IMG/VR virus record: IMGVR_UViG_3300020416_000014 | Coordinates: 1-46,577 of that record | DNA length: 46,577 nucleotides | Direction: 5' to 3' (one strand) | Origin: a virus | In this document: positions 1 to 46,577 of the stretch, in pieces | Position numbering within the stretch: position 1 is the first letter of the stretch | Layout of the letters: every line of letters begins with the position of its first letter | The notes under the pieces: generated by a model | The model's input: only the letters and a program-made list of their open reading frames with translations | What the model was told of the DNA's origin: nothing | The model's database searches: none | Position numbers and translations under genes: made by a program

Positions 1-2327
1 CTCTCGCACTTGATGGAACTAACGATTCTATAAGTATTCCTTCTACTGGAGATTTTGGATTTGGCACAAATACAGACTTCACAATTGAATTCTGGGCATA
101 CGCTAATACAACTGGTCTTTCTAGTGCAACCTTATTTGACTTAAGAACAAATGGATCTGATACTAATGGTATCAGTGTTGCATACCGTGCTGCTGGTGAA
201 GTTGACATGCGTGTTGGTACTACAACCGCTATCACTGGTTCTGGTGCAGGTATTGCTACAGGCGTCTGGAAGCACTATGCACTTGCTAGAGAGGGCACAA
301 ACACTAGATTGTTCGTTGATGGTACTCAGAGAGGTATTAAGACCTCTGACACAACTGATTACGGTGCATCTAAAGGTTTAGTTATTGGTGCTGACTTTGA
401 CGGAACAGCAAATGCTGTAAATGGTTGGATTGATGATTTTAGAATTGAATTTGGTGTTGCCAAATATACTTCAAACTTTACCGCTCCTACTTCAGAATTA
501 ACTGGTGATAAAGATACAGTTCTTCTTCTTAACTTTAATGGTGCTAATGGCATTACAACAACTACCGATAATGTAGTTCGTAATCAAGACATTCGCATTA
601 CTCAAGCAGGTGGTGGCATTGGAACTGCTACTAAGGTTATCCTTGCTGACTACAGTCAGTTTGGTGCTGACATGCGTTCTGTCAGTTGTGCTGTTGAGTA
701 TGGTCAGAAAGGTGTTATTGCTGATGGTGATGGCGTTACAATGCGTCTCTTTGCACTTAACTTTAATATGGTTGGTGCTGGTGCAGATATCACTAATGAT
801 CCTAACCTTGCAATTCAAGCAAACGAAGTTACTGAACTGAATAACGGTGATGTATCCTTCGTCAGTATTGACCAGAAAGGAGACTTTAGAGTTGGTGATG
901 CATTTATAGTTGATCAAGAAAATGGTACAGTATCATTCTCACAACAAGTAACAAGTCTACAGGCACTATCTAATCTAACGATTACTGATGGTTCAAACAG
1001 CAGTCAGATTACACCTAACAGTGGTACATTTGGCAATATTCAAATTGCTGGTAACAATATTGAATCCACATCTGGTGATATCAACATTGACCCTGCTGGT
1101 GCTGGTGATATTAACATCACTGGTAATGTAAATGTCTTAGGTATCTTAACTGCTACAGTTATTCAGTTAGATGCTTTCCAGAAAAATGATACATCAGTTG
1201 CTCTTGATGACTCTGGTTCTGACGGAACTATTAGATTTAACACTGATAATGTAGAGGCAGCAAGAATAGATGCTAATCAGAAAGTTGGTATTGCAACTGC
1301 TGCACCTAGAGACAGATTAGATGTTCTAGACACTGCTAGATTTGAAAGAATCAATGCCACAGGTGTTGTAACCTTCAGCAATATTGCAGATGTTAATAAC
1401 ATTGATATTGTAGATGCCAAAATTGTTGCTGGTTTGGCAACAGACTTTGCAATTACCAATGCTAAAATTCAATCTGGTATTGCAACTGATTTAGTTGGTA
1501 CTGCTGCTACTATTACTAATGTAGATTTTGTCAACGCTGATATTGAATCTGCCAAAATTACTGCTGGTATTATTACATCGTTAGTTGGCACTTACGCTAC
1601 TATCACAACCTTTGATACAGAAACTGCTGATCTTAAGGATGTCAAGATTACTACTGGTATCATTACAGACATCGTTGGTACTGCAGCAACAATCACAACA
1701 ATTGATGTTTCTTCACTTGATGCTGTTGACGCTAAGATTACTGCAGGTTTAGCAACTGACTTTGCAATAACAAATGCCAGAATTCAAACTGGTATTGCTA
1801 CTGAAATGACCTTCGCAGGTTTCTCAACCTTCGTTGGTATAGCAACATTCCAACAAGACATATTTGTTGCTGGTAACTTAAATGTTATTGGAGATGTAGT
1901 TTATGATGAAGTTAATGGTAGAAACCTTAATGTAACTGGAGTTAGCACATTCAATCTTACAGTTATTAGTGGAGTTGCAACAATCTCTGATATCAAGATT
2001 GGTGCTGGTGGTTCTAGTACTAAGATTGAGACAAACACTGGAGAACTTGTTCTTGATTCTGCATCTGGTCAAATTACAGTACAAGATAACTTTAATGTTG
2101 TTGGATATGCAACATTTAAGAACGGTCTTTACTATCGATCTGATCAAGGAGGAATTACAGGCATAGGATATAGCGGTCCTAATGGCATGGCATACTTTGA
2201 GGATGACGGTAGATTGGTAAGTTCTGCAAGCACTGTAGGTTTCCTAACTACTTCTAACTTCGTTATGACAACAGATGCTGCTGGCATACCCAAGTGGTCA
2301 AATTCAATTGATGGAGGATTCTTCTAA
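1..2327 (+). CDS. Fibre-like structural protein with LamG/ConA-like domain, 5' end outside window
   Basis: The reading frame is open from base 3, so the start lies upstream; about 774 C-terminal residues are visible. The first ~150 look like a laminin-G/concanavalin-like beta-sandwich (TIEFWAY, then W-KHYAL and LFVDGTQRG), a fold common in carbohydrate-binding virion proteins. A long Thr/Ile/Asn/Asp-rich region follows with degenerate repeats of the type AKITAG(I/L)xTD and VGTAATIT at about 1390-1815, as in elongated trimeric beta-helical fibres. It sits directly before gp13 and its TAA shares one base with the gp13 ATG. A tail-fibre, whisker or neck-fibre role is inferred from composition and position; no specific T4 homologue is recognised. 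Confidence 0.75.
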   Translation, partial: LALDGTNDSISIPSTGDFGFGTNTDFTIEFWAYANTTGLSSATLFDLRTNGSDTNGISVAYRAAGEVDMRVGTTTAITGSGAGIATGVWKHYALAREGTNTRLFVDGTQRGIKTSDTTDYGASKGLVIGADFDGTANAVNGWIDDFRIEFGVAKYTSNFTAPTSELTGDKDTVLLLNFNGANGITTTTDNVVRNQDIRITQAGGGIGTATKVILADYSQFGADMRSVSCAVEYGQKGVIADGDGVTMRLFALNFNMVGAGADITNDPNLAIQANEVTELNNGDVSFVSIDQKGDFRVGDAFIVDQENGTVSFSQQVTSLQALSNLTITDGSNSSQITPNSGTFGNIQIAGNNIESTSGDINIDPAGAGDINITGNVNVLGILTATVIQLDAFQKNDTSVALDDSGSDGTIRFNTDNVEAARIDANQKVGIATAAPRDRLDVLDTARFERINATGVVTFSNIADVNNIDIVDAKIVAGLATDFAITNAKIQSGIATDLVGTAATITNVDFVNADIESAKITAGIITSLVGTYATITTFDTETADLKDVKITTGIITDIVGTAATITTIDVSSLDAVDAKITAGLATDFAITNARIQTGIATEMTFAGFSTFVGIATFQQDIFVAGNLNVIGDVVYDEVNGRNLNVTGVSTFNLTVISGVATISDIKIGAGGSSTKIETNTGELVLDSASGQITVQDNFNVVGYATFKNGLYYRSDQGGITGIGYSGPNGMAYFEDDGRLVSSASTVGFLTTSNFVMTTDAAGIPKWSNSIDGGFF

Positions 2328-3148
2328 TGGCAAAACCAAATAGCAGAGCAACATTACAAGATTATGTTTTCAGACAATTAGGTGCTCCTATTTTGGAAAT
2401 TAATGTTGCTGATGAGCAATTCGATGATCTTTTAGATGACTCCCTCCAATACTTTTATGAGCGTCATTTTGATGGTGTAGAAAAAGTTTTACTTAAGTAC
2501 AAAATTACCTCTGATGATATCAAAGAAGGTAGAGCAAGAGGTAATGGATTTAGTGCTGGTATAACAACTACTACAGGAGGAACTGATTCATTTGAAGAAA
2601 ATTCAAATTTTATAACTGTTCCTGATTCTGTTATTGGTATAGAAAGGGTACATCAATTTGATAACAATGCCATTAGTAGTGGTATGTTTAATATTAAATA
2701 TCAATTATTCCTTAATGATATTGCATTTAATTTAGGATACAATGGTCTCTTAAATTATTCAATGACCAAAACATATCTAGAAGATATTAATTTCTTATTA
2801 TCAACTACACCACAAATTAGATATAATAAACGAAATAATAAATTATACATAGATTGTGACTGGGCATCAATAACAGAAAATACTATTATTCTTATTGAAT
2901 GTTATAGGATCATGGATCCAGCAAATTATGCCTCAGTTTACAATGATATGTTCTTGAAAAGATATCTCACAGCAAAAGTTAAAAAACAATGGGGTCAAAA
3001 TTTAATTAAGTTCCAAGGAGTTAAATTGCCAGGTGGAATTGAATTAAATGGTAGACAAATTTATGAAGATGCAGATTTTGAGATTAGAGAAATTGAAGAG
3101 AAGATGCAAGATACATACGAAATGCCAGTCCTTGATATGATAGGGTAA
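2327..3148 (+). CDS. 13: Neck protein gp13
   Basis: This 273-residue protein matches T4 gp13, a head-completion protein that forms the neck with gp14 and joins the DNA-filled head to the tail. It starts with a short basic leader and a helical region (LQDYVFRQLGAPILEINVADEQ) followed by FDDLLDDSLQYFYERHFDG, characteristic of the gp13 family in cyanophages. Its length is close to the T4 protein (about 309 residues). The start ATG overlaps the previous stop and the stop overlaps the gp14 start, giving the usual 13-14-15-16 virion cluster. Confidence 0.88.
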   Translation: MAKPNSRATLQDYVFRQLGAPILEINVADEQFDDLLDDSLQYFYERHFDGVEKVLLKYKITSDDIKEGRARGNGFSAGITTTTGGTDSFEENSNFITVPDSVIGIERVHQFDNNAISSGMFNIKYQLFLNDIAFNLGYNGLLNYSMTKTYLEDINFLLSTTPQIRYNKRNNKLYIDCDWASITENTIILIECYRIMDPANYASVYNDMFLKRYLTAKVKKQWGQNLIKFQGVKLPGGIELNGRQIYEDADFEIREIEEKMQDTYEMPVLDMIG

Positions 3149-4806
3149 TGCCAGTCAATCCGTTTTTCCAACATGGTTCTCCTGATGAGCAACGATTAGT
3201 TCAACAACTAGTCGATGAACAGATATCTATGTTTGGAATAGATTGTTTTTATATTCCAAGAAAACAAATTCTTACTGATGATATTTTAGGTGAGGTTCAA
3301 TCATCTAAATTCAATGACAATTATCTAATTGAGGCATATCTCAATAACTATGAGGGATATGCTAAGGGTAGTGATATCATGTCTAAGTTTGGTATCAACT
3401 TACAAAATGAAATTACACTAACAATTTCTAGAGAAAGGTTTGAAGATTTTATTGCACCATTTCAATTTAACTCTACAAACTTACAAGGTGCATTAGATGG
3501 AGATATAGATTTTGGTACAAGACCTAAAGAAGGTGATTTAATATTTTTCCCTTTAGGCGAAAGGTTGTTTGAGATTAAACATGTAGAACATGAGAGTCCA
3601 TTCTTCCAATTAGGTAAGAACTATACTTATGAACTTCAATGTGAACTCTATCAACTTCAAGACGATATTATCGACACCAATGTTGCTCAGATTGATAGCA
3701 GATTAAGTGAAGAGGGATATATTACAACAGTATCTTTAGCGGGTATTGGATCTACTGCTAAGGCATCTGTCGATACCTTTGGTTTGATTGGTGCAATGCA
3801 ACAAATCATATTAAATGATGATGGATCTGGATATACTAGTGAACCTGCTGTAACTGTTGAAACTTCTCCTGCAGGTGTTACAACATCATTTGGTAGTGCT
3901 ATTGCAATTACTACATCTTTAGGAAATTTAAATGCAGTTAAGACGGTAGCAATTACTAATACAGGTTTTGCATATACTGAACCACCTGCTATTGGATTTG
4001 GAACACCAGGCGTAGGTGCTGCTGCCACAAGTTCTTTGACAAATACTGGTATTGCATCTATTAGAATTATATCACAAGGTAATAACTATGTTACACCTCC
4101 AACAATAACTATTCAGCATCCACAATTTGTAGACAAACAATATGAATTTACTGGAGTTGTTACTGCTGGAACATCGGTAATTAGTGGTATTAACACTATG
4201 GCAAATATTGCTATCGGTCATACTGTTAATATTAAAGACTTTGGTGCTGTAACATTATCTGGTGGTGCAGTTATTACATCAATTGGAACATCCAGTGTTG
4301 GTATTGGAACATCCTTTGGAGGAACTGGTTCTATCAATACAACATTGATAGGAACTGGTGCCATGGTTGGACTTAAAACAGGTCAAGTTCAAGCAACTGC
4401 TATTTCTGTTATTGAAGATAATGCGATGTTTAGAATTTATCTAACAAATGCTGGTTCTGGATATGAGGCAAAACCAACCATTTCAATTAGTGCTCCTCTA
4501 AGCACAGGTATTGGCACATATCACATTAATGAGAGAGTGGTTGGATCCCAGTCAGGCACTGAAGCAAGAGTTAAATCTTGGAATGAACCTGAGAGAAAAC
4601 TTGAGGTATCGATAAATACTGGTAATTTCAGACCTGGTGAATTTATTACTGGTACTGCATCGTCTGCTAGATATCAAGTGTTTAGTTATGACAATGACCT
4701 TAGTGATCAAGCTGCTGGTAGTGAATTCTTTATGAACGACGAGTTTGAGGTAGAAGCAGATAAGCTTCTTGATTTTACTGAATCTAATCCCTTTGGAACA
4801 ATCTGA
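3148..4806 (+). CDS. 14: Neck protein gp14, enlarged by an inserted repeat region
   Basis: The N-terminal ~190 residues are gp14-like (VNPFFQHGSPDEQRLVQQL, then FYIPR and a final YELQCELYQ segment), and position between gp13 and gp15 supports this. At 552 residues it is about twice T4 gp14 (256). The extra part, roughly residues 215-450, is Gly/Thr/Ile-rich and carries at least four copies of a unit with a GxxY....P..I core (for example DGSGYTSEPAV, NTGFAYTEPPAI, QGNNYVTPPTI, AGSGYEAKPTI). The C-terminus is acidic (DDEFEVEADKLLDFTESNPFG type). The insert is probably a surface-exposed beta domain on the neck. It overlaps gp15 by one base. Confidence 0.85.
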   Translation: MPVNPFFQHGSPDEQRLVQQLVDEQISMFGIDCFYIPRKQILTDDILGEVQSSKFNDNYLIEAYLNNYEGYAKGSDIMSKFGINLQNEITLTISRERFEDFIAPFQFNSTNLQGALDGDIDFGTRPKEGDLIFFPLGERLFEIKHVEHESPFFQLGKNYTYELQCELYQLQDDIIDTNVAQIDSRLSEEGYITTVSLAGIGSTAKASVDTFGLIGAMQQIILNDDGSGYTSEPAVTVETSPAGVTTSFGSAIAITTSLGNLNAVKTVAITNTGFAYTEPPAIGFGTPGVGAAATSSLTNTGIASIRIISQGNNYVTPPTITIQHPQFVDKQYEFTGVVTAGTSVISGINTMANIAIGHTVNIKDFGAVTLSGGAVITSIGTSSVGIGTSFGGTGSINTTLIGTGAMVGLKTGQVQATAISVIEDNAMFRIYLTNAGSGYEAKPTISISAPLSTGIGTYHINERVVGSQSGTEARVKSWNEPERKLEVSINTGNFRPGEFITGTASSARYQVFSYDNDLSDQAAGSEFFMNDEFEVEADKLLDFTESNPFGTI

Positions 4807-5606
4807 TGTTAGGAACTTATTTTTATCACGAAATTTTACGCAAAACTGTAATTGCATTTGGTACATTATTTAATGATATCTACATTCGCCATGATGACCG
4901 ACAAGGTGGCACTCTTAGTGAAACTAAAGTTCCTTTAATTTATGGTCCTAAGCAAAAGTTTTTAGCAAAATTACAACAACAAGAAGAGTTAACAAAAGCA
5001 GTTGCAATTACTCTTCCTAGAATGTCATTTGAGATGTCCTCAATGGCATATGACCCTAGTAGAAAAGCAAGTATTACTAGAACATTTAAAGCAGTTGACG
5101 GAGAAAACAGACCAAAAAAAGTATATCTTCCAGTTCCCTACAATATTGGATTTGAACTTAATGTAATGACTAAATTGAATGATGATGCATTACAAATTGT
5201 AGAACAAATTCTACCATTTTTCCAACCAGCATATAATGTCACAATTGATTTGGTAAATTCTATTGGAGAAAAAAGAGATATTCCTATTGTATTAGAAAAT
5301 ATTAGTTTTACAGACGAGTACGAAGGTGACTTTACAACTAGAAGAGTTTTGATGTACACCTTTAATTTTATCGCAAAGACTTATCTCTTCGGTCCTGTTG
5401 CTGAGAGCACTGATGGTCTCATTAAGAAGGCACAGGTGGACTACTATGCAAATACTGATGTCCAAACTGCTAAGAGAGAAATGAGATACACTGTAACTCC
5501 TGATCCTATTGATGCAGGTCCTGAGGACGATTTTGGATTTACAGAGAATACGCAGATGTTTGGTGATGGTAAGAGATACAGTCCTACTAGACAGGAGGAT
5601 GTATAA
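4806..5606 (+). CDS. 15: Tail completion and sheath stabilizer gp15
   Basis: A 266-residue protein that matches the gp15 family; T4 gp15 (272 residues) forms the hexameric ring ending the tail tube and sheath and docks the tail to the head. Characteristic features are the N-terminal LGTYFYHEILRKTVIAFGTLFNDIYI and the RVPL/YGPK region (KVPLIYGPKQKF), followed by LPRMSFEMSSMAYDP. The start and stop overlap gp14 and gp16 by single bases. Its size fits the family and nothing is missing. Confidence 0.92.
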   Translation: MLGTYFYHEILRKTVIAFGTLFNDIYIRHDDRQGGTLSETKVPLIYGPKQKFLAKLQQQEELTKAVAITLPRMSFEMSSMAYDPSRKASITRTFKAVDGENRPKKVYLPVPYNIGFELNVMTKLNDDALQIVEQILPFFQPAYNVTIDLVNSIGEKRDIPIVLENISFTDEYEGDFTTRRVLMYTFNFIAKTYLFGPVAESTDGLIKKAQVDYYANTDVQTAKREMRYTVTPDPIDAGPEDDFGFTENTQMFGDGKRYSPTRQEDV

Positions 5607-6010
5607 TGTCTAAAGAAATAGATAAAGCGTTAGATGTTGAGGTCTCAACAATTCCTGAAGGTGGAGGCACTAAACGAAAAGATCAACTAAGTAAAATTGA
5701 CATAGATAAAGACTATGAATATTCTCGTGCTCAACTCTATTCTTTAATAGAAAAGGGACAGGAAGTATTAAACGGTGTAATGGATGTTGCTGACTCATCT
5801 GGATCTCCTAGGGCATATGAAGTTGCGGGTCAAGTCTTAAAGTCTACTGCTGACATAGCAGATAAACTTATGGATCTACAAAAAAAGGTTAAAGAGATTG
5901 ATGAAACAAAAAATAAAACTACAAACAATGTCACAAATAATGCAATATTTACTGGTAGCACTGCAGAGTTACAAAAATTATTAAAACAAGGTTTGCTAGA
6001 CACTAAATAA
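5606..6010 (+). CDS. 16: Small terminase subunit gp16
   Basis: This 134-residue, highly charged, mainly helical protein lies immediately after gp15, the position of gp16 in T4 (164 residues). The visible features are a disordered N-terminus, a central helical segment (YSLIEKGQEVLNGVMDVA, then YEVAGQVLKSTADIADKLMDLQKK) likely to oligomerise, and a short tail. In T4, gp16 forms a ring that recognises concatemer DNA and stimulates gp17. Here gp17 is separated by about 4.2 kb of accessory genes, which is common in cyanophages. Confidence 0.85.
   Translation: MSKEIDKALDVEVSTIPEGGGTKRKDQLSKIDIDKDYEYSRAQLYSLIEKGQEVLNGVMDVADSSGSPRAYEVAGQVLKSTADIADKLMDLQKKVKEIDETKNKTTNNVTNNAIFTGSTAELQKLLKQGLLDTK
6002..6009 (+). 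promoter_or_regulatory. Possible late promoter (ACTAAATA)
   Basis: A TAAATA core overlaps the gp16 stop, 23 bases before the ATG at 6032. It departs from TATAAATA at two positions, so it is a weak candidate for a gp55-dependent late promoter. Confidence 0.3.
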
Positions 6011-6031
6011 CATCGAGTTATTCTAGACATC

Positions 6032-6445
6032 ATGCCAGAAAATACTAAGCAAGACCCTAAGGTGGAAAAGAAAGGGTTGCTTCAGAAAGCAAAAGATGCT
6101 ATACTACCAGATGCAGATGAACAAGCTGCGATCATCTCAACAATGGTCAGAATTGGCGTGTTGGTTTGGTCGGGTGGCATACTGACTCTTAATTATGTTA
6201 CCGTACCAGGATTAGAACAACAAAAAATCGATCCAACTTTTATAGCTTCGGTTTTTACTGGGGTTTTAGCTAGCTTCGGAATTCAGACCGCCTCTAAAAA
6301 AGGAGATGGTACAATGAAAATGAACGGTAACGGCAACGGATCAGTAGGTAAAAACGGTGGTCCTACACAAACCATTGTTATTGAACAAGCACCACTAAAA
6401 ATTGTTGCTGAGTCACCTAAAAATAATGAATCTTACAAACTTTAA
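6032..6445 (+). CDS. Small membrane protein with two hydrophobic segments
   Basis: A 137-residue protein of unknown function. Residues ~1-30 are polar and Lys-rich. Two hydrophobic stretches follow (MVRIGVLVWSGGILTLNYV at about 38-56, and FIASVFTGVLASFGI at about 70-84), joined by a short loop with a Pro. A Lys/Asn/Gly-rich linker (NGNGNGSVGKNGG) and a polar tail complete it. The two-segment topology and size are compatible with a holin-like or other small membrane protein, but I see no sequence signature to confirm this. It has its own ATG just after gp16 and is followed by another small membrane protein. Confidence 0.7.
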   Translation: MPENTKQDPKVEKKGLLQKAKDAILPDADEQAAIISTMVRIGVLVWSGGILTLNYVTVPGLEQQKIDPTFIASVFTGVLASFGIQTASKKGDGTMKMNGNGNGSVGKNGGPTQTIVIEQAPLKIVAESPKNNESYKL

Positions 6446-6448
6446 TTC

Positions 6449-6700
6449 ATGCAAAAACTAATTAATGTACTTGCTGTTGCGTCTTTCGCTGTATCTGGTG
6501 CCGTTGTCGCTAGTGGCGTATATGTATATGTCAACCGTGGTGCCATCATTGATGAAATTAAATCACAGGCTCTGGGAGGTCTTACGGGGTCTCTTGGGGT
6601 AGGAGGTCTACCTGCTTTGCCTAGTGGTGGTGCTCCTACTAAAATTACACCAGCACAGGTTATTCCTGTTCCTTCTACTCCTGCACCCATCAAGTTCTGA
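6449..6700 (+). CDS. Small protein with N-terminal membrane anchor or signal
   Basis: An 83-residue protein whose first ~27 residues form a hydrophobic segment after a single Lys (LINVLAVASFAVSGAVVASGVYVYV), then a short helical stretch and a Pro/Ala/Gly-rich tail (LPALPSGGAPTKITPAQVIPVPST). This is typical of a single-pass inner-membrane or exported protein. Only three bases separate it from the previous gene and its TGA overlaps the ATG at 6700. No function is recognised. Confidence 0.65.
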   Translation: MQKLINVLAVASFAVSGAVVASGVYVYVNRGAIIDEIKSQALGGLTGSLGVGGLPALPSGGAPTKITPAQVIPVPSTPAPIKF

Positions 6701-7311
6701 TGTTCTCTTGCAATCCCGTCTATCCACCCGTAACTGGGTGGTTAGAGGTTGGGTTATCTAAGGAAGTTGTAAACTACCTTTGGTCAAGAATTGATAAAGC
6801 ACAAGGTTCTGCTAAAGGAAATTTAGCAGGACATATTTCTTCAAGCTTAGATTTAGTAGATGAAAATAAATATTTTGAAAATATATTATTAGGTTGCGTT
6901 CAAAACTATACACAACAATTTCCATATACCCCAAAGAAACTCAATCACATGAAGATTGAGGGATTGAAACTTAATGGGTTTTGGGTTAACTATCAAAAAG
7001 AACATGAGTTCAATCCTTCACATGATCATGGTGGAGTTTTTTCTTTTGTGGTATGGATGAAAATCCCTACTATATCTAAGGATCAGAACAATAAAGATTT
7101 TTTACGAGATGTCAACAATTCTGTAGCAAGCGACTTTGAGATGTCATACATAGATACATCTGGTGTAATTACATCCTACATTTATAAAATGAATCCAGAT
7201 ATGGAGGGCAACATGTTATTCTTCCCTTCGTCCTTTAGACACGGAGTCTATCCTTTCTATGATTGTAATGAGGATAGAATCTCAATTTCAGGAAACCTAT
7301 ACTATACTTAA
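6700..7311 (+). CDS. Putative 2OG-Fe(II) oxygenase (203 aa)
   Basis: The fold signature of the phage 2-oxoglutarate/Fe(II) dioxygenase family is visible: GFWVNYQKEHEFNPSHDHGG (metal-binding His pair), a hydrophobic strand (FSFVVWMKIP), then LFFPSSFRHGVYPF with the distal His and a late Arg (DRISISGNL) that would bind 2-oxoglutarate. Members hydroxylate proteins, nucleic acids or small molecules; the substrate here is unknown. The residue two after the first His is His rather than the canonical Asp/Glu. It is the first of five such genes in this window and overlaps the preceding stop by one base. Confidence 0.78.
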   Translation: MFSCNPVYPPVTGWLEVGLSKEVVNYLWSRIDKAQGSAKGNLAGHISSSLDLVDENKYFENILLGCVQNYTQQFPYTPKKLNHMKIEGLKLNGFWVNYQKEHEFNPSHDHGGVFSFVVWMKIPTISKDQNNKDFLRDVNNSVASDFEMSYIDTSGVITSYIYKMNPDMEGNMLFFPSSFRHGVYPFYDCNEDRISISGNLYYT

Positions 7312-7314
7312 AGT

Positions 7315-7614
7315 ATGTTATCAACTCAATATCGTCTCAGACTAGAATCAATATGTAAAGATATTGCCTCTGGATCTGAAGTTAGTTTAGAAGACATGAT
7401 CTGGGCAAATAAGTTAGCAAAGGCAAATACTAGTGCCAGAGGCATGTTAAACACAGCAAGAAGATTGTCTACAAATCCTGACGATTCTTTTCTTAACGGG
7501 TTGAATATTGGTGACCCCGATTCAACCAACCATAAAAGGGGTTTCGGTTCTCCTGAAGATATAGTAGACTGGTTTCATCAGGAGAGATCGGATGACTGGA
7601 GACAACGCGATTAA
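7315..7614 (+). CDS. Hypothetical protein (99 aa)
   Basis: A small, mostly helical, charged protein (RLRLESICKDIASGSEVSLEDMIWANKLAKA) ending in an acidic/aromatic tail. It starts three bases after the preceding oxygenase gene and overlaps the start of the next small gene by 23 bases. No family is recognised. Its even length, ATG start and tight packing support it as a real gene. Confidence 0.6.
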   Translation: MLSTQYRLRLESICKDIASGSEVSLEDMIWANKLAKANTSARGMLNTARRLSTNPDDSFLNGLNIGDPDSTNHKRGFGSPEDIVDWFHQERSDDWRQRD

Positions 7615-7744
7615 CTTTCCTAAGAGAGTTACTATTAATGGTCAGACCAAATATCAATGTCCACACTGTGATCATTTATCTGATACACTGTATGGATTAA
7701 TGAAAGGTCACCTAAAGTATTTCTGCAATCATGTTCACCGTTGA
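7592..7744 (+). CDS. Zinc-finger-like miniprotein (50 aa)
   Basis: A 50-codon frame starts with ATG inside the end of the upstream gene and ends inside the start of the next gene. The translation contains YQCPHCDHL followed by MKGHLKYFCNH, a C-x2-C ... H ... C/H pattern of a single C2H2/C2HC zinc finger of the kind found in small phage DNA- or RNA-binding proteins. The spacing of the finger and the tandem overlap with neighbours suggest it is translated. Function unknown. Confidence 0.55.
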   Translation: MTGDNAINFPKRVTINGQTKYQCPHCDHLSDTLYGLMKGHLKYFCNHVHR

Positions 7745-8240
7745 ATTTCACAAAAGTTTCTGTAGGGAGTGGGGATGGTCTAAACAAAAAATATTGTCTA
7801 TGGTTCCCTTTGAGGATAAAACTTTAAAAGACCACCACATATCATTTACAGATTATTTTAAACAAGATATTCCTGAATATAGTTCATTGTTCATGTCTAT
7901 AGTTAGGGATGCCTTGGAAGAGTTTGCATATAAATCAGAATACAAATTTAATGATGTAACAGCACTTTGGTGTCAAAGATATAATAACGGAGATTATTTT
8001 CAACCACATGATCATGGTGGGATAGGATACTCATGTGTTTTTTACGCAGAGTATGATCAGAAGGAACATGGAAGTACAACATTCTTCGCACCATTCCAAA
8101 GTGCTGATGGTCACAGAAAATCATATAGTCCTACAGTAGGAGAGGGAGAGTTATTAATATTCCCTGCAAATGTCATGCATATGGCACCTCCTAATTACAG
8201 TAGTAAACATAGAACTATTTTCTCTTTTAATTTAATATAA
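7731..8240 (+). CDS. Putative 2OG-Fe(II) oxygenase (169 aa)
   Basis: The C-terminal half carries the dioxygenase core: LWCQRYNNGDYFQPHDHGG (metal site), YSCVFYAEYD strand, then GELLIFPANVMHMAPPN with the distal His and HRTIFSFNL with the Arg that would hold 2-oxoglutarate. As in the gene at 6700, the proximal motif reads H-D-H, giving His two positions after the first ligand. The start ATG overlaps the preceding miniprotein gene by 14 bases. The stop codon is embedded in the late promoter of the next gene. The substrate is unknown. Confidence 0.78.
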   Translation: MFTVEFHKSFCREWGWSKQKILSMVPFEDKTLKDHHISFTDYFKQDIPEYSSLFMSIVRDALEEFAYKSEYKFNDVTALWCQRYNNGDYFQPHDHGGIGYSCVFYAEYDQKEHGSTTFFAPFQSADGHRKSYSPTVGEGELLIFPANVMHMAPPNYSSKHRTIFSFNLI

Positions 8241-8243
8241 ATA
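8236..8243 (+). promoter_or_regulatory. Late promoter (TATAAATA)
   Basis: An exact match to the T4-type late promoter core, overlapping the stop of the preceding gene, 25 bases before the ATG at 8269. In T4-like phages this site is recognised by RNA polymerase carrying gp55. Confidence 0.7.
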
Positions 8244-8268
8244 TCTCTATCTGGTATTTTGTGAATAG

Positions 8269-9564
8269 ATGGATAGTATCTACGAAAAAGCACAATCTCT
8301 TAGAGAGGGTAAGAAAAGAGGTCTTTGGGACAACATTCATGCTAAGCGTAAGCGTGGAGAGCGTCCTGCTAAACCTGGTGAGAAAGACTATCCTAAAACT
8401 CTCAATGTAGAGGCAAAGGTAGATGAGAGGTTACCTGATTATAAGAGAGCAACTGCTAGAGATAAAAGATATGGCAATCCACATGGGTCACATGAATTAG
8501 GTGGTGGTATCAGAAAGGATAGAAGAGCAGACCATGAAGATAGAAGAGGTAAAAAAACTAAAACTTTTGAAGACTTTGTTTCTGAGAAGAGAGGTCTTTG
8601 GGACAATATCCATGCTAAGCGTAAGCGTGGAGAGCGTCCTGCTAAACCTGGTGACAAAGACTATCCTAAGACACTTAATGTAGAAGGATTGACTGGTGAT
8701 AGAGCACTCCGTGCTCGTCAGATGCAAGATAGCGATATTAAGAAAGGTGGTGGTAAGAGAACTGATGCTGATAGAGATACAGCATTTAGACTTGGAACTG
8801 GTACTAGTGAGGATAGAGTTTCACAGAAAAAAAGAAAAGGTGTTAGTGCCCAAGGTAAAGGTAATGCAGCTAAGCGTCGTATGAATGAAGAGGAGGTGAT
8901 GGAGCAGATGAGTCGTGAAAAGTTTGATACGATGAGTGGTAAACCATCCAGTGCTCTTTCTCGTGGTGGTGAGACTTCAACGATTCAGAAGAAAATTAAT
9001 AAAGCGAGAATTGATGCTAATGCGGCTGGTGCTCGTGGTACTGAGTTTGTGAAGCCAGCTAAACTTCAACAAACAGTGAATAAAGCTGCTACGATGAGAT
9101 TCAATTCTTACGAACCAGAAGGTGAGATGGTTGAAGGAAAGGGTTATCAACCAGAGATAGAGCATAGTAAACTGGGTGATGCTAAAAAGAAAAAAGATAA
9201 GGAAAGAGAATCTAAATTACCACCTCATCTACAGGGTGATGCTATTGGTAAAGCAAGAAAAGCATTTGCACATACCAATACTTATGAAGCTTGTTCTTGG
9301 AGAGATGAACTTGAGTTTGTTCAAGAGGGGTCTGCAGCATGGCAAAGAAAAGAGGGTAAGAATAAATCTGGAGGATTGAATGAAAAAGGTAGAAAATCTT
9401 ATGAGAGAGAAAATCCTGGTAGTGATTTAAAAGCACCACAACCTGAAGGAGGTCCCAGAAAAAGATCTTTCTGTGCTAGAATGGGTGGTGTTAAAGGACC
9501 GATGAAAAAACCTAACGGGGAACCTACTCGTAAGGCGTTGGCACTTAGAAAATGGAAGTGTTAA
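8269..9564 (+). CDS. Basic repeat-containing protein with C-terminal DUF6321-like domain
   Basis: A 431-residue, extremely Lys/Arg-rich protein. Two near-identical ~32-residue modules (RGLWDNIHAKRKRGERPAKPG...DYPKTLNVE) lie at about residues 17-48 and 108-139, separated by a polar linker. The last ~70 residues (KSGGLNEKGRKSYERENPGS, then RKRSFCARMGGVKGPMKKP) match the DUF6321-type domain seen in marine phages. Strong positive charge suggests nucleic-acid binding, and the late promoter just upstream suggests expression with the head genes, perhaps as a packaged or DNA-associated protein; both are inference. GKKTKTFEDFVSEK in the linker between the two modules looks like a short recurrent docking or processing motif. 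Confidence 0.75.
   Translation: MDSIYEKAQSLREGKKRGLWDNIHAKRKRGERPAKPGEKDYPKTLNVEAKVDERLPDYKRATARDKRYGNPHGSHELGGGIRKDRRADHEDRRGKKTKTFEDFVSEKRGLWDNIHAKRKRGERPAKPGDKDYPKTLNVEGLTGDRALRARQMQDSDIKKGGGKRTDADRDTAFRLGTGTSEDRVSQKKRKGVSAQGKGNAAKRRMNEEEVMEQMSREKFDTMSGKPSSALSRGGETSTIQKKINKARIDANAAGARGTEFVKPAKLQQTVNKAATMRFNSYEPEGEMVEGKGYQPEIEHSKLGDAKKKKDKERESKLPPHLQGDAIGKARKAFAHTNTYEACSWRDELEFVQEGSAAWQRKEGKNKSGGLNEKGRKSYERENPGSDLKAPQPEGGPRKRSFCARMGGVKGPMKKPNGEPTRKALALRKWKC
8317..8685 (+). repeat. Two direct repeats of about 96 bp inside the basic protein gene
   Basis: Bases 8317-8412 and 8590-8685 are near-identical, shifted by 273 bases, and encode the duplicated RGLWDNIHAKRKRGERPAKPG module. Differences are a few silent or conservative changes (for example GEKDYP versus GDKDYP), so the duplication is recent or homogenised. 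Confidence 0.85.
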
Positions 9565-10122
9565 TTGACAACATTTGGAATTGCTAATGTATCTAAAGAC
9601 CTACCAGTCTTTAGCACGACTCTAGAGTATGAAAATCTAAAAACTTTAATTGCTGATCACAAAAGAGTATACCCTCAAAAGTATAGAAGTAATGTGCAAG
9701 CATGGAGGAGTGACTGGTTTACTCATAAAAAAGATCCTAGATTTCAAGAGTTCGTAGATGTCTGTACGCAGGCATGTAATTTTTTATCTGCCAATCATTT
9801 TAAGGCAGAGTGTTCTCTTGTGTGTTCTAATATGTGGGTAGTGGATTATGAGAAAGGTGACTGGACTAAAGACCATGACCATTTTCCCGATGTTATGTCA
9901 TGTGTTTATTTTGTTGATGTAGAAGAAAATTGTGCTCCTATTATCTTTGAAGATCAATTAAAAATACAACCTAAGAATAATTTACTTATATTTTTTCCAT
10001 CTTTATTAAGACATAAAGTGCCACCTACAGATTCTAAAAGAATAGTTATATCAATGAATTTTAGACTTGCAGCAGCGATACCAAATATTGAATACACAAA
10101 TGGTTTAGGAGGAATAAACTAA
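9565..10122 (+). CDS. Putative 2OG-Fe(II) oxygenase (185 aa), TTG start
   Basis: The start is TTG directly after the upstream TAA, in the same frame, with a GGAAG ribosome-binding sequence seven bases before the TTG; no in-frame ATG lies near. The core is of the phage 2OG-FeII_Oxy_5 type: MWVVDYEKGDWTKDHDHFPD (metal site), MSCVYFVDVEENCAPIIFED, then LLIFFPSLLRHKVPPTDSKR with distal His and Arg, and a final IVISMNFRLA strand. The substrate is unknown. It ends three bases before a tiny membrane-protein gene that leads into the large terminase. Confidence 0.75.
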   Translation: MTTFGIANVSKDLPVFSTTLEYENLKTLIADHKRVYPQKYRSNVQAWRSDWFTHKKDPRFQEFVDVCTQACNFLSANHFKAECSLVCSNMWVVDYEKGDWTKDHDHFPDVMSCVYFVDVEENCAPIIFEDQLKIQPKNNLLIFFPSLLRHKVPPTDSKRIVISMNFRLAAAIPNIEYTNGLGGIN

Positions 10123-10124
10123 CC

Positions 10125-10220
10125 ATGGTTGTATGGGGTGTTATTTGGATGGTAGCGATACTAGTAATAGTAGTATCTTGGTACATTTACTATATACTTC
10201 GTATGGCATTTGAAGAATGA
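10125..10220 (+). CDS. Single-span membrane miniprotein (31 aa)
   Basis: A 31-residue frame consisting almost entirely of one hydrophobic helix (VIWMVAILVIVVSWYIYYILR) with a short acidic tail. Its TGA overlaps the terminase ATG (ATGA), a coupling arrangement used by most genes here. The predicted single transmembrane span and position support a real gene; function unknown. Confidence 0.55.
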   Translation: MVVWGVIWMVAILVIVVSWYIYYILRMAFEE

Positions 10221-11875
10221 ATAATAACGAGATATACTTAGGTAACCCTAACCTAAAAAAAGCAAACACTCAAATTGAATGGAGCAAATCTCAAGTCAAA
10301 GAGTTTATCAAGTGTAAAAACGATCCAATTTACTTTGCTAAAAATTATGTAAAGATCGTTTCTCTTGATAAAGGTCTTGTTAACTTTGACATGTATGATT
10401 TTCAAGAAAAGTTAATTAGAAATTTCCACGAAAAGAGATTTAATATTTGCAAAATGCCTCGTCAAACAGGTAAGTCAACTACTTGTGTTGCATACCTCTT
10501 GCATTATATTGTATTTAATGATAGTGTTAATGTAGGTATTCTAGCAAACAAAGCAGCAACTGCTAGAGAACTACTTGGTAGATTACAAACTGCATATGAA
10601 AACATTCCTAAGTGGATGCAGCAGGGTATCCTATCATGGAACAAAGGATCAATGGAGTTAGAAAATGGATCAAAGATACTGGCAGCTTCTACATCTGCAA
10701 GTGCTGTCCGAGGCATGTCGTTCAATATCATTTTCCTCGACGAGTTCGCCTTTGTCCCAAATCATATCGCAGAAGCGTTCTTTAGTTCTGTTTATCCTAC
10801 TATTACATCTGGTAGTTCCACAAAAGTCATAATGGTGTCTACCCCCTGTGGTATGAATCATTTCTACAGGTATTGGCATGATGCACAGAGAGGTAAGAAC
10901 GAATATACTGCTACTGAAGTTCATTGGTCTGAAGTGCCTGGCAGAGATGCTAAGTGGAAGGAACAGACTATTAAGAACACATCTGAACAACAGTTCAAGG
11001 TTGAGTTTGAATGTGAGTTCTTAGGATCTGTTGATACTCTTATTAGTGTAGTTAAACTTAGGAATCTTGTATTTGAAGATCCAATAGAGAATAATGGAAA
11101 AGGACTTGTCCTATATGAAAGACCTGTAAAAAATAATGATTATATCATTACGGTTGACACTGCTAGAGGTATTGACCATGACTATTCATGTTTTGTAGTA
11201 TTTGATATTACAACATATCCATATAAGACTGTGGCAAGGTATAGGAATAATGAGATCAAACCTATGCTGTTTCCTAATATCATAATGGATGTAGCAAGAG
11301 CGTACAATGAAGCATATGTATTGGTAGAGATTAATGACATCGGAGAGCAAGTAGCATCTATCCTTAACTACGATTTGGAATATGAAAATTTATTAATGTG
11401 TGCTATGAGAGGTAGAAATGGTCAACAAGTAGGATCAGGATTCTCTGGTAGTAGGACACAGATGGGTGTCAGAATGACACAAGCTGTTAAGAAGTTAGGT
11501 TGCTCTAACTTGAAAACCTTAATGGAAGATGATAAGATAGTAACAAATGATTACGATATCATTGCTGAACTTACTACCTTTGTTCAGAAAAAACAATCGT
11601 GGGAGGCAGAGGATGGTTGCCACGATGACCTTGCTATGTGTTTAGTCATATTCTCTTGGTTAGTAGCACAAGACTACTTTAAAGAGATGACAGATACGGA
11701 TGTCCGTAAACGCATCTATGAAGAACAGAAAAATCAAATTGAGCAAGACATGGCTCCTTTTGGTTTTATTTTAGATGGTGTAGATGATGAAGATGAGTTT
11801 GTTGATGGAGAAGGTGACAGGTGGGCAAAGGTTGATGAGTATGGTGATCGTTCTTACATGTGGGAGTACAAATGA
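10217..11875 (+). CDS. 17: Large terminase subunit gp17
   Basis: The 552-residue DNA-packaging motor: the ATPase pumps DNA into the prohead and the nuclease cuts the concatemer. Walker A (PRQTGKST, residues 81-88) follows an adenine-binding region, Walker B is IIFLDE (about 171-176), and the coupling motif STPCG follows at about 208. The C-terminal RNase H-like nuclease shows its acidic residues at D314 (TVDTARG), E371 (LVEINDIG) and D470/D471 (HDDLAM). The length is near the T4 protein (610). It overlaps the upstream miniprotein and the downstream cytidylyltransferase by four bases each. Confidence 0.97.
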   Translation: MNNNEIYLGNPNLKKANTQIEWSKSQVKEFIKCKNDPIYFAKNYVKIVSLDKGLVNFDMYDFQEKLIRNFHEKRFNICKMPRQTGKSTTCVAYLLHYIVFNDSVNVGILANKAATARELLGRLQTAYENIPKWMQQGILSWNKGSMELENGSKILAASTSASAVRGMSFNIIFLDEFAFVPNHIAEAFFSSVYPTITSGSSTKVIMVSTPCGMNHFYRYWHDAQRGKNEYTATEVHWSEVPGRDAKWKEQTIKNTSEQQFKVEFECEFLGSVDTLISVVKLRNLVFEDPIENNGKGLVLYERPVKNNDYIITVDTARGIDHDYSCFVVFDITTYPYKTVARYRNNEIKPMLFPNIIMDVARAYNEAYVLVEINDIGEQVASILNYDLEYENLLMCAMRGRNGQQVGSGFSGSRTQMGVRMTQAVKKLGCSNLKTLMEDDKIVTNDYDIIAELTTFVQKKQSWEAEDGCHDDLAMCLVIFSWLVAQDYFKEMTDTDVRKRIYEEQKNQIEQDMAPFGFILDGVDDEDEFVDGEGDRWAKVDEYGDRSYMWEYK

Positions 11876-12294
11876 AAATTGTTATTGTTAGTGGTGGATT
11901 TGATCCTATTCATAGTGGTCACATTGCACACTTCAAAGCAGCAAAAGAACTAGGAGATATCCTAATAGTAGGATGTAACTCTGATGAATGGTTGACTAGA
12001 AAAAAAGGTAAACCCTTCATGCCAATAGAAGAGAGAATGTGTATCATCAAAGAATTATCATGTGTAGATAGTTGCGTAGCATTTAATGATGATAATAATA
12101 GTTCTATAGACCTGATTAGTAAGGTACTAGAAATATTTGATGATGTGGTGTTTGCTAATGGTGGAGATAGAACAAAAGATAATATACCAGAGATAGATGC
12201 ATTTGATAAAGATCCTAGAGTGTCATTTGCATTTGGTGTAGGTGGTGAGGATAAGAAAAACTCTAGTAGTTGGATTCTGTCACAATGGACTTAG
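11872..12294 (+). CDS. Cytidylyltransferase (glycerol-3-phosphate or HldE-like)
   Basis: A 140-residue nucleotidyltransferase-fold protein. The N-terminus has the class signature GGFDPIHSGH (HxGH at H14-H17), and the C-terminus has SSSWIL, corresponding to the ISSTxI motif. Such enzymes transfer CMP from CTP to glycerol-3-phosphate or ADP/CDP to heptose-phosphate sugars; which one cannot be told here. The start chosen is the ATG that overlaps the terminase TGA; a further ATG 12 bases upstream is less likely. It may modify sugars or lipids, or be a virion-glycan enzyme. Confidence 0.82.
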   Translation: MKIVIVSGGFDPIHSGHIAHFKAAKELGDILIVGCNSDEWLTRKKGKPFMPIEERMCIIKELSCVDSCVAFNDDNNSSIDLISKVLEIFDDVVFANGGDRTKDNIPEIDAFDKDPRVSFAFGVGGEDKKNSSSWILSQWT

Positions 12295-12509
12295 AAGATC
12301 AATTCGATACAGCAAGTTTATTATTAACAGAAAGAAGATGTAGGATTTGTGGTGTCACAAAAAACTTGATTGAAGATTTTTATATAACTCATAAAAATAG
12401 CACACATCTCCAATCATCTTATTCTTACGAATGTAAAAAATGCACAATCAATAGAATTACTAGTAGGAGAAAGAAAGATATCTGCGATTGGACATATCCA
12501 GACTGGTAG
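12285..12509 (+). CDS. CxxC zinc-binding miniprotein (74 aa)
   Basis: The reading frame overlaps the end of the cytidylyltransferase gene; I use the ATG at 12285 rather than the TTG at 12270. The protein has CRICG and CKKC, two Cys pairs about 34 residues apart, as in the zinc-binding part of recombination endonuclease VII and many small phage proteins; the catalytic part of endonuclease VII is absent. The C-terminal half is basic (RITSRRKKD). A DNA- or RNA-binding role is possible but not shown. Confidence 0.6.
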   Translation: MDLEDQFDTASLLLTERRCRICGVTKNLIEDFYITHKNSTHLQSSYSYECKKCTINRITSRRKKDICDWTYPDW

Positions 12510-12549
12510 TGTGTTCATGTACTGTTTCCCCAATTAAAAGTGTCTAAAC

Positions 12550-12557
12550 AATAAATA
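12550..12557 (+). promoter_or_regulatory. Late promoter (AATAAATA) for gp18
   Basis: A near-consensus late promoter core 38 bases before the gp18 ATG. A TAGGGG Shine-Dalgarno-like sequence lies further downstream, just before the start. Confidence 0.65.
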
Positions 12558-12594
12558 ATCATAGACAAATTGGATTCTATTAGGGGATAATCAG

Positions 12595-14835
12595 ATGCCA
12601 CTAAATTTAGCATCTCCTGGAATTGTTGTAAGGGAAGTAGACCTAACCAACGGTAGAGTCGATGCAACATCGACAAAGACCGCTGGACTAGCCGCTCCCT
12701 TTGCTAAAGGACCAGTAGAGAGACCTCAACTCATCGAGACAGAAGCCGATCTCTTGGATACCTTTGGACAACCTTATCCTAAGGATAACCATTACGAGTA
12801 TTGGTTGACTGCATCGTCTTATCTCGCATACGGTGGCGTGATGAGAGTAGTTCGTGCAGACGACGAAGAACTTAAAAATGGTTTTGTGGGAGTTGCAGCA
12901 AGCGTTAAAATCAAGTCCGTAGATGACTATGTTGACGCAGGTTACGCAGAAAATACTCTCTCAGGTGTTACATACGCAGCAAAAAATCCTGGCTCATGGT
13001 CAAACGGAATTAAGGTTGCGACCATCGACGCTTTTGGAGATCAGGTATTAAGTGGTATCGTTACTACTGATGTATTAGGATACGGTTCTACTACAGTTCC
13101 CATTGACCCAATTGATCTAAAAGTTGGTTACGCTGTTACACAGACTGTCCCTGCAGGAACTGTTATCGCAGGAGCTGGTAGCACTAGCATTTTAGATGGT
13201 TTCTTAAAAGGTATCATCACCGAGATTGGTAACTCTACAATTACTGTTAAGGTGGTATCACATGTCTCTGGCATGGGCACTGAGACTGCTGTTGACTATC
13301 AACAGGCAGGTACTTATCAGTTCTCTGAGACTGGAAACCTTGGTATTCATACTAACGAGTCTAGAAGATATGGTAGTTGGAGAGGTCTTCCAGCAAACGA
13401 ATACAGTGGTTTAACCACTTACACAGGATCTGTAGACTGGTTTGATCAACAAGTTATTAGTCTTAGCAACGGTTCAACCGTTAAGTGGAATCAGATTGCG
13501 GAGAGACCTGGCACATCATCTTATGCTGCTCAAAGAAACTCAAGATTTGACGAGGTTCATGTTGTTGCATATGACGATACTGGAACTTTAACTGGTAACT
13601 CTGGAACTATTCTAGAGAAACACACTAGTCTCTCTAAAGCAAAGGATGCTTTATATTCAGCAGGTGCTCCTGCATACTGGAGAAAGGTTATCGAAGTTGG
13701 TTCACCAAACCTATTTGCTGGTGGTGCTCCTGCTGGTATCACATCTACAGGTTTCGCTGATGATGGTTGGGATACATTTGGTGATGGTGGATGGGATCAG
13801 AATACTGAGAACATCTCCTTCAGTTGTATTGGTAACTATGTCAAGATCCTTGGAGGTGGTAAAGACTATAATGGTATTTCTACCATTACTGAGTCTGGTG
13901 CTCTTAACCTTGATATTGGTGCTCTTTCAGAAGCATATGACTATCTTAGAGACCCTGATCTTTTTGATATTGACTTCTTACTTCTTGGTAATGCCGCTCA
14001 TGGTAAACATGAAACACAAGCATTATCTAATAAACTGATTGAAATTGCAGAATTTAGAAAGGATTGCGTCGCATTCCTCTCACCATTCAGAGGATCATTC
14101 TTGACTCCTACTGGTAGTGGAGAGTCACTACAATTAAATGTAGACACTGTGACTGACAACATTGTTAGTTACTACTCACCAATCACATCAAGTTCTTACG
14201 CGGTTCTTGACAGTGGTTACAAGTACATGTATGACAGGTTCAATCAGCAATTCCGTTACATTCCAATGAACGGAGATATCGCTGGTACATGTGCTAGAAA
14301 CGATATCAACAACTTCCCTTGGTTCTCACCAGGCGGAACAGCAAGAGGTGCTATCTTAAATGCTGTAAAACTAGCATACGCTCCTAACAAAGTACATAGA
14401 GATAAACTCTATTCTAATCGAATCAACCCTATCATCTTCTCACCTGGTGCAGGAATTATCCTCTTCGGTGATAAGACTGGATTAGGTAGGTCTTCTGCCT
14501 TTGACAGAATCAATGTTCGCAGACTGTTTATCTTCCTTGAGAAGGCAATCGCTGCAGCAGCAAAAGATGTGCTCTTTGAGTTCAACGACGAGATTACTAG
14601 AATTAATTTCATCAACATTGTTGAACCATTCCTCCGTGATGTGCAGTCAAAACGAGGTATTCAAGATTTCGTCGTTATTTGCGATGAGACCAATAACACC
14701 CCTGCTATCATTGACAGCAACGAGTTTGTTGCTGACATCTACATCAAACCCGCAAGATCCATTAACTTTATCGGTCTTACATTTGTTGCTACTCGCACAG
14801 GTGTATCATTTGACGAAGTTATTGGTAAGGTCTGA
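12595..14835 (+). CDS. 18: Tail sheath protein gp18
   Basis: The 746-residue contractile sheath subunit. Features are the conserved N-terminus (LASPGIVVREVDLTNGR), surface domains in the middle with numerous Gly/Ser/Thr residues, and the conserved C-terminal core (RDDRSNFPWFSPGGTARG-type segment, here NNFPWFSPGGTARG, then RRLFIFLEKAIAAAAKDVLFEFND). It is longer than T4 gp18 (659), the difference lying in the exposed middle domains. A late promoter precedes it and gp19 follows after 32 bases. Confidence 0.96.
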   Translation: MPLNLASPGIVVREVDLTNGRVDATSTKTAGLAAPFAKGPVERPQLIETEADLLDTFGQPYPKDNHYEYWLTASSYLAYGGVMRVVRADDEELKNGFVGVAASVKIKSVDDYVDAGYAENTLSGVTYAAKNPGSWSNGIKVATIDAFGDQVLSGIVTTDVLGYGSTTVPIDPIDLKVGYAVTQTVPAGTVIAGAGSTSILDGFLKGIITEIGNSTITVKVVSHVSGMGTETAVDYQQAGTYQFSETGNLGIHTNESRRYGSWRGLPANEYSGLTTYTGSVDWFDQQVISLSNGSTVKWNQIAERPGTSSYAAQRNSRFDEVHVVAYDDTGTLTGNSGTILEKHTSLSKAKDALYSAGAPAYWRKVIEVGSPNLFAGGAPAGITSTGFADDGWDTFGDGGWDQNTENISFSCIGNYVKILGGGKDYNGISTITESGALNLDIGALSEAYDYLRDPDLFDIDFLLLGNAAHGKHETQALSNKLIEIAEFRKDCVAFLSPFRGSFLTPTGSGESLQLNVDTVTDNIVSYYSPITSSSYAVLDSGYKYMYDRFNQQFRYIPMNGDIAGTCARNDINNFPWFSPGGTARGAILNAVKLAYAPNKVHRDKLYSNRINPIIFSPGAGIILFGDKTGLGRSSAFDRINVRRLFIFLEKAIAAAAKDVLFEFNDEITRINFINIVEPFLRDVQSKRGIQDFVVICDETNNTPAIIDSNEFVADIYIKPARSINFIGLTFVATRTGVSFDEVIGKV

Positions 14836-14867
14836 TTTAATTAACTAAACCTACAGGTATAAGACCA

Positions 14868-15491
14868 ATGGCAATCAATCAACAGAATCCACCAAAGACT
14901 TCTGAACGCACTATCGACAAGTTTAAGTCGAGGTTGACTGGTGGAATTGCAAGACCTAACCTGTTTGAGGTGGTTCTTGCGTATCCAGACGGAGCTGTAG
15001 ATTCCTCAGTTGCTGACATTGATCCAAAATCAAGATTCCTTGTCAAAGCAGCAAATCTTCCAGCATCCAACATTGCTCCCATTAGCGTTCCATTTAGAGG
15101 GAGACAACTTAAAATTGCAGGAGATAGAACATTCGATGAGTGGCAGATTACTGTCATCAACGATACTGATTTTGCAATCCGCACTTCCATGGAAAGATGG
15201 ATGAACAGCATCGCTAAGGTGTCTGACAACTCTGGTAATATTAATCCTGAGGACTACACTAAAGATGCCTATGTCTACCAGTTAGGTAGAGCTGCAGTTG
15301 GTGCTGGTTCAGATCAAGGATCTGGAGAAAATATGCCTGTTCTCAGGACTTATAAATTCTACAGTATCTTCCCAACTAATGTTTCTGCTATCGATCTTTC
15401 ATACGATTCTTCAGATGCAATTGAAGAATTTACAGTAACCTTCCAAGTCCAATGGTGGGAAGCTGCTGGAAATGGTGGTACTGTTGCTTGA
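14868..15491 (+). CDS. 19: Tail tube protein gp19
   Basis: The 207-residue subunit of the inner tail tube through which DNA passes. The gp19 fold is visible in SRLTGGIARPNLFEVVLAYP, then PISVPFRGRQLKIAGDRTFDEW and MERWMNSI, with a conserved VQWWEAAG near the end. It is longer than T4 gp19 (163), with an N-terminal extension and an internal insertion. The stop codon TGA is part of the GATAAATA late promoter of the portal gene. Confidence 0.95.
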   Translation: MAINQQNPPKTSERTIDKFKSRLTGGIARPNLFEVVLAYPDGAVDSSVADIDPKSRFLVKAANLPASNIAPISVPFRGRQLKIAGDRTFDEWQITVINDTDFAIRTSMERWMNSIAKVSDNSGNINPEDYTKDAYVYQLGRAAVGAGSDQGSGENMPVLRTYKFYSIFPTNVSAIDLSYDSSDAIEEFTVTFQVQWWEAAGNGGTVA

Positions 15492-15497
15492 TAAATA
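15490..15497 (+). promoter_or_regulatory. Late promoter (GATAAATA) for gp20
   Basis: A late promoter core overlapping the gp19 stop and lying 33 bases before the gp20 ATG. Confidence 0.65.
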
Positions 15498-15522
15498 GAT
15501 AAGATCAAGTATTTTTTTAATA

Positions 15523-17199
15523 ATGGCCAAACTTTTTGGATTTTCTATTGAAGACAATGACGACCTTGCTAAAGGCGTAGTTTCCCCCATCCCGCAAACA
15601 GGCGAGGATGGGGTTGACTATTATATTCAAAGTGGATTTTCCAGTCAAGTTATTGACCTTGAAGGGATATATAAGGATGAACATCAATCAATTAAAAAAT
15701 ATAGAGAGATGGCTCTCCACCCTGAGGTGGACAATGCTGTAGAAGATATTGTTAATGAAGCAATTGTAAGCGATACTAATGATAGTCCTGTTGAGATTGA
15801 CTTAGAAAATCTTAGAGCGTCTGATGGGATTAAAAATAAAATTAGAGATGAGTTTAAACACATCAAAGATCTGTTAGATTTTGATTCTAAATCACATGAG
15901 ATTTTTAGAAATTGGTATGTTGATGGTAGACTTTATTACAACAAAGTAATCGATATTAAAAATCCTCAGGATGGTATACAGGAGTTAAGATATATCGATC
16001 CTATGAAGATGCGTTATGTGCGTAAGGAGCAAAAGAAAAAGGACGAGAGAGGAGATCTTTTTAATACTAGTCAAGTACATCAATCAGATAAAGTATTTTT
16101 CCCTAAGATTGAAGAATACTTCATGTATACTCCAACTCCTAGATACCCTACCAATATGGTACAGGGTAGTGCTGCTAGTATGACGGGAGTTAAGTTAGCA
16201 AAAGATTCTATTACATATTGCACATCTGGTTTAGTAGATAGAAACAAAGGCACTTGTCTTTCATATCTACACAAAGCAATTAAGTCACTTAATCAATTGC
16301 GTATGATTGAAGATAGTCTTGTTATCTACAGATTATCTCGTGCTCCAGAAAGAAGAATTTTTTACATTGATGTTGGTAATCTTCCCAAGATTAAAGCGGA
16401 ACAATATCTAAGAGATGTGATGTCTCGATATAGAAATAAATTAGTATATGATTCTAAAACAGGTGAGACAAGAGACGATAAAAAATACATGTCCATGCTT
16501 GAAGATTTTTGGTTGCCTAGAAGAGAGGGTGGTAGAGGCACAGAAATTACAACATTACCAGGCGGACAAAATCTTGGTGAGTTAGCAGACATCGAATATT
16601 TCCAATCTAAGTTATACAGATCCTTGGGTGTGCCTGAGTCTAGAATTGCTGGATCAGGAGATGGATTTAACCTTGGTCGTAGTTCAGAAATTTTAAGAGA
16701 TGAACTTAAGTTTAGCAAGTTTGTAGGTAGACTACGCAAACGCTTTAGTAAGATTTTCTTAGATATGTTGAGGACTCAATTGTTGCTCAAGAATGTTGTC
16801 ACTCCTGAGGATTGGGAGATTATGTCTGAGCATATTCAGTTTGATTTTATCTACGACAATCATTTTGCAGAACTTAAAGATAAAGAATTAATGGAAGGTC
16901 GTTTAGGTCTTCTTGGTATGGTAGAACCTTATGTTGGTAGATACTATTCTACAGAATATATTAGAAGACAAGTCTTGCGTCAAAGAGATCAAGAGATTGT
17001 AGAAATTGATCAACAAATTGAAGATGAAATTGCTAAAGGTATCATTCCAGATCCTAATCAAATGATGCTTGAATTAGAGCAGGGTGCCGCAATGGGACTA
17101 GATCCAACGCAACAAGGTGCGGATCCAAATGGTCAAGTTCCTGCACAACCTGCTAAACCTACGCTACCTCAACCAGGCGTGGGAGAGGGAGAGATATAA
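15523..17199 (+). CDS. 20: Portal protein gp20
   Basis: The 558-residue dodecameric portal vertex through which gp17 packages DNA and to which the neck attaches. Recognisable stretches include MALHPEVDNAVEDIVNEAIV, then WYVDGRLYYNKVID, IRYIDP-type (LRYIDPMKMRYVRK), PERRIFYIDVGNLPK and DFWLPRREGGRGTEI, all diagnostic of cyanophage gp20. The Gln/Pro-rich C-terminus is slightly longer than in T4 (524 residues). It is followed by a perfect late promoter that overlaps its stop codon. Confidence 0.98.
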   Translation: MAKLFGFSIEDNDDLAKGVVSPIPQTGEDGVDYYIQSGFSSQVIDLEGIYKDEHQSIKKYREMALHPEVDNAVEDIVNEAIVSDTNDSPVEIDLENLRASDGIKNKIRDEFKHIKDLLDFDSKSHEIFRNWYVDGRLYYNKVIDIKNPQDGIQELRYIDPMKMRYVRKEQKKKDERGDLFNTSQVHQSDKVFFPKIEEYFMYTPTPRYPTNMVQGSAASMTGVKLAKDSITYCTSGLVDRNKGTCLSYLHKAIKSLNQLRMIEDSLVIYRLSRAPERRIFYIDVGNLPKIKAEQYLRDVMSRYRNKLVYDSKTGETRDDKKYMSMLEDFWLPRREGGRGTEITTLPGGQNLGELADIEYFQSKLYRSLGVPESRIAGSGDGFNLGRSSEILRDELKFSKFVGRLRKRFSKIFLDMLRTQLLLKNVVTPEDWEIMSEHIQFDFIYDNHFAELKDKELMEGRLGLLGMVEPYVGRYYSTEYIRRQVLRQRDQEIVEIDQQIEDEIAKGIIPDPNQMMLELEQGAAMGLDPTQQGADPNGQVPAQPAKPTLPQPGVGEGEI

Positions 17200-17202
17200 A
17201 TA
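17195..17202 (+). promoter_or_regulatory. Late promoter (TATAAATA) for the prohead core genes
   Basis: An exact late-promoter core overlapping the gp20 stop, 30 bases before the ATG at 17225. Confidence 0.75.
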
Positions 17203-17224
17203 AATTATATCAGTAACTTTAATT

Positions 17225-17446
17225 ATGATGGAAGAACTCGTCAACATGATTGCGACAGATGCTTCTGCCGCAGATATTAGCGATCAGATCAAAGATGTGC
17301 TTTTTGCAAAATCAGCAAAAAGAATCGATGAACTGCGACCTCATGCAGCTGAAGATCTATTTGGATCACAAGAAGTAGAGGTAGACGATACCGATACTGT
17401 TGATACTGTAGAAGATCAACCTCAAGAGGAACCAACTGATGTCTAG
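17225..17446 (+). CDS. Small acidic prohead core protein, gp67-like by position
   Basis: A 73-residue protein, with an N-terminal helix (MEELVNMIATDASAADISDQIKDVLFAKSAKRIDEL) and a very acidic Glu/Asp/Thr tail. T4 has the small prohead core protein gp67 at exactly this place, between portal gp20 and protease gp21, and it is likewise small and acidic. The name rests on position and composition. A second in-frame ATG follows the first, so either start is possible. It overlaps the next gene by eight bases. Confidence 0.7.
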   Translation: MMEELVNMIATDASAADISDQIKDVLFAKSAKRIDELRPHAAEDLFGSQEVEVDDTDTVDTVEDQPQEEPTDV

Positions 17447-17711
17447 AATTTTACTTCTCGGTTCAGATGAAGTTTCAGTGCCAACTACTGCTGGTACTGG
17501 AGTGAGTTTTACTCAAGCAACTTGTGTTCGTCTATATAATGCTAACGCTGCTGACAGAGTGATTACTGTTCAAGAAACTAGAGGTGGCACAGGAGTGGGA
17601 TCATTCACACTCAAAGCAGGCACTTCTGAGATTCTAGAAAAACAAGCAGCATACACAGTATTTGCTAGTGGTGCTGATGTTAAAGGTGTTAAAGTAGGCT
17701 TTACTGGCTAA
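17439..17711 (+). CDS. Small structural-type protein (90 aa), gp68 position
   Basis: A 90-residue Thr/Gly/Val-rich beta-type protein (SRILLLGSDEVSVPTTAGTG, then RVITVQETRGGTGVGSFTLKAG). It lies in the T4 gp68 position between the core protein and protease, but I see no clear gp68 sequence match; its pattern is that of a small beta-barrel decoration or virion protein. It is probably late-expressed from the 17195 promoter with its neighbours. Confidence 0.6.
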   Translation: MSRILLLGSDEVSVPTTAGTGVSFTQATCVRLYNANAADRVITVQETRGGTGVGSFTLKAGTSEILEKQAAYTVFASGADVKGVKVGFTG

Positions 17712-17715
17712 TCAA

Positions 17716-18366
17716 ATGAAACTAATTACAGAACAACTTGATGATGTAGAAGTTATCGTTGAAAATCGCAACGGTAAAAAATCTATGTTTATCGAGGGTA
17801 TCTTCTTACAAGGAGATATTCAAAACCGTAATGGTCGTATGTACCCCATGAATACTCTCCGCAAGGAAGTTCATAGGTACAATGAGAGTTTTGTAAATTC
17901 TGGTCGTGCAGTTGGAGAACTCGGTCATCCCGAAGGTCCTACTGTAAATTTAGATAGAGTCTCTCATAAAATTATTTCACTTAAAGAAAGTGGATCTAAT
18001 TTTATTGGTAAAGCAAAACTGCTCAACACTCCCATGGGCAAGATCGCTCAAAATTTAATTGATGAGGGTGTAAGATTAGGAGTTTCTTCTCGTGGTCTTG
18101 GTACTCTTACTGTAAATAATGAAGGGTGTAAAGTTGTCTCAGATGATTTTATGCTCGCAACTGCTGCTGATATTGTAGCAGATCCTTCTGCACCTGACGC
18201 TTTTGTTCAGGGTATTATGGAAGGTAAAGACTGGGTTTGGGATGGTGGAGTTGTAAGAGAGCAACTCGCACACAAGACCTATAGAAAGGTAAATACCCTA
18301 GTTGATAATAAACAACTTGAAGAGAATAAACTTGGATTATTCCAATCATTCTTATCAAATCTCTAA
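17716..18366 (+). CDS. 21: Prohead core scaffold protease gp21
   Basis: The 216-residue maturation protease that digests the scaffold and trims gp23 and other head proteins. The serine-protease fold of the herpes/T4 family is visible: GDIQNRNGRMYP, then GELGHPEGP with catalytic His71 and GVSSRGLGTL with the catalytic Ser (124 or 125). Length equals the T4 enzyme (212). It lies four bases after the upstream gene, and the scaffold gp22 follows with its own late promoter. Confidence 0.96.
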   Translation: MKLITEQLDDVEVIVENRNGKKSMFIEGIFLQGDIQNRNGRMYPMNTLRKEVHRYNESFVNSGRAVGELGHPEGPTVNLDRVSHKIISLKESGSNFIGKAKLLNTPMGKIAQNLIDEGVRLGVSSRGLGTLTVNNEGCKVVSDDFMLATAADIVADPSAPDAFVQGIMEGKDWVWDGGVVREQLAHKTYRKVNTLVDNKQLEENKLGLFQSFLSNL

Positions 18367-18371
18367 TAATT

Positions 18372-18379
18372 TATAAATA
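18372..18379 (+). promoter_or_regulatory. Late promoter (TATAAATA) for gp22/gp23
   Basis: An exact late-promoter core between gp21 and gp22, 42 bases before the gp22 ATG. Confidence 0.78.
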
Positions 18380-18420
18380 AACATAGATTACTACTAATAT
18401 CTATTCGGAGTAAATCACAA

Positions 18421-19503
18421 ATGGCCGCTAAGGAACTTAAGGAAATGGAAAATCCTGTAACAAGGGGTGCGAAATCTGGCGATCCTATGAAGAAAGTTGA
18501 TGATTCCACTAGTCCTGGAGCATCGGCATCTTATGAGGATCTCGGAGGTCCAACACCTCAGAACTACAAATCCACAGACGACTCTGCCAAGGTAAAAGAG
18601 GCAGGTGTCAAAACTGTTAAAGACATCGTAAATCGTGGTGCAGGTAAAGCTGACGCGATGCAATCGATTGGAACTGAAGTGTTGAAGCAAGGTGACAATG
18701 TTGACGCAGATGAGTCTGCTGAGGTTGTTGCTGAAGAACCCGCAAACGAGGAAACTACCGTGGATGAGCCTACAGTAAATGTAGAAGAAGATCTCGCAGC
18801 TCTCTTCGGTGGTGAAGAACTTTCTGAAGAGTTCCAAAACAAGGCAAAGACCATCTTCGAGGCAGCAGTTAACTCTAAGGTTAACGCTATCAAAGAAGAG
18901 ATGGCAACCGAATACGAACAGACTTTGACTGAGCACCTTCAAGGTGTTAAGTCCGAGCTCATTGAGCGTACCGATGCATACCTTGAGTATGTGTCAGATG
19001 AGTGGCTCAAGGAGAACGCTCTTCAAGTTGAACATGGCTTGAAGACCGAAATGACCGAATCATTCCTTGAAGGAATGAAGAGTCTTTTTGAAGATCATTA
19101 TGTGTCAATCCCTGAAGATAAATATGATGTGCTGGAAAGCATGGTCAATAAACTAGATGATATGGAGAACAGGCTGAACGAGCAACTAGAGAAGAATGTC
19201 TCCCTCAATAAGCGTCTTGGCGATTCTACAGCTGATGGAATTTTCCGTGACATTGCCGAAGGACTTGCTGAGACTCAAAAGGAGAAATTACAGACTTTAG
19301 CTGAAGGCGTTGAGTTTGAAGGTGAAGAAGAATACCGTGAGAAGTTGATTACTCTTAAGGAATCTTATTTCCCTAGTGGTAAGACAACTCAGGTTTCCGC
19401 TAAATCAGAAACCCTTTCGGAGGGTATTACAAATGGAGATCCAGTTGATGTTTCAGCATCAATGAGCAATTATCTCCAAGCTCTAAAATTGGGCAAAAAA
19501 TAA
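18421..19503 (+). CDS. 22: Prohead core scaffolding protein gp22
   Basis: A 360-residue, highly acidic and helical protein. The N-terminus is disordered; the C-terminal two thirds (EELSEEFQNKAKTIFEAAV, then YEQTLTEHLQGVKSELIE) match the conserved part of T4 gp22, the major scaffold around which the prohead assembles and which gp21 later degrades. It is longer than T4 gp22 (269), mainly through the N-terminal ~130 residues. Coiled-coil potential is strong around residues 240-270. Gene order 21-22-23 supports the call. Confidence 0.93.
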   Translation: MAAKELKEMENPVTRGAKSGDPMKKVDDSTSPGASASYEDLGGPTPQNYKSTDDSAKVKEAGVKTVKDIVNRGAGKADAMQSIGTEVLKQGDNVDADESAEVVAEEPANEETTVDEPTVNVEEDLAALFGGEELSEEFQNKAKTIFEAAVNSKVNAIKEEMATEYEQTLTEHLQGVKSELIERTDAYLEYVSDEWLKENALQVEHGLKTEMTESFLEGMKSLFEDHYVSIPEDKYDVLESMVNKLDDMENRLNEQLEKNVSLNKRLGDSTADGIFRDIAEGLAETQKEKLQTLAEGVEFEGEEEYREKLITLKESYFPSGKTTQVSAKSETLSEGITNGDPVDVSASMSNYLQALKLGKK

Positions 19504-19530
19504 TCCTGCAAACTCTCAATACACACTAAA

Positions 19531-20976
19531 ATGTACAACGCAGAACAAATTATGGAGAAGTGGGCACCACTTCTCGATGCTGAAGGCGTAGATCCTATTA
19601 AGGACGCACACCGTCGTTCAGTAACCGCCGTTCTCCTAGAGAACCAAGAAAAATTCCTCAAAGAGCAAGCTGCCTTTGAAAACGGAACCTCAATGCTAAC
19701 TGAAGCAGCACCTACCAACTCTGGTAATGCTGTTGGTGCCTCAGGTGCCTTCAGTGGTACGGCAACTGCCTCAGGACCTGTAGCAGGTTTCGACCCAGTT
19801 CTTATCAGTTTAATCCGTCGTTCAATGCCTAACCTCGTTGCATACGAGTTAGCAGGTGTTCAACCAATGAACGGACCTACTGGTTTGATCTTCGCAATGA
19901 GATCACGCTACACAGATCAGTCTGGTACTGAAGCATTCTTCAACGAACCCGATTCAGCATTCTCTGCTAATAAGGCAGGAACCAATGTTGGTCAAACAAC
20001 TCAAGGTGATTACACTGCTGCTGCCGATGATGACGGTACAGTTGGTTTCGGTTCTACTGGAGTTCAGCGTGGTACTAACCCTGCTATTCTTGAGAACAAT
20101 GCTTCTGATGCTGTTCAGGCACAGTACAGTATTGGTCAAGGTATGGCAACTGGTGACTCTGAAGCATTAGGCGACGGCACTAATGGTCACTTCAACGAGA
20201 TGGCATTCTCCATCGAGAAGGTGACTGTAACCGCTAAGTCTAGAGCACTAAAAGCAGAGTACAGTTTAGAACTCGCTCAAGACCTTAAGGCGATCCATGG
20301 TCTTAATGCTGAAGCAGAACTTGCTAACATTCTTTCTTCTGAAATTCTTGCTGAGATTAACCGCGAGGTTATCCGTACAATTTACAAGACTGCTGAAGCT
20401 GGTTCACAAGTCAATGTTGCAAACGCAGGTTTCTTTAACCTAGATGTTGACAGTAATGGTCGTTGGTCAGTTGAGAAGTTCAAAGGACTTCTATTCAATA
20501 TTGAAAGAGACGCCAACAGAATCGCACAGAGAACTCGTCGCGGAAAGGGTAACATCATCCTAACTTCTGCTGATGTTGCTTCTGCTCTAACAATGGCTGG
20601 TGTACTTGACTACACACCTGCTCTTAACGCTAACCTACAGGTAGACGACACTGGTAATACATTTGCTGGTACTATCCAAGGTAAGTACAAAGTTTATATC
20701 GATCCATTCTCAGCAAACAGTGCTGCTAACCAGTACTATGTTGTTGGATACAAAGGATCTTCACCTTATGATGCTGGTCTGTTCTACTGCCCATATGTTC
20801 CACTACAGATGGTTCGTGCAGTTGGAGAGAACACCTTCCAGCCAAAAATTGGATTTAAGACAAGATATGGTCTTGTTTCAAACCCATTCGCTGAAGGTAC
20901 TGCTCAAGGACTTGGACGCATCACTTCTAACAGCAACCGCTACTATCAGCGTACTGTTGTTCAGAACCTTATGTAA
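19531..20976 (+). CDS. 23: Major capsid protein gp23
   Basis: The 481-residue HK97-fold capsid subunit that builds the hexamers. Diagnostic cyanophage gp23 features include MEKWAPLLDAEG at the N-terminus, PNLVAYELAGVQPMNGPTGL, FNEMAFSIEKVTVTAKSRAL, and the conserved end (FGLVSNPFAEG-type, here RYGLVSNPFAEG). The N-terminal ~65 residues would be the propeptide cut by gp21. T4 gp23 is 521 residues. No Shine-Dalgarno is obvious before the chosen ATG; a second in-frame ATG seven codons later is possible. No gp24 vertex gene is present nearby. Confidence 0.97.
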   Translation: MYNAEQIMEKWAPLLDAEGVDPIKDAHRRSVTAVLLENQEKFLKEQAAFENGTSMLTEAAPTNSGNAVGASGAFSGTATASGPVAGFDPVLISLIRRSMPNLVAYELAGVQPMNGPTGLIFAMRSRYTDQSGTEAFFNEPDSAFSANKAGTNVGQTTQGDYTAAADDDGTVGFGSTGVQRGTNPAILENNASDAVQAQYSIGQGMATGDSEALGDGTNGHFNEMAFSIEKVTVTAKSRALKAEYSLELAQDLKAIHGLNAEAELANILSSEILAEINREVIRTIYKTAEAGSQVNVANAGFFNLDVDSNGRWSVEKFKGLLFNIERDANRIAQRTRRGKGNIILTSADVASALTMAGVLDYTPALNANLQVDDTGNTFAGTIQGKYKVYIDPFSANSAANQYYVVGYKGSSPYDAGLFYCPYVPLQMVRAVGENTFQPKIGFKTRYGLVSNPFAEGTAQGLGRITSNSNRYYQRTVVQNLM

Positions 20977-20980
20977 GACA

Positions 20981-20988
20981 AATAAATA
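20981..20988 (+). promoter_or_regulatory. AATAAATA late-promoter-like sequence after gp23
   Basis: A late-core match just behind the gp23 stop, 25 bases before the terminator stem. Transcription from it would hit the terminator at once, so it may be coincidental. Confidence 0.25.
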
Positions 20989-21012
20989 TATTTGTCCATA
21001 CGGAATAGACAG

Positions 21013-21039
21013 AGAGACCCCTTGTGGGTCTCTTTTTTT
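21013..21039 (+). terminator. Rho-independent terminator after gp23
   Basis: A perfect 8-bp stem AGAGACCC/GGGTCTCT with loop CTTGT, followed by a T-run. It ends transcription of the capsid gene, and a promoter lies across its downstream half. Confidence 0.92.
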
Positions 21040-21049
21040 ATGCTATAAT
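21022..21049 (+). promoter_or_regulatory. Sigma-70-type promoter for the tRNA genes
   Basis: An extended -10 (TGCTATAAT, -10 hexamer at 21044-21049) lies just before the tRNA pair. A weak -35 (TTGTGG, three of six matches) sits 16 bases upstream, in the loop of the terminator. The -10 is strong, the -35 poor. Confidence 0.6.
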
Positions 21050-21055
21050 TCTGGG

Positions 21056-21131
21056 GACTCAATAGCTCAGTCTGGATCAGAGCAACTGCCTTCTAAGCAG
21101 TCGGTCGTAGGTTCAAATCCTACTTGAGTCG
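21056..21131 (+). tRNA. tRNA-Arg(UCU)
   Basis: Full cloverleaf: acceptor GACTCAA pairs TTGAGTC; D-arm GCTC/GAGC; anticodon stem ACTGC/GCAGT with loop CTTCTAA, giving anticodon TCT (reads AGA/AGG); variable loop of five; T-arm GTAGG/CCTAC with TTCAAAT; discriminator G. The CCA end is not fully encoded (GCCT follows). AGA is heavily used in this genome and rare in many cyanobacteria, so a codon-supplementing role is likely. Confidence 0.93.
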
Positions 21132-21135
21132 CCTA

Positions 21136-21209
21136 GGGAGTGTAGTCCAATTGGCAGAGACAGGAGACTTAAAATCTCTACAGTGTGGGTTCGAGTCCCA
21201 CCATTCCTA
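21136..21209 (+). tRNA. tRNA-Leu(UAA) with a short variable arm
   Basis: Acceptor GGGAGTG pairs CATTCCT (one G-U at the first pair and one inside); anticodon stem GGAGA/TCTCT with loop CTTAAAA, giving anticodon TAA for UUA; T-arm GTGGG/CCCAC with TTCGAGT; discriminator A, as needed by leucyl-tRNA synthetase. The D-stem has only three clear pairs. The variable loop is five bases (ACAGT), whereas bacterial tRNA-Leu normally has a long class II arm. UUA is a common codon in the phage. No CCA is encoded. Confidence 0.82.
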
Positions 21210-21215
21210 TAAATA
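21208..21215 (+). promoter_or_regulatory. Late promoter (TATAAATA) overlapping the tRNA-Leu 3' end
   Basis: An exact late-promoter core beginning in the last two bases of the tRNA-Leu gene. It lies 25 bases upstream of the ATG at 21240. Confidence 0.68.
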
Positions 21216-21239
21216 AGAATGCCTTAGTAATTTATCCCT

Positions 21240-21419
21240 ATGGATGATGAAGAACTGCAACAAGAACTTAAAGAACGAATTAAAGAAGGACCAGTTGTTT
21301 TTACTCCTGATGAAGAATGGACAGAGAGGTTAAACACTGAAGATTACTCTGACCTTTCAGAAGACGATTGGGAAATGACTGGTGAGGGTATTTGGTGGCC
21401 GAAATCAAAGGATGAATAA
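21240..21419 (+). CDS. Small acidic protein (59 aa)
   Basis: A 59-residue acidic frame (MDDEELQQELKERIKEG, ending in EDDWEMTGEGIWWPKSKDE). It has an ATG start and sits directly after the late promoter at 21208, with no larger frame competing. No family is recognised. The acidic, Trp-containing tail could bind a partner protein. Confidence 0.5.
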   Translation: MDDEELQQELKERIKEGPVVFTPDEEWTERLNTEDYSDLSEDDWEMTGEGIWWPKSKDE

Positions 21420-21452
21420 AAGGCTATATAAAATAGATTTAATGGTATCATC

Positions 21453-22043
21453 ATGCAAAAATGGTTGGGTATCAGTCTAGGTGCTGTACTTGGAATTACG
21501 CATATTGGTATGATTGGTTTGTTGGTAAATAGGCAACCGCAAAGCAGATTACCAGAAATTAATTTGCCTACTGGAGACTATTCTTCATATACAGTAGACG
21601 CAGGTTTAGATGGTTATAGGATCCAATATAGAGCAAATGATCCTAAAACAATGTACACCACAAAAGACTTAGTGAGAAAAGGTGGGTTCTTAGGACTCTC
21701 AAATAATACTACTAAGATAGTGGAAGAGTATACTATGGATGGTGCTGTGCATCATGGCGGTCCTGTATCTACTAGGTCTGCATGGATTGATCCATCAGCA
21801 GGAACTGGTGAAAAAAAGATCAGTGCCAAAACCGCAGAATGTATCAAGGCGGTCGGTGGAGGCGAACAATCGGGTCGTCTTGTCGGGACTAGCGTTGGTG
21901 CTGCTGCTGCTCCTGCCCTTAGTGGTGTTCCCTTTGTTGGGTGGCTTGCTGCTGGTTGGGTGGCAATGTTTGGAGGTAATCAAGGAGCTGATATAGGTGG
22001 CACAATGGCAGAGAGTATGGCTGATGCCTGCATAGACGAATAA
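21453..22043 (+). CDS. Membrane-anchored glycine-rich protein (196 aa)
   Basis: An N-terminal hydrophobic segment (WLGISLGAVLGITHIGMIGLLV, residues 4-25) acts as a signal or anchor. The polar middle has a recurring cyanophage pattern (YTVDAGLDGYRIQYRANDPK). The end is a glycine/alanine-rich hydrophobic stretch (SVGAAAAPALSGVPFVGWLAAGWVAMFGG) resembling a glycine-zipper membrane segment. It could be a virion-associated or envelope-directed protein; no family is recognised. A late-type promoter follows its stop codon. Confidence 0.6.
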   Translation: MQKWLGISLGAVLGITHIGMIGLLVNRQPQSRLPEINLPTGDYSSYTVDAGLDGYRIQYRANDPKTMYTTKDLVRKGGFLGLSNNTTKIVEEYTMDGAVHHGGPVSTRSAWIDPSAGTGEKKISAKTAECIKAVGGGEQSGRLVGTSVGAAAAPALSGVPFVGWLAAGWVAMFGGNQGADIGGTMAESMADACIDE

Positions 22044-22046
22044 ATA
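22039..22046 (+). promoter_or_regulatory. Late promoter (AATAAATA) for gp3
   Basis: A late-core match overlapping the stop of the upstream gene, 26 bases before the TTG start of gp3. Confidence 0.55.
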
Positions 22047-22071
22047 CATCTAAGAACTATAGATCAAGTCC

Positions 22072-22644
22072 TTGCCAAATACATTTTACGATAGGCAATT
22101 AAGGAATAGGAATTTCTTATCGCCTACAGGGTTTCAATTTAACATTGCTAGAGCACCTAAGGTAGATTTTTTCTCCAACAGTGCTCGCATACCTGGCATT
22201 ACGCTAGGTGATATTCCTGTTGGAAATTATTTAAAATCTATTCCTGTACCTGGCGATCAAATTCAATTTGAAGACCTTACCCTATCTTTTTTGGTTGATG
22301 AAAATTTAGAAAATTATCTAGAAATTCATAACTGGATCTATGGACTAGGTTATCCAAAATCAGTAGATCAATTTAGAGAAATTGTTTTGGATAGAGAAAG
22401 TAGTGAGATTGATAACTTAAGACAGTTTAGTGACGGCACTCTTAGTGTATTGAACAGTAATTACAACCCTTTGATATATGTCAAATTTACTGACATGTTC
22501 CCTGTTTCTCTTAGCACTTTAGAATTTACTGCCGAGGAAAACGATTATACATACTTTACAGCAACAGTAACCTTCAAGTATCTGTTGTACGAAATTCTTG
22601 ACACCCAATTTAGGGTTAAATCATCATCTATTAATTCTGCATGA
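22072..22644 (+). CDS. 3: Tail completion and sheath stabilizer gp3, TTG start
   Basis: A 190-residue protein in the typical cyanophage position between gp23 and uvsY. The sequence (FQFNIARAPKVDFFSNSARIPGITLGDI, then NYLEIHNWIYGLGYP) belongs to the tail-tube-like family, in which T4 gp3 (176 residues) terminates the tail tube. No in-frame ATG exists near the N-terminus, so the TTG at 22072 is the best start. The identification rests on gene order and family resemblance. It overlaps uvsY by four bases. Confidence 0.78.
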   Translation: MPNTFYDRQLRNRNFLSPTGFQFNIARAPKVDFFSNSARIPGITLGDIPVGNYLKSIPVPGDQIQFEDLTLSFLVDENLENYLEIHNWIYGLGYPKSVDQFREIVLDRESSEIDNLRQFSDGTLSVLNSNYNPLIYVKFTDMFPVSLSTLEFTAEENDYTYFTATVTFKYLLYEILDTQFRVKSSSINSA

Positions 22645-23063
22645 ACTTAGAAACTTTGCAAAGTATGTGGGAGAAAGACTCACAGATTGAAATTACTGAA
22701 ATACATAACGAGGCAGCAAAAATACCATCTCTACATGCTAAGTATTGGGATGTGTATAACACCTTAAAATTGCTGCGTGAAAAAGCACAGTCCCAAGAAT
22801 CTAGGGTTAGACTAAGTAGATATAACTACTACACTGGAAAAGCGTCGGAAGAAGAGTACAAGGCCGAACCTTTTCCAATGAGAGTTAGAGAGAAAGATGC
22901 TATTAAAAGATACCTAGATGCAGATGTAAAACTTGAGGAGATCACACTTAAAATTAAATATTACGATGTTATGTTGACATATCTAGAAGATATTGTCAAA
23001 CAAATAAACAATAGAAGTTATCAATTAAAAAACATTATTGATTGGCAGCAGTTGAGTGGATGA
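22641..23063 (+). CDS. uvsY: Recombination mediator UvsY
   Basis: The 140-residue mediator that loads UvsX recombinase on gp32-coated single-stranded DNA. Family features are the N-terminal LETLQSMWEKDSQIE, the central HAKYWDVYNTLKLL helix, and the C-terminal helix (YDVMLTYLEDIVKQINNRSYQLKNIIDW). Length equals T4 UvsY (137). Its TGA overlaps the ATG of uvsW, a coupling conserved in T4-like phages. Confidence 0.95.
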   Translation: MNLETLQSMWEKDSQIEITEIHNEAAKIPSLHAKYWDVYNTLKLLREKAQSQESRVRLSRYNYYTGKASEEEYKAEPFPMRVREKDAIKRYLDADVKLEEITLKIKYYDVMLTYLEDIVKQINNRSYQLKNIIDWQQLSG

Positions 23064-24526
23064 TGTCTGACATTACTATCACTAAAAAGAACGAGGTCTT
23101 TCTAAAGATCATCACAGAACCTCATGTTGCTCATGAGTTATCAGATCAGTTTACCTTTGAGGTGCCTGGTGCTAAATTCATGCCTCAATATAGGAGAAAG
23201 CATTGGGATGGAAAGATTCGTTTATTTAATTTACAGACAGGAGAAATATATGTAGGACTATTAGACAAGGTAGTCTCTTTTTGTAAAAGACATGATTATC
23301 AATATAAGTTTGAGAATAGCAAATATTATGGATTACCTTTTGAAGTCAATGAGATGATATCGAAAGAAGGTGTCAAAGATTATATGACACATATCTCTAA
23401 GCATCCTCCAAGAGATTATCAAATAGAGGGAGTATACGATGCTCTAAGACACAATAGAAGACTAGTGATAAGCCCCACTGCCTCTGGCAAATCTTTGATG
23501 ATTTACTCAATTGTTCGTTACTTCGCAGAGCAACAGAAAAGTACATTGATAGTTGTTCCAACGACATCTCTGGTAGAGCAGATGTATAAGGACTTTGAGT
23601 CTTACGGATGGGACGCTGAGGCATATTGTCAAAAAGTTTATTCTGGTAGAGAAAAAAATGTTAATTTCCCTGTAGTCATTACTACTTGGCAATCTATCTA
23701 TAAACTACCCAAACAATACTTTTCACAATTTGATGTTGTAGTAGGAGATGAAGCACATCAATTTAAATCCCAGTCTCTTGTTAACATCATGACCAAGTTG
23801 CATCAGGCAAAATATCGTTATGGTTTTACAGGAACATTAGATGGTACACAAACACATAAGTTAGTGTTGGAAGGTTTATTTGGTCCTTCATACAAGACTA
23901 TCAAAACTCATGAGTTGATGGAGAAAGGATTTTTAGCAAAGTTAAATGCACAGATAATTTTACTAAAACACCCGCCGCAAGAATTTGAAACATATGAAGA
24001 TGAGATTCAATACTTAATTAATCATGATAGGAGAAATAAATTTATTACTAACTTAGCATTAGATTTAAAAGGCAATACCTTAATTCTATTCAGTAGAGTA
24101 GAAACTCATGGTCAAGTATTATACGATATGATAAATAGTGATGATGATCGTAAAGTGTTTTTTGTTCATGGTGGTGTAGATGTAAAAGATAGAGAGTTAA
24201 CACGATCTATTACAGAAAGAGAAAAGAACGCCATTATAGTTGCATCATATGGAACTTTCTCTACAGGCATCAACATCAAAAATTTACACAATGTAATTTT
24301 TGCATCACCCTCAAAATCTCGTATAAGAAATTTACAAAGTATTGGTAGGGTTCTTAGGAAAGGATCCCACAAATTTAAAGCAACTTTGTATGACATAGCG
24401 GATGATTGCTCAAATGATTTGAATAGGAATTATACCTTAAACCATTTGATAGAAAGAATAAAAATTTACAATGAGGAAAACTTTAATTACGATCTCGTAA
24501 AAGTTTTACTGAAGGAGAAAACATGA
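23060..24526 (+). CDS. uvsW: RNA-DNA and DNA helicase UvsW
   Basis: A 488-residue superfamily 2 helicase that unwinds branched DNA and R-loops and switches replication from origin- to recombination-dependent mode. Motif I SPTASGKS is near residue 138, motif II DEAH near 230, motif III GFTGTL near 257, and the C-terminal RecA domain has SIGRVLRKGSHK (motif VI). The start is the ATG overlapping the uvsY stop (a second ATG follows at 23063); an upstream TTG in frame is rejected. Length is near the T4 protein (502). Confidence 0.95.
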   Translation: MMSDITITKKNEVFLKIITEPHVAHELSDQFTFEVPGAKFMPQYRRKHWDGKIRLFNLQTGEIYVGLLDKVVSFCKRHDYQYKFENSKYYGLPFEVNEMISKEGVKDYMTHISKHPPRDYQIEGVYDALRHNRRLVISPTASGKSLMIYSIVRYFAEQQKSTLIVVPTTSLVEQMYKDFESYGWDAEAYCQKVYSGREKNVNFPVVITTWQSIYKLPKQYFSQFDVVVGDEAHQFKSQSLVNIMTKLHQAKYRYGFTGTLDGTQTHKLVLEGLFGPSYKTIKTHELMEKGFLAKLNAQIILLKHPPQEFETYEDEIQYLINHDRRNKFITNLALDLKGNTLILFSRVETHGQVLYDMINSDDDRKVFFVHGGVDVKDRELTRSITEREKNAIIVASYGTFSTGINIKNLHNVIFASPSKSRIRNLQSIGRVLRKGSHKFKATLYDIADDCSNDLNRNYTLNHLIERIKIYNEENFNYDLVKVLLKEKT

Positions 24527-24957
24527 CCGAAGACCATTCATATTTTGTGTTTAAGTTAGTCTCTGGTGAAGAGGTGGTCGCGGCGACGCGGATCGACGAC
24601 ACTGGCGTAGAACCAGCGTTTTTCCTCATCAAACCATTAAAGGTAGAGTTAACACACAAAGGAAGTAACACCCTAGTCAGATTGCTTCCATGGATTACTA
24701 TCCCTGATGAAGAGACGGATGATACCTATAGAGTTGGTTTTGATAAAATTATTACTATGACAGAACTAGAGGTAGGTCATGACATGATTGATGCATATAA
24801 TCACTACAACATTTCTAGACAAGATAAAAAATCACATAAGGTAAAGATTAGTGAAAAAATGGGATATAAAGGTGATGTTGAAAAAACGAGGGATCGCCTA
24901 GAAAAAATATTTTGCTCAGATACTGATACATTAACTGGTATAACTACTACAGTATAA
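24523..24957 (+). CDS. Hypothetical protein with SGEEVVA/Sm-like pattern (144 aa)
   Basis: A 144-residue protein with the arrangement FKLVSGEEVVAATRI, FFLIKPLKVEL, LLPWITIPDEETDDTYRV and KIITMTELE, a short beta-barrel-like pattern resembling Sm/LSm-type sequences. The same layout is found in the gene at 44588, so they appear paralogous. RNA binding would fit, but is unproven. The ATG overlaps the UvsW stop by four bases. The C-terminal ~50 residues are charged. Confidence 0.65.
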   Translation: MTEDHSYFVFKLVSGEEVVAATRIDDTGVEPAFFLIKPLKVELTHKGSNTLVRLLPWITIPDEETDDTYRVGFDKIITMTELEVGHDMIDAYNHYNISRQDKKSHKVKISEKMGYKGDVEKTRDRLEKIFCSDTDTLTGITTTV

Positions 24958-24974
24958 CTAATACTGTCCCTTTG

Positions 24975-24990
24975 AACCCCCACAAGGGTT
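24975..24990 (+). terminator. Weak hairpin before the gp55 promoter
   Basis: AACCC pairs GGGTT across a six-base loop. No T-run follows, so termination would be weak at best. Confidence 0.35.
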
Positions 24991-25003
24991 ATTGTACACA
25001 TAT

Positions 25004-25032
25004 TTGCAGAGTGTGTCAAGCTGTGTTATAAT
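25004..25032 (+). promoter_or_regulatory. Sigma-70-type early promoter for gp55
   Basis: -35 TTGCAG, 17-base spacer, extended -10 TGTTATAAT (hexamer 25027-25032). It lies 22 bases upstream of the gp55 ATG. Host RNA polymerase would use this early, before the late sigma exists. Confidence 0.8.
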
Positions 25033-25054
25033 ACCTAAAGATTCGGACGACAAT

Positions 25055-25531
25055 ATGCCCAGAAAACGGTCTGATCATTATGTAAATAATAAGGAACTTC
25101 TTGAGGCAATGATTGTCTATCGCAAGAAATGTGCTATTGCTAAGGAGAAAGGCACTCCAGCACCGCCCATCTCCAATTATCTAGGAGAGTGTTTCTTAAA
25201 AATTGCAACACACTTATCTTATAAACCAAACTTTGTCAATTACATGTTCCGAGAGGACATGATTGGCGATGGTATTGAGAACTGTGTTCAATATATACAT
25301 AACTTTGATCCCGAAAAATCTAACAACCCATTTGCATATTTTACTCAGATTATTTACTACGCTTTCTTGCGTCGTATTCAAAAAGAGAAAAAGCAATTAG
25401 AGATCAAAACCAAAATCATAGAGAGAACTGGTTTTGAACAAGTCATGGTAGTTGAGGATGGTGCAGGAGGAACTGCATCAGACTATAATACTATCAAGGA
25501 TAACATTCAGTATCGTAGTTCTAACCGATGA
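25055..25531 (+). CDS. 55: Late-transcription sigma factor gp55
   Basis: A 158-residue sigma-70-family protein that directs host RNA polymerase to late promoters (TATAAATA). The region-2-like segment reads FDPEKSNNPFAYFTQIIYYAFLRRIQKEKKQ, with the earlier part (PRKRSDHYVNNKELLEAM) matching gp55. Length is like T4 gp55 (185). I start at the ATG at 25055 because an in-frame TTG upstream would put the -10 element inside the gene. It overlaps gp47 by four bases. Confidence 0.93.
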   Translation: MPRKRSDHYVNNKELLEAMIVYRKKCAIAKEKGTPAPPISNYLGECFLKIATHLSYKPNFVNYMFREDMIGDGIENCVQYIHNFDPEKSNNPFAYFTQIIYYAFLRRIQKEKKQLEIKTKIIERTGFEQVMVVEDGAGGTASDYNTIKDNIQYRSSNR

Positions 25532-26586
25532 AAGTAGCAATCATCACTGATCAACATTTTGGAATGAGGAAGGGCAGTAGGTTTTTCCACGAATACTTTC
25601 AAAAATTTTATGAAGACATCTTTTTCCCCACATTGGAAAGGGAGAATATCTCCACCGTCATCGACATGGGGGATACTTTCGACAATAGGAGGAGCATTGA
25701 TCTCTGGTCTCTGCAATGGTCTAAGAAGAATTACTTCGACCGTCTCCGTGATATGGGAATCACTGTGTATACTGTTGTGGGTAATCATACTGCCTACTAC
25801 AAAAACAATAACGATGTTAATTCAATCCAGTTATTACTACGAGAGTATCCTAATATGGTTCTCGTTAGAGATCACGCGGAGTATATGATCGGTGATACCA
25901 AGTGTTTATTCTTGGGTTGGATGAACGAGGAGAATGAGGGTAAGATAAAGCGTAAGATCAAATCATCAAAAGCAAAAGTTGTATTTGGTCATCTAGAACT
26001 TAATGGTTATTCTGTATATAAAGGATATACTCAAGATCATGGTTGTAGTGGTGACGCTGATATCTTCCAAAAATTTGATCGTGTGTTTACTGGTCACTAT
26101 CACACTAGATCAAATGATGGAAAGATTTTTTACTTAGGTAACCCTTATGAAATGTTCTGGAACGACTGTGAAGACACTCGTGGATTCCATTTGTTTAATT
26201 CAGAAACATATGAATTAGAACCAGTCAATAACCCACATAGAATTTTCTACAAAATTTACTACAACGATACTCCTTATCAGTTATTTGATGCTACTGAATA
26301 TGCTGGTAAGATTATCAAGGTAATTGTACAGAAAATGTCTAAACCCAAAGACTTTGAGAAGTTTGTTGACAAACTCCATAGTGTTGGTGTGGAAGATATC
26401 AAGGTCATTGAGAGTCAGGATTGGAACCATGGATACATCCATTCTGAGGATTTTAATGCAGAGAATGATGAGAACACCATTTCTTTGTTAAATAGATTCA
26501 TAGAAGAATCGGAGATTGACCTTGACAAAACTAGAGTTAAGAAAATTATCGGAGGTCTATACGCTGAAGCGTGTGAGGTAGACTAA
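25528..26586 (+). CDS. 47: Recombination nuclease subunit gp47 (Mre11-like)
   Basis: A 352-residue SbcD/Mre11-type phosphoesterase that, with gp46, resects DNA ends. Metal-binding motifs are D8/H10 (TDQHFG), D49 (DMGDTFDNRR), GNHTAY at 85-90, FGHLELNGY and GHYHTRS. Length is close to T4 gp47 (339). Its stop codon overlaps the next gene by one base and gp46 follows, as in T4. Confidence 0.96.
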   Translation: MKVAIITDQHFGMRKGSRFFHEYFQKFYEDIFFPTLERENISTVIDMGDTFDNRRSIDLWSLQWSKKNYFDRLRDMGITVYTVVGNHTAYYKNNNDVNSIQLLLREYPNMVLVRDHAEYMIGDTKCLFLGWMNEENEGKIKRKIKSSKAKVVFGHLELNGYSVYKGYTQDHGCSGDADIFQKFDRVFTGHYHTRSNDGKIFYLGNPYEMFWNDCEDTRGFHLFNSETYELEPVNNPHRIFYKIYYNDTPYQLFDATEYAGKIIKVIVQKMSKPKDFEKFVDKLHSVGVEDIKVIESQDWNHGYIHSEDFNAENDENTISLLNRFIEESEIDLDKTRVKKIIGGLYAEACEVD

Positions 26587-26864
26587 TGTGGTTACTTGCT
26601 GAAGAGGGTAGTAAAGAGGGAGCGTATGCTGTCAAGGATGAGGAGGGCGAGAAGGTTCTCTTTATGTTTGAAAAGAAGGATGATGCCGAGAGATACCGTT
26701 TCCAATTAGAGATGGACGAAGAGACTGTCTTGATGGATATTGTTGAGGTTGATGAGGATGTTGCAATAAAAGCGTGTGAGATGTATAATTATAAGTACAC
26801 TGTTGTGACCGCTAACGATTTTGTGATGCCACCGTGCCAAGATGATTTTATTCAAAAAGATTAA
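26586..26864 (+). CDS. DUF3110-like small protein between gp47 and gp46
   Basis: A 92-residue acidic protein. The pattern YAVKDEEGEKVLFMFEKKDDAERYRFQLEMDEE (interrupted here by short loops) and the following VDEDVAIKACEMYNYKYTVV match the cyanobacterial/plant DUF3110 family in layout (display of a redox- or stress-linked small protein of unknown function). It overlaps gp47 by one base and gp46 by 23 bases, so it is made with the nuclease complex. The family assignment is by eye. Confidence 0.55.
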   Translation: MWLLAEEGSKEGAYAVKDEEGEKVLFMFEKKDDAERYRFQLEMDEETVLMDIVEVDEDVAIKACEMYNYKYTVVTANDFVMPPCQDDFIQKD

Positions 26865-28569
26865 ATGGAAAAATTTTCTGTCCACAGGAGATAATTGGAC
26901 GGAGATTCAGTTAGATTGTGACGATACCACATTGGTCATCGGTTCTAATGGTGCAGGTAAATCTACATTGCTAGATGCTCTGTGCTTTGTTCTGTTTAAT
27001 AAACCATATAGAAAGATTACAAAATCTCAGTTAGTCAATACTACTAACGAAAAGGGAACTGTAGTAGAGATTGATTTCTCTATTGGTTCTATAAACTATA
27101 CTGTTACTAGAGGTATCAAACCAAACATATTCGATATTGTTATCGATGGTAAGATGCGTGATAAAGAATCTGATGACAGGATTAACCAAAAAGTTTTAGA
27201 AGAACAGATACTGAAGTTAAATTATAAATCCTTTACTCAAATTGTTATTTTAGGTAGCAGTAATTTTGTACCTTTCATGCAACTCTCTGCACCACATAGG
27301 AGAGAGGTAATTGAAGACTTGTTAGATATTAAAGTTTTCACAGCGATGAACAATATCCTTAAGGATAAGTTAAGAAGTCATAGGGAATCTGTAAGAACTT
27401 TAGAACTTAAAAAAGATAACCTTAAAGACAAGGTTACTATGCAAACGGATTTCATTAAGACAATGAGTAACCGTAGTAAGAAAGATATTAAGGAACGAGA
27501 GGAAAAGATTAACAAAATAAATTTAGATATTAGTTCTTTGATGACTGATAATGAATCTTTGTCTCAGAATGTTAATAGTGTTGAAGAAAAAATTAATAAA
27601 GTATCAGATGCATCAGATAAAATAGTACAATTGAACTCTTTAAAAACAAAAATTTCTGAAAAAGTATCAAGGATTACCAAAGATCATAAGTTCTTTAAAG
27701 AGAATACGGTTTGTCCCACATGTGATCAAAATATAGAAGAATCGTTTCGGTTAAATAGAATTGAAGACGCTCAATCTAGAGCAAAGGAACTCAGAGATGG
27801 CTACAAAAAGCTTGAGGAGTCGATAAATTCAGAACTTATTCGAGAGCGTTCCTTCAATAAACTCACTAAGGAGGTTTCAGACCTAACACATGGCATTTCT
27901 CAAAACAATGTTCAAATTTCTGGATTACAGCAACAGACAGGATCTCTACAACAAGAAATTCAAACTCTTGCCAACAACCTTGCAAACCGAAATACTGAAC
28001 ATGAGAAGTTAGAAAAGTACAAATTAGATCTGGAAAAGGTATTTGGCAATCTTGCCGTAGAGAATGAGGAAATTAGATATAAAGACCATGCTTATTCACT
28101 CCTGAAAGATGGTGGTGTTAAAGGAAAAATTATAAAGAAATATCTTCCTCTGATTAATCAGCAAGTCAATCGTTATCTTCAGATGATGGACTTCTACATC
28201 AACTTTAAACTTGATGAAGAGTTTAATGAAACGATTGAAAATCCTATCCATGATAAATTCACATACTCCTCATTTTCTGAAGGAGAAAAAATGCGTATAG
28301 ACCTATCACTTCTCTTCACATGGAGAGAAGTTGCTAGGTTTAAAAACTCTACCAATACTAATCTATTGATTATGGATGAGGTATTTGATTCATCTCTGGA
28401 TGGATTGGGCACTGATGAGTTTATTAAGATTATCAAGTATGTTGTTAAAGATGCTAATGTCTTTGTGATATCTCACAAGTCAGATATGCTTGATAAATTC
28501 CAAACAGTAATCGAATTTACAAAGAAAGGAGGATTCTCTTCTTCCGCTAAGAGTGAGGTAGAGCAGTAA
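26842..28569 (+). CDS. 46: Recombination nuclease subunit gp46 (Rad50-like)
   Basis: A 575-residue SMC/Rad50-type ATPase, partner of gp47. Walker A is GSNGAGKST at 34-42, long coiled coils occupy about 170-450, and the zinc-hook CPTC lies at 291-294. The ABC signature SFSEGEKMR is at about 478 and Walker B LLIMDE at about 509, followed by VFDSSLDG. Length matches T4 gp46 (560). The start overlaps the upstream small gene by 23 bases; this ATG gives an intact first strand (MILFKKIKWKNFLSTG). Confidence 0.96.
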   Translation: MILFKKIKWKNFLSTGDNWTEIQLDCDDTTLVIGSNGAGKSTLLDALCFVLFNKPYRKITKSQLVNTTNEKGTVVEIDFSIGSINYTVTRGIKPNIFDIVIDGKMRDKESDDRINQKVLEEQILKLNYKSFTQIVILGSSNFVPFMQLSAPHRREVIEDLLDIKVFTAMNNILKDKLRSHRESVRTLELKKDNLKDKVTMQTDFIKTMSNRSKKDIKEREEKINKINLDISSLMTDNESLSQNVNSVEEKINKVSDASDKIVQLNSLKTKISEKVSRITKDHKFFKENTVCPTCDQNIEESFRLNRIEDAQSRAKELRDGYKKLEESINSELIRERSFNKLTKEVSDLTHGISQNNVQISGLQQQTGSLQQEIQTLANNLANRNTEHEKLEKYKLDLEKVFGNLAVENEEIRYKDHAYSLLKDGGVKGKIIKKYLPLINQQVNRYLQMMDFYINFKLDEEFNETIENPIHDKFTYSSFSEGEKMRIDLSLLFTWREVARFKNSTNTNLLIMDEVFDSSLDGLGTDEFIKIIKYVVKDANVFVISHKSDMLDKFQTVIEFTKKGGFSSSAKSEVEQ

Positions 28570-28571
28570 TT

Positions 28572-29102
28572 ATGTATGTGCTCAAAAATATAATGTCCAA
28601 CAAGGACATCCAACAAATCTATAATCATGTTATCGAAAATAGTTTGTGGAAAATAAATAGTGCATATGGTGGTCTTAATAATCCAGAGTTAATGTATCCT
28701 AGGATGCAAGCAATGGATGAAAATGGTATGCATGATCCATTCCTAGCAGGATACTTCATTGCTACCATGGCAAGAGTTAGAGATGAATTGCAAAATCAAT
28801 ATGGATTTATCTTACCAACACAAAGCGTTGCTGCTATAGGATTTAATGCACAACGCAAAGGTAATGTACCAGAGTTTCATACAGATGCTGATGGTAACGG
28901 TCCTCATGTGTGGAGTGTGGTAGGGTTTTTGACCCCACAGTGGGATCCATCATGGGGTGGAGAATTGCAAATTGAAGACAAGACCTTTACATATGGATCT
29001 GGAGACTTTATAGTATTCAGGTCAAACAAACTCCACGATGCTCTACCTATCAAGGTAGACACACCATTCTGGAGAGTATCCGTATCCTGTATGATGAAAT
29101 GA
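28572..29102 (+). CDS. Putative 2OG-Fe(II) oxygenase with canonical HxD (176 aa)
   Basis: This dioxygenase differs from the other four in the window. It has a canonical metal site (PEFHTDADG, with H-T-D) and a distal His in SNKLHDALPIK, followed by an Arg (FWRVSVSCM) for 2-oxoglutarate. The N-terminal ~60 residues are helical (YNHVIENSLWKINSAYGG). It resembles prolyl-hydroxylase-type phage enzymes. It starts three bases after gp46. The substrate is unknown. Confidence 0.75.
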   Translation: MYVLKNIMSNKDIQQIYNHVIENSLWKINSAYGGLNNPELMYPRMQAMDENGMHDPFLAGYFIATMARVRDELQNQYGFILPTQSVAAIGFNAQRKGNVPEFHTDADGNGPHVWSVVGFLTPQWDPSWGGELQIEDKTFTYGSGDFIVFRSNKLHDALPIKVDTPFWRVSVSCMMK

Positions 29103-29284
29103 CAACTCCAAACTGGCAGCATCATTCCAAGAAGGAAAAGAAACGCCATCTAAAACCACAAGCACTGCGTCAGGCAAGGGCAAGGCGTAGACAGTTGATA
29201 AAGTGTCTACTCAAGACCTCCGATCACCGTCGGGGGTCTTATAATGTGTATATACAAACGGAGACTTATGTACCACGATATTAA
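29099..29284 (+). CDS. Possible small basic protein (61 aa)
   Basis: The ATG overlaps the preceding TGA (ATGA). The N-terminal half is strongly basic and helical (WQHHSKKEKKRHLKPQALRQARARRRQLIKCLL, here interrupted for length). The second half reads through the hairpin and promoter of the next gene and overlaps its start by 17 bases, which lowers confidence. It may be a short real gene or a chance frame. Confidence 0.4.
   Translation: MTTPNWQHHSKKEKKRHLKPQALRQARARRRQLIKCLLKTSDHRRGSYNVYIQTETYVPRY
29213..29240 (+). terminator. Strong hairpin before the VWA gene, overlapping its -10
   Basis: An 11-bp stem, AAGACCTCCGA with TCGGGGGTCTT (one T-G pair), closed by loop TCACCG. No T-run follows; instead the last T is the first base of the TATAAT element. 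It may be a terminator relying on the stem, or a transcript element at the end of the upstream unit. Confidence 0.55.
29240..29245 (+). promoter_or_regulatory. -10 element (TATAAT) for the VWA gene
   Basis: A perfect -10 hexamer 23 bases upstream of the ATG at 29268. I see no good -35; the expected place is inside the hairpin stem. A GGAG ribosome-binding sequence precedes the ATG. Confidence 0.55.
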
Positions 29285-31469
29285 AGGCAGACTTGCTAAA
29301 CTTCTCGCAACAGAGAATCTAGTTGTTGAGCACAAGAATTGTGAGACCGCACAGTTCAATGTAGAAACTCGTGTTCTTACTCTTCCTATCTGGAAGATCT
29401 CTAGCAATGATGTCTATGATGCTCTCGTGGCACATGAGGTAGGACATGCTCTCTACACTCCAATGCAAGAGTGGTTTCTAGAACCTGAGTATCAGTCCGT
29501 ACCTCATTCTTTCGTCAATATTATTGAGGATGTTCGTATTGAGAAACTAATGAAGCGTAGATACGAAGGTCTTGCTAAGACTTTCTACCGTGGATACGGA
29601 CAACTTCATGAAGATAATTTCTTTGAGATCAATAAACCTATAGAAGATTTTAGTTTCCCTGATCGTATCAATCTCTATACTAAGATAGGTCCTTTCCTAT
29701 GTGTTGAGTTTGATGATGAGGAGCAAGAACTAGTAGATGCTATTGAGAAAGCAGAAACATTCAAAGAAGTTCTTGACCTTGCTAAAGAACTAGCAGAATT
29801 TTGCCAAACTAAGAAACAGAAAAAGATTGCTGATGCACCATCAGTTGAAGGTAATGATAATCGTCCTTCAGAATTTCCTCCTACTCAAAATCCTGCAGCA
29901 GAACAGTCTGATACTGAAGATGAGCAAGAGGGAGATACCCCTGCAGCAGAACAGTCTGATCCTGAATTTGATATTGATGCTCCACCTTCTGATGGTCAAG
30001 GCGGTGGTGATCACCATGATGTAGATGAGTTTTCTACTGAGACCGTAGAGTCTCTTGATGAGAAACTTAAAGATCTTGTGGACTCAGGTGCAGCAGAAAG
30101 TGTCTATCTGGAGCTCCCTAAGGTCATTCTAGACGAGGTTGTTGTTTCTACTGATGTAATCCGTAATCTACTAAAAGACCATTGGACGGAAGAACAAATA
30201 AAAAGAGAAGAGTATCTAAAAAGTATAGATCCAAGATACTTAGATCAAATGAAGACCAGTAATTTTGATCAAATCAAACTTGACTTCAAAAAATTCAAGA
30301 AAGATGCACAAAAAGAAGTAAACTATCTTGTCAAAGAGTTTGAGTGTAAGAAATCTGCTAGTGCATATGCTCGTTCTACCACTTCTAAAACTGGTATGCT
30401 TGACTGCACTAAACTTCATACCTATAAATTCAATGAGGATCTTTTCAAAAAAATTAGTGTTACTCCTGACGGTAAGAATCATGGATTGATTTTTATTCTT
30501 GACTGGTCTGGATCAATGTCAGAGGTGTTGCTAGATACATGCAAGCAATTGTTGAAGTTGATTTGGTTTTGTAAGAAAGTCGGTATTCCTTTCGAGGTTT
30601 ATGGTTTTACAAATGAGTTCAATAGACAGTGGAACACAGATGATTACTACAGTAGTCACAAAGGTACACTAACTCATGAAAGAGTTAACAATACAATTGA
30701 CATTAGTGACGATTTTGGATTACTAAACTTCCTTTCTAGTTCTTCAAAAAATATTGATGAGGATATCCTAAATCTATTCATCATGTCTGGATACTATGCA
30801 GCATGGAGGTGCTCTGACTTTAGTCTTCCTAGAGGACTTTCTCTATCTGGAACTCCTTTGAATGAAGCAATTATTTGTCTCAATCAAATCATCCCTCATT
30901 TCAAGAGCACTTCTGGTGTTGAGAAAACTAATGTTGTTGTCTTGACTGATGGTGAAGCATCACAACTTCGCAGAAACAATCTTATCAGGCGTCAGTGGGA
31001 AGATGAACCATACATGGGTCATGCAAGTATCAACTCTAATTGCTATCTTAGAAATCGTAATACAGGATCTGTTACTAGGTTCTCATATTCATGGTCTGAT
31101 TTTACAAAACTTCTTCTAGAGGATATCAAACAATCATTCCCTGAGATAAATCTTATCGGTTTCAGAATTATTCCTAGCAGAGAAGTTGGTAACTTTATTC
31201 GTCACTACACAGCAGGTAATGATTCTTGGACAGATCAAGAAAAGAAAAGAGCAGAGTTTAAAAAGAACAAATCTTTCTTTCTTGAGGGTACAGGATATGC
31301 AAAGTACTTTGCTCTATCCTCAACATCAATAAATCAAGAGTATGACTTTGATGAAGAGACTAACAGTGAGATGAACAAGACACAAATCAAGAGAGCATTT
31401 GTAAAATCTTTCTCCACTAAAAGGAACAACAAAAAAATTCTTAATGAATTTATAAACTTGGTTGCTTGA
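29268..31469 (+). CDS. HExxH-motif and VWA-domain protein (CobT-like partner of the AAA+ ATPase)
   Basis: A 733-residue protein with two visible parts. The N-terminus has AHEVGHALYTP (HExxH at 56-60) and a downstream NIIED (E87), the zinc-ligand arrangement of gluzincin-like metallopeptidases. A Glu/Asp-rich, low-complexity linker follows (about 200-265). The C-terminal von Willebrand A domain has the MIDAS motif DWSGSMS (412-418), T529 (SGTPLNEA) and D561 (VVVLTDGEA). CobT/BchD-type VWA proteins work with MoxR/CobS-type AAA+ ATPases, and one is encoded two genes downstream. The start at 29268 is chosen over an upstream in-frame ATG because of the GGAG site and promoter. A metal-chelatase role is not supported. 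Confidence 0.85.
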   Translation: MYHDIKGRLAKLLATENLVVEHKNCETAQFNVETRVLTLPIWKISSNDVYDALVAHEVGHALYTPMQEWFLEPEYQSVPHSFVNIIEDVRIEKLMKRRYEGLAKTFYRGYGQLHEDNFFEINKPIEDFSFPDRINLYTKIGPFLCVEFDDEEQELVDAIEKAETFKEVLDLAKELAEFCQTKKQKKIADAPSVEGNDNRPSEFPPTQNPAAEQSDTEDEQEGDTPAAEQSDPEFDIDAPPSDGQGGGDHHDVDEFSTETVESLDEKLKDLVDSGAAESVYLELPKVILDEVVVSTDVIRNLLKDHWTEEQIKREEYLKSIDPRYLDQMKTSNFDQIKLDFKKFKKDAQKEVNYLVKEFECKKSASAYARSTTSKTGMLDCTKLHTYKFNEDLFKKISVTPDGKNHGLIFILDWSGSMSEVLLDTCKQLLKLIWFCKKVGIPFEVYGFTNEFNRQWNTDDYYSSHKGTLTHERVNNTIDISDDFGLLNFLSSSSKNIDEDILNLFIMSGYYAAWRCSDFSLPRGLSLSGTPLNEAIICLNQIIPHFKSTSGVEKTNVVVLTDGEASQLRRNNLIRRQWEDEPYMGHASINSNCYLRNRNTGSVTRFSYSWSDFTKLLLEDIKQSFPEINLIGFRIIPSREVGNFIRHYTAGNDSWTDQEKKRAEFKKNKSFFLEGTGYAKYFALSSTSINQEYDFDEETNSEMNKTQIKRAFVKSFSTKRNNKKILNEFINLVA
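29892..29960 (+). repeat. Two 21-bp direct repeats in the acidic linker
   Basis: Bases 29892-29912 and 29940-29960 are identical (start CCTGCAGCAG, end CAGTCTGAT) and encode PAAEQSD twice. This indicates recent expansion of the low-complexity linker of the VWA protein. Confidence 0.8.
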
Positions 31470-31494
31470 CAGGTGAAAGCAACTCATATATAAT
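31466..31494 (+). promoter_or_regulatory. Perfect consensus sigma-70 promoter (TTGACA-17-TATAAT)
   Basis: -35 TTGACA at 31466-31471, spacer of 17, -10 TATAAT at 31489-31494. The stop codon TGA of the VWA gene is inside the -35 hexamer. The ATG of the next gene follows 23 bases after the -10. Confidence 0.9.
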
Positions 31495-31517
31495 AATGAT
31501 GTTCTACATAATGTAAT

Positions 31518-32051
31518 ATGGCAATCCCATCTCCCCTTGAAAGGAGCAACTGGGCACATAGCATGTTAGAAAAATACGCAGCATGGGTTCCTGCCAATCT
31601 TGACAGAATCCGTGCTAATGCTCGTATTATCTCTACTAATGATGACCCAAAATCTTGGAACCAAATGTTTGGTCTGGACATTTTTTGTGCAGAGCATGTC
31701 CAAGAAGTTAAACCTTTTGCAATTAATAACTCTCAAGACGATGTAGTGTATTTCCGTACACTAATTAGTCGTGAGGCAGGAAAAAAATCATCTAGACTTC
31801 GTAATGGAATCTATGGTAAGAGTTTTCCTGGTATCATTAACAAGAAAAGGGCAACTACCTATGTAAGTAGGAAAGCAAAGAAGGCAGTTCAGGAACCTGT
31901 AAATACTGTGTATGCTAACGCAGTTTCTGCAGACCCTATCTCTGCATCTCTTGACACCTCTTTCAGTGCCTCTCAAGATTCTCTTGAGTCTGTTATCAAG
32001 TCCGCTAAGGACGCAGGTGCTACCAGTTTCAACATCAATGTGACATTCTAA
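31518..32051 (+). CDS. Hypothetical protein between the VWA and AAA+ genes (177 aa)
   Basis: A 177-residue protein of unknown family. The N-terminal ~75 residues are helical and aromatic (WAHSMLEKYAAWVPANLDRIRANA, with DPKSWNQMFGLDIF), the middle is basic, and the C-terminus is Ser/Ala-rich (SLDTSFSASQDSLESVIKSAKDAG). It has its own consensus promoter and lies between the two genes of the MoxR-VWA pair, so it may be a substrate, adaptor or regulator of that pair. This is inference from context only. Confidence 0.65.
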   Translation: MAIPSPLERSNWAHSMLEKYAAWVPANLDRIRANARIISTNDDPKSWNQMFGLDIFCAEHVQEVKPFAINNSQDDVVYFRTLISREAGKKSSRLRNGIYGKSFPGIINKKRATTYVSRKAKKAVQEPVNTVYANAVSADPISASLDTSFSASQDSLESVIKSAKDAGATSFNINVTF

Positions 32052-32068
32052 TAAGTGTCCACTGTAGC

Positions 32069-32097
32069 TACACAACGCTGTGTTGAAGGGTTATAAT
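32069..32097 (+). promoter_or_regulatory. Sigma-70-type promoter for the AAA+ gene
   Basis: -10 TATAAT at 32092-32097 with a weaker -35 (TACACA, four of six matches) 17 bases upstream. The ATG at 32126 follows 28 bases after the -10. Confidence 0.6.
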
Positions 32098-32125
32098 GTT
32101 TATATAAACAAAAACAAGATTCATC

Positions 32126-33210
32126 ATGACACAGCGTAGTCAACCCATTGATCCTTCCAAACTCGTAGACACACTTCGTTCTACCTACGGTAATCAAATC
32201 ACATCGGTGCATGTGAAAAAGTATGCGTCTAAGGCAGGATACAATCCTCGTACCATTACTCGCAAACTTACTGCGTTCTCAACTGGTAAAGGCAAATGGG
32301 ATTTGACTATCCAAGAAGCAAGAACTAAGTTTGAGAATCAGGTGACAAAGGCACCAACACAAAACCTTATTCCTAGTAAAGATGATACCTTCGTCAAGTT
32401 TGGTAATTTTCCAGATATTAAAAAGGTTATTCAGTCCCGTCAATTCTATCCTGCTTTCGTTACAGGACTCTCAGGTAATGGTAAAACTTTCTCAGTTGAG
32501 CAAGCGTGTGCTCAACTTGGTAGAGAACTAATCCGTGTCAACATCACAATCGAAACGGACGAAGACGATCTTATTGGTGGTTTCCGTCTTGTTGATGGTA
32601 ATACTGTTTGGCACAACGGTCCTGTCGTCGAAGCTATGGAACGCGGAGCTTTGCTGCTTCTAGACGAGATTGACCTTGCTTCTAATAAAGTCTTGTGTCT
32701 ACAACCTGTACTAGAAGGCAAAGGTCTTTTCCTTAAGAAGATTGGTAAGTTCATTGAACCTGCTACTGGTTTCAATATTATTGCAACTGCAAATACTAAA
32801 GGTAAAGGATCTGATGACGGTCGTTTTATTGGTACCAATGTACTCAATGAAGCGTTCCTTGAAAGATTCCCTGTAACCTTTGAGCAGGAGTATCCTTCTG
32901 CAGGTGTAGAGAACAAGATTCTTCTAGGTCTTGCTCAAACTCTTGGTGTTAAGGATAACGACTTCTGCAAGCGTCTTACTGACTGGGCAGACATCATTCG
33001 TAAAACATTTTACGATGGTGGTATCGATGAGGTTATCAGTACTCGTCGTCTTGTACACATCATCCGTGCATATAGTATCTGGAATGATAAGTCAAAGGCG
33101 ATCAAGGTATGTTTGAATCGTTTCGATGATGAGACTAAGCAAGCATTCCTAGAATTGTATGACAAAGTTGATGCTAACTTTGTTCTTGAATCAGATAGTG
33201 CAACAGATCA

Positions 33211-33214
<4 letters not shown>
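32126..33214 (+). CDS. cobS: MoxR/CobS-like AAA+ ATPase
   Basis: A 362-residue AAA+ ATPase. After an N-terminal helical domain come Walker A GLSGNGKT (114-121), Walker B LLLLDEID (176-183), and a sensor region FNIIATANTKGKG; an FLERFPVTFEQEYP arginine-finger segment follows. Cyanophage genomes carry this protein as CobS, named for the cobaltochelatase subunit, but its closest context is the VWA/HExxH protein nearby. A role with that protein in a chaperone- or peptidase-like complex is inferred. The N-terminal 80 residues are basic and could bind nucleic acid or a partner. Confidence 0.85.
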
Positions 33215-34870
<1,656 letters not shown>

Positions 34871-34890
<20 letters not shown>

Positions 34891-35548
34891 AAAAACAATT
34901 AGTTTGCTTGAAAACTTTTCTTCTATCAACCAGTCCATTCTGGTCAAGAAGGGTTCTAAACTTCGCACGATTAGTGTGATGAAAAACATTCTTGCAGAGG
35001 CAGATGTTGATGAGAATTTTGAGCGTGACTTTGGGATTTATGATCTCCCTCAGTTTCTTAACGGTGTCAATCTTATGAAAGATCCAGATCTGGATCTTAA
35101 GAATGAAACCTACATGATTATTCGCGAGGGTAACAACACCAGAGTCAAATTTGCATTTGCAGATCCTGATGTTATTATCAGTCCTCCTGAAAAACCAATT
35201 GATCTTCCTACTAAGGATGTAACATTCCAACTTGATAGTTCTCAACTTGGAAAATTGCTCAAGGCATCATCTGTATATCAGTTGCCTGATCTATCCGCTA
35301 TTGGTAACGGTAGTGAAATTACCCTTGTAGTTTCTGATCGTAAGAACGATAACTCTAACGAGTATTCTCTTAAGGTTGGTAAAACAGATCAAGTCTTTGA
35401 ATTCAATTTCAAGATCGAGAATATTAAACTTATTCCTGGTTCTTACGATGTTGTTATCTCAAAGAAACTTTTATCTAAGTTTACTAACTCAAACTACAAT
35501 CTAGATTACTTTATTGCACTTGAACCAGATTCAGTGTATGATGAGTAA
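34871..35548 (+). CDS. 45: Sliding clamp gp45
   Basis: A 225-residue trimeric DNA polymerase processivity clamp, also a late-transcription activator in T4. The PCNA-like fold is visible in LSEKTISLLENFSSIN, FDLPQFLNGVNLM-type (YDLPQFLNGVNLMKDP) and SQLGKLLKASSVYQLPDL. Length equals T4 gp45 (228). The start ATG at 34871 or the in-frame ATG two codons later are both possible. The usual cyanophage order 45 before 44 and 62 holds, but with six genes inserted. Confidence 0.96.
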
Positions 35549-35744
35549 GATGTGGAGAATATGGAAGTATTCTTTAGGTAGTTTCTCTGATGACAAGACA
35601 GAACCTTATGACAACTACATCGCTGGCGTACGGACTATTGTATTCATCAGTTATCTTGTTACTAATTGTTTTATTACAGCAGGGGTGATCCGTCATTGGA
35701 ACGACACTCCTGCTTCTTCTGATTATGAACATCTTCGTGACTAA
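35541..35744 (+). CDS. Small membrane protein (67 aa)
   Basis: Starts with ATG overlapping the gp45 stop; an in-frame ATG three bases earlier is possible. The sequence has one membrane segment (TIVFISYLVTNCFITAGVI, about residues 31-49), preceded by a polar amphipathic stretch and followed by an acidic tail. It overlaps the next gene by 20 bases. No function is recognised. Confidence 0.55.
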   Translation: MSKMWRIWKYSLGSFSDDKTEPYDNYIAGVRTIVFISYLVTNCFITAGVIRHWNDTPASSDYEHLRD

Positions 35745-36240
35745 TCCATCACCCTATGCGTCTGCTCAGGTATTACCTGACAAACACATTGTCAAGATGC
35801 CACTAGAGACATGCCAAATGCTTTCTATTGTGTGTTCTGAGAAATGGGGTCATGGTTATGGTGAACTGCATCGTCTTGATGGTCAAGCATACAAGACAGA
35901 GAAAGGTGCATTTCGCAATCACCCATGCACTGCATGGGCAAATGAATCTCTTACTAATACATGGTGGTTACTCACTCATGGTCTAGCATTATGTGCAGAG
36001 TATACTCATAGATATGGTAAGACTCATAGTTGTCAACAAACTATAGAAGAGGCATCAAATATTATTCCTCTTCGTAAACCAAAAACACCATCATCATTTA
36101 CCTTTGCAGGTCCTGATGAGTTCAAGTTCGATACAAGTATTGATATCTTTACTGCCTATAAAAGATACATTGCATCTAAACCTTGGGTGTCAACAAACTA
36201 TCTTCGTGACCCATCTCGCAAACCTAACTGGATAACATGA
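35725..36240 (+). CDS. Hypothetical protein, distantly pyrimidine-dimer-glycosylase-like (171 aa)
   Basis: The opening MNIFVTNPSPYASAQVLPDKHIVKMPLETCQMLS, seen here in parts, resembles the layout SA..LD.KR..K...E..QIL of phage/bacterial proteins annotated as pyrimidine dimer DNA glycosylases. HPCTAWANES and NTWWLLTHGLALCAEYTHRYGKTH are conserved in related phage proteins. A DNA-repair role is possible, but I do not see catalytic residues I can name. It overlaps the upstream and downstream genes. Confidence 0.5.
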   Translation: MNIFVTNPSPYASAQVLPDKHIVKMPLETCQMLSIVCSEKWGHGYGELHRLDGQAYKTEKGAFRNHPCTAWANESLTNTWWLLTHGLALCAEYTHRYGKTHSCQQTIEEASNIIPLRKPKTPSSFTFAGPDEFKFDTSIDIFTAYKRYIASKPWVSTNYLRDPSRKPNWIT

Positions 36241-36497
36241 TTAATTTTTTATTGTTTAATGCAGGTATATTGAACATAATGTTCTATATTTTTGCAATTG
36301 GTTTTGTTATCTCATTGTTATTAGAACAGTTTGTTAAAGACAATGAAAGAAGTTTATATATCGTACAGTCCAATAGAAGATATTGTTGGAGACAAGCATG
36401 GGTTTCTAATTTATTTTGGTTCCTATGTAACATTGGAATATGGTTGATACTTAGAAGTCAACAAACACCATCAGATACATTTTGGAATGGTATTTAA
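36237..36497 (+). CDS. Two-span membrane protein (86 aa)
   Basis: Two hydrophobic segments are present (NFLLFNAGILNIMFYIFAIGFVISLLL, interrupted for length, at about 3-29, and AWVSNLFWFLCNIGIWLIL at about 54-72). A charged loop (KDNERSLYIVQSNRRY) lies between them. The ATG overlaps the previous stop. Function unknown. Confidence 0.55.
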   Translation: MINFLLFNAGILNIMFYIFAIGFVISLLLEQFVKDNERSLYIVQSNRRYCWRQAWVSNLFWFLCNIGIWLILRSQQTPSDTFWNGI

Positions 36498-36499
36498 AA

Positions 36500-36832
36500 A
36501 TGAAACACATACTTTTTACTTTGAGAGGATGTGATGCAGATCTTCTAAATGATAGTTATCATATTAGAACAGGATTAGTCGCTGCTGCTAGAGAGGCAGG
36601 ATCTAAAATTATAGATGTATCGACACATTGTTTTGAACCACAGGGAGTAACATCAATTGCTCTTCTTGCAGATTCCCATTTATCAATTCATACATGGCCT
36701 GAAAAGAAAATTGCAGTATGTGACATTTTTACTTGTGGTGATGACACTACACCAAGAAAAGGTGTAGAATACTTAAAGAGGTGGTTTAAGTCCGAAGGAT
36801 TTGATTACCAAGAAATTACTAGATTATTATGA
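36500..36832 (+). CDS. speD: S-adenosylmethionine decarboxylase SpeD
   Basis: A 110-residue pyruvoyl-dependent enzyme that makes decarboxylated AdoMet for spermidine synthesis. The signature SHLSIHTWPE is present; Ser59 is the residue that would become the pyruvoyl group, with His64 and Cys79 (CDIFTCGD) as the other catalytic residues at the family spacing. The residue before Ser59 is Asp, where Glu is usual (ADS instead of AES). The start is the ATG at 36500, not an upstream in-frame TTG. It follows an unrelated membrane gene by two bases. Confidence 0.9.
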   Translation: MKHILFTLRGCDADLLNDSYHIRTGLVAAAREAGSKIIDVSTHCFEPQGVTSIALLADSHLSIHTWPEKKIAVCDIFTCGDDTTPRKGVEYLKRWFKSEGFDYQEITRLL

Positions 36833-36978
36833 ACCCCATTGACACAAATCGCATTGCTAATGCTCTTGAGAGAATTGCTACTGCACTAGAACATTTCAAC
36901 ATTGAACATGCTCACATCGATGAGATTGATCACAATCATGTTGAAGGTGATGTAAACACTCATGCTAAAACTTGGTAA
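36829..36978 (+). CDS. His-rich small protein (49 aa)
   Basis: A 49-residue frame starts with ATG overlapping the speD stop and ends with TAA overlapping the next ATG. It is an amphipathic helix (RIANALERIATALEHFNIEH) followed by a His/Asp-rich tail (HAHIDEIDHNHVEGD) that could bind metal. It packs exactly into the gap between speD and the DUF4385-like gene, which supports it as real. Confidence 0.55.
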   Translation: MNPIDTNRIANALERIATALEHFNIEHAHIDEIDHNHVEGDVNTHAKTW

Positions 36979-37439
36979 TGAAAGAATTTGATTATGAACT
37001 CGACTACAAGAGACTTGATTTTACAGACGAGGAAACTCGTAAACTATATCGTATCGGAAGAGGCGAGCAAGGGGTTCTATTGGTTCGCCCTTATACTAAC
37101 GACATCTGTGCTCATTGGAGATTTAAGACTCCAGAGACTGCAGTAAAATCATCTAATAAAATCTATGCAATGTATCTCGACTATCGAGATGAAAAAGATT
37201 TTATTGGTATGGATATGTGTCGTAAGTTTTTAGAAATGGGTTTTACCAGATCAAGGCGATACGCTAACCATCGCACAGGAAAGAAATACGATGATGAAGG
37301 TAATGTAAGACCCCAAGAACCAGATCATGCTACTTGTGATTTTGCTAAGTCCGCTACTATATTTAAGAAAGTCAGGGACATTGTAGCGAAGAATCCTGAG
37401 TATGTTAGAATGAGAAAACATTGGAGGTCTAATGAATGA
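36978..37439 (+). CDS. DUF4385-like protein (153 aa)
   Basis: The stretch YRIGRGEQGVLLVRPYTNDI, CAHWRFKTPETAVKSSNKIYAMY and MDMCRKFLEMGFTRSRRYANHRTGKKYDD match the DUF4385 family pattern, which has a conserved core found in bacteria and phages but no known activity. The basic conserved segment and many Arg residues suggest nucleic-acid contact. The start is the ATG at 36978 rather than an in-frame TTG two codons earlier. It overlaps gp44 by four bases. Confidence 0.68.
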   Translation: MKEFDYELDYKRLDFTDEETRKLYRIGRGEQGVLLVRPYTNDICAHWRFKTPETAVKSSNKIYAMYLDYRDEKDFIGMDMCRKFLEMGFTRSRRYANHRTGKKYDDEGNVRPQEPDHATCDFAKSATIFKKVRDIVAKNPEYVRMRKHWRSNE

Positions 37440-38380
37440 GGAATGAGTTTTTGTGGGTTGAAAAATACAGACCCAAAACAATTGATGAATGTATTCTTCC
37501 TGATAGCATTAAAAAAACTTTTAATGATTTCCTAGCACAAGGTGAGATCCCCAATCTGTTACTTGCTGGTCCTGCAGGTGTTGGTAAAACAACAGTTGCT
37601 AAGGCACTATGTGAACAGTTGGGGTGTGACTATATCTTGATCAATGGATCTGATGAGGGTAGATTCTTAGACACTGTAAGAGGTCAGGCAAAAAACTTTG
37701 CCTCTACTATGTCCTTGTCTGCATCTTCTAATCATAAAGTTATTATTATTGATGAGGCAGATAATACTACCCATGATGTTCAGTTGTTATTGAGAAGTAA
37801 TATTGAAGCGTTTCATAAAAATTGTAGATTTATTTTTACCTGTAACTACAAGAATAAGATCATTGAACCTCTACATTCTAGATGTTCAGTTGTAGAGTTT
37901 TCTATCAAGGGAAAAGAAAAGGCAGAGATTCAGGTATCTTTCTTTGAGAGAATTGTTGGCATCCTTGAAAAGGAAGGATGTGATGCAGATAAAAAAGTTT
38001 TACTTAAGTTAATCAATAAGCACTTTCCTGATTGGAGAAGAACTCTTAATGAGTTGCAAAGATATAGTGTTAGTGGTAGAATAGACAGTGCTATACTTGC
38101 AGATTTCTCTGATGTCAAGGTCGAAGATCTTATCAAAAGTCTTAAGACTAAAGACTACCCTACTGTCAGAAAGTGGGTCAATGCTAACATGGACAATGAT
38201 TCTGCTGTACTTCTGCGTCGTATTTACGATGGTCTTACAGTATCCTTGGGCGGTCCTAGCATTGCTGCTGCTGTGCTTATCATTGCTAAGTATCAGTATC
38301 AAATGGCGTTCGTTGCAGACCAAGAGATTAACCTTCTTGCGTGTCTCACGGAAATAATGGTGGAGTGTGAATTTAAATGA
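37436..38380 (+). CDS. 44: Clamp loader large subunit gp44
   Basis: A 314-residue AAA+ clamp-loader ATPase that opens the gp45 ring and places it at primer ends. Walker A GPAGVGKT is at 45-52, Walker B IIIDEAD at 103-109, sensor 1 FTCNYKN near 134 and the SRC motif (LHSRC) at 148-150. T4 gp44 is 319 residues. Its partner gp62 is not adjacent here: dam and a carbamoyltransferase come between. It overlaps the next gene by four bases. Confidence 0.96.
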   Translation: MRNEFLWVEKYRPKTIDECILPDSIKKTFNDFLAQGEIPNLLLAGPAGVGKTTVAKALCEQLGCDYILINGSDEGRFLDTVRGQAKNFASTMSLSASSNHKVIIIDEADNTTHDVQLLLRSNIEAFHKNCRFIFTCNYKNKIIEPLHSRCSVVEFSIKGKEKAEIQVSFFERIVGILEKEGCDADKKVLLKLINKHFPDWRRTLNELQRYSVSGRIDSAILADFSDVKVEDLIKSLKTKDYPTVRKWVNANMDNDSAVLLRRIYDGLTVSLGGPSIAAAVLIIAKYQYQMAFVADQEINLLACLTEIMVECEFK

Positions 38381-38658
38381 TTTTTTGGATTGGATTTACC
38401 CTTATGGTATTAAATGAGGGTTTTGTCATGATGAGACATGTATCACCTTTCTTTGATAACTTAAGAAAAAAAGTAATCAAGAAGTTAGGTGACAAAAGAT
38501 GGTATAGACTACACGGCACTCTAGACTATACATGGATCGGTCTTGTCACGATAGGAATTATAGTTTGTCCTAATAAACTATTTCATATAGCAGCAGTTGC
38601 TATATTCTGGGGTGCTTCATTTGTAATCTTTTATTTACCGAGGTGGATCAAACGATGA
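38377..38658 (+). CDS. Hypothetical membrane protein (93 aa)
   Basis: Three hydrophobic segments are visible (IFWIGFTLMVLNEGFVMM; WIGLVTIGIIVC; FHIAAVAIFWGASFVIFYL), with a basic cytosolic loop (LRKKVIKKLGDKRWYRLHG) between the first two. It overlaps gp44 and the Dam gene by four bases each. No family is recognised. Confidence 0.6.
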   Translation: MIFWIGFTLMVLNEGFVMMRHVSPFFDNLRKKVIKKLGDKRWYRLHGTLDYTWIGLVTIGIIVCPNKLFHIAAVAIFWGASFVIFYLPRWIKR

Positions 38659-39494
38659 AATCTCTTAAGACACCACTTAGATATCCTGGCGGTAAGTCTC
38701 GTGCAATTACAAAGATTGCTACACACTTTCCTGACCTCTCTAAATACAGAGAATATCGTGAACCTTTTCTTGGAGGAGGTTCTGTTGCAATATATGTGTC
38801 TAAGATGTATCCCCATCTAAATGTTTGGGTAAATGATTTATATAAACCTCTCATAAATTTTTGGAAAACATTGCAAGATGATGGTGATTTTTTATATGAA
38901 ACTCTTAAAGAATTAAAGACTAAAAATCCAACACCAGATTTGGCAAAAGAACTCTTTCTAAATGCAAAGGAGGATATCAATGACGGAACACAAAGTGACA
39001 AAAATAGAGCAGTTGCTTTTTATATTGTTAATAAGTGCAGTTTCAGTGGTCTTACTGAATCATCTTCCTTCAGTAGTCAGGCAAGCGATTCCAACTTCTC
39101 AATGCGAGGCATAGAAAAATTGCCTGGTTATACTAAAATTATTGCAGACTGGAAGATTACTAACTCATCATACACTGATCTGTTTACCGACACTCGTGAT
39201 GCATTTGTTTACTTAGATCCACCATATGAAATTGGTGATGCCTTGTATGGTAAGAAAGGTGACATGCACAAATACTTTGATCATCAAGAGTTTGCAGAAA
39301 ACTGTGATAGAGATACCTCTTATCAACTTGTATCATACAATAGTAGTCAGTTGATTAGAGACAGATTCAAGGGATGGAACCTCTCTGAATTTGACCATAC
39401 ATATACTATGAGATCTGTTGGTGACTACATGAACAACCAACAAGATAGAAAAGAATTGTTAGTTTTTAATTATGATCATCCTAGGATTGCATAG
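38655..39494 (+). CDS. dam: DNA adenine methyltransferase (Dam-like)
   Basis: A 279-residue N6-adenine methyltransferase. Motif X is RYPGGKSR (9-16), motif I EPFLGGGS (36-43), and motif IV DPPYE begins at residue 188. The Dam family methylates GATC. The ATG at 38655 is used; an in-frame GTG twelve bases upstream is less likely. Many GATC sites remain in the window, so the phage DNA would itself be modified. The next gene starts within the last 23 bases. Confidence 0.92.
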   Translation: MKSLKTPLRYPGGKSRAITKIATHFPDLSKYREYREPFLGGGSVAIYVSKMYPHLNVWVNDLYKPLINFWKTLQDDGDFLYETLKELKTKNPTPDLAKELFLNAKEDINDGTQSDKNRAVAFYIVNKCSFSGLTESSSFSSQASDSNFSMRGIEKLPGYTKIIADWKITNSSYTDLFTDTRDAFVYLDPPYEIGDALYGKKGDMHKYFDHQEFAENCDRDTSYQLVSYNSSQLIRDRFKGWNLSEFDHTYTMRSVGDYMNNQQDRKELLVFNYDHPRIA

Positions 39495-41160
39495 TGCTGT
39501 TGCATGGGACGGCAACAATTCAGACGATTGGTCTAGAATTCATGATGCTGGAGCAACTCTTTTTATTAATGGAAGACATCATCGCAGTATTAGTGAAGAA
39601 AGATTGAGTCGTATTAAGTATGATGGTGATTTTGCTGAAAGATCTATTGATTATGTTTTAGGTGGAATATCAAAAGAAGATGTAAATATTGTTGCGTATT
39701 CTCCAAGTGCAGTTCACCTATGTAACATGCACTCTATGGATAAAAAAATTAGTGCGTTTTTAAAAAACATGTTTCCCAATGCGGAAATATGGTTTGTAGG
39801 TCATCACTTGGCACATGCCATGTCTGCTGTAGTTACATCACCTTTTAAACAAGGAAGTTATCTTACACTAGACGGCATGGGTTCTGCACAATGGGACTTT
39901 GCTGCAGGTATGACTAAGGGATATGAAAATCATAGTATAGGAACTTTTGATTTAGATAAGAAAAATCTTATCAACCACACAATGAAGAGTGGATCGGGAG
40001 AAAATTCTTTCGGTGATTTTTATATGAACTTGGCATGTTATGTTTATAAAATGGCATTGTCAACAAAAACAGTAGATGATAAATTTCATTATTCATCTAA
40101 AAAAGATTTAACTAAAGTTCTTCAATTTAGTGCAGAAGGAAAGATAATGGGATTATCTGCCTATGGCAAACCTTCTACAAAAAATACTCCATATACATTT
40201 TCCACAGAAATTGCACCACAGATGATGGGAATTGATACATATGAATTCGGTCCTCCGTGGATAAACTTTCACAAATACAATGAAGTTATAGAACATATTA
40301 AAGATCTTTCTTCAGAGGATGCAGCATACTATGTTCAAAATCATTTTGAGGAAGCTATTGTCAAATGGATTACTAGTTTACGACAAGAAGGATATCTATC
40401 AGAGAATGTATGTTTTGCAGGTGGATGTTTTTTAAATGTCTGTGCAAATACTTTACTAAGACCTTTATTTAAAAATATTTGGATACCTCCATTTACAAAT
40501 GATACTGGTGTACATTTTGGAGCAGCAGCATGGGCATCAATGAGATGTAATGAAGAACTACAGATGCCAACAAATGTTGCTTTTCTAGGTAAAACTTATG
40601 ATGACTTTATTCCTGATGGAGAAAAAGAATACTTTGAAGACTTTGATTTGTTGTGTGAGGTAGTTGCTAAAAAAATCAAAGATGAAAATGCTATCATTGG
40701 TTGGTTCCAAGGTCGATCAGAACATGGTCCTCGTGCTCTTGGATCTAGATCTATTCTAATGAGTCCATGTAAACTAGAGAACAAGGATATTATGAACTCT
40801 AGGGTTAAACACAGAGAGTATTGGAGACCTTTTGCTGGTGTAATTCAAGAGCATTTAGTTAAAGATTACTTTAAAGAGGGATTTAGCACTCCTTACATGC
40901 TATTCTCACAGCATGTTAAGACAGATAAATTACCTGCTATTACACACGAGGATGGTACATGCAGAATTCAAACTGTAAATCGTGATCAAAATGAAAGATT
41001 ATATTCTCTTCTAGAAAAAGTAGAACATGGTTGTCTACTCAACACATCATTTAACGATAATGGTGAACCTATTGTAGAAGAACCAATGGATGCTATACTA
41101 GCATTTAGGAACATGGACATTGATTACCTCGTTATTGGAAATTATTTGATATGGAATTAA
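39472..41160 (+). CDS. O-carbamoyltransferase (NodU/CmcH family)
   Basis: A 562-residue two-domain enzyme. The N-terminal Kae1-like domain has ISEERLSRIKYDG and the metal-binding VGHHLAHA (H111 and H115); the C-terminal YrdC-like domain has FQGRSEHGPRALGSRSIL. The family uses carbamoyl phosphate and ATP to carbamoylate hydroxyls on sugars or antibiotics. It overlaps dam by 23 bases and gp62 by ten. A role in modifying a virion or host glycan, or nucleotide, is possible, but no substrate is indicated. It splits the clamp-loader gene pair. Confidence 0.9.
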   Translation: MIILGLHSAVAWDGNNSDDWSRIHDAGATLFINGRHHRSISEERLSRIKYDGDFAERSIDYVLGGISKEDVNIVAYSPSAVHLCNMHSMDKKISAFLKNMFPNAEIWFVGHHLAHAMSAVVTSPFKQGSYLTLDGMGSAQWDFAAGMTKGYENHSIGTFDLDKKNLINHTMKSGSGENSFGDFYMNLACYVYKMALSTKTVDDKFHYSSKKDLTKVLQFSAEGKIMGLSAYGKPSTKNTPYTFSTEIAPQMMGIDTYEFGPPWINFHKYNEVIEHIKDLSSEDAAYYVQNHFEEAIVKWITSLRQEGYLSENVCFAGGCFLNVCANTLLRPLFKNIWIPPFTNDTGVHFGAAAWASMRCNEELQMPTNVAFLGKTYDDFIPDGEKEYFEDFDLLCEVVAKKIKDENAIIGWFQGRSEHGPRALGSRSILMSPCKLENKDIMNSRVKHREYWRPFAGVIQEHLVKDYFKEGFSTPYMLFSQHVKTDKLPAITHEDGTCRIQTVNRDQNERLYSLLEKVEHGCLLNTSFNDNGEPIVEEPMDAILAFRNMDIDYLVIGNYLIWN

Positions 41161-41525
41161 AAGACTGGTTAAATTCAATCAATCACACTAAGGAATTGCC
41201 TGAGGATCCTCAGGATATCAAGTCCTATCCACCATTTATTGTCAACAAATGCCTTTCAGGAACATTAGATTCTGTTTTATTTGCTAATGAGATGAACAAA
41301 AACCCTCATCTTGAAAAACAATTGCAGTATGATTTCTTACGCAACTCTCTTAGAAAGAAGAAAAGGTTTGCTCCTTGGTTAAAATCAGAAAAGATTAAAG
41401 ATCTTGAGGCAGTAAAAAAATATTATAATTATAGTCACGCTAAAGCGGAACAAGTCATGAGAATTTTGACTAGAAAACAGATAGAATATATAAAACAAAA
41501 ACTAGATACTGGCGGCAGACTATGA
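41151..41525 (+). CDS. 62: Clamp loader small subunit gp62
   Basis: A 124-residue protein with the gp62-like pattern MELKDWLNSINHTKE, PPFIVNKCLSGTLDSVLFANEMN and a helical C-terminus (FLRNSLRKKKRFAPWLK). T4 gp62 is 187 residues, and cyanophage forms are shorter. It forms the loader with four gp44 subunits. It overlaps both the carbamoyltransferase and the next gene. Confidence 0.88.
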   Translation: MELKDWLNSINHTKELPEDPQDIKSYPPFIVNKCLSGTLDSVLFANEMNKNPHLEKQLQYDFLRNSLRKKKRFAPWLKSEKIKDLEAVKKYYNYSHAKAEQVMRILTRKQIEYIKQKLDTGGRL

Positions 41526-42265
41526 AAATATTGAGTATTGATCTAGATTTTATATCTGGTCCTGCTATCTTACATAATGATCAAAAAATTTATGAACATT
41601 GTGATTCAGATGGTTTAGATATGTGGCCAGTGCCTAAATGGTACGAATTATTTTCAACATATCCTAATCAATTTTCTCATGAACTTAATATTCAGAATTA
41701 TCATTACTGTCTAAGGACTTATTTAAGGACTCTAGCACACACTAGTGAGGTTTACTTTGGATATGATCATGATAATATTTTGTATGGTCTAGAAGGTCAT
41801 ACAGACATCGAAGTGGTGAATATTGACCACCATGATGATGTATTTTCTGGTAACTTTGGTTCTCCTGATGATGAACTAAGAAGTTTACAACAGTTTGAGA
41901 GAATAATGGAGGGTAATTGGGGGTTATATCTACGAAAACAGAACAGATTAAAGTCATTTACATGGATAGGTAACAGTGATAGTCATAATTTAGTGCATAT
42001 ACCTTTTGCTGAAAAGCATCTTAACAATTTTAAATTCTCTACTCCAGAAGAGTATGTCTTTGACAACTATGAGTTCGACCAAATTTTTGTCTGCTTGTCA
42101 CCAGGTTATATCCCACCACTTCATTGGCATATGATTGGAACATTCATGACAATATTTGAGGAGATGACAGGAAAGGAGGTAGATTTAGGGCAATTTAGAA
42201 AAAAATACGAGATGGAAAAGTATTATCAACAAGTGACTGACTACATTCGTAGTGGGAAAATGTAA
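41522..42265 (+). CDS. UPF0489/arginase-like hypothetical protein (247 aa)
   Basis: The start ILSIDLDFISGPA and the motif VVNIDHHDDVF match the Asp/His metal-binding pattern of UPF0489, an arginase-like fold. Acidic and His residues also occur at SIDLDF and NSDSHNLV. A metal-dependent hydrolase is possible, but the substrate is unknown. Its ATG overlaps gp62 by four bases. Confidence 0.6.
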   Translation: MKILSIDLDFISGPAILHNDQKIYEHCDSDGLDMWPVPKWYELFSTYPNQFSHELNIQNYHYCLRTYLRTLAHTSEVYFGYDHDNILYGLEGHTDIEVVNIDHHDDVFSGNFGSPDDELRSLQQFERIMEGNWGLYLRKQNRLKSFTWIGNSDSHNLVHIPFAEKHLNNFKFSTPEEYVFDNYEFDQIFVCLSPGYIPPLHWHMIGTFMTIFEEMTGKEVDLGQFRKKYEMEKYYQQVTDYIRSGKM

Positions 42266-42267
42266 AT

Positions 42268-42275
42268 CCTAAATA
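42268..42275 (+). promoter_or_regulatory. Possible late-type promoter before regA
   Basis: TCCTAAATA contains the TAAATA core, 29 bases before the regA ATG. It lacks the leading TAT of the strong sites. Confidence 0.35.
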
Positions 42276-42304
42276 GAAAATATGAATCTACATTAATAGA
42301 GACA

Positions 42305-42736
42305 ATGAGTGTTGTGACTGAGAATACAGTAGACTGGTCTGCTGACAAAATGGTAGAGGTTTCTTTAGGGGAACCAGACGATTTTTTAAAGGTAAGAGAA
42401 ACATTAACTAGAATTGGTGTTGCCTCTCGTAAAGAGAAAAAGTTGTATCAATCTTGCCACATTCTTCATAAGCAAGGAAGATACTTCATCGTTCACTTCA
42501 AAGAACTATTCGCTCTTGATGGCAAGAGAGCAAATTTAACCGTGAATGATGTTCAGCGTAGAAATCGCATTGCCCAATTGCTTGCTGATTGGGGATTGAT
42601 CAAGATTTTTGACGCAAATACTATTCAAGACATTGCACCCTTAAACCAAATCAAGGTATTAAGTTATAAAGATAAGGGTGATTGGATCTTAGAAACCAAG
42701 TATAATATCGGTAGAAAAAAGACTGAGGAAGAGTGA
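42305..42736 (+). CDS. regA: Translational repressor RegA
   Basis: A 143-residue protein that in T4 binds start regions of many early mRNAs, including clamp-loader transcripts. The family stretch VEVSLGEPDDFLKVRETLTRIG and SRKEKKLYQSCHILHKQGRYFIVHFKELF is present, with RRNRIAQLLADWGLIKI later. T4 RegA is 122 residues; the extra residues are at the N-terminus. It lies next to gp62, as in T4, and its TGA overlaps the GTG of the next gene. Confidence 0.95.
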   Translation: MSVVTENTVDWSADKMVEVSLGEPDDFLKVRETLTRIGVASRKEKKLYQSCHILHKQGRYFIVHFKELFALDGKRANLTVNDVQRRNRIAQLLADWGLIKIFDANTIQDIAPLNQIKVLSYKDKGDWILETKYNIGRKKTEEE

Positions 42737-42924
42737 CAACATTAGTTAATCATTTGACTGCGTTTTGGACAGTCGTGGTGATGAATTGTATTCAACCAGT
42801 TAACTGGGAGTATTGCTACAGGGTAGATCAGTGGCTCTTGCCAGAATTGCAGGAAGGGTATAGAATATGGTCAGGAAAAACGCAACCTTATCAAAGTGAG
42901 AAGGATTTTTTAAATTCATTATGA
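42733..42924 (+). CDS. Hypothetical small protein (63 aa), GTG start
   Basis: A 63-residue frame beginning with GTG in the overlap GTGA with the regA stop. It has a short hydrophobic stretch (LTAFWTVVVMNCI) and a Trp/Tyr-rich polar remainder. The next gene starts four bases before its end. No family is recognised. Confidence 0.5.
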   Translation: MTTLVNHLTAFWTVVVMNCIQPVNWEYCYRVDQWLLPELQEGYRIWSGKTQPYQSEKDFLNSL

Positions 42925-43112
42925 AACTAACCCAAGAAGTTATTGATCAAATCCAAGAGGCAATGAACCATACTAAAAAGAATGGTGACATTAACTGGCA
43001 AGATGGCGATGAGATCGATGTTTGTTTAGCAGGTACATTTGCTGCGGATAAATTTATCGTCATCCACAATAGGACAAGGAGTAGCACTTCCAAACATAAT
43101 ATTGTTAAATGA
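42921..43112 (+). CDS. Hypothetical small protein (63 aa)
   Basis: A 63-residue frame starting with a helix (KLTQEVIDQIQEAMNHTKKNG), then an acidic turn and a basic, Ser/Thr-rich end. It overlaps both neighbours by four bases, which is the pattern of translated genes here. Function unknown. Confidence 0.55.
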   Translation: MKLTQEVIDQIQEAMNHTKKNGDINWQDGDEIDVCLAGTFAADKFIVIHNRTRSSTSKHNIVK

Positions 43113-43822
43113 AAAAATTTATTTTTGATGTCGATGGTACATTGACTCCAGCAAGACAAAATATCAGAGATGAATTTTTGCCTTTCTTTTATGATTTTGT
43201 TCTCCATAACGAAGTTTACCTTGTCACTGGTAGTGACAGGGATAAAACTATAAAACAAATTTCACCTGGTATATACAATAACTGTAAGAGAGTTTATAAC
43301 TGCTCTGGTAGTGATGTATATGAGGGTGATCTTTCTGTTTATAGAGATGAATGGGAGTTGCCTATTGATGTAGAACAACAACTTAAATTGGAATTATGTA
43401 ATAGTGCCTTCCCTATTCGTAATGGTAATCATATTGAGAGAAGACCTGGCGGAGTTAATTTTACAATCATGGGTAGAGGTGACAATACAGTTTCTTTATT
43501 AGAAAGACAGGCATATGTTGATTTTGATAAAAAAACTAATGAGAGAAAAAATATGGCAGAGAGACTTAGGAATATGTTTCCTAATCTTGAGGTGCAAATA
43601 GGTGGACAAACTGGACTTGACCTAGGTCCTATTGGTAATAATAAGAGTCAAATAATGAGAGATTTTAAAGATCAAAGTGATATTATTTTCTTTGGTGATA
43701 TGATGGAAGAGGGTGAGATTGATTATGACATCGCTGTTGCTGTAGAGAAACAGGGCGGTAAAGCGTACTCTGTTACTGATTGGGAGGATACCCGTCAGAA
43801 ATTGATCGGATTGCAACACTGA
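43109..43822 (+). CDS. HAD-superfamily phosphatase/phosphomannomutase-like protein
   Basis: A 237-residue HAD hydrolase. Motif I is FDVDGTLTPAR (catalytic D7 and D9), motif II is TGSDRD, and the end has FFGDMMEEGEIDYDI, the motif III/IV region. The closest visible layout is the eukaryotic-type phosphomannomutase branch (DVDGTLT.AR and FFGD......YDI), but the substrate specificity is unknown. It starts in the overlap with the upstream small gene. An intergenic region with a late-type promoter and hsp20 follows. Confidence 0.78.
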   Translation: MKKFIFDVDGTLTPARQNIRDEFLPFFYDFVLHNEVYLVTGSDRDKTIKQISPGIYNNCKRVYNCSGSDVYEGDLSVYRDEWELPIDVEQQLKLELCNSAFPIRNGNHIERRPGGVNFTIMGRGDNTVSLLERQAYVDFDKKTNERKNMAERLRNMFPNLEVQIGGQTGLDLGPIGNNKSQIMRDFKDQSDIIFFGDMMEEGEIDYDIAVAVEKQGGKAYSVTDWEDTRQKLIGLQH

Positions 43823-43840
43823 CATAAATGTCAGGTTGTG

Positions 43841-43848
43841 GTTAAATA
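43841..43848 (+). promoter_or_regulatory. Possible late promoter before hsp20
   Basis: GTTAAATA, a partial late-promoter core, 51 bases before the hsp20 ATG. A hairpin (TGTC...GACA, 43853-43869) lies between it and the GGAGGAG ribosome-binding site. Confidence 0.4.
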
Positions 43849-43888
43849 GTAATGTCGCCTTAGGGGACACAAACTAAACTCGCTCAAT

Positions 43889-43895
43889 GGAGGAG
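43889..43895 (+). promoter_or_regulatory. Strong Shine-Dalgarno for hsp20
   Basis: GGAGGAG, four bases before the ATG. It is the strongest ribosome-binding sequence seen in the window and decides the hsp20 start. Confidence 0.85.
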
Positions 43896-43899
43896 CATC

Positions 43900-44325
43900 A
43901 TGGCTAACATTCAAAGATTTCATGCTGCCGATTTACCAGACTTAATGGATCGGATTACTAAGAATAGCATCGGACTCGACACTTATTTTGATCGTTTCTT
44001 TGATCAACAAACTTCTAACTATCCACCTTACAATCTTATCAATGTAAGTAATGTGGTATCTAGACTAGAAATTGCACTAGCAGGATTTAAAAGAGATGAA
44101 GTTAAAGTTTACACAGAGTATGGTAAACTAGTTGTAGAAGGAAAAAAAGAAGAGAAAGAAGATACAAACTATGCACATAGAGGACTAGCACAAAGATCAT
44201 TCTCAAGAGCATGGACTATTGCTGATGACACCATTGTCAAGGAAGTTAACTTTGAAGATGGATTGCTATCAGTCACGCTAGGAAAGGTAGTACCAGAGCA
44301 TCACGCTCGAAAAGATTGGATCTAA
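43900..44325 (+). CDS. Small heat-shock protein Hsp20
   Basis: A 141-residue alpha-crystallin-domain chaperone. The domain begins with VVSRLEIALAGFKRDEVKVYTEYGKLVVEGKK (shown in parts), carries the conserved RGLAQRSFSRAWTIAD strand and ends with FEDGLLSVTL, the G-L-L-x-V-x-L-like segment. T4-like cyanophages often carry hsp20; it may protect folding of head and tail proteins or host photosystem proteins. It is followed by a strong terminator and lies between HAD and the candidate RNA. Confidence 0.93.
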   Translation: MANIQRFHAADLPDLMDRITKNSIGLDTYFDRFFDQQTSNYPPYNLINVSNVVSRLEIALAGFKRDEVKVYTEYGKLVVEGKKEEKEDTNYAHRGLAQRSFSRAWTIADDTIVKEVNFEDGLLSVTLGKVVPEHHARKDWI

Positions 44326-44329
44326 AGTC

Positions 44330-44355
44330 AGGAGGGTTGCGACCCTCCTTTTTTT
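44330..44355 (+). terminator. Rho-independent terminator after hsp20
   Basis: An 8-bp perfect stem AGGAGGGT/ACCCTCCT with the four-base loop TGCG, followed by a T-run. A -35-like TTGCGA lies in its loop. Confidence 0.93.
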
Positions 44356-44365
44356 ATGGTATAAT
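44337..44365 (+). promoter_or_regulatory. Sigma-70-type promoter nested in the hsp20 terminator
   Basis: -35 TTGCGA (four of six) at 44337-44342 in the terminator, 17-base spacer, extended -10 TGGTATAAT with hexamer at 44360-44365. It would read into the gene-free stretch and on to the two small genes and gp43. Confidence 0.7.
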
Positions 44366-44587
44366 TATTTTGTTGATCTGACGAGGTTGACAAGGGAGTG
44401 ACTGAATAACCCTGTTGGAATTAGGCGGGGTAATGTAAACGGTCAGGGGTGGTGCCCGCATCTTCGGATGAACTTCTTACCAGAAGGACTGTTGTTGTTA
44501 TGTACTAATTTTCGCACTAGCGATTCCCATAACTTGAGGGTAAAATGTATTCCCTCCTCCCACCCTAAATATTTTTTTTAAATAAGC
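44366..44587 (+). ncRNA. Candidate structured RNA or structured 5' leader
   Basis: About 220 bases without a credible coding frame. Local hairpins are strong: ACCCTG (44409-44414) with CGGGGT (44426-44431); CATC(TTCG)GATG at 44459-44470, a UUCG tetraloop; CTTCT(TACC)AGAAG at 44473-44486; GAGGG (44536-44540) with CCCTC (44552-44556), followed by TTTTTTTT at 44572-44579. It lies between a strong terminator plus promoter and the next ATG. It may be a phage small RNA or a regulatory leader for the gp43 operon. I do not recognise a known family. Confidence 0.6.
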
Positions 44588-44899
44588 ATGTCTGTTAAAA
44601 TTGCTGTTTTGAATAGTGGTACGCAAATCCTAGCGGATATCAAAGAAGTTACTGATGGAGATATTAGATCATATCTTTTAATTAAACCATTTGAAATTAT
44701 CTACACAACAGATATTAAATTCCAAGAGGAAAAAAATTCTGCAGGTGGTGAAATTAAAAAGGTTGGTCTTAGAACTTGGATGGAAATTTCAGAGGACGAT
44801 ACATATATCATGAATCCTTCTACAGTCTCTGTTGTATGTGAACCTGTAGGTGAACTCAGAGAAATGTATGAAAACCTAACCCATGGGAGGCGAGAGTAA
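44588..44899 (+). CDS. Hypothetical Sm-like-pattern protein (103 aa)
   Basis: This 103-residue protein has IAVLNSGTQILADIKEV, then SYLLIKPFEIIY, WMEISEDDTYIMNPSTVSVVCEP and ELREMYENL. The order (xxxSGxxxxA, LLIKPxxI, WxxIxxxDTY, xVxxxxxP) is the same as in the protein at 24523, so they are likely paralogues of a small beta-barrel family. It follows the candidate RNA and its stop overlaps the next gene by one base. RNA binding would fit the context, but is unproven. Confidence 0.65.
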   Translation: MSVKIAVLNSGTQILADIKEVTDGDIRSYLLIKPFEIIYTTDIKFQEEKNSAGGEIKKVGLRTWMEISEDDTYIMNPSTVSVVCEPVGELREMYENLTHGRRE

Positions 44900-45171
44900 T
44901 GCCAGTTAAAGTTCTTGTAATGAAAGGTGACTCTAAAGTTTTGATCACTAAGATTAGAGAGGTTGCTGCAGATATTGGCGAACCAGATTGTGAGTTGACT
45001 GATCCAGTTGAGTTTACTGTAGGCAAAGAAGATTGGAAAGATAGATTGCAAAGATGGCCAGGTAAGGGAGTAACAACACAAAACAAGTGTAAAATCTCAT
45101 CAGATGCTATACTAACTATTGTTGATCCAGAATCAGAACTACTGTCGGAGTATTTGAAGGTTATTGAATGA
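44899..45171 (+). CDS. Hypothetical protein, tandem relative of the gene at 44588 (90 aa)
   Basis: A 90-residue protein with VKVLVMKGDSKVLITKIREV and ISSDAILTIVDPESELLSEYLKVIE. The last part resembles the end of the upstream protein (MNPSTVSVVCEPVGELREMYEN) in hydrophobic spacing and acidic ExxxL.EY. It overlaps the gp43 start by four bases, so it is probably translated with the polymerase. A function in polymerase regulation is possible but only inferred. Confidence 0.6.
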   Translation: MPVKVLVMKGDSKVLITKIREVAADIGEPDCELTDPVEFTVGKEDWKDRLQRWPGKGVTTQNKCKISSDAILTIVDPESELLSEYLKVIE

Positions 45172-46577
45172 AGTTCTATACAAATGTGGTAATGATCGGG
45201 GATCACTTCCTCGTTCGTGGTTATGACAAAGGAGAGTATTTCCAGTTCCGTGAGAAATACTCTCCTACTTTATTTGTACCCGCAAAAAAGAGAACAAAGT
45301 ATCAAACCCTAGAGGGTGATTATGTTGAGAAGATCAAACCTGGCACTGTCAGGGAGACAAGAGACTTCATCAAAAAATATGAGTTCGTAGAAGACTTTCC
45401 CATCTATGGTCAGGATAGATTTATCTATCAGTATATTGCTGATAGTTATCCTGAGAGTGAGATTAAGTTTGACATATCAAAAATTCGTTTATATACAATC
45501 GATATTGAAACCAAATCAGAAAATGGATTCCCCGATGTAGAATCTGCTGATCAGGAGATGTTGCTCATCTCTATGCAAGATTACAATACAAAAGATATTA
45601 TCACATGGGGTATTGGTTCATTCAAAGTTAAGAAGGATAATGTTGTCTATCGCCAATTCAACAATGAGCATGATATGCTCAGTGATTTTATTCAATGGTG
45701 GATGGACAATACTCCAGACATTGTGACTGGTTGGAACATTCAACTGTTTGATATTCCATATCTTACTAAAAGAATGGATAGAATTCTTGGTGAGAAACTA
45801 ACTCGCAGGATGTCACCATGGGGTTTGGTATCTCCTCGTGAAATTTATATCAAAGGTCGTAAACATCAAACTTATGATATTGGTGGTATCACACAATTAG
45901 ATTATCTCGATCTCTATAAGAAATTTACTTATACAAATCGAGAGTCATACCGATTGGATTATATCGCACATGTAGAACTGGGGCAGAAGAAGTTGGATTG
46001 GTCTGAACATGATACCTTCAAAGCATTTTACACTAATGATTGGCAAAAGTTCGTAGAATATAATATAATTGATGTGGAACTTGTTGACCGTCTTGAGGAC
46101 AAGATGGGACTTATCCAGTTGGCATTAACCATGGCATATGATGCCAAGGTCAATTACTCTGATGTGTTCTATCAAGTCCGCATGTGGGACAACATAATTT
46201 ATAACTACCTAAAGAAGAGAAACATTGTTATTCCTCCGAAGGTAAAATCCGACAAAGACGAAAAGTATGCAGGTGCTTATGTTAAAGAACCGATTGCGGG
46301 ACTCTATGATTGGGTTGTTAGTTTTGACCTCAACAGTCTGTATCCTCATCTTATTATGCAGTACAATATCTCCCCCGAAACACTCAGGGAGAGCAGACAT
46401 CCCAGTGCGAGCGTTGAAAGGATTTTAAAGCAAGAGATTGCTATTGATGGAGAATTTGCAGTGTGTGCTAATGGAGCACAGTATAGAAAAGATGTTCGTG
46501 GGTTTCTCCCTGAACTCATGGAGAAGATGTACAACGAGCGTGTGATCTTCAAGAAAAGAATGCTTTCTGCTAAACAG
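45168..46577 (+). CDS. 43: DNA polymerase gp43, N-terminal part (3' end outside window)
   Basis: The ATG overlaps the preceding stop, and the frame is open to the window end (470 codons). The family-B polymerase N-terminus is present. Exo I is YTIDIETKSE (D112 and E114), exo II is NIQLFDIPY in TPDIVTGWNIQL, and polymerase motif A is DLNSLYPHLIMQYN starting at D387. The thumb and the remaining palm lie beyond the window. It is the replicative polymerase with 3'-5' exonuclease. Confidence 0.97.
   Translation, partial: MKFYTNVVMIGDHFLVRGYDKGEYFQFREKYSPTLFVPAKKRTKYQTLEGDYVEKIKPGTVRETRDFIKKYEFVEDFPIYGQDRFIYQYIADSYPESEIKFDISKIRLYTIDIETKSENGFPDVESADQEMLLISMQDYNTKDIITWGIGSFKVKKDNVVYRQFNNEHDMLSDFIQWWMDNTPDIVTGWNIQLFDIPYLTKRMDRILGEKLTRRMSPWGLVSPREIYIKGRKHQTYDIGGITQLDYLDLYKKFTYTNRESYRLDYIAHVELGQKKLDWSEHDTFKAFYTNDWQKFVEYNIIDVELVDRLEDKMGLIQLALTMAYDAKVNYSDVFYQVRMWDNIIYNYLKKRNIVIPPKVKSDKDEKYAGAYVKEPIAGLYDWVVSFDLNSLYPHLIMQYNISPETLRESRHPSASVERILKQEIAIDGEFAVCANGAQYRKDVRGFLPELMEKMYNERVIFKKRMLSAKQ

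Follow-up and report, generated by a model that had tools for sequence, protein, structure and literature searches.

According to a published review, tRNA-Leu carries a long variable arm everywhere except in animal mitochondria, where tRNA-Leu(UUR) is charged with leucine without it (PMC9976931). Leucylation in E. coli depends on the discriminator A73, the pair A15-U48, G18G19 and A20a, and not on the long arm; a truncated tRNA-Leu lacking both the variable and the anticodon arms is still active, and the long arm is needed by SerRS and dispensable for LeuRS (PMC9976931). A tRNA-Leu(TAG) with a short loop has been mentioned in passing as a member of a mycobacterial cluster of tRNA genes (PMC6582537), and in the open-access literature only such passing mentions were found, with no description of the short-arm tRNA-Leu as a family. 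The viral DNA analysed here, a stretch of 46,577 nucleotides referred to below as the window, contains a genuine tRNA-Leu without the long variable arm, which belongs to a recurrent, rarely discussed short-arm type and is not unique to this phage.

Structure and Setting of the Gene

The gene was called by ARAGORN as tRNA-Leu(taa) of 74 nt and matched by the Rfam model RF00005 along the full model (1-71), with 58.1 bits at a gathering score of 29 (E 4.2e-10). ARAGORN found two tRNA genes in the whole window, tRNA-Arg(UCU) and tRNA-Leu(UAA), in which Rfam concurs (Table 1). As read from the sequence, the acceptor stem GGGAGTG/CATTCCT has seven pairs including two G-U, the D-stem GTC/GAC three pairs (C12-G23 among them, with C13 opposite A22), and the anticodon stem GGAGA/TCTCT and the T-stem GTGGG/CCCAC five pairs each.

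Table 1. Positions of the tRNA-Leu(UAA) gene, its parts and the adjacent features in the window.
Feature	Position	Strand	Source
tRNA-Leu(UAA), 5-nt class I-like variable loop, CCA not encoded	21136-21209	+	ARAGORN, RF00005, sequence
D-arm GTCCAATTGGCAGAGAC, Leu-type D-loop: A14, A15, G18G19, A20a (21156)	21145-21161	+	sequence
Anticodon UAA, within loop CTTAAAA (21168-21174)	21170-21172	+	sequence, ARAGORN
Variable loop ACAGT; U48 is the Levitt partner of A15	21180-21184	+	sequence
Discriminator A73	21209	+	sequence
tRNA-Arg(UCU), 2 bases upstream of tRNA-Leu(UAA)	21056-21133	+	ARAGORN; Rfam 70 bits
Terminator-like hairpin, between gp23 and the tRNA pair	21011-21035	+	

With class II taken to mean a variable region of at least 10 nt forming an arm, the 5 nt found here leave the molecule outside that class, in agreement with the initial annotation, which had described a variable loop of five bases and class I size. 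That annotation had also named an alternative fold with a long arm as a possible objection; such a fold is rejected, as the anticodon stem and the T-stem are just 5 nt apart, and minimum-energy folding of the RNA reproduces the cloverleaf, with a single variable loop. The folding energy is not distinctive alone (z -0.74), and the case for a real tRNA is therefore made by the covariance model and the homologues, not by stability. The D-stem of only three pairs, likewise pointed out in the initial annotation, is present but nothing unusual: among the matches listed, the 115 viral tRNA-Leu(UAA) with a long arm form pairs at 10-25, 11-24 and 12-23, with G.A or A.A at 13-22, so that three pairs are standard in tRNA-Leu and provide no argument for oddness.

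The sequence surrounding the gene has matches in T4-like cyanophages (Kyanoviridae) across gp23, uvsW, gp3 and uvsY, and the order in the window is gp23, the terminator-like hairpin, tRNA-Arg(UCU) and tRNA-Leu(UAA). The scan for a sigma-70 promoter near the tRNA pair reported no full one; a TATAAT hexamer occupies 21044-21049, with 6 bases separating it from the tRNA-Arg gene. A strong match to the manA motif, a structured RNA (Rfam RF01745, 128.4 bits, 44371-44566, plus strand), lies close to the window's end.

Short and Long Forms in Cyanophages

The comparison with other cyanophage leucine tRNAs, proposed at the outset, revealed both forms. In P-SSM7, the corresponding interval between gp23 and gp3 contains tRNA-Ile, tRNA-Arg and a tRNA-Leu of 73 nt, and short tRNA-Leu genes of 73-74 nt are found also in P-RSM6 and S-CREM1. 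Identity to the window tRNA-Leu, calculated for the matched part only, is 95% in P-SSM7, 89% in P-RSM6 and 92% in S-CREM1; all are short and have the variable loop ACAGT in common with the window, as orthologues would, although S-CREM1 differs from it by another acceptor stem and the absence of a tRNA-Arg neighbour. The tRNA-Leu(UAA) genes of S-SSM7 and S-8S53 are of class II, with the same anticodon and the same acceptor strand GGGAGTG as in the window, and that of S-SSM7 is placed after the same tRNA-Arg; they are distinguished from the window gene by the long variable arm and the G9, G12-C23, G13 core. The cyanophage short and long tRNA-Leu share the acceptor strand and differ in position 9, the D-stem and the arm. 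The Arg-Leu order of the window is repeated in P-SSM7, P-RSM6 and S-SSM7. The short tRNA-Leu of P-SSM7 is immediately followed by a gene with the annotation tRNA ligase (1707-2504 of the retrieved segment).

The reverse oddity, a long variable arm on a tRNA-Asn(GUU), was met in P-SSM7 (2511-2597 of the retrieved segment) and in the T5-like phage 5 (5884-5966 of the retrieved segment), and 9 of 61 viral tRNA-Asn calls have a variable region of more than 7 nt, some of them being perhaps intron or misfold calls.

Distribution in Other Viruses, Plasmids and Bacterial Chromosomes

In a sample of viral contigs accepting either length, 12 of 106 tRNA-Leu(UAA) were short, approximately 1 in 9, this sample being confined to tRNAs with the TTGG Leu-type D-loop and possibly not random. 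T5-like phages have the short form as well. It is not limited to the UAA anticodon: a short tRNA-Leu(UAG) is present in a mycobacteriophage, and a Nostoc plasmid carries an array with 20 tRNA genes (1389-3415 of the retrieved segment) whose CAA and UAG tRNA-Leu are short-armed. The tRNA-Ser(UGA) parsed in that array is long-armed.

When bacterial genomes were scanned for the short pattern, the matches, with near-identical D-arms, came mostly from Actinobacteria, many genomes of which have the short UAA gene; in an even draw from this phylum the exact short pattern occurred in 7 of 149 genomes, so only some actinobacterial clades have the short form. In one complete Mycolicibacter chromosome, in which Rfam recognises 45 tRNAs, the sole UAA and the sole CAA tRNA are short (V=5) and the CAG, GAG and UAG tRNA-Leu are all of class II; in other words, both UUR readers are arm-less and all CUN readers long-armed. 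If no further UAA tRNA was overlooked, UUA must be translated as leucine by the short tRNA of this bacterium, and the general statement of the initial annotation that bacterial tRNA-Leu is class II proves too broad, since the only UAA and CAA copies of this chromosome are short.

Core Types and History of the Arm

The window tRNA (V=5, A9, C12-G23, C13 opposite A22) represents the main core type of the short form. Among the matches listed, the pattern-selected viral short UAA tRNAs have A9 in 91/98, C12-G23 in 90/98 and C13 in 96/98, and the genome set selected by the pattern gives 59/63, 63/63 and 63/63, respectively; each of these features is found in 0/115 of the long viral UAA tRNAs among the matches listed, and the pattern-selected long UAA set has G9, G12-C23 and G/A13 without exception. 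A strict linkage of core and arm length was nevertheless dropped, because with the D-loop positions left free G12 appears in 31 of 62 short UAA tRNAs, about half thus having the G12-C23 core. When the arm columns were left out of the tree, 3 short/long changes were counted, as against about 33 for shuffled labels, and 2 short rows fell within the long-arm group, the tree being based on few columns and with mostly weak support. As judged from these comparisons, the short tRNA-Leu family is coherent, and the long arm was probably lost more than once.

Leucine Identity

The whole LeuRS identity set (A73, A15-U48, G18G19, A20a) is present in the window tRNA together with the leucine anticodon UAA and A14, which bears out the early reading of the loop CTTAAAA and the discriminator A as leucine features; the identity rules themselves derive from the E. 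coli, Aquifex and human enzymes. Among the matches listed, 91 distinct viral short UAA sequences were checked for their stems and have A73 in 91/91 and A15-U48 in 86/91. Two further checks, by freeing positions and by other anticodons, were made to avoid the circularity arising from the D-loop search patterns. The combination of A73, A15-U48 and A20a was found in 61 of 62 short UAA tRNAs when positions 15, 20a, 48 and 73 were left free, in 86 of 94 short viral Leu tRNAs of non-UAA anticodons, not chosen by the D-loop, and in just 17 of 1210 viral class I tRNAs specific for amino acids other than leucine, all being counts of distinct sequences and not of independent events.

An anticodon-blind isotype profile, built from ARAGORN calls with arm length ignored, assigned 632 of 775 tRNAs correctly in leave-one-out; it was set aside, as the short Leu tRNAs were split by it among Lys, Leu, Ile, Met and others, and the published identity bases were used instead.

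Arm length on the same viral contigs differs by amino acid: the arm is long in 104 of 105 Ser and in 48 of 52 Tyr tRNAs (4 short), whereas the non-UAA Leu tRNAs include 94 short and 73 long (94/167), a fraction that is no population estimate because the contigs were picked for holding tRNA-Leu(UAA), many of them short. The contrast between Leu and Ser/Tyr holds regardless of the contig choice. The arm would be lost only where the synthetase, LeuRS, permits, and its retention in Ser and Tyr is as expected on that view.

Proposed Function and Alternative Explanations

The gene most likely encodes a functional phage tRNA-Leu(UAA), with the arm lost or never present, which would be charged with leucine by the host LeuRS; its shape is unusual, its function very probably ordinary. 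The D/T-loop elbow, the Levitt pair and the discriminator keep the features read by bacterial LeuRS and should in this way permit leucylation by the host enzyme. Since no CCA is encoded, the host CCA-adding enzyme would be needed for completing the 3' end. The charged tRNA is expected to decode UUA, and probably also UUG, when the AT-rich messages of the phage are translated, with tRNA-Arg(UCU) serving AGA alongside it. In the main open reading frames of the window, selected together with their start codons mechanically, UUA constitutes 285 of 1045 Leu codons (27%) and AGA 337 of 609 Arg codons (55%). The gene with its anatomy, the conserved identity set, the recurrence of the short type and its sole use for UUA in a mycobacterial chromosome are shown here, and we infer from them that the cyanobacterial LeuRS charges the tRNA, that CCA is added, and that the gene is expressed and of benefit during infection. 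The suggestion in the initial annotation that the host synthetase tolerates the missing arm is well supported by the conserved Leu identity bases and by short-arm homologues that have to function in cells.

Its other suggestion, that the tRNA is charged differently, found no support: charging with another amino acid (e.g., Met, Ile or Phe), leading to mistranslation of UUA in phage or host messages, would be in line with the class I shape and with the position of some short Leu bodies nearer to Lys, Met or Ile in the anticodon-blind profile, but it is made very improbable by the identity bases, present in the window tRNA and nearly all short Leu and nearly absent in tRNAs of other amino acids, by the homologues being the sole UUA readers in a bacterium of normal code, and by the commonness of UUA in the phage's own genes. 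It is just as improbable that the gene has decayed or lost its function and survives as a remnant deprived of the arm. The two acceptor G-U pairs, the unencoded CCA and the failure to find a sigma-70 promoter nearby could be taken as traces of decay; however, none of the four stems is broken, several cyanophages have retained the gene, and the viral short Leu tRNAs share the conserved core (A9, C12-G23, C13) with acceptor stems that vary in sequence and keep their pairing.

A leucine-charged tRNA is assumed also by the explanation that the arm loss was selected to hide the molecule from arm-binding host enzymes, such as toxins, nucleases or SerRS, for which a precedent is given by some tRNA-attacking toxins that use the long arm, such as the mycobacterial toxin MenT3 with its need for the Ser variable loop (PMC11541572). 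This is very unlikely, given that the arms are retained by Ser and Tyr tRNAs on these phage contigs, that Actinobacteria have the short tRNA-Leu on their chromosomes too, and that related cyanophages have the long-arm tRNA-Leu. Nor do we know of an arm-using, tRNA-attacking toxin in the host. A broader and likewise unlikely proposal is that the arm loss is an adaptive trait of mobile tRNA-Leu, which would be accepted by the LeuRS of many bacteria and escape the arm-gripping host factors; if true, it would explain the repeated loss in Leu, and not in Ser or Tyr, of phages and tRNA-array plasmids.

Relation to Known Short-Arm tRNA-Leu

For annotation, a phage short-arm tRNA-Leu such as the functional tRNA-Leu(UAA) proposed here is not to be read as a pseudogene or as a mis-assigned isotype. 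The short tRNA-Leu genes of phages and Actinobacteria stand as exceptions to the mitochondria-only statement of the review (PMC9976931), and they put to a natural test what was found in vitro, namely that the arm is dispensable for bacterial LeuRS. The tRNA-Leu2(UAA) of the T5-like phage 5 resembles that of the window in being phage-borne, with a short 5-nt variable loop and a Leu-type D-loop, and differs in the stem sequences, the GTTTT variable loop, the encoded CCA and the enterobacterial host; its record states that effective amber suppression is obtained with the CUA version, which, like the Mycolicibacter genes, is natural evidence that a short tRNA-Leu can function. The actinobacterial short tRNA-Leu(UAA) of Mycobacterium, Nocardia, Arthrobacter and others has the same 5-nt variable loop and loop CTTAAAA, and shares with the window A9, C12-G23, C13 opposite A22, A15-U48, A20a and A73, but it is chromosomal, has G+C-rich stems and is the sole UUA reader in the genome fully checked. 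The animal mitochondrial tRNA-Leu(UUR), similar in the missing arm, is organellar, evolved separately and is recognised by the mitochondrial LeuRS.
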